From: Pedobacter mendelii
GTDB taxonomy: Bacteria > Bacteroidota > Bacteroidia > Sphingobacteriales > Sphingobacteriaceae
DNA length: 64,000 nucleotides
Assembly (NCBI RefSeq): GCF_014635725.1
Contig: NZ_BMDJ01000013.1
Span: 1 to 64,000, forward strand
Reading direction: 5' to 3'
In this document: positions 1 through 64,000 of the stretch, piece by piece
How the letters are laid out: each line of letters begins with the position of its first letter
How positions within the stretch are numbered: the first letter of the stretch is position 1
The notes under the pieces: generated by a model
Seen by the model: only the letters and a program-made list of their open reading frames with translations
What the model was told of the DNA's origin: nothing
Databases searched by the model: none
Program-made: the position numbers and the translations under genes

Positions 1-19
1 TTCGTTTCTGTTGGGAGTG

Positions 20-50
20 CAAAGGTAGAAATCTTTTTTTAACCTCCAAA
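20..50 (-). promoter_or_regulatory. Tandem leftward promoter P1 (nearest the window edge)
   Basis: On the minus strand a -7 element TACCTTTG lies at 27-20 and a -33 TTTG at 50-47, separated by 19 bp, which matches the Bacteroidota consensus TTTG-N19-21-TAnnTTTG. It is the closest to the left edge of three promoters with the same spacing and orientation. Transcription leaves the window, so the gene served is not visible; tandem strong promoters of this form usually precede rRNA operons in this phylum (inference). Confidence 0.6.
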
Positions 51-114
51 TAAAATAAATTTTATTTTTTTAGCCTCTCTTTAATTCATAACCCCAGCTT
101 TTCAATTATTTCCG

Positions 115-163
115 CTTCTTCCGAACCGGGTTGCAAAGGTAATAAAATTTCTCCCTCCCACAA
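115..163 (-). promoter_or_regulatory. Tandem leftward promoter P2
   Basis: Minus-strand -7 element TACCTTTG at 141-134 with TTG at 163-161 upstream, spacer 19 bp. The initial transcribed region (115-133) is nearly the same as that of P3, so P2 and P3 are copies of one 28-nt unit (115-142 and 218-245). Same direction as P1. Confidence 0.6.
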
Positions 164-217
164 GAACTATTTCCAAATAATTCTAAACCTTTTCTTTTAA
201 CCTTTCAAACATTTTCC

Positions 218-267
218 CTTCCTCCGAAGCGGGTTGCAAAAGTAGAAAAAAATCCTTTATAGCCAAA
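218..267 (-). promoter_or_regulatory. Tandem leftward promoter P3 (distal)
   Basis: Minus-strand -7 element TACTTTTG at 244-237 and -33 TTTG at 267-264, spacer 19 bp. The downstream discriminator and initial transcribed region match P2 closely. This is the farthest upstream of the three. Confidence 0.6.
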
Positions 268-622
268 AATTATCTCCCTATTATTCTTCTATTACTCATA
301 ACTTCATCATTCTCAATAAGAAAAAAATTAAGCTACCGAAAGAACTTTTATCAACAACGTTTGTTTCACGGCTAGTTTGCCAGCAAAACGAGTATTCCAT
401 CTTATCGGTTTATATATTTCAGAATATCAATACATCCAATAATTCGATAACATCAGAAATATCTCCTACATTGTATACAATTCATCATTAAACCAGCCTA
501 TGTGTTCCATTGGCGTATCCGTAAGCTATTTGTTTCACTCGAAAGCGTTTTGCAATGGTGGAAACACAAAATGCATAAAAGGACGCGAAACCAAAGCTAC
601 CAGTTCAAATTAACTAATTAAT
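268..622. other. Non-coding stretch before the serine protease
   Basis: No open reading frame with protein-like composition, no tRNA fold and no strong hairpin were seen here. It separates the leftward tandem promoters from the rightward protease gene. No clean TTTG-N20-TAnnTTTG promoter for the protease was found. Confidence 0.4.
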
Positions 623-1486
623 ATGAGAGCAATAAAAATCTTCCCTTTTTTCCCTGTAGTATCCTTTTGCCTTTTCTTTTGTGGAATTTCCAGGCACGAT
701 GCAAATCCCGAAGCTTTGTCCAAACTGGCATCCTCAAAACAGTTCGATTGTGTGGGTAAAGCATTGGAAAATGGAAAATTCATCGGATCAGGGGTGCTGA
801 TTACACCGAGATTTGTGCTATCGGCAACTCATGTACTCATGACTGCAAATCAAATGTTCACAAAGAGAAGAAAGCTCAATGATCTCGAACCCGGAGATTT
901 CTCCCTCGATTTTAACGGGAATATTTTTAAGGTTAAAAGAATTATTACCTATACTGGTAGAGGGGATTATAGTACGGAGACCGAAACTGATCTGGTATTG
1001 CTTGAACTAGATAGGGATGTTAATAATATTGCTTTGCCTGGGCTGAACACGAAACTCAACGAGCTCGGAACTCAAGTAACTGGAGTGGGCTATGGTATAT
1101 ACGGAATAGTGAATGAAAAAGGGAGACTTAAGATACAGAATTCCGGTGTAAAATCGGCAGGGAAAAATATTATAGATAAGCTCGCTGGAAAAGAAGTAAA
1201 CGGAAAACCGGCTATGCTACAATTTGATTTCGATAGCCCTTTAAATCCCGCTGTCAGCAAAATGGGATCTGATCACCCAATTGAAATGGAGTATACACCA
1301 TCGGGTGGAGACAGTGGTGGCGGTTTGTTTAGAGAGGCTGGAGGCAAAATGGAATTAATAGGTATTCTACATTCTACACAAGGGGACATCGAAAACTTCC
1401 GAATCAATGGTTATTATGGAGAAGTGTCCAATTGGACACGGGTTTCCGTATTTACGGACTGGATAAAAAGTTCGATTATAAAATAA
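623..1486 (+). CDS. Secreted trypsin-like serine protease (S1 family)
   Basis: A chymotrypsin-fold endopeptidase, predicted to be exported. The N-terminus has a hydrophobic segment (residues 6-20) ending in Cys20-Gly21, so it may be a lipoprotein or carry a conventional signal peptide. The catalytic triad is visible: His70 in SATH, Asp123 in ETDLVLLEL, and Ser231 in SGGDSGGGLF. The length (287 aa) fits a single protease domain with no PDZ or transmembrane extension, so this is not a DegP-type protein. It stands alone, between leftward tandem promoters and a region of decayed genes, with no obvious operon partner. Family assignment rests on the triad and glycine pattern; the substrate is unknown. 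Confidence 0.8.
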   Translation: MRAIKIFPFFPVVSFCLFFCGISRHDANPEALSKLASSKQFDCVGKALENGKFIGSGVLITPRFVLSATHVLMTANQMFTKRRKLNDLEPGDFSLDFNGNIFKVKRIITYTGRGDYSTETETDLVLLELDRDVNNIALPGLNTKLNELGTQVTGVGYGIYGIVNEKGRLKIQNSGVKSAGKNIIDKLAGKEVNGKPAMLQFDFDSPLNPAVSKMGSDHPIEMEYTPSGGDSGGGLFREAGGKMELIGILHSTQGDIENFRINGYYGEVSNWTRVSVFTDWIKSSIIK

Positions 1487-1927
1487 CAAAATGACTTTTT
1501 TATTTAAAGCAATGGTACTTCATGTAGACCTTGCATTTTTGATTGTGCTAAAACATCAGGACTATTGCACAATTGCCAGAATAGGCAATCGCCAGCGAAA
1601 TGATTTTTTCCTTAATGTGATGTTCAAACGCTTCACTATGAGAAGATGTGGCGCTGTCGAAAACGCAGACGATCTAATGGATATTAAATGTTCCATTTGA
1701 GCTGATTCAATATGCGATCTTCATGTACAAAATTGAATTAACATCAAATAAAATTTATGCTGTTGGGTGCTTGAAAGGAATTTCGAAATTAAACCCTATC
1801 CTTTCCATGACCCTCTAACGAAAGCCAAAAACAACTAACTCATACACAATTTGCCTGTTGATATTGATATTCAAATTGTAACAACAAACGATGCTGAAAT
1901 CAATTGAATTTGTATGGAGGGAAAAAG
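1487..1927. other. Intergenic stretch without a supportable gene
   Basis: A 69-codon frame at 1491-1700 starts 4 nt after the protease stop. It has no recognisable motif, signal or family resemblance and may be spurious or the remnant of something lost. The rest (1701-1927) has stops in all frames. Confidence 0.35.
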
Positions 1928-1961
1928 AAATCTGCGATTTTACTCGAAATTTCGCAGATTT
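1928..1961 (-). terminator. Terminator of tRNA-Arg
   Basis: A perfect 10-bp inverted repeat (1928-1937 with 1952-1961) lies 12 nt downstream of the tRNA 3' end on the minus strand and is followed by CTTTTT in that direction, as expected for intrinsic termination. Confidence 0.65.
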
Positions 1962-1973
1962 TGACAAAAATAG

Positions 1974-2045
1974 TGGTCCCGACGAGAATCGAACTCATAT
2001 CTAAAGTTTAGGAAACTTCTATTCTATCCGTTGAACTACGGGACC
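1974..2045 (-). tRNA. tRNA-Arg (anticodon CCT)
   Basis: Read on the minus strand, a full cloverleaf folds: acceptor GGTCCCG/CGGGACC (2045-2039 with 1981-1975), a D arm, an anticodon stem closing the loop TTCCTAA, and a T arm with TTCGATT. The anticodon CCT decodes AGG. The discriminator base is A (complement of 1974) and CCA is not encoded. I checked for a second copy of its 3' end as an integration-site mark and saw none in the window. Confidence 0.93.
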
Positions 2046-2173
2046 TTTGTAATAAGTGTTAAATAAAATAAACATTTTTCACACTGATTGTCAATTAATT
2101 ACAAGACAATCTCAGCTATTAGAGCTTTTGCTAAAATCCTATTAATTGTTGCAAATATATTAAATTATATCAG

Positions 2174-2525
2174 AAATTGTTGGTCATTTGCCTAAACGGA
2201 TTGGAGCATGCAGGATTTGAAACAAAATGTTCATCTGACCCAATTAAATCTATTTCGGCCATATTAGAATTTAGCCCAAATGTTATTACTACCTGATGTA
2301 CAACTCGGTAGGCATGAAGGAAGGAAATTGAACGAGAATTTAAAAAGTATGCATGATACTAAAAATATACCGCTGGTTCTAATATCGATGAGGAGCAAAT
2401 TGAGCTTGATGAATGGCTATGGATGTAAACCTGATGATTTTATAAAAAAGACTTTTGAGGTGAATGAATTAGTAAAGAGGATAACCATTCAAACAGAAAA
2501 TCAGATCTCGAAAAAAGAAGCTTAA
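2174..2525 (+). pseudogene. Broken response-regulator receiver domain
   Basis: The 3' part (from 2280, 81 codons) reads like the second half of a receiver domain: PDVQLGRHEGRKL around the phospho-Asp strand, then NIPLVLIS and PDDFIKKTFEVNELVKRI, the usual Lys-Pro region with Pro replaced by Thr. The missing first half is in a different frame upstream (2174-2279): KLLVI, then LEHAGFETK, then ISAILEFSPNVI. The acidic Asp-Asp pocket that should follow KLLVI is absent, and a frameshift separates SPNVI from the rest. Deletion plus frameshift make a working protein unlikely. No sensor kinase lies nearby. Confidence 0.7.
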
Positions 2526-2635
2526 GATTTTCTGGTAGATATATTTAGCTTGCCTGCAATACCTGGACATATCAATTATTGAGTATTAATACCTTATATC
2601 AAAACCATATAATTTAAAACTCCTATTTAACATTA

Positions 2636-2654
2636 CCTTCGTGCAAAACGAAGG
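2636..2654 (+). promoter_or_regulatory. Hairpin before the cold-shock-like gene
   Basis: CCTTCGT-GCAAA-ACGAAGG is a perfect 7-bp stem with a 5-nt loop, 35 nt before the start at 2690. It overlaps a weak -7-like TACCTTCG (2634-2641). It could be a 5' leader structure or part of the promoter; which of the two is not decidable from sequence alone. Confidence 0.35.
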
Positions 2655-2689
2655 ACATCATTCTATGCACTAAGTCTTTTACATTAAAT

Positions 2690-2956
2690 ATGAGACATGG
2701 TGTGATAATTTCCTTTAATAAGGATAAAAATTCTGGTATTATACAAGACGCAAATGACCAAGAAATTGATTTTTTTTTGGATTCGAAGGAAAACTCATTT
2801 TCTGTCAACGATTTGGTAAGTTTTAGCATCGTAATGACAGAAATAGGATTAGTTGCAAATAATTTAATAATAGTAATGATTAATTTCGGTTCAAATTACG
2901 TTTTAAAGACCAAGGAAAACAATACTAACATAGATAATATTGACTTAGTAAAATAG
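2690..2956 (+). CDS. Degenerate cold-shock-domain-like small protein
   Basis: An 88-aa protein whose first 65 residues follow the OB-fold layout of cold-shock proteins: GVIISFNKDKNSGII corresponds to the RNP1 strand region, DFFLDS to RNP2, and FSVNDLVSFSI to the third strand (the G-D-x-V-x-F position). The aromatic residues that stack on RNA in classical Csp proteins (FGF in RNP1, FVH in RNP2) are mostly missing, so nucleic-acid binding may be weak or different. Residues 66-88 form a polar tail. It stands alone between two pseudogenes. CSD resemblance is inferred by eye from the motif spacing; a novel small protein is the alternative. Confidence 0.5.
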   Translation: MRHGVIISFNKDKNSGIIQDANDQEIDFFLDSKENSFSVNDLVSFSIVMTEIGLVANNLIIVMINFGSNYVLKTKENNTNIDNIDLVK

Positions 2957-3046
2957 ATTTTTATAAAAGATCAAATATAAAAACGCTCTTATTTATATAT
3001 AAACTTTAATGATTTAGAGGAAAGGAATAATCACCAAATCTATTAA

Positions 3047-3088
3047 ACCTTATAAGTTTACCTAAAGCACTTGAGAAACTTATAAGGT
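3047..3088. repeat. 13-bp perfect inverted repeat
   Basis: ACCTTATAAGTTT (3047-3059) pairs with AAACTTATAAGGT (3076-3088) across a 16-nt loop. It lies between the 3' ends of the cold-shock-like gene and the azoreductase remnant. A T-tract is missing on both sides, so it is either a bidirectional transcript end or a protein-binding site. Confidence 0.5.
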
Positions 3089-3103
3089 AAAAATTGCAAT
3101 TAA

Positions 3104-3345
3104 TTAATTTGAATACTTTTTACACCTACTTTCTAAGTCAGTATCATTTACAACTTCGATAGAGGAAGAGCCTTTAACCCTGAAAGCTTTAATATCCGTC
3201 ATACCTAAAAAGCCAAATACGGTAAAACAAAGTCATAAGCTTGTATAGGTTCATCCGAATAAATTCTACCGTGGCATTACTTAATTTTACTCGGATGGAT
3301 ATCGATGCAAGGACTTGAAATGATATGATGAATCTTTTTAAGATG
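3104..3345 (-). pseudogene. Remnant of FMN-dependent NADH-azoreductase (AzoR family)
   Basis: On the minus strand the beginning reads KKIHHIISSP followed, in another frame, by KLSNATVEFI, the N-terminal flavodoxin-like strand and first helix of AzoR proteins. It then jumps directly to C-terminal AzoR sequence: GRIYSDEPIQAYDFVLPYL, and after a further frameshift FGFLGMTDIKAFRV, ending at a TAA at 3104-3106. About 100 central residues, including most of the FMN-binding surface, are missing and at least two frameshifts are present. The match to both ends of the family in correct order and strand makes this a decayed gene. Confidence 0.65.
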
Positions 3346-3438
3346 TTGTTAAATTTATTGGACAAATTTAGAGCTGCTCTTTTAGCTAATATCCTAAACG
3401 TTAGTGCTATCATTTTAGATAGCTATTATATAGCCAAA

Positions 3439-3462
3439 AGCCCCGACAGTAATGTCGAGGCT
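3439..3462 (-). terminator. Terminator of metG
   Basis: On the minus strand AGCCTCGACA and TGTCGGGGCT form a 10-bp stem (one T-G pair) with a TTAC loop, followed by TTTTGG. It lies about 130 nt after the metG stop codon. Confidence 0.6.
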
Positions 3463-3594
3463 TAAGAATTATTATTCAGAGTTTTTAAAGTGATTTTTTA
3501 CAAAAAACACTTTTGGTAAGACAGGTTAAGGATTGTAGCTGTTTCTTTCTAATTAGCTTAGTTGTAAATCTAAAATCATAAGACGTAAACATCT

Positions 3595-5700
3595 TTATCT
3601 TATCACGCTGCCTTCTTCAAATTTCTCAGCCGGAGTAATAAAGGCAAGTTTACCTTCTGAATTTTCAGCCATTAAAATCATTCCTTGTGATAGAATACCT
3701 TTGATTTCTCTTGGAGCCAAATTCACAATTATACTTACTTGTTTACCAATAATATCTTCAGGTTTATAATATTCTGCTATACCAGAAACAACTGTGCGTT
3801 CATCAATACCAGTATTTACAGTAAGCTTTAATAGCTTTTTAGTTTTATCAACTTTTTCAGCTGCGATAACCGTTGCAACACGTATATCCATTGCAGAAAA
3901 ATCGTCAAAATTGATGTTTTCCTTTGCCGGAATAGAAGCAACAGCCGTAGCGTTTGAAACTTTACTTTGGTTTAGTTTTTCTACTTGGAAATCAATCGCA
4001 GCATCTTCTATTTTTTCGAATAACAGAATACCTTCTTTAATATCATGACCTCGTTTGATTAGTGTTATAGTGCCTGCTTCTTCCCAACCTTGTTTACCGT
4101 TGTTTAGCATTTTCATCAGCTTATCGGCTGTGAAAGGCAAAAATGGCTCCATAAAAATTTGAAGATTGGCACAAATTTGTAATGAGATGTACAAAATTGT
4201 ACGAACACGATCTTCATCTGTTTTTATCAACTTCCATGGTTCAGTTTCTGCCAGATATTTATTTCCCAAACGGGCAACATTCATTACTTCTGATAGTGCT
4301 TCTCTGAAACGATAATTTTCAATAGATGCGGATATTTTTGCCGGAAAGGCTGCCAAATCATCTATTACAGCTTGATCTTGTTCTGTAATTTCCATTAAAG
4401 TTGGCACCACTCCATTAAAGTATTTATGTGTAAGCACCATAACACGATTTACAAAATTACCGAGAACGGCAACCAGTTCATTGTTGTTTCTGGCTTGAAA
4501 ATCTTTCCAGGTAAAGTCGTTATCTTTTGTTTCGGGTGCTGTAGCAGTTAAAACATAGCGTAAAACATCTTGTTTTCCCTCAAACTCCCTTAAATATTCG
4601 TTTAACCAAACTGCCCAATTTTTTGATGTTGATATTTTCTGACCTTCGAGGTTAAGAAACTCATTTGCAGGAACATTATCTGCCAGAATAAAACCACCAT
4701 GCGCCATTAACATCGCAGGGAATATAATGCAGTGAAAAACAATATTATCCTTGCCAATAAAGTGTACAAGTTTCGTGTCTTCATCTTTCCAATATTCTTC
4801 CCAACCGCACTTATCTGCTTCAAAATTATTGATGTAATACTCTTCGGCCATTGGATTCCAAACATCAAGCTTTGCGTAATTACAAAGTTCTTTAGTGGCA
4901 GAAATGTATCCAATTGGTGCATCAAACCAAACGTATAAAACTTTACCTTCTGCATCGCGAAGCGGGACATGAATGCCCCAATCTAAATCGCGGGTCATTG
5001 CTCGTGGATGTAAACCAGCATTTAACCAGCTTTGGCATTGACCATAAACATTTGGTCGCCATTCTTTATGGCTTTCTATGTATGCTCTTAATCGGTCTTC
5101 ATATTTATCTAAAGGTAAAAACCAGTTCTTGGTTTCTTTTAAAATTGGCTTATCGCCAGATAGCGTAGATTTAGGATTGATTAAATCGGTTGCGTTTAAT
5201 GTCGAACCGCAGTTTTCGCATTGATCGCCATAAGCATTTTCATTACCGCAATTTGGGCAAGTACCGGTAATATAACGATCGGCTAAAAATTGTTTTGCCT
5301 TTTCGTCATAATATTGTTCCGTTATCTCTTCTGTAAAAACACCTTTATCATAAAGTGTTTCAAAAAAATCGGCAGCAGTTTGATGATGTGTTGATGATGA
5401 TGTACGATGGTAGATATCGAAAGACACTCCGAATTCTCTGAATGAATCGCCAATTATTTTATGGTATTTATCTACAACTTCTTGCGGCGTAATTCCTTCT
5501 CGTTTAGCTTTTAAAGTAATTGGCACTCCATTTTCGTCAGAACCACATACAAATTTTACATCTCGTTTATTCGAACGTAGGTATCTTGCATAAATATCAG
5601 CAGGAATATAAACTCCTGCCAAATGGCCAATATGCACCGGTCCGTTTGTGTATGGCAGTGCCGCAGTTACGGTATATCTTTTTATTTTACTATTATCCAA
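3595..5700 (-). CDS. metG: Methionyl-tRNA synthetase with C-terminal tRNA-binding domain
   Basis: Charges tRNA-Met with methionine in the cytoplasm (class I aminoacyl-tRNA synthetase). The Rossmann core carries HIGH at 23-26 and the KMSKS equivalent KISTSK at 355-360. A zinc knuckle is formed by Cys148, Cys151, Cys161 and Cys164. Residues about 595-701 are the EMAP-II/Trbp111-like OB domain that dimerises the enzyme and aids tRNA binding ([13 protein letters not shown] and SQGMILMAE). The length (701 aa) is normal for the long MetG form. It is divergent from the LD-carboxypeptidase gene with only 38 bp between the two starts. A minus-strand -7 element TATCTTTG (5727-5720) lies just before the start. 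Confidence 0.97.
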
Positions 5701-5719
5701 AACAAATTATTTAATTTGA

Positions 5720-5727
5720 CAAAGATA
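5720..5727 (-). promoter_or_regulatory. -7 element of metG
   Basis: TATCTTTG on the minus strand, 20 nt before the metG start and inside the 38-bp divergent spacer; the matching -33 would lie inside the LD-carboxypeptidase gene and is weak. Confidence 0.45.
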
Positions 5728-5738
5728 TCGTTTTAACC

Positions 5739-6638
5739 ATGATTATACAGCCCCCGTATTTAAAAAAAGGAGATAAGATTGCCATAGTGTGTCCGGCGAA
5801 GAAATTACCCAAAACCATTGATTATGCGATTACTATTTTAAAAAGCTGGGAATTGGATGTTGTTCTTGGTAAAAGTGTTTATGCCGAGGAGAATCAATTT
5901 GCAGGAGCTGATGCTTTAAGGGCTTCTGATATTCAAACATTTATAGATGATCCACTAATAAAAGCGATAATTGCTGGCAGGGGTGGTTATGGAACCATCC
6001 GAATTATTGATGAGCTGGATTTTAGTAATTTCGTGAAAAACCCGAAATGGTTTATTGGATTTAGTGACATAACAGTAATATTATCGCATATTTTTGCAGC
6101 GCTGAAAACGCAGTCTATGCATGCTCAAATGCCTTATACTTTTGAAGATTCTACACCAGAAGCCTTATTATCCCTAAAAAGTGCTTTATTTGGAGAAAAG
6201 CAAGTTTTTAAATATAAAAGCGAGTTTAGTAACCGTGCTGGAAATGCTACGGGTATATTAATTGGTGGAAATTTAACGCTGCTTTGCATGCTTCAAGGTT
6301 CTCCTTCTGAAATGGATTTTGAAGATAAAATCTTATTTCTGGAAGATGTTGGTGAACATGAATATTCCATCGACAGGATGCTTAGAATGCTTAAAAGGGC
6401 AGGAAAACTGGTTAGACTTAAAGGTTTAATTATCGGTGCCTTCAACGAAATTACTCCAGAGAAGATTCCATTTGGACAAACTGCTGAAGAGGTTATTTGC
6501 ACTATTGTTGAAGAATATGATTATCCTGTTTGTTTTAACTTTCCAACAGGGCATATAGAGAATAATCGTACAATGATAGTTGGTGCAGAAATAGAGCTAA
6601 AAATTGAAACAAATAACGTAGAATTTAAGTATTTATAA
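5739..6638 (+). CDS. LD-carboxypeptidase (peptidase family S66)
   Basis: Removes the terminal D-alanine from murein tetrapeptides during cell-wall recycling. The 299-aa length suits LdcA-type enzymes. The Ser-Glu-His triad typical of S66 is visible: Ser109 in GFSD, Glu202 in LEDVGEHEY, and His272 in FPTGHIENN. The AGRGGYGT strand (79-86) is also characteristic. There is no signal peptide, so it is cytoplasmic. The next gene, a DoxX-type protein, starts 1 nt after its stop, so the two are co-transcribed. S66 also includes MccF-like microcin-immunity enzymes; a housekeeping recycling role is more likely here. Confidence 0.9.
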   Translation: MIIQPPYLKKGDKIAIVCPAKKLPKTIDYAITILKSWELDVVLGKSVYAEENQFAGADALRASDIQTFIDDPLIKAIIAGRGGYGTIRIIDELDFSNFVKNPKWFIGFSDITVILSHIFAALKTQSMHAQMPYTFEDSTPEALLSLKSALFGEKQVFKYKSEFSNRAGNATGILIGGNLTLLCMLQGSPSEMDFEDKILFLEDVGEHEYSIDRMLRMLKRAGKLVRLKGLIIGAFNEITPEKIPFGQTAEEVICTIVEEYDYPVCFNFPTGHIENNRTMIVGAEIELKIETNNVEFKYL

Positions 6639-6639
6639 C

Positions 6640-7047
6640 ATGGCAATATTAGATAACTTAGGAAAATACCGAAACACAGGCTTACTGTTGTTGAGGGTTG
6701 GTTTGGGCATCATGTTCATTATTCATGGCTTCCCAAAATTAGCGGGTGGCCCTGATGGGTGGACTGGACTAGGCGGAAGTATGAAAGTAGTGGGAGTTGA
6801 TTTCTTACCAACTTTTTGGGGTTTCATGGCCGCAGTTACGGAAACCTTTGGAGGATTTTTACTTATCGTTGGACTCTTTTTCAGGCCAGCGTGTATATTA
6901 TTAATCTTTACGATGATAATTGCAGCATTGGTTCACTTTTCTAAAGGTGATGGATTACAAGGTGCAAGCCATGCGATTGAGTTGGCAATTGTGTTTTTAG
7001 GCTTAATATTTATTGGACCAGGAAAATATAGTGTTGATAAGAAGTGA
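6640..7047 (+). CDS. DoxX-family integral membrane protein
   Basis: A 135-aa protein with about four hydrophobic helices (near residues 14-30, 55-75, 78-98, 110-128). GLGIMFIIHGFPKL near the start and the HFSKGDG loop are typical of the DoxX/YphA group found in many Bacteroidota. DoxX-like proteins are small inner-membrane proteins linked in some bacteria to redox and sulfur metabolism; the role here is not shown by the sequence. It starts 1 nt after the LD-carboxypeptidase stop and is followed by a strong terminator at 7081-7109. Confidence 0.85.
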   Translation: MAILDNLGKYRNTGLLLLRVGLGIMFIIHGFPKLAGGPDGWTGLGGSMKVVGVDFLPTFWGFMAAVTETFGGFLLIVGLFFRPACILLIFTMIIAALVHFSKGDGLQGASHAIELAIVFLGLIFIGPGKYSVDKK

Positions 7048-7080
7048 GTGAAAAATTTTTGTGTTAATATTTTGGCATAA

Positions 7081-7109
7081 AAAAAGCCGAGCGTAAATCT
7101 CGGCTTTTT
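7081..7109. terminator. Bidirectional terminator
   Basis: AAAAAGCCGAG (7081-7091) pairs with CTCGGCTTTTT (7099-7109), with a T-run on both strands. It sits between the 3' ends of the DoxX gene and the leftward susD of locus A and can serve both. Confidence 0.9.
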
Positions 7110-7125
7110 GATTAGTTACTTATTC

Positions 7126-8763
7126 TTAATAACCAGGATTTTGAGTCATACTAGGGTTAGCATTCATCTCATCCTGTGGAATAGGCCAAATATAATGGAA
7201 ATCCGTATAAGGAAGGGCAACCTTTGCTGCTACTGTTACGGGTCTTAGAACTGCATCCCAGTTTGATCCAGATCCATTTAATGCCGTCACTAAAATTTTT
7301 GCTGGAATACCTCCTCCTGTAACTGCAAAATTAGGATCTTGTGATAAACGGGTAATGTCTGGCCATCTTCTACCTTCACCGGCAAACTCAACTCTACGCT
7401 CATTTAAAATCGCTTGCGTTAAAGCATTTTGGTTAGCAAAACTCGCAATAGTATATTGGCTAGCTACTGGTACTGCTCTATTTCTAACAGCATTTAATAA
7501 ATTCAACGCTCTTGTATCCAAAGCATTTGTTCTTGAATAAGCTTCGGCAACATTTAAAAGAACTTCAGCATAGCGTATAATTGGTGCATAATCAGTGCTG
7601 GTAGCAGGGTCTCTGTATTTATAATTAAAAAAATACTTAGCACCTGTAGTTGTTTGTTGAATTTGCAATAAACTTCTCCTTGTATCACCAGTAACCCAAA
7701 AAGCTGCATTATATAGATTAGGACTAGTAACCACTAAATTTCTGCCAACAAGTGCATTTAAAGCATTTGCAGCTGGGCCGAACATATTTGCCAATGCACC
7801 ATTTACACCTCCATTTGAAGCAGATCCGTTTTCAATTGAAAAAATAGATTCTGTATTATTTTTAAAGGATACAAAAGGACCATCAGGACTCGCGGTCAAA
7901 GAGTAAACCCCATTTGCCGCAACGCCAGTATAAGGCCCTGATGCAGCAGATGTGCCTAATTTTGCACCTTCAGTAATTACACCTGCAAAATCATTCATGT
8001 GTAACTTAACACGGACTTTTAATGCAATTGCAGCACCTTTCGTAGCTCTCGTAAAACCAGCAGCAGATGCGCCAACTGGAAGATTTGCTTCTGCAAAATC
8101 CAAATCAGCTAGAATTTTAGTATAATCATCTGCAACCGTACCACGAGGAACTGAAATTTGCGAAGCCACAATATCTGTAGAATTTACCCCTACAGTTCTA
8201 TAAGGAACACCTGGGCTAGCACCATTGCCATCTACATATGGTCTACAAAAATCAATCACTAATTCGTGATATGCTAGTGCTCTTAAAAACCTAGCTTCCC
8301 CCGAATATTTATTACCTACAGATGTACTTATAGTACCTGCTGCAGAAGCTGCTGTAACGCCATCAATTACAATATTACATTGATTAATCAACGAATATAG
8401 ATTGCTCCACATGTTAACGTTATTTGCAGTACTCGAGGTTATTAACGCTTCATATGTGAGCTGATAAAACGTTGCTGTATTTACCATATCTTCGCCACGC
8501 ATTTCAGATTGCTCGATTGATGCTGCACCAAAAGGATAGCCACGGCCTGCACCACCATTGTAAGTTCCAACCGTTGCTGTGTTATAAACACCTACCATAG
8601 CTAATTCTATATTAGCAGCCGTAGAAAAAGCAGAAGCCTCTGACAATGAACTCTTCGGATTAAGTTCTGTAAACTTCTTGCAAGAAGAAACAGTTAAAAG
8701 GGATAATAAGCTTACAGCAAAAAACCCACTCGTTAAAATTTTATTTTTAAATATCTTTTTCAT
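7126..8763 (-). CDS. SusD/RagB-like outer-membrane lipoprotein, locus A
   Basis: The ligand-binding lid of a SusCD transporter, anchored in the outer membrane facing outward. The lipoprotein signal ends in TVSSC, so Cys28 is the lipidated residue, followed by KKFTELNP as in most SusD proteins. The C-terminal FPDITRL-like region (RRWPDITRL), the NERRVEFAGEG motif and IPQDEMNANPSMTQNPGY are hallmark SusD elements. The length is 545 aa. It starts 11 nt after its susC and ends before the terminator at 7081-7109. No polysaccharide-degrading enzyme is adjacent, so the substrate cannot be inferred. Confidence 0.95.
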   Translation of the reverse strand: MKKIFKNKILTSGFFAVSLLSLLTVSSCKKFTELNPKSSLSEASAFSTAANIELAMVGVYNTATVGTYNGGAGRGYPFGAASIEQSEMRGEDMVNTATFYQLTYEALITSSTANNVNMWSNLYSLINQCNIVIDGVTAASAAGTISTSVGNKYSGEARFLRALAYHELVIDFCRPYVDGNGASPGVPYRTVGVNSTDIVASQISVPRGTVADDYTKILADLDFAEANLPVGASAAGFTRATKGAAIALKVRVKLHMNDFAGVITEGAKLGTSAASGPYTGVAANGVYSLTASPDGPFVSFKNNTESIFSIENGSASNGGVNGALANMFGPAANALNALVGRNLVVTSPNLYNAAFWVTGDTRRSLLQIQQTTTGAKYFFNYKYRDPATSTDYAPIIRYAEVLLNVAEAYSRTNALDTRALNLLNAVRNRAVPVASQYTIASFANQNALTQAILNERRVEFAGEGRRWPDITRLSQDPNFAVTGGGIPAKILVTALNGSGSNWDAVLRPVTVAAKVALPYTDFHYIWPIPQDEMNANPSMTQNPGY

Positions 8764-8774
8764 ATCTGTAGCTA

Positions 8775-11700
8775 TTAAAATCCAACATTTATACCAACAA
8801 CAAATGTGCGAGATTTAGGGTTTGTATTATAATCTAAACCTGCCTGGCTATTTGTTGTAACGGAAGTATTCAATTCTGGGTCTAATCCCGAATAATTTGT
8901 AATTACGAATGCATTCTGAACTTGCCCATATATTCTAACCCTGCTTAAATACAATTTATTTATTAAAGTGGTTGGGAGCGTGTAGCCTAAATTGATGTTC
9001 TGACCGCGTATGAATTTACCATCTTCAACAAAACGAGAAACCGTATTTGCTGTTAAATTTGTAAATGCATCTCTACCGTAATAAACCTTAGGGACACTTG
9101 TAGAAGTATTTGTTGGCGTCCAACGGTTTAAAATTTCTGAACCGTTATTTAAGAATTTTTGATTTAATAAACTTTCTTGACGAGTTATGTTCATTATTTT
9201 ATTACCACCAGAAAAAACAAGATAAATGCTAAGATCGAACGATTTATAACTTACCGTGTTATTAATACCTCCGTAATAGGTTGGATTTGTTGAACCAAGT
9301 ACTCTTTTATCCGTTGCAGCTAATGTACTTGCAGCTCCCAGCGTGCCTGGATTGTTAGGGTCATATAAATAATAGGCCTGATTGGCAATATTACCTTGAA
9401 TAATTTGTCCATTTGCTTTTTCATATAAAGGATTACCATTTGCCGAATTAACCCCAGCATATTGATATCCATAAAGGGAGCCTATTGATTCGCCAACTCT
9501 GTTGATGTTATAACCGGACGCCTGAATAACATCGGCGTTATTATTTGCCAATTGCGTTATCTTATTTTTAACGAGCGTTAAGTTAACATCTGTAGACCAA
9601 GAAAAATTATCATTTTTAAAATTAACTGTGTTAACTGAAAATTCATATCCCTTATTGGTCATTTTACCAACGTTTTGGTTAATTCCATTACCTGGTACAC
9701 CTAATGAAGGTGCAGTTGGCGCAAATAAAATTAAATTATCAACATTGTTTTTGAAATAATCTGCAGTAATATTTATACGACTGTTAAATAAAGATAAATC
9801 GACACCGACATTATATTTTTTACTGGTTTCAAATTTCAAAGATGAGTTACCTGCTTGAGAATAATACAAACCACTCTGTGCCCCATAAGTTGATGCGGCA
9901 AAAGTGCCCGCGAAAGGATAATTTCCTATATCCGTATTACCTACTTTTGCATAACCACCACGAATTTTGAAATCATTAATGAATTTTAACCCCGAAGCAT
10001 TTGCAAAAAATTCTTCTTTAGAAACTCTCCAAGCAATAGATGCACCTGGTAAGTTAGCAACTTGGTTACCAATAGGTAAAGAAGAAATTTTATCTGTTCT
10101 GAAGGTTCCACTTAACAAATAACGCTCTTTATAACCATAAGTTCCCCTTACGAAATAAGATTTATAAGCATTTTCTGCCACGCCACCGCCAATAGAGAAG
10201 GTTGCCTGAGGAAAAGAACTCGAAATAATATTCTCACCACCAAAGAATATACTTGATATTCCAGTACCGCTTGCATTAAACGAACGATATCTTGATTTTT
10301 GGAATTCTAGCCCAGCGGTTACACCGATTGTATGATCACCTAAAACTTTGTTATATGAAACCGTATTTGTCCAAACATATCTGAATGATGGAATAAATTG
10401 TTGGAATGCATAACCACCAGAACCGCGGCCATCACCATGTAATGGGCTATAGTATTGGTAATCTTCACCATAAGATGCGTTAGTTGATAATTGTGATTTA
10501 ACATCAAGACCAGGCAAAATATTAATATTTATAAACGTACCACCAATTAAATTAACCGATTGGTTTCTAAAAATGTTGTTATCCAGAACGAACTGAATGT
10601 TAGTATAATTATCATCTATCTCTCTAATGTTTGGTCCTTTACCTAAACGAGCCAAGTCTGCACTAAAGTTATAGCTGCCATCTGCGTTGAATGGCGTAGA
10701 GTTAGGTAAAGCTCTTATGGCATTACCAACATTACCAGAAAGCCCATTTGTACTGGTTTGAAGCCCGAAATTACGAGTATAATTTATGTTCGCGCTAGCA
10801 CCAAAGGTTACATGGTTATTTAATGCTTTTTGCTCCAACTTACCAAAAAATTGATATTTATTTTGATTATTTGCCTTGATTATACCATCATAATCAGCAT
10901 AATTCAATGAAAAATAATAGTTAGATTGATCTGTAGCCCCACTAAATGATAATGCTTGATTTTGTTGAAATGCGTCTTCTCTAAAAACTACATCCTGCCA
11001 ATTTGTATTTGTTCCATTGTCTACAGCTCCTACCGCAGCGCCAGAATTTGTTAATTTTTCGTTAGCAATGGTCACAAACTCAGATCCAGATAGTAAACTG
11101 AAGCGTTTTGATGCGTTAGACGAACTGAACCAAGAGTTATAGTTAACTTTAGGTTTACCTGAAACTCCTTTTTTGGTGGTAATGATGATTACACCTCCAG
11201 CAGCTCTAGATCCATATATTGCTGTTGCTGCTCCATCCTTAAGTACATCTACACTTTGAATATCGTTTGGATTGATATCCCCTAGTGGATTTGTAGCAGT
11301 AACGCTACTTTGATTACCAGTAACGATTGGCAAGCCATCAACGACATAAAGTGGATCGGAACCATTTGATATACTGTTTGTTCCCCTAATTCTAATACGA
11401 GGTGTAGAACCTAAGATGCCATTTGATACGGTAACCTGAACACCCGTAACACGACCTGCCAATGCCTGGTCAAAGCTTGCAACAGGAGCACTAGCCAAAA
11501 CAGCCCCAGAAACACTACCCACAGAGCCGGTAACATCTTTCCTTTTGACCGTTCCATAACCGACTACAACAACATCGCTTAATGTTTTTGAATCAGAACT
11601 CAACGAAATGTTTATTAAATTTGAAGAGCCAATTTGTCTGCTCTCTGGAGCATAACCGAGTGAACTGAATTCAATGGTTGTTGAACCTGCAGAAACATTG

Positions 11701-11885
11701 ATCGAGAACTTTCCTGCTGCCGAAGTAGTTGTTCCGCCAGAAGTTCCTTTAATTTTAACACTCACACCAGGGAGCGGTTGCCCATCTTCCTTGCTTGTAA
11801 CTGTTCCTGTGATTGTTCTCTCTTGCCCAAATGCGGTGGCCGCAATAAACAGCAAAATGAACAAACTTTGTAGAAGTTTTTTCAT
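8775..11885 (-). CDS. SusC/RagA-like TonB-dependent transporter, locus A
   Basis: An outer-membrane 22-strand barrel that imports an oligomeric nutrient with the partner SusD. Signal peptide at 1-20, then a CarboxypepD_reg-like domain (about 23-100), the plug starting near LSDVVVVGYGT, the SusC hallmark LYVVDGLP, AIYGSRAAGGVIIITTKKG, and the barrel ending in an aromatic C-terminal residue (VVGINVGF). The length (1036 aa) is typical. Its first 27 nt are nearly the same as those of the other three susC genes here. A promoter of the form TTTG-N20-TACTTTAG precedes it at 11917-11948. No STN signalling domain and no anti-sigma partner are seen. Confidence 0.96.
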   Translation of the reverse strand: MKKLLQSLFILLFIAATAFGQERTITGTVTSKEDGQPLPGVSVKIKGTSGGTTTSAAGKFSINVSAGSTTIEFSSLGYAPESRQIGSSNLINISLSSDSKTLSDVVVVGYGTVKRKDVTGSVGSVSGAVLASAPVASFDQALAGRVTGVQVTVSNGILGSTPRIRIRGTNSISNGSDPLYVVDGLPIVTGNQSSVTATNPLGDINPNDIQSVDVLKDGAATAIYGSRAAGGVIIITTKKGVSGKPKVNYNSWFSSSNASKRFSLLSGSEFVTIANEKLTNSGAAVGAVDNGTNTNWQDVVFREDAFQQNQALSFSGATDQSNYYFSLNYADYDGIIKANNQNKYQFFGKLEQKALNNHVTFGASANINYTRNFGLQTSTNGLSGNVGNAIRALPNSTPFNADGSYNFSADLARLGKGPNIREIDDNYTNIQFVLDNNIFRNQSVNLIGGTFININILPGLDVKSQLSTNASYGEDYQYYSPLHGDGRGSGGYAFQQFIPSFRYVWTNTVSYNKVLGDHTIGVTAGLEFQKSRYRSFNASGTGISSIFFGGENIISSSFPQATFSIGGGVAENAYKSYFVRGTYGYKERYLLSGTFRTDKISSLPIGNQVANLPGASIAWRVSKEEFFANASGLKFINDFKIRGGYAKVGNTDIGNYPFAGTFAASTYGAQSGLYYSQAGNSSLKFETSKKYNVGVDLSLFNSRINITADYFKNNVDNLILFAPTAPSLGVPGNGINQNVGKMTNKGYEFSVNTVNFKNDNFSWSTDVNLTLVKNKITQLANNNADVIQASGYNINRVGESIGSLYGYQYAGVNSANGNPLYEKANGQIIQGNIANQAYYLYDPNNPGTLGAASTLAATDKRVLGSTNPTYYGGINNTVSYKSFDLSIYLVFSGGNKIMNITRQESLLNQKFLNNGSEILNRWTPTNTSTSVPKVYYGRDAFTNLTANTVSRFVEDGKFIRGQNINLGYTLPTTLINKLYLSRVRIYGQVQNAFVITNYSGLDPELNTSVTTNSQAGLDYNTNPKSRTFVVGINVGF

Positions 11886-11916
11886 AAAATTTAGTTAAGT
11901 TTTAATTACTTGGGAA

Positions 11917-11948
11917 CTAAAGTATATAAAACAAAAACGTAATGCAAA
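11917..11948 (-). promoter_or_regulatory. Promoter of susC locus A
   Basis: Minus strand: TTTG at 11948-11945, a 20-bp spacer, TACTTTAG at 11924-11917, then 31 nt to the start codon. The last triplet TAG, rather than TTG, is shared with the promoters of loci C and D. Confidence 0.6.
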
Positions 11949-12082
11949 TTTTACAAAAAAAAATAAACAATTTTCAACTTCGATTGTATCTTTTTCCTGC
12001 TAGCTAAAAGACAGAATATCTCTACAATATTTAAATACTTGTACCAAATAATGCATGAAAAATAATAAATTGACTTGATTTA

Positions 12083-12724
12083 CTATTTCAATGTATTATA
12101 GTAACTAATTGCATTAATCAAATCCTCATCTTTTTTAAAATTAGTTTTATTCGCCCTAAAAAAGGATTCCATTTCTGAACTTTTATCTTTAAAAAGGTTT
12201 AAAAATGAAGATTTATCATTTTTAACTTGATTTATTACCCCATTAATAAACAAAAAATAAGATTTATCATCCATAATTCTTTTTGTTGTAATCGAAGAAT
12301 TAAAGTCTTTTACATCAATAATACTTTTAATCAATTTTTTTAGGAGGGTAGCTTTTCCTTCAACCATAACTAAATAATACGATAAATTATTAAATGTTTT
12401 TACAGGAGGATAACCATTCTTAAACACATCTTTTTCTAAATGAAATTCGTTAACAGGGCTAATAAATTTCATCGAAATGCTATCCTTTCCTAAAAAATAT
12501 AACTGATCTTCATACAGATTGTATTTCAGGCTTATATTTGAATAAACAATTCCTGAAGCTATTTTAGCCGAACCTAAGCGCCAGTTCGGATATAGCAATT
12601 CTGAGCCCTCAACATTAACCAACTTTATTTCTTTAGCAGGGCTACCGTCCTGATAAGTTAGAGCTTGCGCAAGAAGCTGTTTTGTGCTCATGCTTAAAAA
12701 CAATACTACTAAAAAATATTTCAT
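12083..12724 (-). CDS. Unrecognised secreted protein, paralogue 1 of the LYP-W family
   Basis: I do not recognise a named family. The chosen start (Met19 of the longest frame) gives a clean signal peptide, MKYFLVVLFLSMSTKQLLAQ; the longer start at 12778 would overlap the -33 element of a good promoter. The mature protein of about 195 residues shares an ordered set of motifs with the gene at 17688-18353: EGS-x2-LYP-x-W near the N-terminus, Y-x-L-x-ED, EF-x-L, NG-(Y/F)-PP, a (Y/F)-x-V-x6-K-x3-LKK stretch, and a polar C-terminal helix ending near a Tyr and Leu. It lies between SusCD loci A and B, on the same strand. Probably periplasmic or surface-exposed. Confidence 0.75.
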   Translation of the reverse strand: MKYFLVVLFLSMSTKQLLAQALTYQDGSPAKEIKLVNVEGSELLYPNWRLGSAKIASGIVYSNISLKYNLYEDQLYFLGKDSISMKFISPVNEFHLEKDVFKNGYPPVKTFNNLSYYLVMVEGKATLLKKLIKSIIDVKDFNSSITTKRIMDDKSYFLFINGVINQVKNDKSSFLNLFKDKSSEMESFFRANKTNFKKDEDLINAISYYNTLK

Positions 12725-12747
12725 TTTACTATAATTTAAAACTTTAA

Positions 12748-12779
12748 TAAAGCTACAATATTTACTTAAACCGGGCAAG
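12748..12779 (-). promoter_or_regulatory. Promoter of LYP-W paralogue 1
   Basis: Minus strand: CTTG at 12779-12776, a 20-bp spacer, TAGCTTTA at 12755-12748, then 23 nt to the ATG at 12724. It decides the start codon, because the upstream ATG at 12778 lies inside the -33 element. Confidence 0.5.
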
Positions 12780-12803
12780 GTTTACAATTTATCTTTAAAT
12801 GAA

Positions 12804-12840
12804 AATGCCCTCAAAAAGGTGTAAACTTTATGAGGGCATT
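12804..12840 (-). terminator. Terminator of SusCD locus B
   Basis: AATGCCCTCA (12804-12813) pairs with TGAGGGCATT (12831-12840), 17-nt loop, followed by TTTCATTT on the minus strand; 16 nt after the susD stop. Confidence 0.75.
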
Positions 12841-12856
12841 GTATAATTAAAGAATA

Positions 12857-14254
12857 TTAGTAACCTGTATTTTGAGCAATTATGTTTCCTGAAGTTAAAA
12901 CTTCTCTTTGTGGAATTGGATATAAAGCTCTATATGCTTGCGAAATTCCTAAGGTTGATGTAAGATTGAAACGTCTTAAGTCAAACCATCTATGTCCTTC
13001 ATGTGCTAGCTCAATTCTTCTTTCTGCTAAAATAGCAGTTAAAACAGCAGCCTGAGAAACCGACACAAGAGGTGTTAAACCTGCTCTAACTCTGATTACA
13101 TTTAAATCGGCTAAACCATCGGCAATTTTTTGAGCGCTACCTTGGCGCACTCTTGCTTCTGCACGTATTAAATACATCTCTGCCAATCTAAACAAAATCA
13201 CATTATCATCGCCGGTTGCAATACGAGTAAATTTTCTGGTTTTTGATAGAGGAGCAACAGTTGTAAAATTGATTGCTTGTCTAACATCATTTGCTTCATG
13301 CGCTGTATTTAAAGCATTTGATGAACTGATTTCGTTACGTCCACCAGCAGCAGTTGTGTAATAATAAAATGCAATACTGTTTTGATCGGCCGAATTGTAA
13401 TCCAGTTCAAAAATTGATTCTGCAGAGTTTTTAGCAGCCCAAATATTACCATAATTAGCAGTAGTTAATAATGAATACCTTGCACTACCAATTACAGTCG
13501 TAGCTAAAGCTTCAGCCTCTGCCCATTGTTCTCTGTACAATTGTACTCTGGCTTTTATAGCATTGGCAACATCTTTCCCAGCTCTATTTGTAATTCTATT
13601 TGCAAAGGTTGGAGCAGCTATTGCAAAATCTAAATCAGCTAAAATTTGAGTGTAAACTTGCGCTTCTGTATTTCTTGCAATTGGCGTAGCATCAGATTCT
13701 GTAAGCGTAGGTGTAAGTTTTAGAGAAACACCAACTCCATTAGCTTTTCCATAACCATCATTAGAGCCGCCAAAATACCTCAATAAATCGAAATACATTA
13801 AGCCTCTTAAGGTTCTTAGCTCTGCAAGTGTTGCATCTTTGTCTAAAGCCGCATCCGTAATGTTAGGAACCGCAGCAATCATAGTATTTGCATTATTAAT
13901 CCCATTATAGATGGTGTTATACATATCACTTATGTTAACATTATCTGTAAGGATCTGATTATTTGCAATTTGTGCGTAAGTTGGAAAAGTACCAACATGA
14001 ATCAAATTTCCACCACCTAGTTCAGCGAAAGCGTTGTATTGCAAGCCGTAATAGTTTCCGCTTTGTAAACTATTGTAAACACCAAACAATCCTGCCCTTA
14101 CACTTGCAACATTAGTAAATGCTCCAGCAGCATCTAACGATGCTTGAGGCTTTTGCGCTTCCAATTCCTTTTTGCAGGAAGAGAAAACAGCAGAAGCTGC
14201 AAATAAGTAAGTTAAATATTTATATTTTATATATGTTCTCATATCAAGATTCAT
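12857..14254 (-). CDS. SusD/RagB-like outer-membrane lipoprotein, locus B
   Basis: A surface lipoprotein partner of the SusC encoded just upstream. The lipobox ends at Cys27 (FSSCKKE). The NAMKARV-like helix (NAIKARVQLY), LAERRIELAHEGHRWFDLRRF, and the C-terminal YPIPQREVLTSGNIIAQNTGY are classical SusD features. At 465 aa it is at the short end of the family. The annotated ATG overlaps the susC stop as TAATG, which signals translational coupling; a second ATG four codons on (MRTYIKYKY) would give an equally good signal peptide. Confidence 0.95.
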   Translation of the reverse strand: MNLDMRTYIKYKYLTYLFAASAVFSSCKKELEAQKPQASLDAAGAFTNVASVRAGLFGVYNSLQSGNYYGLQYNAFAELGGGNLIHVGTFPTYAQIANNQILTDNVNISDMYNTIYNGINNANTMIAAVPNITDAALDKDATLAELRTLRGLMYFDLLRYFGGSNDGYGKANGVGVSLKLTPTLTESDATPIARNTEAQVYTQILADLDFAIAAPTFANRITNRAGKDVANAIKARVQLYREQWAEAEALATTVIGSARYSLLTTANYGNIWAAKNSAESIFELDYNSADQNSIAFYYYTTAAGGRNEISSSNALNTAHEANDVRQAINFTTVAPLSKTRKFTRIATGDDNVILFRLAEMYLIRAEARVRQGSAQKIADGLADLNVIRVRAGLTPLVSVSQAAVLTAILAERRIELAHEGHRWFDLRRFNLTSTLGISQAYRALYPIPQREVLTSGNIIAQNTGY

Positions 14255-17200
14255 TAAAAAGTTAAGTTAAGACCAAAAGTGTATGTTCTTGCTTGAGGAT
14301 AGGTTAAGAAATCAGTACCAGGAGCAGTATTTGTAACTGAGAATGTACTTACCTCTGGATCTAAACCTGAGTAATTTGTAAAAGTATAAAGGTTTTGTGC
14401 TGAAGCATATAATTTTATTGCTGATACCTTAAGTGCGTTTAACACCTTAGGGCCAAAGTTATAGCTTAAGCTAACATTCTTTATTCTTAAAAAATCACCA
14501 TCTTCAAGAAATCTATCAGATACCCTTCTATTATTGTTTGGATCTTGATAAACTGCTCTAGGCACAGTCGTATTTGTATTGGTAGGCGTCCATCTATCTA
14601 ATGTAGTAGCCAACTGACCAAAAACACTATTCATACCTTCACCAAACGAGCGTGTATTTGAATAAATCTGATTACCGCCCTGGTATTGTAAGAAAACAGA
14701 TAAATCAAAGTTTTTATACTTAAAGTTATTGGTAAAACCACCTTGATAAGTTGGCACACCTTTACCAATAATTTCTTGATCTAATGAGTTAATTACACCA
14801 TCACCATTTAAATCAGCAAATTTGATATCACCTGGTGCAGTAGATGTTAAAGGACTTGCTGTTACGGCTTGTACTGGTGAAGCAGCAATTTCTGCAGCAC
14901 TTTGGAAAATACCTAAAACTCTATATCCTCTAAATGCGCCTAATGATTGGCCGGCCTCTACCCAGGAAGCGAAACCCGCTGCAAATGGATTGCCAGAAAG
15001 CTCAACAATTTTATTTTTATTTAAAGAGATATTGAAGTTAGTTGTCCAAGAGAAATCTTTTTTATTAAAAATAACACCTGTTAATGCAACCTCTAAACCT
15101 TTATTTTCTGTTTTACCAAGGTTTGATTGAATGGTGGTGAAACCAGATGAACCAACAAGTGGTTTACCTAAAAGTAAATCAGATGTTTTTTTCTGATAAA
15201 CATCAACATTCAAAGTTAATCTATTATTAAATAAACCTAAATCCAATCCTAAATCTAAAGCTGCAGTATTTTCCCAGGTTAAATTAACATTACCCAATTG
15301 AGTTGGTGCCAAACCTGGATTTTGAAGATAATTTGAACCTCCACCCACTAATGGCAGCGAAGTAAAGTTTCCAATTTCCTGGTTACCTACAATACCATAA
15401 CTTGCTCTAATTTTTAAATCGCTAATAGCTTTAACATTTTTTAAGAAAGATTCTTCAGACATTCTCCATGCACCTGAAACTGCAGGAAAAAAACCATATC
15501 TTTTTTCCGAACCAAATCTAGATGAACCATCCAAACGACCTGATGCCTGGAAAATATATTTTCCTTTGTAAGAATAATTTGCTCTTGCAAAATATGATTC
15601 TAAAGCATTTGACGTACCACCAGAAGTTGCAGTTGTTCTAACAGAACCTGCCGACAGCCTTCTGATATCATTACCAGGAAATCCTGTTGCAGATGCTAAA
15701 ATATTCTCGTAGTTTGATTCTTGATAAGAAAAACCTGCTAATAAATTAACACTGTGTATGCCACCAAATACTTTGGCATAATTTAAAGTATTATCAAAAA
15801 TATAGTTAACCTCTTGGTTTTGGCCTTCTGTTGCCGAACCACCTGAACCAGAGCCTGCATTGGTAAGCGTTGATAAGAAAGTTCTATCTTTCGAAGTAAA
15901 ATAATCGACAGATGCCTGAGATTTAAAAGTTAATTCTGGTGTAAACTTATATTCTGCACCACCCGATGCCAATAAACGATTACTATAAAATTTGAAAGTA
16001 TTTTCATTGGCACCTGCAAGTGGATTATCTACAGAAGAAATTGCATCTCTGCCATAAGTACCATTTGCATTATATGCTGGAACGTGCGATCCTAACAAAA
16101 ATGCACCACTAACAGTACCATTAATATTATTATCGTTATTTAATCTATTATTTACCGAACTGCTAAAACTTGTTGATAATGTTAATTTTAATTTATCGGT
16201 TGCTTGATTATCTAAATTTAACCTGCCGCTAAATCTCTTGTAACCACTACCAATAACCACACCCTTCTGATCGAAAAATGACGATGAGATAGCAAACTTG
16301 GTTTTGTCATTTCCTCCACGAGCATTAATTTCATAATTGGTAATTGGAGCTGTTTCGAAAATCAAATCTTGCCAGTTCGTTGTTGGATAATCATTTGGGT
16401 TAGCACTTCTTACACCACCACCTATTCTGCTATCACTATAATTCGCTGTACCTCCGTACCTTGCATTAACCGCATCATTCATCAATTGAATGTATTCTGG
16501 ACCAGTAAGAGTTGGAAGCGTTTTAGCAACCTCCTGAATGCCCGAATAAACATTTACACCAATTTTGGTATTCTGATTAAGACCTCTTTTCGTGTTAATT
16601 AAAACCACACCATTAGCACCTCTTGAGCCATAAATAGCAGTAGCGGCAGCATCTTTTAATATTTCCATTGATTCGATGTCGCTCGGGCTAATATCACCTA
16701 AAGAGTTCGTTAACTGACCACCGGCACCAACCTGTGTGTACGAACCAGTATTTACCGGAATACCATCGATTACATAAAGTGGTTGGTTACTACCAGAAAT
16801 TGAACTTGCACCACGGATGTTAATGGAAATACCACCACCTGGAGTACCAGATGCTTGTGTAACCTGAACACCAGCAACCCTACCCTGTAAACCTTGTTGA
16901 GGGTTTAATATTGGAGTGTTTTGGATATCGCTAGAACTTACAGAACCTTGAGCACCAGTTAAACTTCCCTTTTTTTGCGTACCATAGCCAACAACAACTA
17001 ACTCATCTAAATCTCTTGAAGAGCTTTGCAACGAAACATTAATAACATTAGTATTGGTTAAAGAAACTGTTTGAGAGATAAAACCAACATAAGAAAATTC
17101 TAAGCCAGTTGATTTTGAATTTACAGTAAGTGAATACTTACCATTTGAAGAAGTAACGATGCCTCCTGGGCTACCTTTAATTCTAACACTAACGCCAGGG

Positions 17201-17313
17201 ATAGGTAATCCGTCGACCTGTGATGTAACTACCCCAGTAATTGTTCGTTCTTGAGCTACCGCAGTAAATGCAATAAACACCAACACGAACAAACTTTGTA
17301 AAAGTTTTTTCAT
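14254..17313 (-). CDS. SusC/RagA-like TonB-dependent transporter, locus B
   Basis: An outer-membrane importer of 1019 aa: signal peptide to about residue 20, CarboxypepD_reg-like domain (23-100), DELVVVGYGTQKKGSLTGA at the plug start, LYVIDGIPVN, AIYGSRGANGVVLINTKRG, and a C-terminal strand ending in TFGLNLTF. It shares the start MKKLLQSLF with locus A. Its stop overlaps the start of the cognate susD by one base. Unlike the other three loci I could not find a TTTG-N20-TAnnTTAG promoter in the 374 nt before it. Confidence 0.96.
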   Translation of the reverse strand: MKKLLQSLFVLVFIAFTAVAQERTITGVVTSQVDGLPIPGVSVRIKGSPGGIVTSSNGKYSLTVNSKSTGLEFSYVGFISQTVSLTNTNVINVSLQSSSRDLDELVVVGYGTQKKGSLTGAQGSVSSSDIQNTPILNPQQGLQGRVAGVQVTQASGTPGGGISINIRGASSISGSNQPLYVIDGIPVNTGSYTQVGAGGQLTNSLGDISPSDIESMEILKDAAATAIYGSRGANGVVLINTKRGLNQNTKIGVNVYSGIQEVAKTLPTLTGPEYIQLMNDAVNARYGGTANYSDSRIGGGVRSANPNDYPTTNWQDLIFETAPITNYEINARGGNDKTKFAISSSFFDQKGVVIGSGYKRFSGRLNLDNQATDKLKLTLSTSFSSSVNNRLNNDNNINGTVSGAFLLGSHVPAYNANGTYGRDAISSVDNPLAGANENTFKFYSNRLLASGGAEYKFTPELTFKSQASVDYFTSKDRTFLSTLTNAGSGSGGSATEGQNQEVNYIFDNTLNYAKVFGGIHSVNLLAGFSYQESNYENILASATGFPGNDIRRLSAGSVRTTATSGGTSNALESYFARANYSYKGKYIFQASGRLDGSSRFGSEKRYGFFPAVSGAWRMSEESFLKNVKAISDLKIRASYGIVGNQEIGNFTSLPLVGGGSNYLQNPGLAPTQLGNVNLTWENTAALDLGLDLGLFNNRLTLNVDVYQKKTSDLLLGKPLVGSSGFTTIQSNLGKTENKGLEVALTGVIFNKKDFSWTTNFNISLNKNKIVELSGNPFAAGFASWVEAGQSLGAFRGYRVLGIFQSAAEIAASPVQAVTASPLTSTAPGDIKFADLNGDGVINSLDQEIIGKGVPTYQGGFTNNFKYKNFDLSVFLQYQGGNQIYSNTRSFGEGMNSVFGQLATTLDRWTPTNTNTTVPRAVYQDPNNNRRVSDRFLEDGDFLRIKNVSLSYNFGPKVLNALKVSAIKLYASAQNLYTFTNYSGLDPEVSTFSVTNTAPGTDFLTYPQARTYTFGLNLTF

Positions 17314-17687
17314 GAAATTTAAGTTAGGAATGAAAATTAGTTTGTATTAAAGAAATAAATATAGCCTTGAAAAAGTATTTTTAACATAAATTAACAGCAT
17401 ATACTATAATTGTGATTTATAAATGACAAAAAATTTCAAACATTCATTATTTCCTCATTTTTTCTAATCTAGTTTTAATGAAGTCGAATAATCTACAGAG
17501 CTACGTTAAATTAAAATGGTCAATTTTAATAAAATTATTTAACCGATATAATAGTCAAATATTTTGCTTATTCTACTTCATTAAAGTTAAAGATGCGACG
17601 CTATTTATTACTAAATTACTCTGAAGAAAACACAATCAGGTTTTAGACTAAATGATTATTAATAAATAAAGACGCTTGTTTTAAGAG
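17314..17687. other. Non-coding region upstream of susC locus B
   Basis: Very AT-rich, with no protein-like frame. The best minus-strand promoter candidates (for instance TATATTTA at 17363-17356) lack a proper -33 at 19-21 bp. It must hold the 5' leader of the locus B transcript and the 3' end of the transcript from 17688. Confidence 0.35.
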
Positions 17688-18353
17688 TTAGAGGCCATCA
17701 TAGAAAGTCAATAATTTTATAATGCCATCATTTGATTTTAGATCAATTTTGTTATCATTTATAAATTTGCCTAATGCATCTCCATTACCTAATGCGGCAA
17801 TAATTGATTTTTCGTTATTCTTAACTTTCAGAAATTTTTTATCTTTTGTTAAAACATAGTAATTGATGGTTTCTGACACTTTTTTTGTAACAGAAGCAGA
17901 TGCATAGCCTTTACTTTCTATAACTGTTTTTGATAACTTTTTCAGAAACTTCACTTTACCATCATAAATTACCTGATAAAATGTTTTTTCAGTCATGCTA
18001 TCCATTGGTGGAAAGCCATTTCTATAAATTTCCTTCGAATTGGTTAAAACGAATTCAGTAGGCATATCATTAAATGAGTATTCTTCATCATTTGCACCCT
18101 TGGCCACTACAATATCTTCAAGCAAATCATATTTAACATTTTCGGTAAGCGGATTAATACCAGCAGAAAATTTTACAGTAGCTTCCTCCCACTCAGGGTA
18201 TAAATATGGTGAACCTTCTAAATCTGATCTTGATTCTTTAACCGTAATAAGATTTTTATACGTGCCAACTGTTTTAACCTGTGCGTGAAGCCCTATGCTT
18301 GCAAATAACAAAGCGACTATTAAAACTTCTTTTAAAGAGGATTTACTTTTCAT
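17688..18353 (-). CDS. Unrecognised secreted protein, paralogue 2 of the LYP-W family
   Basis: A homologue of the protein at 12083-12724. The preferred start is Met17 of the longest frame, giving the signal peptide MKSKSSLKEVLIVALLFAS with cleavage near LHAQ. The shared motifs are EGSPYLYPEW, KYDLLED, EFVLTNSKEIYRNGFPP, FYQVIYDGKVKFLKK and a C-terminal LKSNDGIIKLLTFYDGL. Mature length is about 195 residues with no cysteines or membrane segment. It lies between SusCD loci B and C. The repeated pairing with SusCD units suggests a role in the same envelope process, but this is inference; no catalytic motif is evident. Confidence 0.75.
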   Translation of the reverse strand: MKSKSSLKEVLIVALLFASIGLHAQVKTVGTYKNLITVKESRSDLEGSPYLYPEWEEATVKFSAGINPLTENVKYDLLEDIVVAKGANDEEYSFNDMPTEFVLTNSKEIYRNGFPPMDSMTEKTFYQVIYDGKVKFLKKLSKTVIESKGYASASVTKKVSETINYYVLTKDKKFLKVKNNEKSIIAALGNGDALGKFINDNKIDLKSNDGIIKLLTFYDGL

Positions 18354-18391
18354 AACCTGATGTATAACTATAAAACAAATATGCAAAAAAA

Positions 18392-18415
18392 AGGCCTTCA
18401 ATTAATTGAAGGCCT
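18392..18415 (-). terminator. Terminator of SusCD locus C
   Basis: A perfect 24-bp palindrome (AGGCCTTCAATT and its complement) followed on the minus strand by eight T residues; 20 nt after the DUF1735 gene stop. Confidence 0.85.
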
Positions 18416-18435
18416 AAAACTAAAATTACTAAGTA

Positions 18436-19401
18436 TTATCTGGTGCCTTTGTATTTAATTACAAGATCTGAAACAACCCTTGGTGTTGTAACCGGATTCC
18501 AGTCAAAATTTAATGTAAAAGTTTTAGTGGCTGGATCATATTTATTAACAGTTCCAGCTGTATTTTTAAGCGTTGGAGCACCTAAACAAGACATTGTTAC
18601 TAAATTAGTAGCTGGATCTATTGTTGCTCTTAAGTTAGCGATACCACCTACGCCACCCGTGCCACCGAACCAAGTTAAATTTCCTATTTCAACAGTAGTT
18701 GCATTAATAGTAGTTAATGTTAAATCAGGATTCCCTGCCAATGTACCACTTAAAGTCCCAACTTCTTTTACTCCCGGAGCAGTATATCGCTGAATAAACC
18801 CACCTGATTGTGAATAAACACCGTCATAAGCATTTTTAACACTTATAAGAACAAAAATTTGACCTTGAGTAGCCGAAGTGGTTCCATTACCTGAATTGGT
18901 TATTTTATAGGCTAAAGCATACTTTTTACTAAAATCAAAAAGACCAAAATTTAAATTAATAGCGAAATCTTTAGCAAAATCACCTGCGTTAAGCGCCATG
19001 GTATAACCAGTTGAAGTTTTTGTTAAACCTGCACCAGAAGTATAAAGGCTTTCTGGTAATGTTTCATAAGTATTTGGCACACCTGCAGAAATAGGATGAG
19101 CTGCATTATATGCTGTTATCAAATCAGGCGCTGCGGTTAAAGTAACCGAACTAGAAATACTAAGCGCATCAGCACTAACAGCATCTCTCCTTACATTGAA
19201 AACGTTTACAGAACCAATACCTGTAGCAGCATCTAAGAAAAGAGACTTTTCTGGCCCATCTATAATCTTAATAATTGTTTTTCCTGTAGTTTGCGTTTTT
19301 TGCGCATCGCCATCAACGAAATCATCTTTCCTGCAAGACGACACGAAAACCGATGTCAATACCATTCCTAAGGAAAAGTATTTTAAAAAATTTTGTTTCA
19401 T
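18436..19401 (-). CDS. DUF1735-type surface lipoprotein in SusCD locus C
   Basis: A 321-aa lipoprotein (Cys23 in FVSSCRKD). The N-terminal half has the DUF1735 (BT_3987-like) pattern seen in SusE/SusF-position proteins: a strand-rich domain with APDLITAYNAAHPISAGV and ETLPESLYT, then an AGDFAKDFAINLNF strand and KYALAYKI. The C-terminal half is a second beta-rich domain (NAYDGVYSQSGGF to the end). Such proteins usually bind glycan or other ligands at the cell surface beside SusCD. It is the third gene of a susC-susD-DUF1735 operon, 35 nt after the susD stop. It makes locus C the only one here with an accessory binding protein. Confidence 0.8.
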   Translation of the reverse strand: MKQNFLKYFSLGMVLTSVFVSSCRKDDFVDGDAQKTQTTGKTIIKIIDGPEKSLFLDAATGIGSVNVFNVRRDAVSADALSISSSVTLTAAPDLITAYNAAHPISAGVPNTYETLPESLYTSGAGLTKTSTGYTMALNAGDFAKDFAINLNFGLFDFSKKYALAYKITNSGNGTTSATQGQIFVLISVKNAYDGVYSQSGGFIQRYTAPGVKEVGTLSGTLAGNPDLTLTTINATTVEIGNLTWFGGTGGVGGIANLRATIDPATNLVTMSCLGAPTLKNTAGTVNKYDPATKTFTLNFDWNPVTTPRVVSDLVIKYKGTR

Positions 19402-19436
19402 AATTTTATATATTAAAATTAATTATACTTTAACTA

Positions 19437-20873
19437 TTATAAATCCCACCACATTCTGGCATCCTGAGTATTTCCACCAGTTAATTTAGCAACAGCTGCA
19501 GCATAACTTGCACCATTTGTTGTTATTTCAGCAGGAGCATATACATATCTGCGTGGAATTTGTTTCGTTGCATTGGTTGCTGCGATAGCGGGAACTAATG
19601 CAGGAAATCCTGTTCTACGATAAATATTCCAAGCTCTTAAACCATTAGGATAACTAGCGATGTATTCTTGAGTTGCGATATTTTTCAAATTACCTGCTGT
19701 ACCAACAGCACCGATTGCAACATTAGCGTTGGTTAAATAATTTGCTGATGGAGCACCGACACCCCACTGCTCGTGAGATAAAGTAATACCAGCTAAATAC
19801 AAAGTTGGTAAAACTTCAATTGTCCAACCCATATTGGCAGCTTCAGCACGCGCTAAAGTTACTTCAGCAGCTGATAACATTACATAAGGGCTACTTTCCG
19901 TACGTAAATCTCCTCTTAAAACACGAGCCCAAGTAGGGTTACCATCAGTAAATGCTGTAGCAACTGGTCTTGTAACACCATAAGGAACGCCTAAACTTGA
20001 AGAAGCGGTACTACCCAAAACTTCAGAAGCACCACCATAAGCATTTTGTCTTGCATCGCCTCCCAATGTTGTTGTTAATAAATCAGTCATTGATTTGCTT
20101 TCTGCCAAATCTTTACGACCGTTATATTCATTAAACAATGGATTTTTGTAATTTGTATTGTAGGTAATTTTAACATTTTGAGCATTGGTCGTAATGTATC
20201 CACCAGCATCTGCCAAAGCAGCTTTAAATTGTGTAGCAGAATAATCTGCTGCACCGGGATACCTTTTAGATAATTGCAAAGCCATTAACATCCTTAATGA
20301 GTTCGCAAATCTTTTCCACGAGGCTACGTCACCATTGAACACAATATCTCCAGTAATAGCTGAATTATCAAATGCGGCAACTGATGATGTCAAAGTTGAT
20401 ATCATACCTTTATAAATAGTTTCCTGAGCATCATAAGCCGGTGCATTGAACTCAATACCTTTTAAAGCCTGACTGTAAGGCACGTCGCCCCAACGGTCGG
20501 TAATTGACCAAAAAATGTACTGCTGAACAATTTTAGCAACCTGGTTCATATTATTGCTTGTATTCAGAATCTGAATATTCTGCAAATCATACAATGCGCC
20601 GCTGTAAATACCCGCAAAACCGTCTTGAATTAAGGTATAGTTAGAAGCATCCGGATATTGTGTTTCTGAAAAATACTGTCCATAATAACCTGGTCTAACC
20701 GTATATGAATAACCCGCTAAACCTACAAGCGTATTCGTCAATAAAGCTGATGTATTAGCCTGTGTTGTACTATTCGGATCTACGTTGGTTTGACCAAAAT
20801 CCTCCAGCTTTTTACATCCTGCAGATGCTACCAAAAACAAGCCTGCAAATGCATAAATAAATATCTTTTTCAT
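19437..20873 (-). CDS. SusD-like lipoprotein (SusD-like_2 type), locus C
   Basis: A 478-aa outer-membrane lipoprotein (Cys20 in ASAGCKK). NVDPNSTTQANTSALLTNTL, the DRWGDVPYSQALKG motif, FANSLRMLMALQLSK and EEYIASYPNGLRAWNIYRRTGFP-like sequence (residues 404-427) place it with the SusD-like_2/SusD_homolog group rather than the classical RagB/SusD group of loci A and B. It starts 31 nt after its susC. The substrate is not inferable. Confidence 0.93.
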   Translation of the reverse strand: MKKIFIYAFAGLFLVASAGCKKLEDFGQTNVDPNSTTQANTSALLTNTLVGLAGYSYTVRPGYYGQYFSETQYPDASNYTLIQDGFAGIYSGALYDLQNIQILNTSNNMNQVAKIVQQYIFWSITDRWGDVPYSQALKGIEFNAPAYDAQETIYKGMISTLTSSVAAFDNSAITGDIVFNGDVASWKRFANSLRMLMALQLSKRYPGAADYSATQFKAALADAGGYITTNAQNVKITYNTNYKNPLFNEYNGRKDLAESKSMTDLLTTTLGGDARQNAYGGASEVLGSTASSSLGVPYGVTRPVATAFTDGNPTWARVLRGDLRTESSPYVMLSAAEVTLARAEAANMGWTIEVLPTLYLAGITLSHEQWGVGAPSANYLTNANVAIGAVGTAGNLKNIATQEYIASYPNGLRAWNIYRRTGFPALVPAIAATNATKQIPRRYVYAPAEITTNGASYAAAVAKLTGGNTQDARMWWDL

Positions 20874-20904
20874 ATCTTTTCTTTAAAAAATTTAATCGCC
20901 CCTT

Positions 20905-23900
20905 TTAAAATCCTATTTTCAAATTAAATCCAAAACCTCTTGTACCAGGCAACTGAGATGTTTCTCCACTTGTTGCAGAAATCTCTGAAGGATCGAAATC
21001 TTTTGTTTTGGCATAAATTAATACAGGGTTTCTTGCTACAACAGAGAAAGTAGCATTTTGAACAAAACTGGCAATGCCCAATTTCTTAACTGGGATACGA
21101 TAACCAATGGAAACCTCACGCAACTTAATGAATGTTAAATCGTAGATGTAATCATCAAAAGTTTTTGAATTATACAAGCCCTGAAAATAATCTTGTGCTT
21201 CTAAGTAGTATGTTTTGGGCTGACCAGAAGTTGCATCAACACCATCTACACGAACACCACCACCATCAGCAACTTTATCGCGGATTGGATTTCCTTTATC
21301 ATTATTACCGGCCGTACGAGCAGTTACTCCACTATAAGCACCCCATTGATTTGATAACGAAACAAATTTACCACCAAATTGATAATCGATATTTGCAGCC
21401 ACATCAAACATTTTGAAAATTGTAAAAGTATTTTGCAAACCACCTGTATGCTTTGGCAGTACACTACCAAAATAAACGTTAGGATCATTTACGAAATGAC
21501 CTGAGGCATCCAATAAAGGAACACCATCCGCATTACGTTTTTTACCGTTACCCCAAATTTGCCCCCATTCGTAACCTGCTTCATGAATCATGAAAGGCAT
21601 AGTAGTACCCCAAACGTTATTTACGTTAGTTACCCTAGTAACACCGTATTTTGCACTTACTTCTACAACTTTATTACTAATCAAGTTTGCGTAAGTTGCA
21701 TTAACACTCCACCTAAAGTTATCATTATTAAATGGAATAGCCTGTAATTGAAACTCTAAACCATGACTGGTAATTTTACCAATATTTGTTAGAATTGACG
21801 TAAAACCACTTGCGCCATTTACAGGAACTGCTCTTGGATAATCTGTTTCTGTCTTATCCCAATAAGTAGCAGATAAGTTTAATCTACTTTTGAAGAATTT
21901 TAAATCTAGCCCAACCTCAGAACTTTTTGCAACTGCACCTTTGATTGCAGGATCTACTAATGCATCTGGTGTATTCTGTAATAAATTACCATTAAATTTT
22001 AAAGAATTTACGCCATAAGAAAACCCTGGAAAACGGTATGCTCCAAACCTACCAGTGCTTTCACCTAATGCCTGAGGAATCTCACCATAAGACCCTCTAA
22101 TTTTAGCTTCAGATAACCATCCAAAACCTTCTTTCGGTAGTAATTCAGAAAATACAAAAGACCCACCTATCGATTTTGATAATACAGCATTATTGTCTGC
22201 TGGTAGTGTAGAAAACCAGTCGTTTCTGATAGATGCATCTATGAAAGCCAATCTTTTGTAACCAACAGTTGCACGAGCTAATAATGCCCTATATTTCTCA
22301 ACATATCTATAATTACCTACTGTTGGGACATCTAAAGAGTTACTTATTGTGAACAAATTTGGTATAGATAAACCCTGATTTGTATTGGCATTAACATAAT
22401 TATTTTCTCCTTTAAAAATATCTGTACCAGCTGTCACATCTACAGAGAAATCTTTAATTTGTTTTGTGTAATGCCCTAACAATTCATAGTTTTCTCTATT
22501 CGAATATGTGTTTTCTGTAGAATAAGCTGCTTTTAATCCTGTTTGGTTACCACTTGTTTCCAATTCAGATCTGGTTTTATTCTCAGAATTTGTTGTAAGC
22601 TGCTGCTTACGGTAAGTGGCTGTAAAGCTTAAATCGTTGTTTACCTTATAGATAAATGATAAATTACCATAAAACCTGTCTGATCCCTTGTATCTGGTAT
22701 TTAGGTCGCCAAAAGTATAAGGGTTATACCAGTAGTTACCACCATAAAAAGCTTTAGGATTAGATGGGTCATATCCAGTTGGGTCAGAGTGATTCCAACT
22801 TGCATAAACCGTTTCACCTGGTAAACCCGGAACGGTTAATCCTCTTAATTCTTTCATGATATCCATATCAACATCACGATGGAACCATTGAGAAAATGAA
22901 CCTGTAGTTAAATTACTATATGCATCATCTATATTACCATTCAATGCAGTTTTTACGTAATTTATGTTTGCAGCTACCGTAAAGTGTTTATTAAGATCAT
23001 AAGATGAATTAAAGTTCAAAGTGTTTTTATTTTGGCTAGAACCAGGTATTAGACCTTGAGTGTTCTGATTACCATAAGTCATTTTCAAACTATATCTATC
23101 TCCACCACCACTGTAAGAAATAGAGTTGTTAAAGGTAACACCAGTTTGGAAAAAGTCTTTAGCATTATCTGGATTAGGCGTTAAACTTGCTGTCTTATAT
23201 GAATACTGAGTACCTGGATACCAAGCATACCAAGGGATGTATTCTTGACCAACCATTTTAGGTCCCCAACTTGAGTCATCACTATAATTCGGATAATATT
23301 TACCATCTAGAGCCTTCCATGCAACAGGGTCAGTCGATTTCCAAGTATATTTTGTTAAATCTTGGCTATTTCCTCCAGCATAAGTATTTTGATAGTTTGG
23401 AAGAATATAAGCATTTTCAAAAAGCGCACCCAAATTTAAGGTTAAACCTAAACCTTGAGTTGATTTACCTTTTTTAGTAGTGATTAAGATTGCACCACCA
23501 GCAGCTTGTGAGCCTAATAAAGCTGCTGCTGCAGGACCTTGTAATACGGAAACGTCTTCGATATCATCAAGATTGACATCATCCGCATTTGGAAGAATAG
23601 TTCCATCTACCACATAAAGTGCCCCAACTCCTGTACCAAAACCACCAGCGCCTCTAAGTCTTACCTCAGTTTGTCTGCCTAAGGCTGCAGCCGACTGACT
23701 TCTTACTTGAAGACCAGCAACTTTACCCGCAAGTGCATTGTTTACGTTAGTAGAACGAATGGTGTTTAGTTTTTCTCCAGAAACAGTTTGCGTGTTCGTT
23801 ACTTGAGAACGTTCTGTCGTTTTTGTACCATAAGCACCAGTAACAACAACCTCCGTTAATTGATTTGCATCTGTTTCTAATGAAGCATTTAAAACGTTCG

Positions 23901-24159
23901 ATGATCCAACCGAGACTTCTTTTGGCTTATATCCAATAAAAGAAAAGATTAGAGTTGCACCATTGTTAGCTCTGATGGAGAACTTTCCATCGGCTCCTGA
24001 TACAGTACCACCTTGGATACCTTTGATTTTTACACTTACTCCAGGAATGGGTGTTCTATCTTCCTGTGCAGTAACTGTACCTGTAATTGTCCGCTCTTGA
24101 GAAATTGCCGAAAAAGCAATACATAGGAGCATGAACAAACTTAGTAGAAGTTTTTTCAT
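20905..24159 (-). CDS. SusC/RagA-like TonB-dependent transporter, locus C
   Basis: The largest of the four transporters (1084 aa). Signal peptide, CarboxypepD_reg-like domain, plug from about LTEVVVTGAYGTKTTERSQ, LYVVDGTILPN, and GSQAAGGAILITTKKGK; the barrel ends FGFNLKIGF. The plug has TGAYGT in place of the usual GYGT, and lacks the AIYGSRA wording of loci A and B (here AALLGSQAAGG), so it belongs with locus D to a second SusC clade. A promoter is seen at 24193-24224. Confidence 0.95.
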   Translation of the reverse strand: MKKLLLSLFMLLCIAFSAISQERTITGTVTAQEDRTPIPGVSVKIKGIQGGTVSGADGKFSIRANNGATLIFSFIGYKPKEVSVGSSNVLNASLETDANQLTEVVVTGAYGTKTTERSQVTNTQTVSGEKLNTIRSTNVNNALAGKVAGLQVRSQSAAALGRQTEVRLRGAGGFGTGVGALYVVDGTILPNADDVNLDDIEDVSVLQGPAAAALLGSQAAGGAILITTKKGKSTQGLGLTLNLGALFENAYILPNYQNTYAGGNSQDLTKYTWKSTDPVAWKALDGKYYPNYSDDSSWGPKMVGQEYIPWYAWYPGTQYSYKTASLTPNPDNAKDFFQTGVTFNNSISYSGGGDRYSLKMTYGNQNTQGLIPGSSQNKNTLNFNSSYDLNKHFTVAANINYVKTALNGNIDDAYSNLTTGSFSQWFHRDVDMDIMKELRGLTVPGLPGETVYASWNHSDPTGYDPSNPKAFYGGNYWYNPYTFGDLNTRYKGSDRFYGNLSFIYKVNNDLSFTATYRKQQLTTNSENKTRSELETSGNQTGLKAAYSTENTYSNRENYELLGHYTKQIKDFSVDVTAGTDIFKGENNYVNANTNQGLSIPNLFTISNSLDVPTVGNYRYVEKYRALLARATVGYKRLAFIDASIRNDWFSTLPADNNAVLSKSIGGSFVFSELLPKEGFGWLSEAKIRGSYGEIPQALGESTGRFGAYRFPGFSYGVNSLKFNGNLLQNTPDALVDPAIKGAVAKSSEVGLDLKFFKSRLNLSATYWDKTETDYPRAVPVNGASGFTSILTNIGKITSHGLEFQLQAIPFNNDNFRWSVNATYANLISNKVVEVSAKYGVTRVTNVNNVWGTTMPFMIHEAGYEWGQIWGNGKKRNADGVPLLDASGHFVNDPNVYFGSVLPKHTGGLQNTFTIFKMFDVAANIDYQFGGKFVSLSNQWGAYSGVTARTAGNNDKGNPIRDKVADGGGVRVDGVDATSGQPKTYYLEAQDYFQGLYNSKTFDDYIYDLTFIKLREVSIGYRIPVKKLGIASFVQNATFSVVARNPVLIYAKTKDFDPSEISATSGETSQLPGTRGFGFNLKIGF

Positions 24160-24192
24160 GTTTGTGAAATAGGATTAGTTAATGATTTAGCG

Positions 24193-24224
24193 CTAATGTA
24201 TAGTTAGTTAGCAATAACACCAAA
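24193..24224 (-). promoter_or_regulatory. Promoter of susC locus C
   Basis: Minus strand: TTTG at 24224-24221, a 20-bp spacer containing GCTAACTAACTA, and TACATTAG at 24200-24193, then 33 nt to the ATG. The spacer shares AACTAAC with that of locus D, and the 5' leader shares TAACTAA and CCTATTT. Confidence 0.65.
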
Positions 24225-24570
24225 TGTTTTTTAACTATATTTAACAATTAAGGCCTAAATTGTTAAAATCCTACTGATAAGTGTTAAAAAATTGCTTACA
24301 CAACCAATACAACTGTATTTTTAGTTAAATATCGAAGGTTATTTGTAATAAAATTTCATTAAATAGTATATTTAGATAGATATAATATCAATAATTAAAT
24401 ACTTTCTTCATTAAATATAAAAAAAATCTAAATTTTAAATAGATTGTTGTTATAATAATTAAGACATCAAAAGAATAGCACTAATATCTATAAATTATCT
24501 TAGTTCTCTCTAGTAGAGAAGTACGTATAGATTAAAGTGTTAGTTTCATAAACATAAAGTTTGGACAAAA
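24225..24570. other. Non-coding spacer between loci C and D
   Basis: Extremely AT-rich with no supportable frame. It lies between the locus C promoter and the locus D terminator. No further hairpin or promoter was recognised. Confidence 0.4.
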
Positions 24571-24605
24571 AAAAGCAGGTCTTACTTTTGATAAGACCTG
24601 CTTTT
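24571..24605 (-). terminator. Terminator of SusCD locus D
   Basis: AAAAGCAGGTCTTA (24571-24584) pairs with TAAGACCTGCTTTT (24592-24605), a 14-bp stem with a 7-nt loop, followed on the minus strand by a run of T; 18 nt after the susD stop. Confidence 0.9.
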
Positions 24606-24622
24606 AGTTTAAGAAAGAATAA

Positions 24623-26164
24623 TTATTTCTCCCAGAAAATTTTACTGCTAAAAATGTTAATTTGAGGAACATTTGCAGCATTACTTGCTAATTCATTTTG
24701 AGGATAAGGTAATCGCAAAGGCAGTTTGCCTCCGCTCACATTATTTAACCCAATCGGAATATTGGTTGGAAAACCAGTTCTACGATACTCAGCCCATGCT
24801 TCGTTACCATTAAAACCGTTGTTTGCAATCCATTTTTGAGTAATAATTGCTTCAAATTGACGAGCAGATGTTGTTGCTAAAGTCCAACTCACCAAAGGCG
24901 ATGTAGAAGCAGTATAATAAGTATTGGCTGCAGCAGCAGTAGAACCCAATAATTTAAATGACTCTTCGATACCTGTTTGATAAGCTGTTTGTGCAGCTGC
25001 AGCCCCACCTGGAAGATACCCTTTTAAATACGCTTCGGCTTGCAAGAAAAATGCCTCAGAAGCTGTAAGTAGATATGCAGGTTTAGCAAACCCACTACTT
25101 GCACTTGAAGGAAGAACGCCTGCACCCACTGCTGAGTAGTTGTCTTTTTTGGTTGTTGGAGTTGCTGTTGTACCTGGGTAAACACCAGTATATGTTTGCG
25201 TAGCAGGAATTGGTGTTACAGCTGGTCTATAAATCAATCCTATTCTTGGGTCAGCTACTGTTGTCAAATAATCAACGGCAAATTTATTTGCTCTTGTAGC
25301 TTGATAGTTTGATGTTTCAGCACCAGTTACATTAAATCCGATTTGACCATATAATGGATTAAATTTACCTGCTTGATTAATGTATCCTGGATTAACACCA
25401 GCATTTTCACCAACAGCTAAAAAGGTTGCTCCAGATAATGATGCAAATCCTGCAGTTACTTTTGCAGCACGAGAAGGAATTAAAGATTGTCTTAACAATA
25501 CGCGTAATTTTAAGGTATTTGCAAATCTTAACCACTTGCCCATTGAAATTGTTACAGAAGCACTACCAAACATAATATCGCTAGATGAAGTTGGATTATC
25601 AGCACCTGCCGCAACATTGATGCTAGCAATACCTGCGTCTATCAATGTAAGAATACCATCATAAACATCCTCTGCTTTATCATACTTTGGTGCTGACGTT
25701 GTTGTCCCTTTCAAAGCATCAGTAAATGGCACATCACCCCAAGTATCTACAAGCAGCTGGAAATTATAAGCCTGCATTATCTTTGATATGGCTAATGCAT
25801 TCTTTTTACCTGAAGCTAACGCTTGCGCTTCTACATATTTATAATCATTTAATCCACCTGCATATAAAGATGTCCAAACCGCATCATAGGTATTAGGTGT
25901 TAACTGATATGTTTCTTGAGGCTGGTAAAACAAAAAGTCGGGAGATTGACCCCAGTTTCCTGTTAAAAGATTACCTAAAACATTTAAATTATTGTTAACA
26001 ACAGTACCAGTATTACTAAGTGCTGCTGGCAGAACTAACTCTGGAGTTGTTGTTGTAGGGGTATTTGGATTATCATTGATATCCAAAAAGTTCTTTTCAC
26101 AGCTTGTTACCGCCATTGTTAGCGATAATAATGCTATCCCTTTTATAATATGTTTAATTTTCAT
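24623..26164 (-). CDS. SusD-like lipoprotein (SusD-like_2 type), locus D
   Basis: A 513-aa lipoprotein (Cys22 in VTSCEKN). NDNPNTPTTTTPELVLPAAL, LVDTWGDVPFTDALKG, WLRFANTLKLRVLLRQ and WAEYRRTGFP are features of the SusD-like_2 group, as in locus C. It starts 21 nt after its susC and ends at a strong terminator. Loci C and D are thus closely related to each other in both subunits. Confidence 0.93.
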   Translation of the reverse strand: MKIKHIIKGIALLSLTMAVTSCEKNFLDINDNPNTPTTTTPELVLPAALSNTGTVVNNNLNVLGNLLTGNWGQSPDFLFYQPQETYQLTPNTYDAVWTSLYAGGLNDYKYVEAQALASGKKNALAISKIMQAYNFQLLVDTWGDVPFTDALKGTTTSAPKYDKAEDVYDGILTLIDAGIASINVAAGADNPTSSSDIMFGSASVTISMGKWLRFANTLKLRVLLRQSLIPSRAAKVTAGFASLSGATFLAVGENAGVNPGYINQAGKFNPLYGQIGFNVTGAETSNYQATRANKFAVDYLTTVADPRIGLIYRPAVTPIPATQTYTGVYPGTTATPTTKKDNYSAVGAGVLPSSASSGFAKPAYLLTASEAFFLQAEAYLKGYLPGGAAAAQTAYQTGIEESFKLLGSTAAAANTYYTASTSPLVSWTLATTSARQFEAIITQKWIANNGFNGNEAWAEYRRTGFPTNIPIGLNNVSGGKLPLRLPYPQNELASNAANVPQINIFSSKIFWEK

Positions 26165-26185
26165 ATTTCTAATTATTTATAAATA

Positions 26186-29100
26186 CTAAAATGAAGCATT
26201 TAAAGTTATACCAAATGTTCTAGTAGAAGGAATGCTTGTAAACTCTCTACCCTGAGAATTACTCGTTCCAAAAATACTTGCCTCTGGATCGATGTATTTA
26301 TTAGATTTTGGTGTCCATAATAAAATATTAGCTCCATTAACAGAAAGACTAGCTCTTCCAAAAGGAGTTCTTGCAAGATATTTCGCTGGTATTTGGTATC
26401 CAAAAGATACATCTCTTAATTTTAGAAACGCCGCATCAACAATGCTAGATTCTGCAAAACTATTAAAGTTACCATACCAGAAATCAAAATTACCACTACG
26501 TGTTTTTACTGTTGTATTTGGAGTAAATACGCCTGGAGAAGTTTCAATTACAGAATTAGGCCAGATAAATCGCTCTCTTCCATATTGAGTTGTCTCTTCT
26601 GTAGAACCTGTAAAGGTTAAGGTACTCTTAGTTCCTGAATAGATTACATTACCCGATCTGAAATCAAGAGTAGTAGATAAAGTGAACCCTTTGTATGATA
26701 AAGTATTGTTAAATCCTAAAATATGTTTTGGACTAACTTGACCTAAGTTTTTCAAAGTAGGATCTAAACGAATGTATCCTGAAGTTGCATCAACAACAAC
26801 ATTTCCATTTCCATCTCTCAAATAAGCCGAACCTACTAACGAAATTGGTTGACCAACGATTGCTGTTGGAACTGGATCTCCTCCGCCTAAAGGTAATTGT
26901 TGGGCATTTTGATATAATGATTCTACTATATTTTTATTGTAGGTATAACTAAAACTAAAGTTCCATGAAAAACCATCACGGTTTCTAAAAGGATTTCCTT
27001 TTAATGAAATTTCAACACCTTTATTACTAACAACACCAGCATTAACTGTAGCTGCTGTAAAACCTGTAGATGAAGGAATACCAACATTGATAATTTGTCC
27101 GTCTGTAGTCGTTTTATAATAAGTAAAGTCTAATCCTAATTTGTCTTTAATAAAAGATAATTCTGTACCAAGTTCGTAAGATGTAGTAAACTCGGGTTTA
27201 AGATTTGGATTTGGAGTTGTATTAGATAATGAGAATGCTGCAGTAGAACCGTAAGGGAATCCAGCCCCAGCACCAAAAGTTGGTACTAAATTATAAGGAT
27301 TGGCATCAGAACCTACTTTAGCATAACTTGCTCTTAATTTCCAATAAGATAGTACATCACTATTTTTTAAAGCATCGATTGCCTCAGTTGCAATAAAGCT
27401 TAAACTGGCTGAAGGATAAAAATAAGAATTGTTATCTGTTGGAAGTGTTGAGGATATATCATTTCTTAACGTTCCATTTAAGAAAACATAATTTCTGTAG
27501 CCAACAGTTAAATCACCAGCAAAGCCAATAATACGGTTTTTAAATGATGATTCACCGCCACCTAATTCTCCTACACGATTTGACAAATTAAAAAATCCTG
27601 GAGTAGAGATTGCACTTGCAGAAGCAGTTAAATTACGGCTATCATTCTGGCGAACATTATTTAATAGAATCAACGTAGCATTAAAGTCTTTATTAATATC
27701 TTTTTTGAACGTTAATAATAAATCGGAGTTCACAATTCTATTTGAAAATGCATCTTCAATGATTGCGCCAGGCGTAGCTGTAGGACGTTGACCTGTGCCA
27801 AATGTTGTTTTTTCAAATGTTTGCTTTCTTCTATCTGAAGAATAATCAGTACCTAATCTATAAGTAACGTTTAACCACTTAGCAGGATCATAAGTTACTT
27901 GAAAGCTTCCTAAAACGCGATCTAAATTACTATTAAATCTATTATTTTCTAGGGCATAATAAGGATTTGGTTGATAACCATTAAAGAAACCTTGTGTTGT
28001 TGCAAATTCATAATTTCTCCAGTCTTTAAAATTTTCTAAATTAATTTGACGACTTACGTTTAATACATCATTAATAACAGTAGCATTACCAGTACCAGTA
28101 AATGAGGTATTAGTTAAGTTTTTATTATAACTGATATTCGCACTAACATTAACATTATTCGCTAATTTAGTTGAACCAGATAATTTGAAGGTATTTCTTC
28201 TGAATTTATCCATCGGAACAACACCTTTAACTTCATTATCTGATAACGAAGCATAGAAAGAACCTTTATCACTTCCACCAGAAAAAGAAACTGAATTTTG
28301 AATATTTGTACCTGTGTTAAAGAAGTTTTTGGCATTATCAGGTACAGCACTATATGGAATCATTAGCTTATTACCATTGGCCAATGTCGGTCCTGACTGA
28401 ACCATTGAACCATCTAATCTTGGACCCCAGTTAGTATTTTCAATTTCATCATATATCGAAGGGTTTCCTGTACCATTTTCATATCCAGAGCCAAATTCAT
28501 TTTGTAATTCAGGTAACTTTTGGACATTATCCATATTAAAGGAAGAAACAACATTGATTTCTAATTTTTTATTTCTTAATGCCGCATCTTTACCTGTTTT
28601 AGTAGTAATAATAATTGCCCCATTTCTACCTTGAGAACCATATAAAGCGGCTGCATTTGGCCCCTTTAAAACAGTAACTGACTCAATGTCATCTGGGTTA
28701 ATATCTCCAACGCGGTTTCCAACATCCACCTGATTCGCTGAACTAGAAGAGGGTTGTGTTGCTGAGTTATCGATTGGGATACCGTCAATAACAAACAAAG
28801 GCTGTCCTTCACCCTGCAAAGATCTTGTTCCACGCATCGTGATACGTGTTGCAGTATTTACACCACCGCTTGAACGCCCAATTTGAACACCTGGTGTTTT
28901 ACCAGAAAGACCGTTGATTAAGTTTGTCTGTCTACCTGTTGTTAAATCGGCACTTTTGATATTATCGGCAGCATAACCCAAAGAGGCCTTACTTTTCTCA
29001 ATACCAACTGCAGTAACCACAACTTCACCAAGTTGTTTGCTATCAGACGCTAATGTAGCATTAATAACACTTGAGGAACCTACAGATATTTCTCTTTGTG

Positions 29101-29335
29101 CAAATCCTAGACTTGAAAACACGATTGTATTTGAGCCAGATGGAAGCTTAAGGGAATAAGTTCCGTCTGCTCCGGTTGAAACACCAACAGATGTTCCTTT
29201 TACTTTTACACTTACTCCGGGAATCGGCAATTTATCGTCCGATGAAGTAACTGTACCTGTGATTGTTCGATCTTGTGCCATTGCCGTTACAGCAATAAAC
29301 ATAAGTATGAACAAACTTTGTAGAAGTTTTTTCAT
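26186..29335 (-). CDS. SusC/RagA-like TonB-dependent transporter, locus D
   Basis: A 1049-aa outer-membrane importer: signal peptide to about residue 20, CarboxypepD_reg-like domain, plug from LGEVVVTAVGIEKSKASLG, LFVIDGIPIDN, AALYGSQGRNGAIIITTKTG, and a barrel ending TFGITLNASF. Its first 29 coding nucleotides match those of locus A exactly. Preceded by the promoter at 29374-29405. It is the first gene of the four-locus block and is followed upstream, across a terminator, by an M14 metallopeptidase on the same strand. Confidence 0.95.
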   Translation of the reverse strand: MKKLLQSLFILMFIAVTAMAQDRTITGTVTSSDDKLPIPGVSVKVKGTSVGVSTGADGTYSLKLPSGSNTIVFSSLGFAQREISVGSSSVINATLASDSKQLGEVVVTAVGIEKSKASLGYAADNIKSADLTTGRQTNLINGLSGKTPGVQIGRSSGGVNTATRITMRGTRSLQGEGQPLFVIDGIPIDNSATQPSSSSANQVDVGNRVGDINPDDIESVTVLKGPNAAALYGSQGRNGAIIITTKTGKDAALRNKKLEINVVSSFNMDNVQKLPELQNEFGSGYENGTGNPSIYDEIENTNWGPRLDGSMVQSGPTLANGNKLMIPYSAVPDNAKNFFNTGTNIQNSVSFSGGSDKGSFYASLSDNEVKGVVPMDKFRRNTFKLSGSTKLANNVNVSANISYNKNLTNTSFTGTGNATVINDVLNVSRQINLENFKDWRNYEFATTQGFFNGYQPNPYYALENNRFNSNLDRVLGSFQVTYDPAKWLNVTYRLGTDYSSDRRKQTFEKTTFGTGQRPTATPGAIIEDAFSNRIVNSDLLLTFKKDINKDFNATLILLNNVRQNDSRNLTASASAISTPGFFNLSNRVGELGGGESSFKNRIIGFAGDLTVGYRNYVFLNGTLRNDISSTLPTDNNSYFYPSASLSFIATEAIDALKNSDVLSYWKLRASYAKVGSDANPYNLVPTFGAGAGFPYGSTAAFSLSNTTPNPNLKPEFTTSYELGTELSFIKDKLGLDFTYYKTTTDGQIINVGIPSSTGFTAATVNAGVVSNKGVEISLKGNPFRNRDGFSWNFSFSYTYNKNIVESLYQNAQQLPLGGGDPVPTAIVGQPISLVGSAYLRDGNGNVVVDATSGYIRLDPTLKNLGQVSPKHILGFNNTLSYKGFTLSTTLDFRSGNVIYSGTKSTLTFTGSTEETTQYGRERFIWPNSVIETSPGVFTPNTTVKTRSGNFDFWYGNFNSFAESSIVDAAFLKLRDVSFGYQIPAKYLARTPFGRASLSVNGANILLWTPKSNKYIDPEASIFGTSNSQGREFTSIPSTRTFGITLNASF

Positions 29336-29373
29336 AATTGTAAATAGGTTAGTTAAAATTTGTTAATAATATG

Positions 29374-29405
29374 CTAAAATATGGTTAGTTAATTATACAA
29401 CCAAA
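29374..29405 (-). promoter_or_regulatory. Promoter of susC locus D
   Basis: Minus strand: TTTG at 29405-29402, a 20-bp spacer with AATTAACTAACCA, and TATTTTAG at 29381-29374, then 38 nt to the ATG. Confidence 0.65.
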
Positions 29406-29481
29406 TTTTATTTAACAATTTTTAACATTTAACATTTAAAATGCTGAAAAAATATCTTTTCTAATAAAAACTTAATTTTTG

Positions 29482-29520
29482 AATATTCCTAAAAGATTTA
29501 AGAACACTTTTAGGAATATT
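29482..29520 (-). terminator. Terminator of the M14 peptidase gene
   Basis: AATATTCCTAAAAG (29482-29495) pairs perfectly with CTTTTAGGAATATT (29507-29520); on the minus strand it is followed by CAAAAATT. It separates the peptidase transcript from SusCD locus D. Confidence 0.7.
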
Positions 29521-29582
29521 TTGGTTGAAAAATTCTTCAAAATAAACTTCCATTTATTTTTTTAAAAGAAATCTATTTTATA

Positions 29583-32078
29583 TTAATAACTACAAAAAAT
29601 TATATTTCCAAACAAAGCTTTGCCACCTTCCCAAAAATTCCTGAATAATGGGTCATTTGCCAAATACACTATATTTCCTTTGCCAGCATCCTGAACACCT
29701 ATTAATAAGCCCGTTTTCAAATCTTCTCGTACTTTTTTACCAACAACACCAGCCATTAAACTCTTATCATTTAATTGACCAACATTCCATCCTTTTAAAA
29801 GTGGCTCATAAATTTTGCGATCGGTTTTAAGTGTGTAATAAAATTTTCCTATACCATAAGCGAAAGGATGGGAGGCATCCATATTAACCTTATATATGGC
29901 GCCCGGAATCGTATTCTCATAGTCATCATTATCTTTATTTTTGAATAGCAACTTACTCGGTTCAGGTTTTTCGTCTTTTTTAACAACCGCTTCTTTCTTT
30001 TTAATATCAAAACCCTTTTTTTCTAAAACACTTTCAATAGCATCCTCCATTAAAACCAATTTTCCGCCTTTGTTAATCCAGCTTTTTAAACCTTCATCTA
30101 TAAAGCTACCGTAACTACCATCTGGAAGTATTAGTGTGTTAATTTTAGTAATATCAAGATTATTAATATCGCGGGCATTAATTATGCTTGGCGTTAAACC
30201 TAAATCGTGTTCCAGAAAGTACCAAACTTCGCCAAAAGCTAGAGACGAAACTTCATTTCCTGATACTATTGCAATTTTAGGTTGTTTCAATATCGGATAA
30301 ACAGAAGAGCCAAAATCTTTGCCCTTATCTACAAACCCTGTTGCTATTGCCAGAATAGGTTTATTTAGTTGTGCAGAAACCTGAACAATTTTATTTTTAA
30401 GATCTTTTACTGATTTTTCATTTTCAACACGTAAAACGATTAAAGTTCCGGCGGCGTAATCCTTTCCGTTAACAGAGAAAGGTTGATCGGCTTGTCTTAC
30501 TTTTATATTCTCCTTTTGCAAAGCAATAAGTAATTGTAAATCTTCGCTATTTCCCCAGCCAAATAACCAGGCTAATGGTTTATCCAGGTTTGAGGAAGTT
30601 ATTTTGTTCTCATCCAAAGTTGAAAACTTACCTTTTATACTTTCTTTTGATGCATAAGCTTTTAAACCATATACATAAGGTAGTGCCCAAGCTGTAATAT
30701 CATAGGTATTAGAATCTGTTACCAAAGTTTTAGGCTCTAATAAAACATTGGCAAGCACAGCCTTGGGTTGCAAAACATTTACAATTAAATCATTTCTACC
30801 CAAGGTAAAACTTTCTTCTTTCTGCGTATCGTAATCATAGCCACGTGCAGTTTTATCTCCTCCGTAAGCAAATTCAATTTTATTTTTTGTTAGTAGCTCT
30901 GCTAATTTTTTTAATCTGGATATATTATCTGGTTTAATAATGTAGCTTTTATAAATTCCTGGGGCAGTTGTTAAAGCCTGCTGAAAATATTTTTTATACT
31001 CATCTAATAACTTGCTATGATTTAGAGAAGTAACCTCTAAAGTTGACATGCCCGTTGTAAAGTGATGAGCAATACGATCTTTTAGGGTTAACGTATCTCC
31101 ATCGTTTGTAACCACTGATAAACCTGCCCTTATTCCACCTTGTTCATAAGTCATTCCGATAGATCCATTATATAAAGGATAGGTATCGCCATAAGACGGA
31201 TATAATAAATCAAAACGCTCTTTGGTAAAATATTGCCATCCCTGTTCATCAAAATATTTAGCATTATTTTTACCCACTACAATTTGAAAACTCTTTTGCC
31301 AAGGCGTAATATCCTGATGTACAGGCTCTGCTGCTGGAGCAAAATAATAAGGCTCATTATAGCTTTGCTCATGAAAATCGACATGAACTTGAGGCATCCA
31401 CTGGTTATAAAGCGCTAAACGCTGTTTACTTTCAATTTGTGTTTGCCAGGCCCAATCTCTGTTTAAGTCAAAATAGTAATGGTTTGGTCTTCCGCCAGGC
31501 CAAGGCTCAATATGTTCTCTTGAAGTTGGATCAGCGTTTGGCTTTTCGCCTACAACACTGTTGAAATAATTTGCATAACGATCTCTTCCATCTGGATTTA
31601 AGCAAGGATCGATAATAACGACAGTATTTTTGAGCCACTCGTTTGCTGACTGATTTATTCCAGAAGACAAATTATAAAGCATTTTCATTGCCGTTTCAGT
31701 AGAATTTGCTTCATTTCCATGCACATTATAGCTTAACCACAAAATAGCTGGTTGTAAAGCTAAATCAACATTTTTGGTGGTGCCGCTTGCAAGCGACAAA
31801 TTATTACTGCGAATTTGTTCTAACTTATTTATATTTTCTGCTGAAGAAATTACAGCTACCAAGAGTGGGCGGCCTTCATTTGTTTTGCCATATTCTATTA
31901 ACTTAACATTTTTTGAAGCCGCAGCCGCCGTTTGCCTGAAATAATCGGCTACTTTATGATGTGGCGTAAAATGTGTTCCAAGTTCGTATCCTAAAAATTC
32001 GTCGGGCGATTTTACCTGAGCTCGTGCAAATAAAATGGAAGACAGGACTAAAACGAAAAGAGTAAAAAGTTTCTTCAT
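29583..32078 (-). CDS. Secreted M14-family zinc metallopeptidase
   Basis: An exported carboxypeptidase-type enzyme of 831 aa. Signal peptide to about residue 20 (LFARAQ). The catalytic domain carries the zinc ligands His120 and Glu123 in NVHGNEANST, the substrate Arg region NPDGRDR (161-167), and a third histidine in VHVDFHEQ (His232 or His236). The second half (about 400-831) has no peptidase motif but resembles a class I amidotransferase-like fold often fused to such enzymes (INTLILPDGSYGSFIDEGL and KGGKLVLMED). M14 enzymes trim peptides or peptidoglycan. Its nearness to four SusCD importers makes a role in peptide use possible but unproved. Confidence 0.85.
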   Translation of the reverse strand: MKKLFTLFVLVLSSILFARAQVKSPDEFLGYELGTHFTPHHKVADYFRQTAAAASKNVKLIEYGKTNEGRPLLVAVISSAENINKLEQIRSNNLSLASGTTKNVDLALQPAILWLSYNVHGNEANSTETAMKMLYNLSSGINQSANEWLKNTVVIIDPCLNPDGRDRYANYFNSVVGEKPNADPTSREHIEPWPGGRPNHYYFDLNRDWAWQTQIESKQRLALYNQWMPQVHVDFHEQSYNEPYYFAPAAEPVHQDITPWQKSFQIVVGKNNAKYFDEQGWQYFTKERFDLLYPSYGDTYPLYNGSIGMTYEQGGIRAGLSVVTNDGDTLTLKDRIAHHFTTGMSTLEVTSLNHSKLLDEYKKYFQQALTTAPGIYKSYIIKPDNISRLKKLAELLTKNKIEFAYGGDKTARGYDYDTQKEESFTLGRNDLIVNVLQPKAVLANVLLEPKTLVTDSNTYDITAWALPYVYGLKAYASKESIKGKFSTLDENKITSSNLDKPLAWLFGWGNSEDLQLLIALQKENIKVRQADQPFSVNGKDYAAGTLIVLRVENEKSVKDLKNKIVQVSAQLNKPILAIATGFVDKGKDFGSSVYPILKQPKIAIVSGNEVSSLAFGEVWYFLEHDLGLTPSIINARDINNLDITKINTLILPDGSYGSFIDEGLKSWINKGGKLVLMEDAIESVLEKKGFDIKKKEAVVKKDEKPEPSKLLFKNKDNDDYENTIPGAIYKVNMDASHPFAYGIGKFYYTLKTDRKIYEPLLKGWNVGQLNDKSLMAGVVGKKVREDLKTGLLIGVQDAGKGNIVYLANDPLFRNFWEGGKALFGNIIFCSY

Positions 32079-32161
32079 AATTAATAATTTTATCTAATGT
32101 AGTAATTTTGTTTTTTGTTGCTGCGAAAGCTTAGTTTTACAACACATATTTTTCAATTATT

Positions 32162-33463
32162 ATGATTACAACCGAAGAATTATACAATCATTATCTTAAA
32201 AACCCTATTATCTCTACCGATACCAGAAATATTTCTGAAGGTTGTATCTTTTTTGCCCTAAAAGGCGACAATTTTAATGCAAATGAATTTGCAGCACAAG
32301 CAATTGAAAAAGGTGCTGCTTTTGTAGTGATTGATGAAAAAAAACATGCAAAAAATCAAAAATGCTTATTAGTTGCTGATGTGCTTTCTGCTTTGCAGGA
32401 TTTAGCCAGGCATCACCGCAAGCAATTAAATATTCCTGTAATTGGTTTAACAGGTAGTAATGGTAAAACAACAAGTAAAGAATTGGTAAATGCCGTTTTA
32501 GCCGAACGTTATAAAACCTTCGCTACTTTTGGCAATCTGAACAACCATATAGGTGTACCACTTTCCATTTTATCAATTAAAAGTGATGTAGAAATAGCTG
32601 TGATTGAAATGGGCGCAAATCATCAAAAAGAAATTGAATTGCTTTGCACCATTACGCAACCAACTCATGGAATAATAACTAATGTTGGTATGGCTCACCT
32701 CGATGGTTTTGGTGGATTTGAAGGTGTGAAGAAAGGAAAAGCCGAACTTTATACATATCTAAAAGGAAATAATGGTTATACATTTATAAATAGAGACAAC
32801 CCTTATTTAATGGAAATGAGTGATGCAGCAGGTTTATCTAAACTCATATTTTATGGAACCGAAAATGGTAATACGATTAAAGGCTCACTAAAAAGCAGTG
32901 ATCCTTTTATTGAAGTCGAATGGACAAACCACGAAATTTCATCATCAGTAAAAACTAATTTAACGGGAAGTTATAATTTCGAAAATATTCTCTCCGCAAT
33001 TTGTATCGGCGATTTTTTTGATATGAATCCTAAAGAAATTAATTCTGGCCTGACCAACTATGAACCAAAGAATAATCGATCTCAATTAACAAAAACAGAA
33101 AGTAACACCGTTATCTGCGATTTTTATAATGCTAATCCAAGCAGCATGAGCGCTGCATTAAATAATATAACTGTTTTAACTTCTGATAAAAAAATTGCCA
33201 TTTTAGGAGATATGTTTGAGCTAGGCCCAGAATCAGAAATTCAACACCAATTAATTGTTGAGCAAGCTTCAAAAAGTGAATTAAATGAAATTATTTTTAT
33301 CGGGAAATATTTTTATGCCTTTAAGGATAAGTGTAAAGGCTTATTTTTTGAAACGCCAAATGAAGCAGCAGCTTATCTCAAAGAAAAACCAATTAAAAAT
33401 AACTTGGTATTGCTAAAAGGTTCGCGAGGTATGAAGCTTGAAAGTTTGTTAGAATATCTGTAA
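32162..33463 (+). CDS. murF: UDP-N-acetylmuramoyl-tripeptide--D-alanyl-D-alanine ligase
   Basis: Adds D-Ala-D-Ala to the UDP-MurNAc tripeptide, the last cytoplasmic step of peptidoglycan precursor synthesis. The N-terminal UDP-binding region contains STDTRNISEGCIFFALKG, the ATP loop is GSNGKTT at 98-104, IEMGANHQKEI lies in the central domain, and NANPSSM-like FYNANPSSMSAAL and ILGDMFELG mark the C-terminal domain. At 433 aa it has normal length for Bacteroidota MurF. A possible -7 TAATTTTG lies at 32103-32110. It is divergent from the M14 peptidase and convergent with gldH. Confidence 0.96.
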   Translation: MITTEELYNHYLKNPIISTDTRNISEGCIFFALKGDNFNANEFAAQAIEKGAAFVVIDEKKHAKNQKCLLVADVLSALQDLARHHRKQLNIPVIGLTGSNGKTTSKELVNAVLAERYKTFATFGNLNNHIGVPLSILSIKSDVEIAVIEMGANHQKEIELLCTITQPTHGIITNVGMAHLDGFGGFEGVKKGKAELYTYLKGNNGYTFINRDNPYLMEMSDAAGLSKLIFYGTENGNTIKGSLKSSDPFIEVEWTNHEISSSVKTNLTGSYNFENILSAICIGDFFDMNPKEINSGLTNYEPKNNRSQLTKTESNTVICDFYNANPSSMSAALNNITVLTSDKKIAILGDMFELGPESEIQHQLIVEQASKSELNEIIFIGKYFYAFKDKCKGLFFETPNEAAAYLKEKPIKNNLVLLKGSRGMKLESLLEYL

Positions 33464-33479
33464 GTAAGCAGCTCAGCTA

Positions 33480-33974
33480 TTAATTACCTTGCTCGCGCAC
33501 CAGAATACCGACATCAGCAATTTCTAAAAGTGGATTATCCCTCATGTTTTGCTCAATTTCTATTTCGAACTTCCCTGCATGAGCAAATTTATAGTTTGTA
33601 AGTAATGGAAGTGTGTAATTAAACACATTTCCTGAGCCGCTTCCTAACCATTCGCCATCATTTTTTGCTAATTTGTATTGATAACGCTTAGTGATTTGAT
33701 TTTTTCCATCTTTAAAATGAACAATAATAAAAATATTTGCATAGCGATAATCAGCCGTATGCCTTAATTTGAAGTAAATGTTATATGGTTTTGAATTGTC
33801 CTTGATTTCAAACTGCGATTTAATGTGGTTGCGATACGTCCATTTTCGTTCAGGAATTTCGACATTACTATCAATGATGTTATTCGTGCAACCTGAAAAA
33901 AGCAGCACGAACAACATTAAAACCATTAAAAAATTCGGTTTATTATTCAGCAGCCGGTTTATTATCTGAACCAT
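33480..33974 (-). CDS. gldH: Gliding-motility lipoprotein GldH
   Basis: A 164-aa lipoprotein (Cys29 in LLFSGCTN) with the GldH pattern IPERKWTYRNHIKSQFEI, YNIYFKLRHTADYRYANIFI and GEWLGSGSGNVFNY. In Flavobacterium, GldH is needed for gliding and type IX secretion-linked motility, but homologues persist in non-gliding relatives. The longest start overlaps ricT by 32 nt; an alternative Met17 at 33926 gives a shorter hydrophobic signal starting 17 nt after the ricT stop. It is the last gene of a holB-ricT-gldH operon. Confidence 0.9.
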   Translation of the reverse strand: MVQIINRLLNNKPNFLMVLMLFVLLFSGCTNNIIDSNVEIPERKWTYRNHIKSQFEIKDNSKPYNIYFKLRHTADYRYANIFIIVHFKDGKNQITKRYQYKLAKNDGEWLGSGSGNVFNYTLPLLTNYKFAHAGKFEIEIEQNMRDNPLLEIADVGILVREQGN

Positions 33975-35382
33975 TAGTATTGTTTCGGCGATTATTATTC
34001 TTCCTTCTGTTATTTCTATTCTTATTTTTGCTAGGTTGAGCAGCTAGCTCTCCGCCTTCAACCTTTAAACCTTCTACTTTTGCAACAACATTTTTAGGCA
34101 TTTGCGGTTGCTGAGGTTTTGGAGGATTTTGTGCTCTTGCACTTTGCTGTTGAGGCCTTTGCTGATTCGGATTTTGAGGTTTAGGCTGCACAGCTTTTTC
34201 TGCGTTTGGAACCCGTTCTCTCTTGGTTTGAGTATTATTCCGATTGTTTTTCTGATTTCTATTCTGGTTTTTATTTTTAGAGCGTTCATCCAAACGGGTT
34301 AAACTATCTTGACCAACCACGTTTTCGTAATCAAAAGATTTCTCTATTACAACTGGTGCCGCAATTTGAATGGCTTCTTCTTTTAAATTAGGCGCTTTTT
34401 TACCTGCCTTATTCATCACCATAATTTCTTTAACACGAGCCGCAGCTACCGGAATCCAGTTTTCATCTCCTTGGTAACTAAACCACATTATTTTTTTAAA
34501 AATATCTGTCTTTTGGTGACGGGCATAACCTGCCTCCGTATCTAAGTTTTCTATCCTGTCAGGAATATCTTTTAAAGCATCAAGATAAGTATCTAACTCA
34601 TAATTTAAGCAGCATTTTAGCTTACCACATTGGCCGGCTAGCTTTAATGTATTTAAAGAAAGGTTTTGATATCGTGCCGCTGCTGTAGAAACGGTTTTAA
34701 AATTGGTTAGCCATGTAGAGCAGCACAATTCACGCCCACATGAGCCTATTCCACCAAGGCGACCGGCTTCCTGACGCATACCAATTTGACGCATTTCGAT
34801 ACGAATTCGAAAATTTTCGGCCATTTTTTTTATCAACTCGCGAAAATCTACCCTACCATCGGCTGTATAAAAAAATGTAGCTTTTGTTTTATCAGCCTGG
34901 TAATCTACATCACTAATTTTCATTTGCAACCGTAAATCCAATGCCAGCTTACGGGCTTTATGCATGGTTTCCCATTCCATTTCCTTCGCTGCATTCCATT
35001 TTTCAACATCGGCCTCGGTTGCTTTGCGATAAATCTTTTTAGTAACCTGATCAAGCGAAGTTTTACGCCGCTTCATTTGCACGCGAACCAATTCGCCAGT
35101 TAGTGAAACATGGCCAACATCAAACCCACCTGTTGGTCCTTCAACAGCAACCAACTCGCCAATTTCTAAGTAAATATTATCATTATTTAGAAAAAATTCT
35201 TTTCTTGAACCTTTAAACTTTACTTCTGTAACCTGAAAAGGCTTATAACTTGAGGGCATATCAAGGTTTGACAGCCAATCGTGAACCTCCATTGTTTGGC
35301 AACCACCGGTACCGCATGAGCCATTGCTCTTGCATCCATTAGGTGTGCAACCACCACCTGTTGAACAACTTCCACATCCCAT
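33943..35382 (-). CDS. ricT: RicT-like PSP1-domain protein
   Basis: A 479-aa protein with three parts. The N-terminal 28 residues hold six cysteines (3, 6, 12, 17, 23, 28) separated by Gly and Ser. The PSP1 core (about 50-310) has GELVAVEGPTGGFDVGHV, FFYTADGRVDFRELIKK, RIRIEMRQIGMRQEAG, GGIGSCGRELCCSTW and AGQCGKLKCCLNYE. A disordered tail (about 360-479) is rich in Asn, Gln, Lys, Arg and Pro. In Bacillus, RicT is part of an iron-sulfur complex that guides RNase Y; the cysteine pairs in the core suggest metal binding here too. It ends overlapping gldH and begins 2 nt after holB. Confidence 0.9.
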   Translation of the reverse strand: MGCGSCSTGGGCTPNGCKSNGSCGTGGCQTMEVHDWLSNLDMPSSYKPFQVTEVKFKGSRKEFFLNNDNIYLEIGELVAVEGPTGGFDVGHVSLTGELVRVQMKRRKTSLDQVTKKIYRKATEADVEKWNAAKEMEWETMHKARKLALDLRLQMKISDVDYQADKTKATFFYTADGRVDFRELIKKMAENFRIRIEMRQIGMRQEAGRLGGIGSCGRELCCSTWLTNFKTVSTAAARYQNLSLNTLKLAGQCGKLKCCLNYELDTYLDALKDIPDRIENLDTEAGYARHQKTDIFKKIMWFSYQGDENWIPVAAARVKEIMVMNKAGKKAPNLKEEAIQIAAPVVIEKSFDYENVVGQDSLTRLDERSKNKNQNRNQKNNRNNTQTKRERVPNAEKAVQPKPQNPNQQRPQQQSARAQNPPKPQQPQMPKNVVAKVEGLKVEGGELAAQPSKNKNRNNRRKNNNRRNNTNGSDNKPAAE

Positions 35383-35384
35383 AA

Positions 35385-36542
35385 TTAATTATATATATAT
35401 TGAATCCCCGTGGGGAGTGTTTTAAACTTGATAATTTTTACCAATTGTAAAGATACATCTAAAAACAGAATTTTCGGGTTTGCGTTTCTTTCAATATGGT
35501 AATGCGCTGTTTCCAATTCGGCAATAATTGCCTCGGCCATAGGCAATGTAAGCACATGAGCACTTAATTTTTTTGCAGTTTCCATAGTTAAAGGCGGCAA
35601 TTTTACCAAATCCCCTGCACCGCTAATGATTAAACAGCATTCGCGTAAATAATTTATACCATACTTTAAAAAGTTCTTTTGATTTTCCCTACCCCATTTG
35701 GCAGCTTCATCCGTAAAATCAATTAAATCAGGTACTTTATTACTAAATCCATTACGCAACCAACCCGTAAAAATACCCGATCTATCCACCTGTTTATCAG
35801 CAGCTAATGCCTTTGCTTCAATTAAATTACCATCAGCTAAAAAAGAATAATCTGTAATTTGGTTTTCTGTTAATCCACTGTTTTCAAGCAAAAATTGTGA
35901 AATTTCACCCCCAGTTAATTTCGGAATTTTAATAATTTGAGTTCGCGATAAGATCGTAGTTAAAATTTGATCCTGACTTTGAGCAACTAAAATAAACAAG
36001 GTATTTGCAGGTGGTTCTTCGATTAATTTAAGTAAAGCATTGCCCGACTTATCTAAGTATTCGGGCAGCCACATTATTAAAACCTTAGTTTCAGCTTCAA
36101 AGGCTTTATAGCTTAGTTTTTTAATTATATCATGGCACTCCGCAATCGGAATATTGGCTTGTTTATTCGCAGCTTCTAGTTTAGACCTCCAAATATCCAT
36201 ATCAAAGTAGGTATCCTGCAAGAGCATACTTCTCCATTCTTCCAAAACATCAACAGCGGTTTTTGTACTTGGTGATGCAAAGAATGGATAAGAAAAATGT
36301 AAATCAGGATGGATTAGGCGCTCATATTTTCTACAACTTGAGCATACGCCGCAACTATCATTTTCTTCTTTTTCAATACAGTTAATGTATTGAGCATAGG
36401 CTATTGCCAAAGGTAACGCACCAGAGCCTACAGGCGATAAAAAGAGTTGAGCATGGCTTACACGGTTTTCTTTTACCGTTTGTACCAACTGCTGCTTAAT
36501 TCTTTGCTGACCTATTATTTCTTTAAATTGCATTTGGTGCAA
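35385..36542 (-). CDS. holB: DNA polymerase III subunit delta prime
   Basis: The stator of the sliding-clamp loader. The domain I region has IGQQRIKQQLVQ, a degenerate P-loop SPVGSGAL (36-43) lacking the catalytic Lys, as expected for delta prime, a zinc module with Cys55, Cys64, Cys67 and Cys70, and LIEEPP (173-178) followed by the arginine-finger motif SRTQ (199-202). At 385 aa it has normal length. Two starts are possible; Met4 (36533) is attractive because a TACTTTG -7-like element (36546-36540) overlaps the first ATG. Leads the holB-ricT-gldH operon. Confidence 0.93.
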   Translation of the reverse strand: MHQMQFKEIIGQQRIKQQLVQTVKENRVSHAQLFLSPVGSGALPLAIAYAQYINCIEKEENDSCGVCSSCRKYERLIHPDLHFSYPFFASPSTKTAVDVLEEWRSMLLQDTYFDMDIWRSKLEAANKQANIPIAECHDIIKKLSYKAFEAETKVLIMWLPEYLDKSGNALLKLIEEPPANTLFILVAQSQDQILTTILSRTQIIKIPKLTGGEISQFLLENSGLTENQITDYSFLADGNLIEAKALAADKQVDRSGIFTGWLRNGFSNKVPDLIDFTDEAAKWGRENQKNFLKYGINYLRECCLIISGAGDLVKLPPLTMETAKKLSAHVLTLPMAEAIIAELETAHYHIERNANPKILFLDVSLQLVKIIKFKTLPTGIQYIYN

Positions 36543-36679
36543 AGTAAGAAATAGATATGAAATGTTAGTAATACTCTACAAGATTTTGACTTTTTTCAAA
36601 CTACTTAGACTTAAAGCAATATTTGATAATGGGCTAAAGATTTAACAACCATATTGAAGATTATTTATCTGAATTTCAC

Positions 36680-36687
36680 TACATTTG
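36680..36687 (+). promoter_or_regulatory. -7 element before the OMP gene
   Basis: TACATTTG, 42 nt before the start at 36730; a TTG at 36654-36656 lies 23 bp upstream, slightly too far. Confidence 0.4.
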
Positions 36688-36729
36688 AAATTCAATTGTC
36701 CCAACTAAACTAACTATTATATAACAAAA

Positions 36730-39153
36730 ATGAACTTTTTGAAGTCTTTGTTATTGCTTATTTTATTGCTCTCAACAATAACAAGCTTTAGCCAGAAAAA
36801 AGTTAAAACGATTAAAGTAATTGTTTTAAATGAGAAAAATATTCCTTTCCAAAATGCGACCGTTGAGCTTTTATATTCAAAAAATTTGGGTTTTATAAAA
36901 GCCGCGAAAACAGATAAAAAAGGTATTGCAATTTTTAATCAACCGATGCAGGGCAATTATGTTTTTAATGCCAAGGCTATAGGTTATGAATCCCACAAAA
37001 CAACAATTATCAAATCTCCTTTTGTGCTATCGAGCGTAAATATAAAAATATTACCAAGCAACCAGGTATTGAAAGAAATTACCGTAGAAGGACATAAATC
37101 ACCCATTCAACATATTCAAGGCAAAATCGTTTTAAATGTGGATGCTGTGATATCGAATACAGGCACAACTGTATTAGAGTTACTGGAAAAATCTCCTGGT
37201 GTTATGGTTGATAAAGAAGGTAGCATCAGCCTGCAAGGCAAATCTACTGTTTTAGTTATGATTGATGGTAAGCCAACGTATTTATCAGGTAGTGATTTAA
37301 CAGGCTTACTAAGCAGTATGAGTTCGTCGCAAGTGAGTCAGATTGAATTGATTACAAATCCTTCTGCTAAATATGATGCCAGCGGTAATGGTGGAATTAT
37401 AAATATTAAAACCAAAAAAAACACACAGGAAGGTTTTAATGGTTCTATTAGTATAATTGGGGGTTGGAGCAGAGATTATAAAAACAACAATAGTTTATTA
37501 TTAAATTATAAAAGAGGCAAAATAAATGCCTTTACAACAGCAAGCTACAACACAAATAATAACTTTACAGATATTTCTGCCTTTCGAAGTTACTTTGGCC
37601 AAAATAATGCAGTTACAGGATTGCTAGATCAATCTACCGCCATAGCAAATTTAACACGCTATCAGTTTTTAAAAACAGGTTTGGATTTTTACGCTTCCAA
37701 AAATACCACTATAGGGCTATCACTTAGTGGTACCTTAATAAAAAGAGAAGGAAATAGTGATGCCATAGCTACATGGAAAAAAGCATCCGGCAGTGTAGAT
37801 TCTACAATTTCTACAGTTAGTAATAGCTTATTTAAGTTCAGAAATGGAGCGGCTAATATTAACCTAAAACAAACCATAGGTACCAACCAGGATTTATCGT
37901 TTGATTTGGATTTATTAAGGTACAGTTTGAACAATAATCAGGAGTTTAACAATAAGCTTTTAACAGTAAATGGTTATAATTTGGGTACTGATATGGATAT
38001 TCCATCAACAATAAAAATATTTTCTGTCAAAGCAGATCATACAATCCATTTCGATAAAGACACGCAACTAGAATCAGGATTTAAATCATCATCTATAAGT
38101 ACTGATAACATTGCAGACTATGTAAATGTTAATGGCTTGGTTCGATCTGTTGATTTAAACAGAAGCAATCATTTCCAATACAAAGAGAATATTAATGCTT
38201 TATATAGTAGCTTCGAGCACAGGATAGGTAGGGTTAATGCGCAATTAGGTTTGCGCTATGAGCATACAGATTATAATGCACATCAATTAGGAAATAGCTT
38301 GAAGCCAGACTCGGCCTTTTCAAGGACTTACGGCGATTTTTTTCCTTCGGGTTATCTAAGTTATAATGTAGACTCTATTAATACCTTAACATTAACGGCC
38401 AGCAGAAGAATAGATCGCCCGGTCTACCAAAAGCTTAATCCTTTCATTTTTATTGTAAATAAATATACACTGCAAAGAGGAAATCCATATATATTACCCC
38501 AGTATAGTTGGAACATGGAAATTACCCATAGGTTTAAGCACTTTATAACAACAACTGTTTCTTACAGTGTGATTAAAAATTATTTCTCACAGCTTTTCCT
38601 TTCTGAAGGCACAAACATTTTAATTTATACCGATGGAAATGTAGGACGTATGGATAACCTTGGCGTTTCTGTATCGTTGCAATTTTTACCTGTAAAATGG
38701 TGGTCGTTTAATGGACAAGGAAATTTTAATTACAAAAAACTAGAAGGTTATCAGAACATTAACTACCAATCTTCGGTAAACCAGTTTCAATTTAGTGCAA
38801 ATAATCAGTTTAATATTACTAAAACCTTAAACGCAGAACTTTCGGGTTATTATATCACAAAAGCTAGAAATGACCTTCAGGAATTACTTTATCCAACAGG
38901 GCAAGTTTCGGCTGGCCTATCAAAATCCATACTCAAAGGAAGGGGTAGTTTAAAATTTAGCGCAAGAGATATATTTTTTACTCAAACTATGGAAGGTTTA
39001 ACAGATTTCCCACAAGCACAAGAATATTTTAAACTAACAAGAGATAGCCGACTTTTCGTGGTGAGCTTTAATTACCGCTTCGGAAAACCGTTAAAAGTTA
39101 CAAAACGTTCTAATGGTGGTGCTATAGAAGAAATGAAAAGGGCTGGTTCTTAG
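36730..39153 (+). CDS. TonB-receptor-like outer-membrane beta-barrel protein
   Basis: An 807-aa protein of the OMP_b-brl_3 (outer membrane beta-barrel family) type. Signal peptide to about residue 21 (SFSQ), a CarboxypepD_reg-like domain (28-110) with DKKGIAIFN, a plug-like domain (about 120-225) with LLEKSPGVMVDKEGSISLQGK, VMIDGKPTYLSG, and NPSAKYDASGNGGIINIKTKK, then a barrel with DRPVYQKLNPFIF and a C-terminal YRFGKP near the end. It stands alone without a SusD partner. Such proteins are common in Bacteroidota; the transported molecule is unknown. Confidence 0.85.
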   Translation: MNFLKSLLLLILLLSTITSFSQKKVKTIKVIVLNEKNIPFQNATVELLYSKNLGFIKAAKTDKKGIAIFNQPMQGNYVFNAKAIGYESHKTTIIKSPFVLSSVNIKILPSNQVLKEITVEGHKSPIQHIQGKIVLNVDAVISNTGTTVLELLEKSPGVMVDKEGSISLQGKSTVLVMIDGKPTYLSGSDLTGLLSSMSSSQVSQIELITNPSAKYDASGNGGIINIKTKKNTQEGFNGSISIIGGWSRDYKNNNSLLLNYKRGKINAFTTASYNTNNNFTDISAFRSYFGQNNAVTGLLDQSTAIANLTRYQFLKTGLDFYASKNTTIGLSLSGTLIKREGNSDAIATWKKASGSVDSTISTVSNSLFKFRNGAANINLKQTIGTNQDLSFDLDLLRYSLNNNQEFNNKLLTVNGYNLGTDMDIPSTIKIFSVKADHTIHFDKDTQLESGFKSSSISTDNIADYVNVNGLVRSVDLNRSNHFQYKENINALYSSFEHRIGRVNAQLGLRYEHTDYNAHQLGNSLKPDSAFSRTYGDFFPSGYLSYNVDSINTLTLTASRRIDRPVYQKLNPFIFIVNKYTLQRGNPYILPQYSWNMEITHRFKHFITTTVSYSVIKNYFSQLFLSEGTNILIYTDGNVGRMDNLGVSVSLQFLPVKWWSFNGQGNFNYKKLEGYQNINYQSSVNQFQFSANNQFNITKTLNAELSGYYITKARNDLQELLYPTGQVSAGLSKSILKGRGSLKFSARDIFFTQTMEGLTDFPQAQEYFKLTRDSRLFVVSFNYRFGKPLKVTKRSNGGAIEEMKRAGS

Positions 39154-39246
39154 TTTAAGCAAGCACTCTTCTAATTATGGTTTTTGCGTTAAACCCACCG
39201 TTTAGCCTTCGAATTTGTAGTTAAAATATGTATTCTTAAAAAATAT

Positions 39247-39254
39247 TACCTTTG
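39247..39254 (+). promoter_or_regulatory. -7 element of ruvX
   Basis: TACCTTTG followed by TGG, 20 nt before the ruvX start at 39274; no convincing TTTG at 19-21 bp upstream. Confidence 0.5.
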
Positions 39255-39273
39255 TGGCCTTTATAATTTTTAT

Positions 39274-39690
39274 ATGGCCCGAATTCTTGCGTTCGATTAT
39301 GGAACAAAACGTATTGGTATTGCTGTTACCGATCCGTTGCAGATTATTGCAACAGGCTTAGATACCATACATCCTAAAGACGCTATTGAATACATAAAAA
39401 AATATCTGTTAACCGAGCAGGTTGAAGCCTTTGTTATCGGCGATCCTAAACAGATGAATGGCTCAGATTCTGATTCAAAACAGCATGCAAAAGGCTTTTC
39501 TACATTACTAAAAAAAGCATTTCCAAACATTCCGCAGCATTGGGTAGATGAACGTTTTACATCGAAAATGGCACAACAGGCCATTATGCAAAGCGGATTA
39601 AAAAAATCAGACCGACAGAATAAGGAAAGAGTAGATACCATTGCGGCAACCATTATTTTACAATATTTTATGGAAACAAAGCGTTTATAA
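39274..39690 (+). CDS. ruvX: RuvX/YqgF-type Holliday-junction resolvase homologue
   Basis: A 138-aa RNase H-fold nuclease, implicated in 16S rRNA 5'-end maturation and in junction resolution. The acidic residues are in place: Asp8 in AFDYGTKRIGIA, the VIGDPKQMNGS loop (55-63), Asp92-Glu93 in WVDERFTS, and Asp121 in ERVDTIAA. No signal peptide. Ten nucleotides separate its stop from the O-methyltransferase start, so the two form an operon. Confidence 0.95.
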   Translation: MARILAFDYGTKRIGIAVTDPLQIIATGLDTIHPKDAIEYIKKYLLTEQVEAFVIGDPKQMNGSDSDSKQHAKGFSTLLKKAFPNIPQHWVDERFTSKMAQQAIMQSGLKKSDRQNKERVDTIAATIILQYFMETKRL

Positions 39691-39699
39691 CCAAACAAA

Positions 39700-40335
39700 A
39701 TGAGCCTGATAAACGACGATTTACAAAATTTGCTAATCAATTATTGCGAACCTGAAAGCGAATTGCTTCAAAAAATAGATCGCGAAACTAACCTTAAAGT
39801 TTTAATGCCAAGAATGTTATCCGGCCATTATCAGGGCAGGGTTTTAAGCATGCTAAGCAAAATCGTTTCTCCAGATAGGATTTTAGAAATAGGTACTTTT
39901 ACTGGATATGCTACGCTATGCTTAGCAGAAGGCTTAACAACAAAAGGCATAATATATACATTAGATATCAATGCAGAGCTGGAAGATATGGTTCGTGCTA
40001 ACTTTGGGAAATCAGAATACCGAGATAAAATTAAATATATTTTGGGCGATGCTATCAAGACCGTAAACGAATTAAATGAAGTTTTTGATATCGTTTTTAT
40101 TGATGCGGATAAAAAAAACAATGGTATCTACTATGATTTAATTTTTGAACGTGTTCGCCCAGGTGGGATAATCATTGTGGATAATGTGCTTTGGAGTGGA
40201 AAAGTACTTCATGAAAAACAAGACAAAGACACCAAAAATATAACTAGTTTTAACGATAAAATAGCTGATGATGAACGTGTTGATAAGCTAATTCTCCCGG
40301 TAAGAGATGGCTTGTTTGTGATTAGAAAAAAATAG
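39700..40335 (+). CDS. Class I SAM-dependent O-methyltransferase
   Basis: A 211-aa methyltransferase of the O-methyltransferase family 3 group (catechol-O-methyltransferase-like fold). Motif I is ILEIGTFTGYATL (61-73), then YTLDINAELEDM, FDIVFIDADKKN (about 128-139) and RPGGIIIVDNVLWSGKV. The Asp and Asn of these motifs ordinarily bind a divalent metal and the substrate hydroxyl. The true substrate is unknown; members of this group also modify tRNA. Co-transcribed with ruvX. Confidence 0.88.
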   Translation: MSLINDDLQNLLINYCEPESELLQKIDRETNLKVLMPRMLSGHYQGRVLSMLSKIVSPDRILEIGTFTGYATLCLAEGLTTKGIIYTLDINAELEDMVRANFGKSEYRDKIKYILGDAIKTVNELNEVFDIVFIDADKKNNGIYYDLIFERVRPGGIIIVDNVLWSGKVLHEKQDKDTKNITSFNDKIADDERVDKLILPVRDGLFVIRKK

Positions 40336-40426
40336 AACATTCGTAAATGCGAGAAAAGAAGCCATTTTTAATTTGGTAAAAGTTTAATTCCTGATCAATA
40401 GTTTTACGATTGCTTCTTTCCACATA

Positions 40427-41125
40427 ATGATTAAAAAAGCAAAAGAAATGAAAATACTATTTACCTTTTATCTTTTTATTTTAACAACAGTTATTGTAAA
40501 AGCACAAAGCACTGAAGATTATGTTGCAGAACATGTAAACTTTGCTCAGGCTTTAATGCGTGATCATAAAATTCCTGCCAGTTTAATTTTAGCCGTAGCT
40601 ATTCACGAGTCTGCTTCGGGCAATAGTAAAATAGCACAACACTTAAATAACCACTTCGGGGTAAAAGGTCCGAATAATAATGATGATATCCGTTCCTCTT
40701 ACCGTGATTATGAAAATTCCGATGAATCTTACAGTCATTTTATAGAAATTATGGAAACGCGATTACCTTTTAACAAATTATTCACAAAATATGACCAGTT
40801 TGATTATAAAGGTTGGGCAAGAGGTATTCAGCGTTGCGGTTATGCACATAGCAGAAGTTGGGCAAGCCAGGTTATCGCTTTAGTTAAAAAATACGAACTA
40901 TATCAATACGATGAACGGCCAGAAGGCTATGAAGAACCTATTTATGCGACAACAATATATCGTAAAAAAATAAGTAGACGAAAAGCAACAAATGGCTATA
41001 CAGTAAAATCAGGAGATAACTTAAGTATTATTGCTAAGAAAAAAGGTACTACGGTTAAAGCAATAATGCAAAAAAATGGCATGAAGAAAGTCAATCTTAA
41101 ACCAGGACAAAAAATCAAATTGTAA
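40427..41125 (+). CDS. GH73 glucosaminidase with C-terminal LysM
   Basis: An exported peptidoglycan hydrolase. Signal peptide to about residue 27 (IVKAQ), a FlgJ-type GH73 domain (about 30-165) with the catalytic Glu61 in AIHESASGNS, NNHFGVKG, and GIQRCGYAHS, then a LysM module (188-232) starting YTVKSGDNLSIIA that anchors it to glycan. Met8 (40448) is an alternative start giving a shorter signal peptide; a -7-like TACGATTG lies at 40405-40412. A paralogue follows 33 nt downstream. Confidence 0.9.
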   Translation: MIKKAKEMKILFTFYLFILTTVIVKAQSTEDYVAEHVNFAQALMRDHKIPASLILAVAIHESASGNSKIAQHLNNHFGVKGPNNNDDIRSSYRDYENSDESYSHFIEIMETRLPFNKLFTKYDQFDYKGWARGIQRCGYAHSRSWASQVIALVKKYELYQYDERPEGYEEPIYATTIYRKKISRRKATNGYTVKSGDNLSIIAKKKGTTVKAIMQKNGMKKVNLKPGQKIKL

Positions 41126-41158
41126 TTTTGCAACCAATCAAAGCCTAATTCTTTTAAA

Positions 41159-41995
41159 ATGAAAATACAATATATCTATGTCGCTTTAATTCTTATTTTA
41201 CTTAGTTCATGCGGAACGCGTAAATATTCTAAAAACAATAAGCAGATAGAAAAAGCTTCAAACAAAGCCAACAACAACACCTATAAAAGTTATAATACAT
41301 TAAGCTACATAGATGAATTTAGGGCGGTAGCAGTAGAAGAAATGAACGCTTATGGCATTCCTGCCAGCATTACTTTAGCGCAAGGCATTTTAGAATCTGG
41401 AAGTGGAAATAGCGATTTAGCCAAATATGCCAATAACCATTTTGGTATAAAATGTACTTCCGATTGGAAAGGGAAAAATTATTTTAGAGATGATGACCAG
41501 AAAAACGATTGTTTTAGGGTTTATAAAGATGCGAGAGAATCATTTAAAGATCATTCAGCGTTTTTAAAGCGCAAACGATACAGCGCATTGTTTCAATTAG
41601 ATAAAAATGACTATAAAAGTTGGGCACAAGGCTTAAAGCAAGCTGGTTATGCAACCAACCCAAAATATCCTGATATGTTAATCAACACGATAGAGAAGTA
41701 TCAGCTTTATCAATACGACCAATCAGAAACCGAGAAGCAGAAAATTGCCCGCGAGGATAAAGTCTTTACCGAAATCAATCAAAACATTCCGCAGGAAAAA
41801 GTAAAATTTACACCCGTAGATACGCCGCCACCCGGAGCCAAACCAATTTTGGCTGATGGAACTTACACCGTAATTAAAGGCGATACGCTTTATAACATTG
41901 CCAAACGATTCAATATTAGTATTGAAGATTTAAAAATTTTAAACAACATGGCTACCGATGCAATTAAACTCGGCCAAGTATTGAAGGTTAAATAA
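41159..41995 (+). CDS. GH73 glucosaminidase lipoprotein with C-terminal LysM
   Basis: A 278-aa paralogue of the previous gene with the same domain order but a lipoprotein signal (Cys18 in LLSSCGT), so it is membrane-anchored rather than free. A polar linker (19-45) precedes the GH73 domain with catalytic Glu79 in GILESGSGNSDLA and ANNHFGIKC. After a proline-rich linker comes the LysM module (about 235-278) starting YTVIKGDTLYNIAKRF. A possible -7 TAATTTTG (41123-41130) overlaps the stop codon of the upstream gene, so it may also have its own transcript. Confidence 0.92.
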   Translation: MKIQYIYVALILILLSSCGTRKYSKNNKQIEKASNKANNNTYKSYNTLSYIDEFRAVAVEEMNAYGIPASITLAQGILESGSGNSDLAKYANNHFGIKCTSDWKGKNYFRDDDQKNDCFRVYKDARESFKDHSAFLKRKRYSALFQLDKNDYKSWAQGLKQAGYATNPKYPDMLINTIEKYQLYQYDQSETEKQKIAREDKVFTEINQNIPQEKVKFTPVDTPPPGAKPILADGTYTVIKGDTLYNIAKRFNISIEDLKILNNMATDAIKLGQVLKVK

Positions 41996-42006
41996 TGTTA
42001 ATCAGA

Positions 42007-42036
42007 ATTGTTGCTGGCAGGTAAATTGTAGCTTTG
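42007..42036 (+). promoter_or_regulatory. Promoter very close to the start at 42044
   Basis: TAGCTTTG at 42029-42036 with ATTG at 42007-42010 (18-bp spacer). Only 7 nt separate the -7 element from the ATG, which predicts a leaderless or nearly leaderless message. Confidence 0.45.
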
Positions 42037-42043
42037 TTACCCA

Positions 42044-42796
42044 ATGAAATTTTTAATTGCTTTTATAGCCTTTTTTAGTCTTTCGGCGATGCTTTATGCA
42101 CAGACAAAACCTGTGCAGGGTATTGTTATTGATAAAGAAACCAAGCAAAGATTGGCTAAAGTTTACATTTACAATATCCGAAGCGGGGCTGGCCTTTATA
42201 ATACTACCAAAGGCGAATTTAGCACTTTTGCTATTCCTGGCGATACACTTGTTGCAGCATTATCAGGCTATGGAGTTGATACGCTTGTTTTTAAAGGTCA
42301 GCCGGCGGCATATTTCCAATTAAAATCTTTAGGCATACGCTTGAGGGATGTTTTAATTCAACAGAAAAAATTATCGCCACAAGAACAATATGAAAAGACG
42401 ATAAAAGAATACCGATATGCAACCGTTAGGGGAAGCAGTAAAGATTTACTAAATCTTGGAAATGGGGGTGTAGGTTTAGGTATTGATGCCATTTACAATT
42501 TATTGAGCAGACAAGGTAAAAATGCTCGTCATTTACAGAAAATACTTGAAAAAGACTATCGGGAAGATATGATCGATTATCGCTTTACACCTGGTTTAGT
42601 GCAACAAATTTTATCGATTAAAGATCCTGAGCTTAAAGATTTTATGCAGCAATATCGGCCAACCTATCAGTTTGTTTTGGATGCCACAGATTATGCTTTT
42701 AATCTTTTTATCAGGAATGCTTATAAAAGTTACAGGATAAACCCACAGGCTTTGCGTTTACCGCCGTTGCCGCAACTAAGCATTGATAAGCTGTGA
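42044..42796 (+). CDS. Secreted CarboxypepD_reg-like domain protein
   Basis: A 250-aa exported protein: signal peptide to about residue 20 (MLYAQ), then a CarboxypepD_reg-like beta-sandwich (23-100) with GIVIDKETKQRLAKVYIYN and FSTFAIPGDTLVAALSGY. The remainder (about 110-250) is helical, with a conserved-looking GGVGLGIDAIYNLLSRQGK stretch, and has no motif I recognise. The downstream gene overlaps its stop (GTGA), so the two proteins are translationally coupled and probably function together. Signal-peptide position fixes the start even though a promoter element is only 7 nt upstream. Confidence 0.8.
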   Translation: MKFLIAFIAFFSLSAMLYAQTKPVQGIVIDKETKQRLAKVYIYNIRSGAGLYNTTKGEFSTFAIPGDTLVAALSGYGVDTLVFKGQPAAYFQLKSLGIRLRDVLIQQKKLSPQEQYEKTIKEYRYATVRGSSKDLLNLGNGGVGLGIDAIYNLLSRQGKNARHLQKILEKDYREDMIDYRFTPGLVQQILSIKDPELKDFMQQYRPTYQFVLDATDYAFNLFIRNAYKSYRINPQALRLPPLPQLSIDKL

Positions 42797-43128
42797 AAGC
42801 ACCCATTCTAATTATAAAAAATTTGCCAGCTGCCGGAATGGCGATTTTTCCGTTTATTTTACTAAAAAAAGAAACTTACCGGAAAGATGAACAAATTATT
42901 AATCACGAAAAAATACACCTCAGGCAACAATTAGAATTATTGGTTTTACCTTTTTACATTCTTTATCTTTTCAATTATTTCATCAACCTTATCCGGTTTC
43001 GGAAGCACGATTTAGCATATAGAAAAATCATTTTTGAACAAGAGGCTTATGATAATGAGAACGATTTGAATTACCTTAAAAATGGTAAATGGTTTGGGTG
43101 GATGAAGATTAAAAAACACGAGAATTAA
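42793..43128 (+). CDS. Small membrane protein with zincin-like HEKIH motif
   Basis: A 111-aa protein starting with GTG inside the stop of the previous gene. After an N-terminal hydrophobic stretch (10-24) comes NHEKIHLRQQLE (about 37-48), matching HExxH, then a membrane helix (50-67), and about 35 residues later FEQEAYDNE, which places a glutamate where gluzincins have their third zinc ligand. The combination resembles minimal M48/M56-like membrane proteases. At this size it would be an unusually small protease or a metal-binding relative without catalysis. Confidence is good for the gene, low for catalysis. Confidence 0.65.
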   Translation: MKAPILIIKNLPAAGMAIFPFILLKKETYRKDEQIINHEKIHLRQQLELLVLPFYILYLFNYFINLIRFRKHDLAYRKIIFEQEAYDNENDLNYLKNGKWFGWMKIKKHEN

Positions 43129-43252
43129 GTATTCCTTTTAGATATTTTTTATCTGTTTATATAATTCTACAAATGGTAAAAAATCAACAAAAAAGCAAAT
43201 TCATTACGTTAAACTTTTAATCTCTAATTAATTTTCTTTTTATTTGTAGCCA

Positions 43253-44251
43253 ATGAAGAATTTTTTAGCTTCTCTAATTATAATTTTTAGCCTTAGTTCT
43301 GCAAAATTACATGCTCAGGAAATTGATACGATTCCTATCAATACAAAAGGCATGAACATTAAGCTTAAACGGAGCCCTTTGCCAAGCAGAACATTGCCTC
43401 TATCTTTCGAGCCGGTAAAACTTCGCCCTGCGGTTGTAAATGCAAAAGTAAACTACTGGAAAACCAAAACTGCAATTGCTATTAATATTAACCAGGCGCA
43501 GTTTAGCGATAACTGGCAAGGTGGCGGAGTTAATTCGTTAGCTGTTGGCGGGCTGTTAAATTATAAAGCAGAATACAATAAAAACAGTTACAGTTATGTT
43601 ACTGAACTTATTTTGCAATACGGAAAGGTAAAAAACAAAGGTCAGTTGCAAAAGAAAACTAACGACCGTATTTTTTGGGATAATAAAGCATCTTTTCAAT
43701 TATCAAAAAACTGGTATTTCTTCGGTTCCTTAAATTTTGAATCTCAGTTTGATAACGGCTATTCTTATTCAACTGTTAATGGTTCAGAAACTGCTACATT
43801 AATCTCAAGATTTATGGGGCCGGGTTATTTAACAGAATCAATAGGTTTTGAATATAAACCAAACAAGTATTTCTCTACAAGGATTGGTACCGGAACGGCC
43901 AGACAAACTTTTGTTTTGGATAGAAATTTAATTAAAACCAATCCAAAAAATTTCGGGGTAGATAGTGGCAAAGTTTTCCGTAACGAACTGGCTTTCCAAA
44001 TTGTAGCAGCATTTGATAAAGATATTTTTACCAATACCAATTTAAAAGCAAGGTATGCGATGTTTATACCTTATGAAAATATAGGGTGGTTGCAAATTGA
44101 TCATAGGCTTGATGTGGCATTAACTGCTAAAATTAATCGCTTTATGAATACGAGTTTAACTGGTGTGATATTGTTTGATAAAGATACTAACCCAAAAGTA
44201 CAAGCCAGTCAAACATTGGCTTTGGGCTTTGCGTTTGTGTTTCCGAGGTAG
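43253..44251 (+). CDS. DUF3078 outer-membrane protein
   Basis: A 332-aa exported protein with signal peptide to about residue 21 (LHAQ). The hallmark of DUF3078 is visible: YWKTKTAIAININQAQFSDNW with GGGVNSLAVGG, followed by amphipathic strands (WYFFGSLNFESQFDNGYSY, SRFMGPGYLTESIGFEYKP in part) and an aromatic ending in LALGFAFVFPR. The strand pattern suggests a small barrel. Function unknown in the whole family. It stands alone on the plus strand, 120 nt after the zincin-like gene. Confidence 0.8.
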   Translation: MKNFLASLIIIFSLSSAKLHAQEIDTIPINTKGMNIKLKRSPLPSRTLPLSFEPVKLRPAVVNAKVNYWKTKTAIAININQAQFSDNWQGGGVNSLAVGGLLNYKAEYNKNSYSYVTELILQYGKVKNKGQLQKKTNDRIFWDNKASFQLSKNWYFFGSLNFESQFDNGYSYSTVNGSETATLISRFMGPGYLTESIGFEYKPNKYFSTRIGTGTARQTFVLDRNLIKTNPKNFGVDSGKVFRNELAFQIVAAFDKDIFTNTNLKARYAMFIPYENIGWLQIDHRLDVALTAKINRFMNTSLTGVILFDKDTNPKVQASQTLALGFAFVFPR

Positions 44252-44559
44252 TTGAATCAGAAGAATCTGCCAATTTACCTCACCCTGTCAATGTTTCTGC
44301 TTTGGCTACAGCTGTCGCTCCCTATCTTTGAAGAGAGGGATTTGATGGACAATGAGTAAATCAATAGGTTCAAAACACTAATTCGTTGCCCTCTCTTCAA
44401 GGGGAGGGATGCAGTTAACTATCAACAACCCTTCAAAGGGTGAAGATATAAATAAAGCTGTTGCCACGGAAACGCAGAACGCACTGAAAAAAGAGTTGTG
44501 TCATTTCGAGCGAAGAGGAGAAATCTTTGTAACTCGTAAGAACCATTACAGCGTCATCT
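44252..44559. repeat. Intergenic region with inverted and dispersed-type repeat sequence
   Basis: TTGAAGAGAGGG (44328-44339) and CCCTCTCTTCAA (44389-44400) form a 12-bp inverted repeat with a 49-nt spacer. Farther on, the stretch around 44499-44530 (TCATTTCGAGCGAAGAGGAG) has the wording of short dispersed intergenic repeats common in Bacteroidota genomes. A frame at 44409-44777 crosses this region and overlaps the DUF5916 gene on the other strand; I do not accept it as a gene. Confidence 0.5.
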
Positions 44560-46983
44560 TCAAATCTTCTTGTGTTTGCCTTTCAAATCCAAATAATCTA
44601 CATAGTATAAAACCTTTACCGATAGACTATTATTTTGAGGTGAATTTAAAATTCCGCTCAGGTTCTTATTGTAGCGTTGGGTATAATATGTATCGTAAGT
44701 TTCTGCAGCATCTTTATAGGATAATGACAGGGTACTGCCGGGCGCAAATTGCCAGGTATAAATTAAATCGATATTAAATACGTTGTAGTTCCGGTCTGTG
44801 CCAGTTGGGCTTGTTCCTTGGTAATCAGTTAAATTACCATCAGGTTTTAGCAAAAAGAAATCCTTATTTCTTCTGTCGCTCCAATAGTGTCTTAAAACCA
44901 CTGTAAAACCCATTAAATTGGTAAACGTATATTTTGCATCAAAAGAATTTTCAACCGTTCGTCTGTCATACTTAGAAAAAATAGCCTGATTACCTTGCGA
45001 AGTAACCCAGTTTACAAAATCATAATTCGGGTTGAAATTCAAATCCAATCCGAATGCGATTTTATCATTAACCCTTAAATTTTGGAAAAAGTAAAAATTG
45101 TATGATTTACCTTTAAAAAGCTCTTGTTCCTGATAGCGAATATTTCCACCGAAATTATAGGCTTTAGCACGATTAGGGTTTATGTACAAACCAATACCAA
45201 AACTCTCTGGGACTTTATAAAACTGCCCGTTTCTGGCTTCATAAAAATCATTACGTTGCGCATCATAATTAGCATCCAACTCTGCTGACCATAAGTTTTT
45301 AAACCTAACATACGAACCACCATTTACACCAAAACTTTGATAATCGCCCGGTGTAACCCGCCTAGAATACGACATGTTAAACCAGTTTTGCCATTCATTG
45401 TACCACTTGCTTGGTTTAAAAACATTGTAGCCTAAACCAATCCGCTGATCTAAAAAGTTATTGTTGGTAAAAAAACCCATATCCGATGGGTCGAATTTAT
45501 CATCGGCAAATACCTGGTTATAACTCCAGGTAAAGTTGCCGCTTTGCTTGCCAAAACGAAGGGTGTAACTATAACCTGTACTTGTTTCTTCGCCGCGTAA
45601 ATAACTCATTTTACCACCGCCATTAATAAAATATTTGTTGTTTTTGTTATTCAAATTAAAAAGTAAAGCACTTACGTTAGCATCGTAAGCACTGCCTTGC
45701 CTTAAAACATTTGTATTTATAAATGTTGCTGAACTATTGTTTTTTAACGATTGATCGAAAACTAAAATATTATAATTGGTTAATGGTTGGGTTTCTACAT
45801 TACGAAGATTACCATTTACATCTTCTACCTCGGTTTGCATGCTATTCGTTATCGCATTGAAAATACCAATACCTAAGCCTTTAGCCGTACGCCCCGATAT
45901 TTTAGTTGCATTTAAAACTTTAGCCTCCGTTTGGTCTTTAATAATTTTATCACCGCTGTTTACGCCAGAATAATTATAATAAGATGGGATGGAACCAATA
46001 CGCTTGGAATAAAACAAATCTCCTTTATTAAAAAGTTCTGTTCCTTCGGTAAAAAACTGTCTGTTCTCATTAAACTTAACTTCAAATGGCGTTAGGTTTA
46101 AAATTCGATTATCAGATTGAACCTGCCCAAAATCGGGGACTAAAGTCATATCTAAAGTAAAGCTATTGTTGATGCCATATTTAACATCCATACCGCCATT
46201 AAACCTTGCCGTTGTATTTTTTACACCAGGAATATTTGCCGGATAATGGTTTACGTAGGCTGAAAGATACGGAGAAAATGAAAGTCGAAGCGGTGGCTTA
46301 ATATCCTTTATACCTGTAAAAAGTCCTTCCTGATTAATAAAGCCATTAACTTTTGGATCTACAAAATTCCAAAAAGTTTGCACATTGGTTCTTTGAATTC
46401 TCCGACTAAAATTTAATCCCCAGTTTTGAATATCCTTACTCGAAAAACGTAGTGCCGAATATGGAATTTTCATTTCACAAGTCCATCCTAATTCATCAAT
46501 TTTTACTGCACTTTCCCAAACGGCATTCCAGTTTGGGTCTTCATCGCCAACTTGCGAGTATTTTGCATCAAACTGAACACCAGCAGCAGTTACAAAAAAC
46601 CCATTACCATTCATTTTATCGTAAAATGGATCTACAATGATGGATATAAAATCGGCATTGCCAATGTTATCCCGAGAAACCAGCTCATGTGAAACACTAT
46701 CCTTGTCATCGTACATCCGAGCGTTAACATAAATGGCAACATCGTCATACATTACTTTCATTTCTGTTCGTCTATCTTTTTTATCTACTCTTCCGGGTAC
46801 TGGTCTGATTTCAAAAAAATCAGTAGCGATTGGCACATTAACCCAACAAGCATCATCCAAAACTCCATCAATTTTAGGCACTTCAGCACTTCTTACAGCA
46901 GCTAATTGTTTCTGTTTTGATGGGTCTTGCGCATAAGATAAAGTATAAGCAAGCAGTAAAAACAGTATTAAATAGAATTTCAT
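44560..46983 (-). CDS. DUF5916 outer-membrane protein with CBM9-like domain
   Basis: An 807-aa exported protein. Signal peptide to about residue 19 (LSYAQ); residues 35-230 form a carbohydrate-binding family 9-like sandwich (PKIDGVLDDACW, DDVAIYVNARMYD, WTCEMKIPYSALRF). From about 235 onward is the DUF5916 barrel region: FDMTLVPDFGQVQSDNR-like sequence, FFTEGTELFNKGDLFYSKRIG, and many aromatic strands. This architecture is widespread in Bacteroidota and thought to be outer-membrane. No neighbour suggests a ligand. The stop lies at the end of the repeat-rich intergenic region. Confidence 0.85.
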   Translation of the reverse strand: MKFYLILFLLLAYTLSYAQDPSKQKQLAAVRSAEVPKIDGVLDDACWVNVPIATDFFEIRPVPGRVDKKDRRTEMKVMYDDVAIYVNARMYDDKDSVSHELVSRDNIGNADFISIIVDPFYDKMNGNGFFVTAAGVQFDAKYSQVGDEDPNWNAVWESAVKIDELGWTCEMKIPYSALRFSSKDIQNWGLNFSRRIQRTNVQTFWNFVDPKVNGFINQEGLFTGIKDIKPPLRLSFSPYLSAYVNHYPANIPGVKNTTARFNGGMDVKYGINNSFTLDMTLVPDFGQVQSDNRILNLTPFEVKFNENRQFFTEGTELFNKGDLFYSKRIGSIPSYYNYSGVNSGDKIIKDQTEAKVLNATKISGRTAKGLGIGIFNAITNSMQTEVEDVNGNLRNVETQPLTNYNILVFDQSLKNNSSATFINTNVLRQGSAYDANVSALLFNLNNKNNKYFINGGGKMSYLRGEETSTGYSYTLRFGKQSGNFTWSYNQVFADDKFDPSDMGFFTNNNFLDQRIGLGYNVFKPSKWYNEWQNWFNMSYSRRVTPGDYQSFGVNGGSYVRFKNLWSAELDANYDAQRNDFYEARNGQFYKVPESFGIGLYINPNRAKAYNFGGNIRYQEQELFKGKSYNFYFFQNLRVNDKIAFGLDLNFNPNYDFVNWVTSQGNQAIFSKYDRRTVENSFDAKYTFTNLMGFTVVLRHYWSDRRNKDFFLLKPDGNLTDYQGTSPTGTDRNYNVFNIDLIYTWQFAPGSTLSLSYKDAAETYDTYYTQRYNKNLSGILNSPQNNSLSVKVLYYVDYLDLKGKHKKI

Positions 46984-47118
46984 AGGTTTGGTTTAGTCTA
47001 CATAAGACTAGCACCATAAAGAAATGTTGCACGAGAAAGGAAATTAGGATGCAAAATTTAAACGTTTTGGAACAAAATGCCTTGAAACTTGAGTTAAGAA
47101 GATTTTTAATTACAACTA

Positions 47119-47444
47119 TTTTTAACGGTTTGTAACAAGCCGCTGTTTTTAAACCCGACAGCAGCGGCAGCCCCGAATATTTCATGAGGGCTATAGCGAA
47201 TGGCGGGACTGGAGTCTGCCAAATGCAAATGAACGTTCATTTCCAAAAAATAGACCTTTAAATTAAAATTCATTGTATAAAATCTTTTATTTTTTGGAGC
47301 GCAATGCCTCTGCAAACCAATTAATTTCTTCCTGTGTTTCGCTCGTACACTTTGCATCGTCGTACCTCCTCGCTGCAGGGTACCGCTACACCCAGGGCTA
47401 GGTGGGTAAAGCAGTAATCATTTTTAACGGTTTGCAACAAGCCA
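47119..47444. repeat. 280-nt segment bracketed by 23-nt direct repeats
   Basis: TTTTTAACGGTTTGTAACAA (first 20 nt at 47119-47138, followed by GCC) recurs at 47422-47444 with one change (T to C). The enclosed segment has unusually high GC for this window and short GC-rich motifs such as CAGCAGCGGCAGCCCC and CCGCTACACCCAGGGCTAGG, in the style of dispersed intergenic elements of this phylum. No transposase frame is present; two minus-strand frames across it (46883-47185 and 47106-47357) look spurious. Confidence 0.5.
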
Positions 47445-47523
47445 TTTCCAAAAATTAATCCTTCGCATTCGTTCAATTAACATTTTTGCCTTTGAGTTGC
47501 AAAGATTTACAATCAAAATTTGA

Positions 47524-47531
47524 TACATTTG
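47524..47531 (+). promoter_or_regulatory. -7 element of ffh
   Basis: TACATTTG; the candidate TTTG upstream (47491-47494) is farther than usual. It lies inside the longest possible ffh frame and argues for the start at 47592. Confidence 0.5.
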
Positions 47532-47591
47532 CCTTTCATTAAAAACAAGTGGCTTTTGCTTTATGGCAATAGGCCAATAGCTTATAAAAAG

Positions 47592-48929
47592 ATGTTTGAT
47601 AATTTACAGGACAAGCTAGACAGAGCATTTAAAGTATTAAAAGGGCAAGGTAATATTACGGAAATTAACGTGGCAGAAACCATGAAAGAAATCCGTAAAG
47701 CATTATTAGATGCCGATGTTAACTACAAAACAGCCAAAGCATTTACCGATGATGTAAGGCAAAAAGCTTTGGGGCAAAACGTTTTAACAGCGGTTTCGCC
47801 AGGGCAATTGCTTACCAAAATAATGAATGATGAACTTGCCGCTTTAATGGGTGGCGAAGTTACGGAGTTAGATACGAAAGCAAATCCAACCATTATATTA
47901 ATTGCCGGTTTAAACGGAGCAGGTAAAACTACTTTCGCTGGTAAATTGGCCTTACATTTAAAAGGTAAAGGCAAAAAACCTTTATTGGTGGCAGGTGATA
48001 TGTATCGTCCTGCAGCGGTTGATCAATTGGAGGTTTTAGGAACTTCGGTTGGTGTATCGGTTTATGCAAACCGCGATTCGAAAGACCCTGTGGCAATTGC
48101 TTTAGAGGGTATAGCGCATGGTAAACAAAATGGTAACAACGTAATTATTATCGATACAGCTGGTCGTTTAGCGATTGATGAATCGTTGATGAACGAAATA
48201 TCGGAAGTTAAAGCCAAAACACAGCCACACGAAATTTTATTTGTTGTGGATTCAATGACCGGCCAGGATGCGGTAAATACAGCAAAAGTGTTTAATGACA
48301 GACTGGATTTTACCGGTGTTGTTTTAACCAAACTAGATGGTGATACCCGCGGTGGTGCTGCGCTTTCAATTAAATCGGTTGTAAATAAGCCAATTAAATT
48401 TATTGGTACCGGCGAAAAAATGGAGGCACTGGATGTTTTCTATCCAGACCGTATGGCATCGCGTATTTTGGGTATGGGTGATGTGGTTTCACTTGTTGAA
48501 CGTGCTCAAATGCAGTTTGATGAAAAAGAAGCTGCAGAATTACAGAAGAAAATCCGCAAAAACAAATTCGATTTCAATGATTTCTACAACCAGATTCAGC
48601 AAATTAAGAAGATGGGTAATATGAAAGATTTGATGGGCATGATACCAGGTGTAGGTAAAATGATGAAGAATGTTGAAATTGAAGATGATGCATTTAAATC
48701 TATCGAATCGATTATTCAATCGATGACGCCTTTTGAAAAAGAAAACCCTGATAGCATTCAGCAAAGTCGCCGCTTAAGGATTGCAAAAGGCTCTGGTCGT
48801 AAAATTGAAGAGGTTACCAAGCTGATAAAACAGTTTGAAGATATGCGTAAAATGATGAAACAATTTTCTAACCCTGCCGCAGCTGCAGCAATGATGAAAA
48901 ATATGCCGAAAATGCCTCAAGGAAGGTAG
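47592..48929 (+). CDS. ffh: Signal recognition particle protein Ffh
   Basis: The SRP54 GTPase that delivers nascent membrane proteins to the translocon. The start MFDNLQDKLDRAFKVLKGQG is the usual one; a longer frame from 47520 would run through the promoter. N-domain 1-90; G-domain with GLNGAGKT (106-113), the DTAGR box (188-192) and TKLDGD (246-251); then the methionine-rich M-domain with MKDLMGMIPGVGKMMK and SGRKIEEV that binds 4.5S RNA and signal sequences. 445 aa, normal length. No SRP RNA gene was found next to it. Confidence 0.97.
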   Translation: MFDNLQDKLDRAFKVLKGQGNITEINVAETMKEIRKALLDADVNYKTAKAFTDDVRQKALGQNVLTAVSPGQLLTKIMNDELAALMGGEVTELDTKANPTIILIAGLNGAGKTTFAGKLALHLKGKGKKPLLVAGDMYRPAAVDQLEVLGTSVGVSVYANRDSKDPVAIALEGIAHGKQNGNNVIIIDTAGRLAIDESLMNEISEVKAKTQPHEILFVVDSMTGQDAVNTAKVFNDRLDFTGVVLTKLDGDTRGGAALSIKSVVNKPIKFIGTGEKMEALDVFYPDRMASRILGMGDVVSLVERAQMQFDEKEAAELQKKIRKNKFDFNDFYNQIQQIKKMGNMKDLMGMIPGVGKMMKNVEIEDDAFKSIESIIQSMTPFEKENPDSIQQSRRLRIAKGSGRKIEEVTKLIKQFEDMRKMMKQFSNPAAAAAMMKNMPKMPQGR

Positions 48930-48974
48930 TTTAAGGTTTAAGATTAAAGCGAAGCTAGCATATAGTAAATATTT

Positions 48975-49006
48975 AAATCCTAATCAGAAATGGTTGGGAT
49001 TTTTTT
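48975..49006 (+). terminator. Terminator of ffh
   Basis: AAATCCTAA (48975-48983) pairs with TTGGGATTT (48994-49002), one T-G pair, followed by TTTT. Confidence 0.6.
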
Positions 49007-49189
49007 GTGTACTAAGGTTTTTATTCGCACCATACATTTCAGTGCCGTTGGTTTCAACCAACAAAAAAGATTAGAGTTTGAATAACAAAATTAGAATTTA
49101 TATTATCTAAACAATTCCTATATTAGCCTCAACAATCAATTATTCATCCCCGAATAATATAACATCCCAACATTTTCAAGGAATTTTTA

Positions 49190-50728
49190 ATGCTTGTAAA
49201 AACTTATGGGAGTGCCGTTTACGGAGTAAATGCTTTAACAATAACCATCGAAATAAGCATAAGCGCAGGAAATAAATATTTCATGGTTGGCTTGCCTGAT
49301 AATGCTGTTAAAGAAAGTTTGCAGCGGGTAGAAAGTGCCATTCATATGGCTGGTTTTCGCATGCCTCGTCAAAAAATTGTCGTAAATCTTGCACCTGCCG
49401 ACATCAGAAAAGAGGGTTCGGCTTATGATTTACCAATTGCAATTGGAATTCTTGCCGCTTCTGGTCAAATCCCGTCAGAAGATTTAGAACATTATTTCAT
49501 CATGGGCGAATTGTCACTCGATGGTGCGATTCAACCAATAAAAGGGGCATTACCCATTGCTATCCAAGCCCAACAAGATGGCTTTAAAGGTTTCATTTTA
49601 CCCAAACAAAACGTTCGTGAAGCGGCAATTGTTGAAGGACTTATTGCTTACGGTATTGAAACTTTAGCCCAAGTAATTGCTTTCTTTAATAAAAGTGAAC
49701 CGCTTGAGCAAGTTAAGATAAATACGAGAGAAGAATTCCTTAAAAACATCGGGAATTACGAACACGATTTCGCAGATGTTAAGGGACAAGAAAACATTAA
49801 ACGAGCGCTTGAAATTGCCGCCGCAGGTGGCCATAATGTTATTTTAATTGGCCCACCGGGTGCAGGAAAAACGATGCTGGCGAAACGCCTGCCAACTATT
49901 TTGCCCCCCTTAAATTTACACGAGGCATTAGAAACCACCAAAATCCATTCTGTAGCTGGTAAACTTTCTGCAGCCGATGCGCTCATGACGGTTAGACCAT
50001 ACCGCTCGCCGCACCACACCATTTCCGATGTTGCCTTAGTTGGCGGCGGTATGAACCCTCAACCAGGGGAAATATCTTTAGCACACAATGGCGTTTTGTT
50101 TCTAGATGAATTGCCCGAATTTAAAAGAACGGTTTTAGAAGTAATGAGACAACCCTTAGAAGACAGGAAAGTTGCCATTTCAAGAGCAAGATTTTCCGTT
50201 GAATACCCTGCAAGTTTTATGCTAGTCGCATCAATGAACCCATGTCCTTGCGGTTTTTACAATCACCCTGAAAAGGAGTGTGTTTGTGCACCGGGTGTAG
50301 TACAAAAGTATCTAAGTAAAATATCAGGACCACTTTTAGATAGAATCGATTTGCATGTGGAGGTTACACCTGTTAATTTTTCAGAATTGGCATCATCCCG
50401 CGAAGCGGAAAAAAGTGAACTGATTAGAGCAAGAGTAATTAAGGCAAGAGAAATTCAAGATCATCGCTTTGCAGATAAAGAAGATTTGCATTATAACGCT
50501 CAAATGAGCCCTAAAATGGTTCGTAAAGTTTGCCAAATTAGTGAGGCCGGAACAATCCTTTTAAAATCGGCCATGGAGCGATTAGGTTTATCAGCTCGTG
50601 CTTACGACCGAATTTTAAAAGTAGCCAGAACCATTGCCGATTTAGATGGAAGCGAAAATGTAGAATTGGAGCATCTGGCAGAATCTATAAATTATCGCAG
50701 TTTGGATAGAGATGGCTGGGCGGGTTAA
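49190..50728 (+). CDS. YifB/ComM-family Mg-chelatase-like ATPase
   Basis: A 512-aa AAA+ protein. An N-terminal Lon-protease-like domain (1-170) with VGLPDNAVKESLQRVESAI and RKEGSAYDLPIA precedes the ATPase core with Walker A GPPGAGKTMLAKRLP (about 220), Walker B VLFLDELPEF, and a zinc-type cluster MNPCPCGFYNHPEKECVC. In naturally competent bacteria the ComM homologue is a branch-migration helicase for transformation; in many others its role is undefined. It is a single gene without competence genes nearby. Confidence 0.92.
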   Translation: MLVKTYGSAVYGVNALTITIEISISAGNKYFMVGLPDNAVKESLQRVESAIHMAGFRMPRQKIVVNLAPADIRKEGSAYDLPIAIGILAASGQIPSEDLEHYFIMGELSLDGAIQPIKGALPIAIQAQQDGFKGFILPKQNVREAAIVEGLIAYGIETLAQVIAFFNKSEPLEQVKINTREEFLKNIGNYEHDFADVKGQENIKRALEIAAAGGHNVILIGPPGAGKTMLAKRLPTILPPLNLHEALETTKIHSVAGKLSAADALMTVRPYRSPHHTISDVALVGGGMNPQPGEISLAHNGVLFLDELPEFKRTVLEVMRQPLEDRKVAISRARFSVEYPASFMLVASMNPCPCGFYNHPEKECVCAPGVVQKYLSKISGPLLDRIDLHVEVTPVNFSELASSREAEKSELIRARVIKAREIQDHRFADKEDLHYNAQMSPKMVRKVCQISEAGTILLKSAMERLGLSARAYDRILKVARTIADLDGSENVELEHLAESINYRSLDRDGWAG

Positions 50729-51086
50729 CTAAATCTGTTTTCTTATTCGTTTTTGCCGAGGCTAAATAGAGAAACTATTCCTTAAGCTGAAAAGGCTATT
50801 GCATGATTATTCTGCTAAACTAAACAAATCAAAAATCAATACTCCTGTAGAAGCTTTCAAAAGAGCTACGATTCCAAAACATCATTTAACAAAGACTAAA
50901 AAATGAAACAATAGTCTGTATTTCAGATAATTAAAATTAAAATTATTTTTTATTTGGTTTGATTTTGCTGCTGTTTTCAGCTCTTTAAAAGTCTTTTGGC
51001 ATAGTCGTTGTAAACAGGCTGTTACAAATAAAAACCGAATCTATCATCTCTACCCTAATAGATTCATAACCTTTCAAAAATATAAT
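50729..51086. other. Intergenic stretch with a sigma-54-like site
   Basis: No protein-like frame in 358 nt. The only notable element is TTGGCATAGTCGTTGTA at 50996-51012 (listed separately). A weak inverted repeat AATCTA/TAGATT lies near 51040-51065. Confidence 0.4.
50996..51012 (+). promoter_or_regulatory. Candidate sigma-54 promoter
   Basis: TTGGCATAGTCGTTGTA has the -24 GG and the -12 TTG at the required 12-base separation of the consensus TGGCACG-N4-TTGCW; the C of the -12 GC is T. It leaves a leader of about 63 nt before the lipoprotein start. No rpoN or enhancer-binding protein gene is in the window. Confidence 0.35.
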
Positions 51087-51458
51087 ATGAAAAAGACAGT
51101 TCAAATTTTTAGCATGCTTTTAATAGCATTAACAGTAATGGTATCGTGTAAAAAAGATACAGACCCTGCAGACCGAGATTTCTTCGTAGGTACTTACAGA
51201 GGAACGGTTTCCTATAATAAAGATGGTACACAAATAAACAGTACTGATGGCAAAGTAACTGTAACCAAAATTAACGACACCTATAGTTTCTTTTTTGGCA
51301 ACAATATTCCTGACATTACAGGCGTTAAATTTCAGGAAAGCGGAAATACATACATAAGTGTTGGTACAGGCGTTATTGGTATTACGATAGATGCCAGCAC
51401 CTTAAAAATAGGTGTTTCAAATTCGAATGGTACCTGGACGGCAAATTGCACCAGGTAA
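51087..51458 (+). CDS. Small lipoprotein of unknown function
   Basis: A 123-aa lipoprotein: lipobox ending at Cys21 (VMVSCKK), then DFFVGTYRGTV and a run of about eight predicted beta-strands (VTVTKINDTYSFFFGN, GVIGITIDASTLKIG, GTWTANCTR). The pattern is that of small lipocalin-like or META-like beta-barrel lipoproteins common in this phylum, but I do not recognise a specific family. It stands alone: possible sigma-54 promoter before it and a strong terminator after it. Confidence 0.75.
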   Translation: MKKTVQIFSMLLIALTVMVSCKKDTDPADRDFFVGTYRGTVSYNKDGTQINSTDGKVTVTKINDTYSFFFGNNIPDITGVKFQESGNTYISVGTGVIGITIDASTLKIGVSNSNGTWTANCTR

Positions 51459-51471
51459 TTTTATAAAATAG

Positions 51472-51500
51472 AAAAGTCCCGATTAAAATCGGGACTTTTT
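51472..51500 (+). terminator. Terminator of the small lipoprotein gene
   Basis: AAAAGTCCCGAT (51472-51483) pairs with ATCGGGACTTTT (51488-51499), with a TAAA loop and a run of T after it. Confidence 0.9.
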
Positions 51501-51617
51501 TGTTTACGGCAATTAAGACAAGATTAAACTTTTACGTTATTGTAGCGTATTGTTTAATTTGAGGTACAGTATTTGTACATTATTTTAAACTAAAAAATAT
51601 CTGCATTCCATAATACA

Positions 51618-53111
51618 ATGATTAAAAGCTTAAGATTTATACTTATTTTTTTTGTTCTCGCTTTTCTCTCTCCTAAAAATTCATTTGCAAATTTCGATTT
51701 TAACACCAACTGCTTAAACGCTTATAAAAGTATTTTTGAACTTAAACTCGGCAACGCAAAAGCGTATATCGCTACAGAAAAAAAACAACATCCTAACAAC
51801 TCTATTATACCATTATTAGAAAATTATGTAGATTATTTTACTTTAATTACTTCGGGAAGTAAAGTAGATTTCGATAAGTTAAAAGGAAATAAATCAGCCA
51901 GATTAGATAAAATAAATGATGACGATAAAAACTCGCCGTATTATTTGTACGCTCAAGCCGAGATAAATTTGCAATGGGCATTAATTCGGAGTCGTTTCGG
52001 AGAATATTTTAATGCTGCAATGGAAATTAGAAAAGCAAATAACCTATTGCTTGATAACAAAAAAAAGTTTCCAAACTTTTTACTAAACGATAAAGGCCTT
52101 GGCTTAATTAATACAGTTTTAGGAAACCTTCCCGATGGGGCTTTAAAAAGTGCTTTATCAACATTCGGTATAAAAGGTAATACACAAACAGGGTTAGCAA
52201 TACTTGATAAACTTGCTGAAAATTTGCCAAAGTCAACCTACGAGCCTTTTTACGAAGAGGTAGTTTTCTATTACGCATATGTTCTAACCGATGTGGCCCA
52301 TAGTCCTGCAGCTTATGTAAAAACAATGAAATATACCGAGCGTATTGCAGATACTAGCCTTTTAAAATCATACCTTCAGAGTTATGTTTGTATAAAGACA
52401 GCACACAATGATGAAGCTATAAATATTCTGGCTAAAAAACCTGAAGGCGGAACTTATCAGTCGTTTCCATATCTTGATTATTTAGAAGGTATTGCTCATT
52501 TAAACAAATTAGACTTAGGTGCATCAACTTATTTTAATCGGTTTTTGCAAACTAATAAGGGCGTAAATTTTATAAAAGACACCAATCTCCACTTAGGATG
52601 GATAGCACTGTTAAAGGGTGACAAATCCGGCTACACGAGCTTCATATCAAAAGCTAATAATTCTGGCTACACATACAACGAAAAAGATAAACAGGCACAA
52701 AATGAAGCATCAGCGCCTGCCCCGCCAGCAGATTTATTAAAAGCAAGATTATTATATGATGGTGGTTACTTATCTAAGGCCTTACAGTTATTAGATGATA
52801 GAAAAGCTGCTGATTATAATTCTGATAAAGATAAAACAGAATTTAATTACCGATTGGGAAGAATTTATGATGACTTAGGAAAGGATGACCAGGCGCTTAA
52901 TTATTACCAGGCAGCAATAACACAAGGAAAAGGCCTTAAGTATTATTTTGCAGCAAATGCAGCTTTACAAATGGGCAAGGTGTATGAGAAAAAAAACAAT
53001 AAAGTTAAAGCAAAAGAGGCTTTCAATAATGCGATATCTATGAAAAATCATGAGTATGAAAGCAGTATCGAAAGCCAGGCAAAAATGGGTTTAAAAAGAG
53101 TTGGATTTTAA
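51618..53111 (+). CDS. Secreted TPR-repeat protein
   Basis: A 497-aa exported protein with signal peptide to about residue 24 (SFAN). The rest is alpha-helical and organised in TPR-like pairs, clearest at the C-terminus: EFNYRLGRIYDDLGKDDQALNYYQ-like helices (about 414-437), then AANAALQMGKVYEKKNNKVKAKEAF. A proline-rich break (EASAPAPPADLLKA) separates two helical halves. A scaffold role in the periplasm is likely. Its stop codon overlaps the stop of the convergent FabH-like gene by 4 nt, so the two mRNAs are complementary at their 3' ends. Confidence 0.8.
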   Translation: MIKSLRFILIFFVLAFLSPKNSFANFDFNTNCLNAYKSIFELKLGNAKAYIATEKKQHPNNSIIPLLENYVDYFTLITSGSKVDFDKLKGNKSARLDKINDDDKNSPYYLYAQAEINLQWALIRSRFGEYFNAAMEIRKANNLLLDNKKKFPNFLLNDKGLGLINTVLGNLPDGALKSALSTFGIKGNTQTGLAILDKLAENLPKSTYEPFYEEVVFYYAYVLTDVAHSPAAYVKTMKYTERIADTSLLKSYLQSYVCIKTAHNDEAINILAKKPEGGTYQSFPYLDYLEGIAHLNKLDLGASTYFNRFLQTNKGVNFIKDTNLHLGWIALLKGDKSGYTSFISKANNSGYTYNEKDKQAQNEASAPAPPADLLKARLLYDGGYLSKALQLLDDRKAADYNSDKDKTEFNYRLGRIYDDLGKDDQALNYYQAAITQGKGLKYYFAANAALQMGKVYEKKNNKVKAKEAFNNAISMKNHEYESSIESQAKMGLKRVGF

Positions 53112-54184
53112 AATCGGTAAATAAAAGCATTAATGTGCATACCAGCACCTACTGATGCGAAGACTGCAACATCTCCTTTTTTAACTTTATAACCCTTAAC
53201 CTGCTCTTTTAAAACTAAATCTAATAAGGTTGGGATAGTTGCTACCGAACTATTTCCAAGCCAGCTGATGGTCATAGGAACAAGATTTTCTGGAACGCTG
53301 TCTAATCCATACAGTTTAAATAAACGCTTCATAATGGCAGCATCCATTTTGCCATTTGCCTGGTGTACGAAAACAATATTTACATCTTCAACACTCAACC
53401 CGGCTTTATCTATAACTTTTTTAATTACCTGAGGAACTTGAGTTACGGCAAATTCGTAAAGCTTACGTCCATTCATTTTAAGATAGAAATTACCGCTATT
53501 TTCATCTGGATTTGAACTTTTACCCATAGTAAGTAAACCACCATGTTGAAAAGAATGAGTTTCTGTTTTATGCGCCAAAATACCATTTTTTTCTTCAGAA
53601 GAGGTGCCTTCAAAAATTACAGCCCCTGCACCGTCAGAAAATATCATGCTATCTCTATCATGCGGATCGATAATTCTCGATAATGTTTCCGCACCGATAA
53701 CCAGTACACGCTTTGCATCACCACTTTTAATAAAATAATCTGCCTGAATAGTTCCCTGCACCCAACCTGGACATCCGAAAATAACATCATAAGCAACACA
53801 ATCTGGGTTTTCTATGCCCAACAATTTTTTAACTTTTGATGCCAGCGAGGGCAAAATATCTGTACGATTACTGTTTAAAGGAATATCACCAAAGTTATGG
53901 CAAAAGATAATATAATCTAAAGTTTCCTTATCAATTTGTGCGCTTTCAATTGCTCTTTCAGCAGCTTTTGCTCCGATTTGATTGCTTAGCTGATCAGGAT
54001 GTACATAGCGTCTTTCTACAATTTCAGTTATCTCAGAAAACTTGTGAATGATTTCAGTATTTTCTTTTTCCAACCGATTTCCATTTTCGAAAAACGTAGA
54101 ATTTAAGAATTCATTACCAGAAATAATATTTTCAGGAATATAGCTTCCCGTACCGATAATTACAGTATTTATTGTTTTGCTCAT
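53108..54184 (-). CDS. 3-oxoacyl-ACP synthase III (FabH)-like ketosynthase
   Basis: A 358-aa thiolase-fold condensing enzyme. The Cys-His-Asn triad of KAS III is intact: Cys138 in DVIFGCPGWVQG, His274 in FVHQANGKM and Asn311 in WLGNSSVATI. The glycine-rich C-terminal loop is FASVGAGMHINAF. Relative to the housekeeping FabH (about 330 aa) it has extra residues near 40-65. Some family members make specialised acyl products, so this may be an auxiliary enzyme. A 22-bp palindrome directly before the start (54199-54220) suggests repression by a dedicated regulator, which is unusual for a housekeeping fatty-acid gene. Confidence 0.88.
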   Translation of the reverse strand: MSKTINTVIIGTGSYIPENIISGNEFLNSTFFENGNRLEKENTEIIHKFSEITEIVERRYVHPDQLSNQIGAKAAERAIESAQIDKETLDYIIFCHNFGDIPLNSNRTDILPSLASKVKKLLGIENPDCVAYDVIFGCPGWVQGTIQADYFIKSGDAKRVLVIGAETLSRIIDPHDRDSMIFSDGAGAVIFEGTSSEEKNGILAHKTETHSFQHGGLLTMGKSSNPDENSGNFYLKMNGRKLYEFAVTQVPQVIKKVIDKAGLSVEDVNIVFVHQANGKMDAAIMKRLFKLYGLDSVPENLVPMTISWLGNSSVATIPTLLDLVLKEQVKGYKVKKGDVAVFASVGAGMHINAFIYRF

Positions 54185-54191
54185 AATTATA

Positions 54192-54220
54192 ATACCGTAT
54201 ACTACAACGGTATGTAGTAT
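54192..54220 (-). promoter_or_regulatory. Operator-like palindrome before the FabH-like gene
   Basis: ATACTACA (54199-54206), a 6-bp centre, and TGTAGTAT (54213-54220) form a perfect 8-bp-armed palindrome. A second inverted repeat, ATACCGT (54192-54198) with ACGGTAT (54207-54213), interleaves with it. The site begins 8 nt upstream of the start codon. Size and symmetry fit a TetR- or MarR-type dimer. Confidence 0.55.
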
Positions 54221-54255
54221 AAAAATATGGTTAATAAATTAAAAATGGAAATAAT

Positions 54256-54900
54256 TTAAGAAAAATCATCTATAAGAAATACAAATAACTCTTTTGGGCC
54301 ATGAGCGCCAAGCACTAAAGTTTTCTCAATATCAGCCGTGCGGCTTGGTCCGGTTATGTTGCTAATCATAGATGGAATTTGATTTCCGTATTTATTTTTA
54401 AGCAATTGAAAAGCATCTTTTAAATCTAAAACAAGCTGGCTTGTTCGTGCAATTACAATATGATGGTGAGGGAAAATACTTAATCTTCTGCCGGCTGCAC
54501 CTTCATTTGTAACCATTACACTACCGTTCCGGGCAACTAAAGCTTCACACATTGTTATACCTACTTCAGCCTGTTCAAAATCTTTATCCGTTTGATAAAA
54601 AGGAAATTCGTATTTGGCCAAGAAGTGTTGCAATTCTGGTTCCCAGCAATATATTTTACGCCATTTAAACTTATCAGCGAGCTGAAGCATGTTTTCGATA
54701 AAATCGATACCATCTTCACAAAAAATAAAATTACCTGATACTGCCGTTAGTTGTTCGGCAAACAAAACTTCGAGCTCATCAATATTTTTTTTGTACAATG
54801 GCGTATCCTCTAAGTTTGGATAAGGATTTTCACGCTTCTCTAAAAGCGCTTTTCTTATCTTCTTTAGCATTTGTTCTTTCGCGGTTGTATTATCCCTCAT
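54256..54900 (-). CDS. LUD-domain (LutC/YkgG-like) protein
   Basis: A 214-aa protein of the LUD (DUF162) family. An N-terminal helical part is followed by the core with GITMCEALVARNGSVMVTN, AAGRRLSIFPHHHIVIA and GPSRTADIEKTLVLGAHGPKEL, the classic C-terminal LutC signature. In lactate-utilisation systems LutC acts with LutA and LutB, but neither gene is nearby, and the gene follows ftsH as is common in Bacteroidota. A terminator-like hairpin ends 16 nt before its start, leaving almost no room for its own promoter. Confidence 0.88.
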   Translation of the reverse strand: MRDNTTAKEQMLKKIRKALLEKRENPYPNLEDTPLYKKNIDELEVLFAEQLTAVSGNFIFCEDGIDFIENMLQLADKFKWRKIYCWEPELQHFLAKYEFPFYQTDKDFEQAEVGITMCEALVARNGSVMVTNEGAAGRRLSIFPHHHIVIARTSQLVLDLKDAFQLLKNKYGNQIPSMISNITGPSRTADIEKTLVLGAHGPKELFVFLIDDFS

Positions 54901-54915
54901 TGTTTAAAAAAAATA

Positions 54916-54943
54916 AAACCCCGGGGTTTTTCACCCGAGGTTT
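54916..54943 (-). terminator. Terminator or attenuator between ftsH and the LUD gene
   Basis: On the minus strand AACCTCGGG and CCCGGGGTT pair (one T-G), and a T-rich run of about 13 nt follows and leads directly to the LUD start codon. Confidence 0.7.
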
Positions 54944-54969
54944 CAAATATATTAATATCAATTTAATAT

Positions 54970-57090
54970 TTATTCATTTTCTGAAGCAGGCTTTAAGCCT
55001 GTAACTTCCTGATTGATATCAGAACTACCAACCCCATCATGAATTAGACCTTCTGCAGCAGGTGTTTGGTCGCCTGTACCATTAACAAATTCATCATAAG
55101 TTGTACGCGTATCAAATGGTCGTTTACCTAATATCTCTTCTAAGTCAGCCTGGAATAAAATCTCTTTTTCCAATAGTTTCTGAGCTAGTTTTTCTAAACC
55201 TTCTTGTTTATCGATCAATAATTGTTTGGTTTTGATGTAAACATCACCAATCAGTTTACGAACCTCAACATCAATTAATTCTGAAGTTTTCTCAGAATAA
55301 GGTTTGTTAAAATTGTATTCATTTTGAGGATCGTGGAATGAAACATTACCAACAGCCTCATTCATGCCATAAATACTAACCATAGCATAAGCAAGTTTGG
55401 TAATTCGCTCTAAATCATTTTGTGCACCTGTAGATATACGACCAAAGGTGATATCTTCAGCAACTCGCCCACCCATTGTCATACACATACCATCAGTTAA
55501 TTGCTCGGTTGTATATAAAAACTGCTCTTTAGGTAAATATTGTGCATAACCTAACGCGGCAACACCACGAGGAACAATAGATACTTTAACTAATGGATCT
55601 GCGTGTTCAAGAAACCAGCCTGCAATTGCATGGCCTGCTTCATGATAAGCAACGATACGTTTTTCTTCTGGAGAAATAATTTTATTTTTTTTCTCTAAAC
55701 CACCAATTACACGGTCAATTGCATCTTGGAAATCCTGCATATCTACCGATTCTTTGTTTCTACGAGCTGCAATTAGTGCTGCTTCATTACAAACATTGGC
55801 AATTTCAGCACCTGCAAAGCCTGGTGTTTGAGCAGATAGTTTTTTAGCATCAACTTCTGCCGAAGTTTTTATTGGTTTTAAGTGAACATTGAAAATATGT
55901 TCACGGCCTACTAAATCAGGTTTATCAATAGAAATTTGTCTGTCAAAACGACCTGGGCGTAATAAAGCAGAATCCAATACATCTGGGCGGTTGGTTGCTG
56001 CAAGAATAATAATTCCTGAGTCAGTTCCAAAACCATCCATTTCAACTAGTAGTTGATTTAAAGTATTTTCACGTTCATCGTTACCACCCATTACGCTATT
56101 TTTTCCACGAGCACGACCAATTGCATCAACCTCATCAATAAAGATGATACATGGTGCTTTATCTTTAGCCTGCTTAAACAAATCACGTACACGTGAGGCA
56201 CCAACACCTACAAACATTTCTACGAAATCAGACCCTGATAGGGAAAAGAAAGGGACTTGAGCCTCTCCGGCAACAGCTTTAGCCAATAATGTTTTACCTG
56301 TACCCGGAGAACCAACAAGTAAAGCCCCTTTAGGAATTTTACCGCCAAGATTTGTATATTTTTTAGGGTTTTTAAGGAAATCTACAATTTCCATGACCTC
56401 TTGTTTGGCTTCTTCTAAACCGGCAACATCATTAAATGTAATGTTAACCTGGCTTTCTTTATCAAATAATGTCGCTTTAGATTTTCCGATACTGAAAATC
56501 TGTCCGCCACCGCCAGCACCACCGCCCATGCGTCGCATAATGAAAATCCAGAAACCAATTAATAGTAACACCGGTAAAATGATACTTAAAAACCAGCTCG
56601 CTAATGGATTACTACGATTTTCAGGTTGAAATGAGATTGGCTTCCTACCGGCAGGTAAGTTTGCTTGAGATTCTTTTAATTTGGCAGTTAAATCCGAGAA
56701 CTTTCCGCCAACTTCAAAATAAACTGTTGGTGAAGTTGCATTGGATATGTTTAAAGCGCTATTGTTTTTAGCTGTTTTATATTGTGCTTTGCCTAGACTA
56801 TCTTTTTTGATGTAAACTTCAGCTTTAACTAAATCTTCGGTTTGAAAGGCAACAATTTTATCAACATCCCCAGGTAAAAGCATTTGGCTTTCAAAAGTTT
56901 CATAAGTTACTTTTTTACCCGTATCGCTCGTAAATAAAAATTGTGCGGCAATAATGGCAACAATAATGGCTGCATAAACCCAAAAAATATTAAACTTAGA
57001 CCCTTTTTGAGGCTTTTTAGGAATGTTGGGCAACTTCTTTATTGGTTTGTTTTCGTTAGTATTTTGATTATCGTTCATTGTCTTGTTCAA
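54970..57090 (-). CDS. ftsH: ATP-dependent zinc metalloprotease FtsH
   Basis: A hexameric inner-membrane protease that degrades misassembled membrane proteins and short-lived regulators. Two membrane helices (about 34-53 and 163-185) flank a periplasmic domain. The AAA module has Walker A GSPGTGKT (260-267) and Walker B IIFIDE (315-320), and the SRH arginines follow in [18 protein letters not shown]. The zinc site is HEAGH (483-487). 706 aa with a polar N-terminal extension and C-terminal tail. Two close start codons (Met1 and Met5) are possible. Follows rsfS by 14 nt on the same strand. Confidence 0.97.
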
Positions 57091-57104
57091 AAGGTGTGGT
57101 ACGG

Positions 57105-57479
57105 TTATGCGCTTTGATAGTTTGTGCTTTCAGCGTCACCCCATAATTCTTCAATGCCATAAAAGTGGCGCTTTTCGGTTTTAAAAATGTGCACAACCAC
57201 ATCGAAATAATCTAAAATAACCCAATCTGCAGATTCAAAACCTTCTTTATGTCTTGGGTCTGCTTGAGTTGCTTTATATATTTCTTTTTCAACACTATCG
57301 GCAATAGCTTTTACCTGCGTTGCTGAGTTAGCACTAGCAATAATAAAATAATCTGCTACAGATGTATGAATGTTTTTTAGATCCAACCGCACTATATCTT
57401 CTCCTTTTTTCTCTTGTATGCCATGTACGGCCAACTCAGAAAGGTATGTAGAAAGGGCTACTATTTTCTTTTTTACCAT
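57105..57479 (-). CDS. rsfS: Ribosome silencing factor RsfS
   Basis: A 124-aa protein that binds L14 on the 50S subunit and blocks joining of subunits under nutrient limitation. The family core is seen as DIVRLDLKNIHTSVADYFII, SANSATQVKAIADSVEKE and WVILDYFDVVVHIF. Normal length. First gene of an rsfS-ftsH-LUD transcript; divergent from birA with 44 bp between start codons. Confidence 0.95.
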   Translation of the reverse strand: MVKKKIVALSTYLSELAVHGIQEKKGEDIVRLDLKNIHTSVADYFIIASANSATQVKAIADSVEKEIYKATQADPRHKEGFESADWVILDYFDVVVHIFKTEKRHFYGIEELWGDAESTNYQSA

Positions 57480-57523
57480 TAAAATGCTTTAATTTTGGAA
57501 TTACAATAATATAAATTCAACAC

Positions 57524-58300
57524 TTGCAAAATAACACTTTTTCAACACTATTTGTTGGTCAAAATTTAATCAAATTAAAAGAAGTTGATTCTACGAATAA
57601 CTATTTAAAGAATTTGGCTTCAAATTCCGAGCCATTACCCGAAGGAACTGTAATTATGGCAGATAATCAATTTGCGGGAAGAGGACAGCAGGAAAGTGTT
57701 TGGCAAACGGAGGCGGGTAAAAATATAAGCACAAGTATTTACCTAAAACCATCATTTTTGGCTATAAAAAAGCAGTTTTATCTAAATATAGCTGTTAGTT
57801 TGGCTGTGGCAGATGCATTGTCTTATTTCCTTCCATTAGCTGTTGCCGTTAAGTGGCCGAACGATATTTATTACAATAGAAAGAAACTTGGTGGCATACT
57901 TATAGAAAATTCACTGACAGGCACGACTATAAAATCAGCAGTTATTGGTATTGGTTTAAATATTAATCAGCAGGTATTTAAGAGCGATTTGGCCGAAAAA
58001 GCGACATCTGTATTTCAAATTTTACACAAGGAATTGGATTTAGAACTAGTAATGGAGAAAATTTTCGTTTATATAGAAAAATACTATCTAAATTTGAAAT
58101 CGGAGAAATACAGTATTTTACACAGCAATTACCTTAAAAAGTTATTATACTTTGATCTAGAAGCAAATTATATACATAATGGTCAGGTTTTTGAAGGTAA
58201 GATTAAAGGGGTTGAAGAAAGCGGTTACTTAATTATGGAGGTTGATAATCAAATTAAAAACTTCAACTTTAAAGAAATAGAATACATACACACAAATTAA
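57524..58300 (+). CDS. birA: Biotin--[acetyl-CoA-carboxylase] ligase
   Basis: Transfers biotin to the carboxyl carrier protein. A 258-aa enzyme without the N-terminal winged helix of E. coli BirA, so it does not act as a repressor. Signature: EVDSTNNYLKNL, the biotin loop FAGRGQQESVWQTEAGKNI (in place of GRGRxGRxW), VKWPNDIYYNRKKLGGIL, and IGIGLNIN. The start is TTG at 57524; a -7 TAATTTTG (57490-57497) lies about 27 nt upstream, and no ATG exists early enough to include the TNNY motif. Confidence 0.93.
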   Translation: MQNNTFSTLFVGQNLIKLKEVDSTNNYLKNLASNSEPLPEGTVIMADNQFAGRGQQESVWQTEAGKNISTSIYLKPSFLAIKKQFYLNIAVSLAVADALSYFLPLAVAVKWPNDIYYNRKKLGGILIENSLTGTTIKSAVIGIGLNINQQVFKSDLAEKATSVFQILHKELDLELVMEKIFVYIEKYYLNLKSEKYSILHSNYLKKLLYFDLEANYIHNGQVFEGKIKGVEESGYLIMEVDNQIKNFNFKEIEYIHTN

Positions 58301-58307
58301 ACAGATA

Positions 58308-58757
58308 ATGAAAAAAATCACCTTAGTACTATCCATAGTACTTTTTACCATCGCGGGCGCATTCGCTCAAATTGAAAAACCGGTAACCTGGGCTTATGTA
58401 GCTAAAAAAACCAGCAAAACCGAAGCAACATTATATATTAAAGCATCAATTGATAATAGATGGCATATCTACTCTCAGAATGTGAAAAGCGGTGGCCCGG
58501 TTAAAACAACCTTTAGTTTTTCTCCATCAAAAGATTTTAGTTTAGTTGGAAAAACAACAGAGCCTAAAGCAATTGTTAAATATGAAGATACTTTTAAAAT
58601 GAATGTTAGTTATTTTGAAGATCAGGTAATTTTTCAACAAAAAATTAAGCTCAATAAAGGAGTAACTGCCGTAAAAGGTAAAGTAGAATTTATGGTTTGT
58701 AACGATAAACAATGCCTTCCGCCAGAAGAAGTGGAGTTCAGCATCCCTGTTAAGTAA
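58308..58757 (+). CDS. Stand-alone DsbD alpha-like periplasmic domain protein
   Basis: A 149-aa exported protein: signal peptide to residue 20, then the immunoglobulin-like N-terminal domain of DsbD, with RWHIYSQNVKSGGPVKTTF and the redox cysteines Cys131 and Cys136 in MVCNDKQCLPPEEVEF. In proteobacterial DsbD this domain is fused to the membrane part; here it is a separate gene just before it, and the downstream DsbD lacks it. It probably accepts electrons from the membrane protein and reduces periplasmic substrates. It starts 7 nt after birA, so it may be co-transcribed with birA. Confidence 0.85.
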   Translation: MKKITLVLSIVLFTIAGAFAQIEKPVTWAYVAKKTSKTEATLYIKASIDNRWHIYSQNVKSGGPVKTTFSFSPSKDFSLVGKTTEPKAIVKYEDTFKMNVSYFEDQVIFQQKIKLNKGVTAVKGKVEFMVCNDKQCLPPEEVEFSIPVK

Positions 58758-58775
58758 CAAAAATAAAATATTTAA

Positions 58776-58803
58776 AAACAGTTCCGAAATTCGGGACTGT
58801 TTC
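58776..58803 (+). terminator. Terminator after the DsbD alpha-like gene
   Basis: AAACAGTTCCGA and TCGGGACTGTTT pair (one T-G) across AAT; T-run follows. It separates the transcript from the dsbD gene. Confidence 0.75.
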
Positions 58804-58881
58804 TGTTTAAAGTAAAATCTGCATTTCGCTTGCTTTTAGATTAATCGTTTTGCGTATTTTCGGCAGCTTAAATCACACACA

Positions 58882-60585
58882 ATGAAAAAATTTTTGTTAT
58901 TGCTCATGCTAGCTGCAATGTTTATAGCATTGCCAGCATCTAAAAGCTTTGCTAATATAATACAAGATACCACAGCCGCTGTCCCGGATGATATACAGTT
59001 TACTGAGGTAGGTTCTACTAAAGATAGTGCGGCAAATAGTGCGGTTAAAGATTCTGTTTCAAACAATATAACTACTGCTTCAGCTAAAACAGAAAAAGCA
59101 AAACCTGAAGGTTCATCACAAACACTAATTTCTATATTTGCAGCAGGTTTTATAGCAGGTTTAATTGCATTTTTACTCCCATGCATATTCCCAATGGTTC
59201 CGTTAACAGTAAGTTACTTTACCAAAAGGGCTGAAACAAAAGGAAAAGGAATTCAGGGCGCGATAATTTATGGTGTTTCCATTATCGTAATTTATGTGAT
59301 TTTAGGGTTACTTATTACTTTGATATTCGGGGCAAGTGCATTAAATGAATTAGCAACGGATGGCTTTTTTAATGTGTTCATCTTTTTAATATTACTAATT
59401 TTCGGAATATCGTTTTTAGGTGCTTTCGAAATCACATTGCCAAGCTCTTTTGTAAACAAAATGGATTCTAAGTCTGATTCCAAAGGATTAACAGGGATCT
59501 TTTTCATGGCAGCAACATTAGCTGTGGTTTCATTTTCATGCACAGGGCCATTAATTGGTACATTATTGGTTACTGTTGGTCAAACCGGTGGTTTCTTAGC
59601 GCCGATAATGGGCATGTTTGGTTTTTCACTTGCGCTTGCTTTAATCTTTGTAGTTTTTGCAATTTTTCCAAGCTGGATGACTTCATTACCGAAATCAGGT
59701 GGATGGCTAAATGCCGTTAAAGTCGTTTTAGGTTTAATTGAAATTGCTCTTGCCCTAAAGTTTTTATCAACTGCAGATTTAGCGTATCACTGGGGCATTT
59801 TAGATAGAGAGGTTTTCATTGCAATTTGGGTAGTTATTGCTTTCATTTTAGGATTTTATCTAATAGGAAAAATAAAATTTTCTCATGATAGTGATTTACC
59901 TTATATATCAATTCCAAGATTATTTCTAGCTGGTGCGGCATTTGTATTTGCATTCTACCTAATCCCGGGTTTGTGGGGTGCGCCATTGAAAGCGGTTAGT
60001 GCTTTGGTTCCTCCATTATCTACCCAAGATTTTGTAATGGGTCAGGAAAGTGAATCTGGAAATCAAACTTTAACTCCGGCACATCCACCAAGAAAATACT
60101 CAAAATTTCTTCATATTCCTCACAATATAGATGGATTCTTTGATTATCAGGAAGCGTTAGCTTATGCAAAGCAAGTTAAAAAACCACTCTTTCTCGATTT
60201 TACAGGTCATGGTTGTGTGAACTGTCGTGAAATGGAAGCTAAAGTTTGGTCTGATCCTCGCGTATTAAAGAAATTAAAAGAAGACTACATCGTTGTGTCT
60301 TTATATACAGATGATAAAACAGCTTTGCCAATAGGTGAACAATTTGATTCTGAGGTTTTAGGCTCTAAAACCAGTCCTGTGAAAGTAAATACAGTAGGTA
60401 AAAAATTCAAGCACTTACAAGCCGAAAGATTTAACACAATTTCGCAGCCTTATTATGTACTTTTGGGTACCGATGAAAAAGAATTAGTTTCTCCTCCAAT
60501 CGGAGTAGAATTTAAAATAGAAAAATATTTGCAATATCTGGATAAAGGACTTTCAGAATTTGCTAAAAACCAAACAAATGAATAA
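58882..60585 (+). CDS. dsbD: Thiol:disulfide interchange protein DsbD (membrane and thioredoxin parts)
   Basis: Moves electrons from cytoplasmic thioredoxin to the periplasm. A 567-aa protein: signal peptide to about residue 24, a 50-residue Ala/Ser/Lys linker in place of the alpha domain, then eight or so membrane helices with the redox cysteines Cys101 (LLPCIFPMVPL) and Cys220 (SFSCTGPLIG), and a C-terminal thioredoxin domain (about 405-567) with Cys445 and Cys448 in GHGCVNCREME. Its stop overlaps the pfkA start by 8 nt. Confidence 0.93.
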   Translation: MKKFLLLLMLAAMFIALPASKSFANIIQDTTAAVPDDIQFTEVGSTKDSAANSAVKDSVSNNITTASAKTEKAKPEGSSQTLISIFAAGFIAGLIAFLLPCIFPMVPLTVSYFTKRAETKGKGIQGAIIYGVSIIVIYVILGLLITLIFGASALNELATDGFFNVFIFLILLIFGISFLGAFEITLPSSFVNKMDSKSDSKGLTGIFFMAATLAVVSFSCTGPLIGTLLVTVGQTGGFLAPIMGMFGFSLALALIFVVFAIFPSWMTSLPKSGGWLNAVKVVLGLIEIALALKFLSTADLAYHWGILDREVFIAIWVVIAFILGFYLIGKIKFSHDSDLPYISIPRLFLAGAAFVFAFYLIPGLWGAPLKAVSALVPPLSTQDFVMGQESESGNQTLTPAHPPRKYSKFLHIPHNIDGFFDYQEALAYAKQVKKPLFLDFTGHGCVNCREMEAKVWSDPRVLKKLKEDYIVVSLYTDDKTALPIGEQFDSEVLGSKTSPVKVNTVGKKFKHLQAERFNTISQPYYVLLGTDEKELVSPPIGVEFKIEKYLQYLDKGLSEFAKNQTNE

Positions 60586-61561
60586 GATAAAGAATATTGG
60601 CGTTTTAACCTCCGGAGGAGATTCTCCGGGCATGAACGCTGCAATAAGGGCCGTTGTTAGGGCCTCAATTTATTACGATATTGAAGTAACAGGCTTTCTT
60701 CGCGGATACGAAGGGCTTATAAATGATGATTGTATGCCTATGGATCGTAAATCTGTAGCAAACATTATTCAACGTGGCGGTACAATTTTAAAAACCGCCC
60801 GTAGTGAAGCTTTTAGAACCGCTGAGGGTAGAAAAACTGCTTATAATAATTTAAAAAGTAGAAATATAGATGCCTTAGTTGTTATTGGAGGTGATGGAAC
60901 ATTTACAGGAGCAAATATTTTTGCTCAAGAACACGATTTTCCTATTGTAGGTATGCCAGGCACTATTGATAATGACTTGGCAGGTACAGATTTTACAATT
61001 GGCTACGATTCGGCAATAAACACGGTTATTGATGCGGTAGATAAAATAAGAGATACTGCAGAATCGCATGATAGGCTTTTTATTGTGGAAGTTATGGGTC
61101 GCGACTCTGGCTTAATTGCATTAAGAAGTGGTATTGGTGTTGGTGCTGAGGCAATTCTTATTCCCGAAGCAAACATGGGCGTAGAGGATGTTTTAAATAA
61201 ATTAGAACATAGCCGAAAAGATAAATCTTCAAAAATAATTATTGTAGCAGAAGGCGATGATGCGGGCGGAGCATTTAAAGTTGGTGAAATTCTCCAATCA
61301 AAATACCCACATTATGACACTAAAGTTTCTGTTTTAGGACACATTCAGCGAGGGGGAAAACCAACCTGTATGGATAGGGTTTTAGCAAGCAGATTAGGGG
61401 TTTCGGCTGTAGAAGGCTTAATAAATGGAGAAAGAAATGTAATGGCAGGTCAGGTAAACAGAGAAATGATTTTTACGCCATTTGACCACGCAATTAAACA
61501 TATTGATGCAGAGAAAGTAAGTTCGAGGTGGTTAAAGCTAATTGATATACTTTCATTCTAG
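60578..61561 (+). CDS. pfkA: ATP-dependent 6-phosphofructokinase
   Basis: Phosphorylates fructose 6-phosphate, the committed step of glycolysis. 327 aa from the ATG at 60578, the usual MNKIKNIGVLTSGGDSPGMN start; a longer frame from 60560 adds six residues inside dsbD and is less likely. ATP site GGDGT (104-108), which marks the ATP rather than the PPi type; catalytic Asp131 in GTIDNDL; VEVMGRDSG and GHIQRGG follow. It overlaps the end of dsbD and is followed by a hairpin shared with the convergent gene. Confidence 0.96.
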   Translation: MNKIKNIGVLTSGGDSPGMNAAIRAVVRASIYYDIEVTGFLRGYEGLINDDCMPMDRKSVANIIQRGGTILKTARSEAFRTAEGRKTAYNNLKSRNIDALVVIGGDGTFTGANIFAQEHDFPIVGMPGTIDNDLAGTDFTIGYDSAINTVIDAVDKIRDTAESHDRLFIVEVMGRDSGLIALRSGIGVGAEAILIPEANMGVEDVLNKLEHSRKDKSSKIIIVAEGDDAGGAFKVGEILQSKYPHYDTKVSVLGHIQRGGKPTCMDRVLASRLGVSAVEGLINGERNVMAGQVNREMIFTPFDHAIKHIDAEKVSSRWLKLIDILSF

Positions 61562-61567
61562 GAAATT

Positions 61568-61598
61568 ATCGGATGAGCAACCAAATTACTCATCCGAT
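61568..61598. terminator. Hairpin between pfkA and the convergent YbjQ gene
   Basis: ATCGGATGAG (61568-61577) pairs perfectly with CTCATCCGAT (61589-61598), 11-nt loop. The T-runs are poor on both strands, but the position fits a shared transcript end. Confidence 0.6.
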
Positions 61599-61606
61599 AT
61601 AAAATT

Positions 61607-61933
61607 CTATAATTTTTCAAGAATTACAGCCGTTCCGCTGGCTGTTACCATGAGCATGCTACCGCCTGTTCCAACCGTTTCGTAATCTAAATCTACTCCA
61701 ACAATAGCATTGGCTCCCAAGGCAGCAGCATATTGCTGCATTTCACTCACAGCAGTATCTTTCGCTTCTCTCAAAACTTGCTCATAGGCGCTTGATCGTC
61801 CACCAACAATATCCCTTATTCCGGCAAATAAATCTTTAAAAATATTTGCACCAATAATGGTTTCTCCGGTTACTAAACCAATATATTTTATAATTTTTGT
61901 GCCCTCAACAGAAGGCGTTGTCGTTACTAACAT
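61607..61933 (-). CDS. YbjQ-family (UPF0145) putative heavy-metal-binding protein
   Basis: A 108-aa cytoplasmic protein with the family layout: [78 protein letters not shown] and a C-terminal [10 protein letters not shown]. Known members form pentamers; the physiological role is not established. It is a single gene convergent with pfkA. No strict promoter was recognised in the 412-nt region before it. Confidence 0.9.
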
Positions 61934-62345
61934 AGTTTGAGGTTTTTAATAATTAGAACAGGTTTTTAATAAAATGTTACATCTTGTTGTGAAAAGCAAG
62001 GTTTAGCCTTTCAAAGGTTTCGCTATTCCTGATATTCGTTTCAACCTTTTCAATAGAAAAAATTGCTTTATTTTACACTGTTATAAGGTTTATTTTACAC
62101 AGGCTTTTGCTACTGTTTTGGCTTCATCCTAAGTGGTGCAAAAAATAAATTTATATGTTCCCAAGCAGCCCATTATTATTATTCAAAGATCTCTCCTTTT
62201 CGCTGCGCTCCAGTAGAGAAGGACGGCGTAGTGCAAACTTTATATGTTAAATGGGATTGTAGCGATAAATCCCGATTTCGTCGGGAACTTAACTTAGTAG
62301 AAATTCGGCTACAACTTCACTGAGTGCTAAAATTAAATTCAAATA
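61934..62345. repeat. Intergenic region with repeat-like sequence
   Basis: No protein-like frame in 412 nt. GGTTTTTAATA occurs twice close to the YbjQ start (about 61940 and 61961). The stretch CTCTCCTTTTCGCTGCGCTC (about 62193-62212) continuing into CAGTAGAGAAGG has the wording of dispersed intergenic repeats. A small hairpin CCCGATTTCGTCGGG lies at about 62271-62285. Confidence 0.4.
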
Positions 62346-62867
62346 TTAAAGTAATAAGCCAGCAACTTCTTCCCATGTATTGACGCGTTCATATTCCGTA
62401 ATCAATAAATTATGCGGAGATGTATATAAAAGTGTTCTACCTTTAAAATTTATAAAATTCTTGGTGCGATCATCAATAATAATATCTGCCTTAACAATTT
62501 TATTGCCACAGAACATAATGTGTTGCCAATCGATGAAAGGGAAATGTTCAGCTAGCCAATCATATTTATCAACTAAAGAATTTCTAAATTCCATTGCAGC
62601 AGAAACGATGTAAACATCATATTTCTCCTGTAGGGCTTTTATTACTTTTTGACTATTAGGAATTACTTCCAAATCGCGGAAAAAGCCTGGTTCGTTAATG
62701 TATTCAAACCATTTTTGATTTATATTTTCGGGAACGTGGTGATAAATTTCGTTTCCGGCATCAATTTTTAAATCTAAAGGAACATTGTAATCCCTGTTGT
62801 AAAGTTTTATAAATTTTCCAACAGCATCAGCAATTACCTCATCCATATCAATCGCTATTCTTTCCAT
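62346..62867 (-). CDS. 5'(3')-deoxyribonucleotidase, HAD superfamily
   Basis: A 173-aa member of the NT5C family that dephosphorylates deoxyribonucleotides. The HAD nucleophile and acid are Asp7 and Asp9 in AIDMDEVIAD; motif II is VSAAMEF; motif III and IV lie in GNKIVKADIIIDDRTKNF. Typical length for the cytosolic C-type enzyme. A single gene on the minus strand, divergent from rpsP. Substrate preference cannot be read from the sequence. Confidence 0.88.
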   Translation of the reverse strand: MERIAIDMDEVIADAVGKFIKLYNRDYNVPLDLKIDAGNEIYHHVPENINQKWFEYINEPGFFRDLEVIPNSQKVIKALQEKYDVYIVSAAMEFRNSLVDKYDWLAEHFPFIDWQHIMFCGNKIVKADIIIDDRTKNFINFKGRTLLYTSPHNLLITEYERVNTWEEVAGLLL

Positions 62868-62945
62868 TTTGTATCGGCAATTTTTTTTTCAAATATCCTT
62901 AAAACAAAGAAATTAAACTATGTTTTTAATTTACAGTATTTTAGT

Positions 62946-62953
62946 TATCTTTG
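62946..62953 (+). promoter_or_regulatory. -7 element of rpsP
   Basis: TATCTTTG followed by CAGCCCC, 56 nt before the rpsP start; the -33 region is T-rich without a clean TTTG. Confidence 0.5.
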
Positions 62954-63009
62954 CAGCCCCGCAACACGAAGTTCCGGGAAATATGTTGAATACATAAATA
63001 CAAAAGAAA

Positions 63010-63567
63010 ATGGCAACTAAAATCAGATTGCAAAGATTCGGTAAAAAAGGGAAACCTTTTTTCCACATTGTGGTAGCAGATTCTCGCTCTCCACGTGACG
63101 GTAAATTTATTGAGCGTTTAGGTTCTTACAACCCAAACACCAATCCTGCAACCATCGAAATTAACTTCGAAAAAACTTTAGCCTGGGTTAACCAAGGTGC
63201 TGAGCCGACTGATACAGCCCGTGCTATTCTATCTTACAAAGGTGTTTTATACAAAAAACATTTAGAAGGTGGTATTAAAAAAGGTGCTTTAACTCAAGAA
63301 CAAGCTGATGAGAAATTCACTGCTTGGTTAGAAAGCAAAGCAGGTAAAATTTCTGGTAAAACAGAAGGTTTAGCTACTTCGAAAGCAGATGTGCGTAAAG
63401 CAGCATTAGCGGCAGAAGCTAAGAAAAAAGAAGATAGAGCAGCAGCTATCGCAGCTAAAAATGCACCAGTTGCAGAAGAAGTTACTGAAGAAGCTCCAGT
63501 TGTTGAAGCTGAAGCGGCTACTGAAGCTCCTACTGAAGAAACAAAGGCAGAAGATAAAGCAGAGTAA
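63010..63567 (+). CDS. rpsP: 30S ribosomal protein S16 with C-terminal extension
   Basis: The S16 core fills about residues 1-80 ([40 protein letters not shown]). Residues 81-150 are an additional helical segment ([20 protein letters not shown]), and 150-185 an Ala/Glu/Thr-rich acidic tail. Most bacteria have S16 of 80-90 aa; long forms are typical of Bacteroidota. Followed by a strong terminator and then rimM, the usual ribosome-maturation neighbour. Confidence 0.97.
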
Positions 63568-63586
63568 TCAACTTTATTGTGATGCT

Positions 63587-63622
63587 AAAATAGCGTTCCG
63601 AAAATTCGGAACGCTATTTTTA
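63587..63622 (+). terminator. Terminator of rpsP
   Basis: AAAATAGCGTTCCGAA (63587-63602) pairs perfectly with TTCGGAACGCTATTTT (63605-63620), followed by TAT; a 16-bp stem. It lies between rpsP and rimM, so rimM depends on readthrough or its own promoter. Confidence 0.88.
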
Positions 63623-63745
63623 TATAAGCTAATATTTAACACGCTCGCTATGCTGGATTTATTTTAGCATATTAGTTAGAGATATCCTGAAATAAATTCA
63701 GGGTGATAGCCATACTTTAAAAAGCCGCTATAGGGGTTTAGGTTT

Positions 63746-64000
63746 ATGAAACACGAAGAAGCATTTTATATAGGATACATTACCAAAACAAAAGGTTTAA
63801 AAGGCGAGGTACAGGTTTTTTTCGAATTTGAGGAATATGAGCAACTGGAAATGGATATTGTTTTTGCTGATATCAATGGTAAATTAGTTCCATATTTTAT
63901 TGCAAGCCATAAGATTTACCCTAATAAAACGGGTTTATTTTATTTTGATGATGCAGATCATATTGATAAAGTACAGCCTCTTTTAAAGAAAAAGCTTTAT
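63746..64000 (+). CDS. rimM: Ribosome maturation factor RimM (cut by the window end)
   Basis: The first 85 codons are present: MKHEEAFYIGYITKTKGLKG is the N-terminal RimM domain with the IGxxxKTxGLKGE signature, followed by VFFEFEEYEQL and SHKIYPNKTGLFYFDDADH. RimM assists 30S head assembly and binds S19. No stop before the window ends. Order rpsP-rimM is widely conserved. Confidence 0.93.
   Translation, partial: MKHEEAFYIGYITKTKGLKGEVQVFFEFEEYEQLEMDIVFADINGKLVPYFIASHKIYPNKTGLFYFDDADHIDKVQPLLKKKLY

Follow-up and report, generated by a model that had tools for sequence, protein, structure and literature searches.

The locus examined here raises the question of whether the inverted repeats directly upstream of a FabH-like gene in Pedobacter mendelii form the binding site of a regulator and, if so, which protein binds there and what else it controls. 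The gene lies within the first 64,000 nucleotides of contig NZ_BMDJ01000013.1 (hereafter the window), and the initial annotation had described an interleaved double palindrome 14 nt from its start codon. This description agrees with the coordinates: ATACTACA-N6-TGTAGTAT occurs at 54199-54220 with no mismatches and nowhere else in the window, 14 nt separate it from the ATG start codon (54184-54182), and ATACCGT/ACGGTAT (54192-54198/54207-54213) interleaves with it. Together they make up a 29-bp element that ends 7 nt before the start codon. Both palindromes are present, but their 8-bp arms are not conserved and the element is best read, by comparison with its relatives, as four half-sites, ATAC-N3-ATAC-N7-GTAT-N3-GTAT (Table 1).

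The 358-aa product of the FabH-like gene (whose end at 53108 includes the stop codon) was assigned to KAS III on the Pfam domains ACP_syn_III and ACP_syn_III_C, both of which it contains, and its closest named relatives are from Pedobacter. The Cys-His-Asn triad is intact, as had been noted, with C138, H274 and N311 (in the setting GCPGW...HQAN...GNSS) invariant across 28 aligned orthologues. The AlphaFold model (pLDDT 92.3) has a FabH fold, matching 2ebd_A with a Z score of 44.4 and an rmsd of 1.5 over 308 residues. The protein shares fold and triad with housekeeping FabH but differs from it in its GCPGW motif, in scores of 211 and 194 bits that fall below both NCBIfam FabH cut-offs (249 and 292.1), and in overall sequence, its alignment to this genome's plsX-linked FabH containing 97 identities in 331 residues. 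Four KAS III matches were found in this genome: the FabH-like gene, the plsX-linked fabH (L006) and two further matches. The housekeeping fabH is L006, which lies beside plsX (PlsX and KAS III by Pfam) and is flanked by rpmF and accB-accC, named by reading. The plsX-acc gene order is found at L006, and the FabH-like gene has neither this gene order nor a score at the curated FabH level. Because a plsX-linked fabH exists elsewhere in the genome, we classify the FabH-like gene, on sequence, as an auxiliary rather than a housekeeping ketosynthase, as originally proposed. The N-terminal region described as enlarged does exceed that of the housekeeping paralogue, but the extra length is modest. FabH-like copies of about 70% identity that lack the operator were observed in Pedobacter psychrodurus (L084) and P. 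deserti (L079), and P. psychrodurus also holds an operator-bearing FabH-like copy (L046).

Chance alone should produce an 8-bp inverted repeat of fixed spacing about once per 64 kb (estimated as 64000/4^8), and a match to the palindrome at up to 3 mismatches occurs in 34 of 100 shuffled windows. Genome-wide, loose palindrome patterns are not commoner than their reversed controls (26 vs 34 per strand, and 32 vs 32). Taken alone the palindrome is weak evidence, and it is conservation that gives it significance. We sought eight core bases, xxAC-N5-AC-N7-GT-N5-GTxx, within about 85 nt of the start at 212 of 215 fabH-like loci (two had no match at 1e-40 and L035 was dropped as partial); the window gene is itself among the 212, some genomes are represented by a locus from each of two collections, and there are 64 distinct elements. 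All eight bases were present at 142 of the 212 loci and in none of 4240 shuffles, among orthologues with about 50-100% protein identity. Bases outside this selection are also nearly fixed (position 8 is A in 64/64 and position 22 is T in 63/64). The full 8-bp arms are peculiar to the P. mendelii genome, which has TGTAG where most relatives have TTTAG or similar; the conserved object, judged from these sequences, is the set of four ATAC half-sites and not the 8-bp arms. The element is kept where the upstream gene differs and therefore belongs to the FabH-like gene. With 35.0 bits in the position weight matrix (PWM) it is the best-scoring place in the window, and a weak operator-like site at position 41427 was discarded as it lies inside a coding gene. 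These results bear out the proposal of a dimer-type DNA site, and the element is almost certainly a conserved protein-binding site. The initial annotation had named two grounds for dropping its reading, a palindrome unconserved upstream of orthologues and this gene being the only fabH, and neither was found.

A TAnnTTT box abuts the upstream edge of the element in 60 of the 64 distinct copies, compared with 7 of 64 in a shuffled control counted over half as many positions, and of 63 box placements, 58 have their first base 7 or 8 nt upstream of the element. A TTG located 18-20 nt further upstream was counted 22 times. An excerpt of PMC9723704 places a TAnnTTTG box at -12 to -5 in Flavobacterium psychrophilum, and the Bacteroides -7 consensus is likewise TAnnTTTG in an excerpt of PMC7366714. 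From the box abutting the element and the box spacing in F. psychrophilum, we infer a transcription start near element position 6 (window 54215). The element probably spans about -5 to +24 of the FabH-like transcript.

Table 1. Location of the FabH-like gene, its candidate control sequences and associated genes.
Feature	Position	Strand	Details
FabH-like KAS III gene	53108..54184	-	358 aa; triad C138-H274-N311; FabH fold in model
29-bp operator candidate, sense ATACTACATACCGTTGTAGTATACGGTAT	54192..54220	-	half-sites 54220-54217, 54213-54210, 54202-54199, 54195-54192
-7 box candidate TATTTTTA	54220..54227	-	transcription start expected near 54215
LUD-domain gene, upstream context	54256..54900	-	
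FtsH-like gene, further upstream context	54970..57090	-	named by reading
TetR-family candidate regulator, own genome	G000 contig 8, 70655-71227		beside pheS
Microprotein, own copy	G000:C12:107828-107932 (L254:1560-1667)		previously unannotated
Microprotein, relatives	L287-L311, L367-L387, L408, L413, L430-L459		

A profile of the element (R1) was built from 66 rows and run on genomes. In P. mendelii (G000) it recovered the fabH-like site (E 1.6e-6) and two places in the gap between atpC and ilvE, C7:151107 (E 0.002) and C7:151250 (E 0.26). Two ilv copies lie 148-149 bp apart in seven of the eight Pedobacter ilv loci (L294, L295, L296 and L303-L306; not L297), the second being weaker (10.5-15.4 bits), and this spacing of about 14 helical turns would allow looping. 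In other genera a copy precedes ilvE or ilvD (L378, L380, L394, L396, L407, L410, L418 and L427). The Pedobacter ilv site is followed by a Leu/Ile/Val-rich leader peptide (L303 on C7 of P. mendelii, L294-L297 and L304-L306), and a terminator-like hairpin with a T run precedes ilvE in the two ilv leaders that were spelled out. By its sequence this leader appears attenuator-like; the L303 leader has no Rfam match. A ATGCAAGCAT-like palindrome, also conserved, lies just upstream of the ilv operator (L303-L306, L394, L407 and L418) and is possibly the site of a second regulator. The strongest copies outside fabH-like genes among the scanned loci reach 32 bits and precede AMP-binding (acyl-CoA ligase-like) genes in two genus g21 genomes (L384 and L386; Pfam on L386). 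The element, as we read these places, is shared with the ilvE-ilvD operon and with the microprotein gene described below, and is not private to the FabH-like gene. Sites at ilvN (L378, L380, L383, L393, L394 and L426) were rejected, as they fall in codons of a conserved peptide, TENQIG, and P. mendelii R1 matches beyond fabH, C7 and C12 were not counted, having PWM scores under 10 or being intragenic. A weak operator-like place preceding a gene read as valyl-tRNA-synthetase-like (C3:418211-418235; L302:2003-2031; R1 E 0.03, PWM 8-9), was not accepted.

The third set of sites lies 35-45 nt upstream of a short reading frame, about 36 codons long, whose consensus is MSxELLEFSxxIDExFDxxxxxxxGFxxxILxxFxx. 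The position of the sites relative to this frame, which is present also without a neighbouring rlmD (L372, L373 and L379), led us to reject rlmD/rumA as their target. We found 27 frames and kept 23, leaving out L301 (a near copy of L290), L368 and L369 (18-residue frames) and L414 (diverged tail). Substitutions at codon positions 1/2/3 number 1570/670/2205 over 231 pairs from 22 of the frames (L287, with a diverged tail, was also left out), as expected for coding DNA. The microprotein is predicted to be charged in its N-terminal half and to end in a hydrophobic or amphipathic tail. Four members tested have no Pfam family, and NCBIfam returned only one noise match to them, at E 0.03. The microprotein is present in 108 of the 201 family genomes, including all 36 sampled from the genus. 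Among the 30 best-scoring microprotein loci, which are not a random draw, 28 have an upstream site of at least 9 bits at a fixed distance and the other two score 8.4 and 6.6, compared with a maximum of 5.8 bits in 1500 shuffles. The P. mendelii site is weak (9.2 bits; R1 E 2.1). Several microprotein loci have a TAnnTTT box 8-10 nt after the operator. Several genus g37 genomes (G082, G126, G132, G148, G162 and G190) have a frame truncated to about 18-21 residues or interrupted by an in-frame stop, and there the microprotein may be decaying.

No regulator gene adjoins the FabH-like gene among the window frames read, in line with the earlier view that its regulator is encoded elsewhere. The most likely candidate, judged on gene order and co-occurrence, is a TetR-family protein with a Pfam TetR_N domain, whose gene follows pheS and a small lipoprotein-like gene. 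It is present in 184 of the 201 family genomes, as a single copy in all but G167 and G181. Among 149 genomes drawn from across the class it was found at E <= 1e-25 in five, all of them Sphingobacteriaceae. The suggestion that a copy of the site beside a TetR-type gene would identify the regulator held in relatives but not in P. mendelii: a site lies directly behind tetR in four Pedobacter genomes (L287, L289, L291 and L292) and, within the sequence read, at five (L307-L311) of the 30 best TetR loci (L307-L336), while none is near tetR in P. mendelii itself (L328).

Every one of the 108 genomes with the microprotein also has the TetR gene, and the microprotein is absent from all 17 TetR-negative genomes (Fisher p 8.6e-7, ignoring phylogeny). 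Both positions are listed for 104 genomes, and the distance between the microprotein and tetR is at most 6 kb in 57 of these and at most 300 bp in 27; this count uses the 133 TetR places among the matches listed and one microprotein place per genome, four of the 108 genomes having no TetR place listed. The fabH-like core was found at 67 of 102 loci in TetR-positive genomes and at one of eight in TetR-negative genomes (Fisher p 0.005, ignoring phylogeny), the exception being G193, which is 68% complete. These 110 loci are those read from the 201-genome sample, loci such as those of G050, G099, G110, G119, G120, G157 and G172 (of both TetR states) falling outside the count. Of the 35 core-less loci in TetR-positive genomes, six carry an upstream site at another position that exceeds the 99% control level, and in five of these it also exceeds all 1400 control values. 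R1 matched 6 of 13 TetR-negative genomes, and the places opened (all but that of G073) were not at fabH, ilv or the microprotein; they were discarded as intragenic (G045, G109 and G089), adjacent to genes for ribosomal proteins (G110) or at some other location (G107). A further 13 genomes, all TetR-positive, were scanned: six had matches at ilv or the microprotein (G054, G057, G065, G076, G079 and G092), one had a match elsewhere (G060) and six had none at the limits used (G043, G068, G055, G056, G078 and G059). At the limits used, the TetR-positive genomes G169, G046 and G041 also gave no profile matches.

Our preferred reading, to which we assign a probability of roughly 0.74, is that the element serves as operator in a small Sphingobacteriaceae regulon (the fabH-like gene, ilvE-ilvD and the microprotein) repressed by the TetR protein encoded beside pheS. 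We infer TetR binding, repression, the effector and the roles of the enzyme and microprotein as follows. The candidate TetR protein would bind the 29-bp element as two dimers. Repression is expected at the FabH-like gene because the element overlaps the last part of the candidate -7 box as well as the predicted transcription start, where bound TetR would block initiation. Also under its control would be the ilvE-ilvD operon for branched-chain amino acids and the microprotein of about 36 aa. A lipid or branched-chain metabolite, perhaps an acyl-CoA, would release the protein from the DNA and so allow primer supply and the auxiliary ketosynthase to rise together. Iso-branched fatty acids are built on primers that come from branched-chain amino acid synthesis and are used by KAS III enzymes, so a joint switch of ilv and KAS III would make sense.

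The strongest competitor, though an unlikely one, is that the site is real but bound by another transcription factor, with the link to TetR reflecting gene order and shared ancestry. The microprotein and tetR are neighbours in many genomes, such that one association may carry the other, and many TetR-positive genomes have no recognisable site. This reading does not readily account for the absence of the microprotein from every TetR-negative genome, nor for the lack of the core at seven of their eight fabH-like loci. The only gene that could stand for such a factor beside the FabH-like gene is a response-regulator-like gene that recurs upstream (position -1) in one Pedobacter clade, at 28 places; it was rejected as the regulator, as the element occurs without it and it is missing beside most copies, the window included.

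Activation from the element, by TetR or by another factor, is somewhat less probable again. The box that follows the operator at the microprotein would put the site at about -50 to -22, a region also used by activators, but the position of the element over the transcription start of the FabH-like gene is a better fit to repression.

It is very improbable that the element works as RNA, through a pseudoknot-like leader with interleaved pairing in the fabH-like mRNA. The arms do interleave, with interleaved pairing in 75.6% of cells compared with 73.7% in shuffles, and three of five pairing measures were reached by only 1 in 500 shuffles. However, relatedness alone can give such an excess, many pairs are broken (in as many as 36 of the 66 rows), nested pairing does not exceed that of shuffles, and RNAalifold predicts no pairs; both pseudoknot and nested-helix readings were rejected on these pair counts and foldings. 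The first arm also lies largely before the predicted transcription start, and at the microprotein the element precedes the promoter box. The element matched no Rfam family and showed no covarying helix of the kind expected of a structured RNA leader. Finally, an 8-bp inverted repeat by itself is not rare, but the conservation of the core across such divergent orthologues makes a chance repeat a negligible explanation.

The TetR operator reading can be compared with characterised systems. In an excerpt of PMC4150764, TetR sites bound by two dimers are 22-32 bp long and those bound by a single dimer 15-17 bp, so the 29-bp element suits two-dimer binding. The QacR/CprB/CgmR class shares with our candidate a TetR_N domain and a long operator of more than two half-sites, 29 bp falling inside the 22-32 bp range, and QacR is among the PDB matches to the candidate, for the DNA-binding domain only. 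In contrast, the targets in that class are efflux or antibiotic genes whereas those proposed here are ilv, KAS III and the microprotein, and two-dimer binding is here a prediction. Bacillus FadR and other TetR lipid regulators are likewise tied to lipid-type genes, and PDB entry 3whb matches the N-terminal part of the candidate. The candidate scores only 49.2 bits against NCBIfam FadR, far below the 200-bit cut-off; its targets differ from those of FadR, and its response to acyl-CoA is only supposed. By its description in an excerpt of PMC3920632, mycobacterial BkaR is a TetR repressor of nearby genes for branched-chain keto-acid metabolism; the two are alike, by description only, in being TetR repressors tied to branched-chain metabolism, and differ in that BkaR targets nearby genes.

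A TetR regulon is a known kind of system, but the regulon of this element is apparently undescribed in the open-licence papers searched, where we found no described regulator for the element and nothing on lipid control in Pedobacter; the excerpt of PMC9026213 contains nothing on a TetR regulator. The microprotein appears to be the part furthest from described systems. The analysis brings to light a conserved coding gene, about 36 codons long, that, apart from the single noise match, belongs to no Pfam or NCBIfam family in the members tested, together with a specific site, one candidate regulatory protein and three defined targets. More tentatively, and at a little under even odds, these may belong to a family-wide lipid and branched-chain regulon under one pheS-linked TetR protein, with the microprotein as its most widespread target; the peptide would tune envelope lipid synthesis together with the ketosynthase and the ilv operon.
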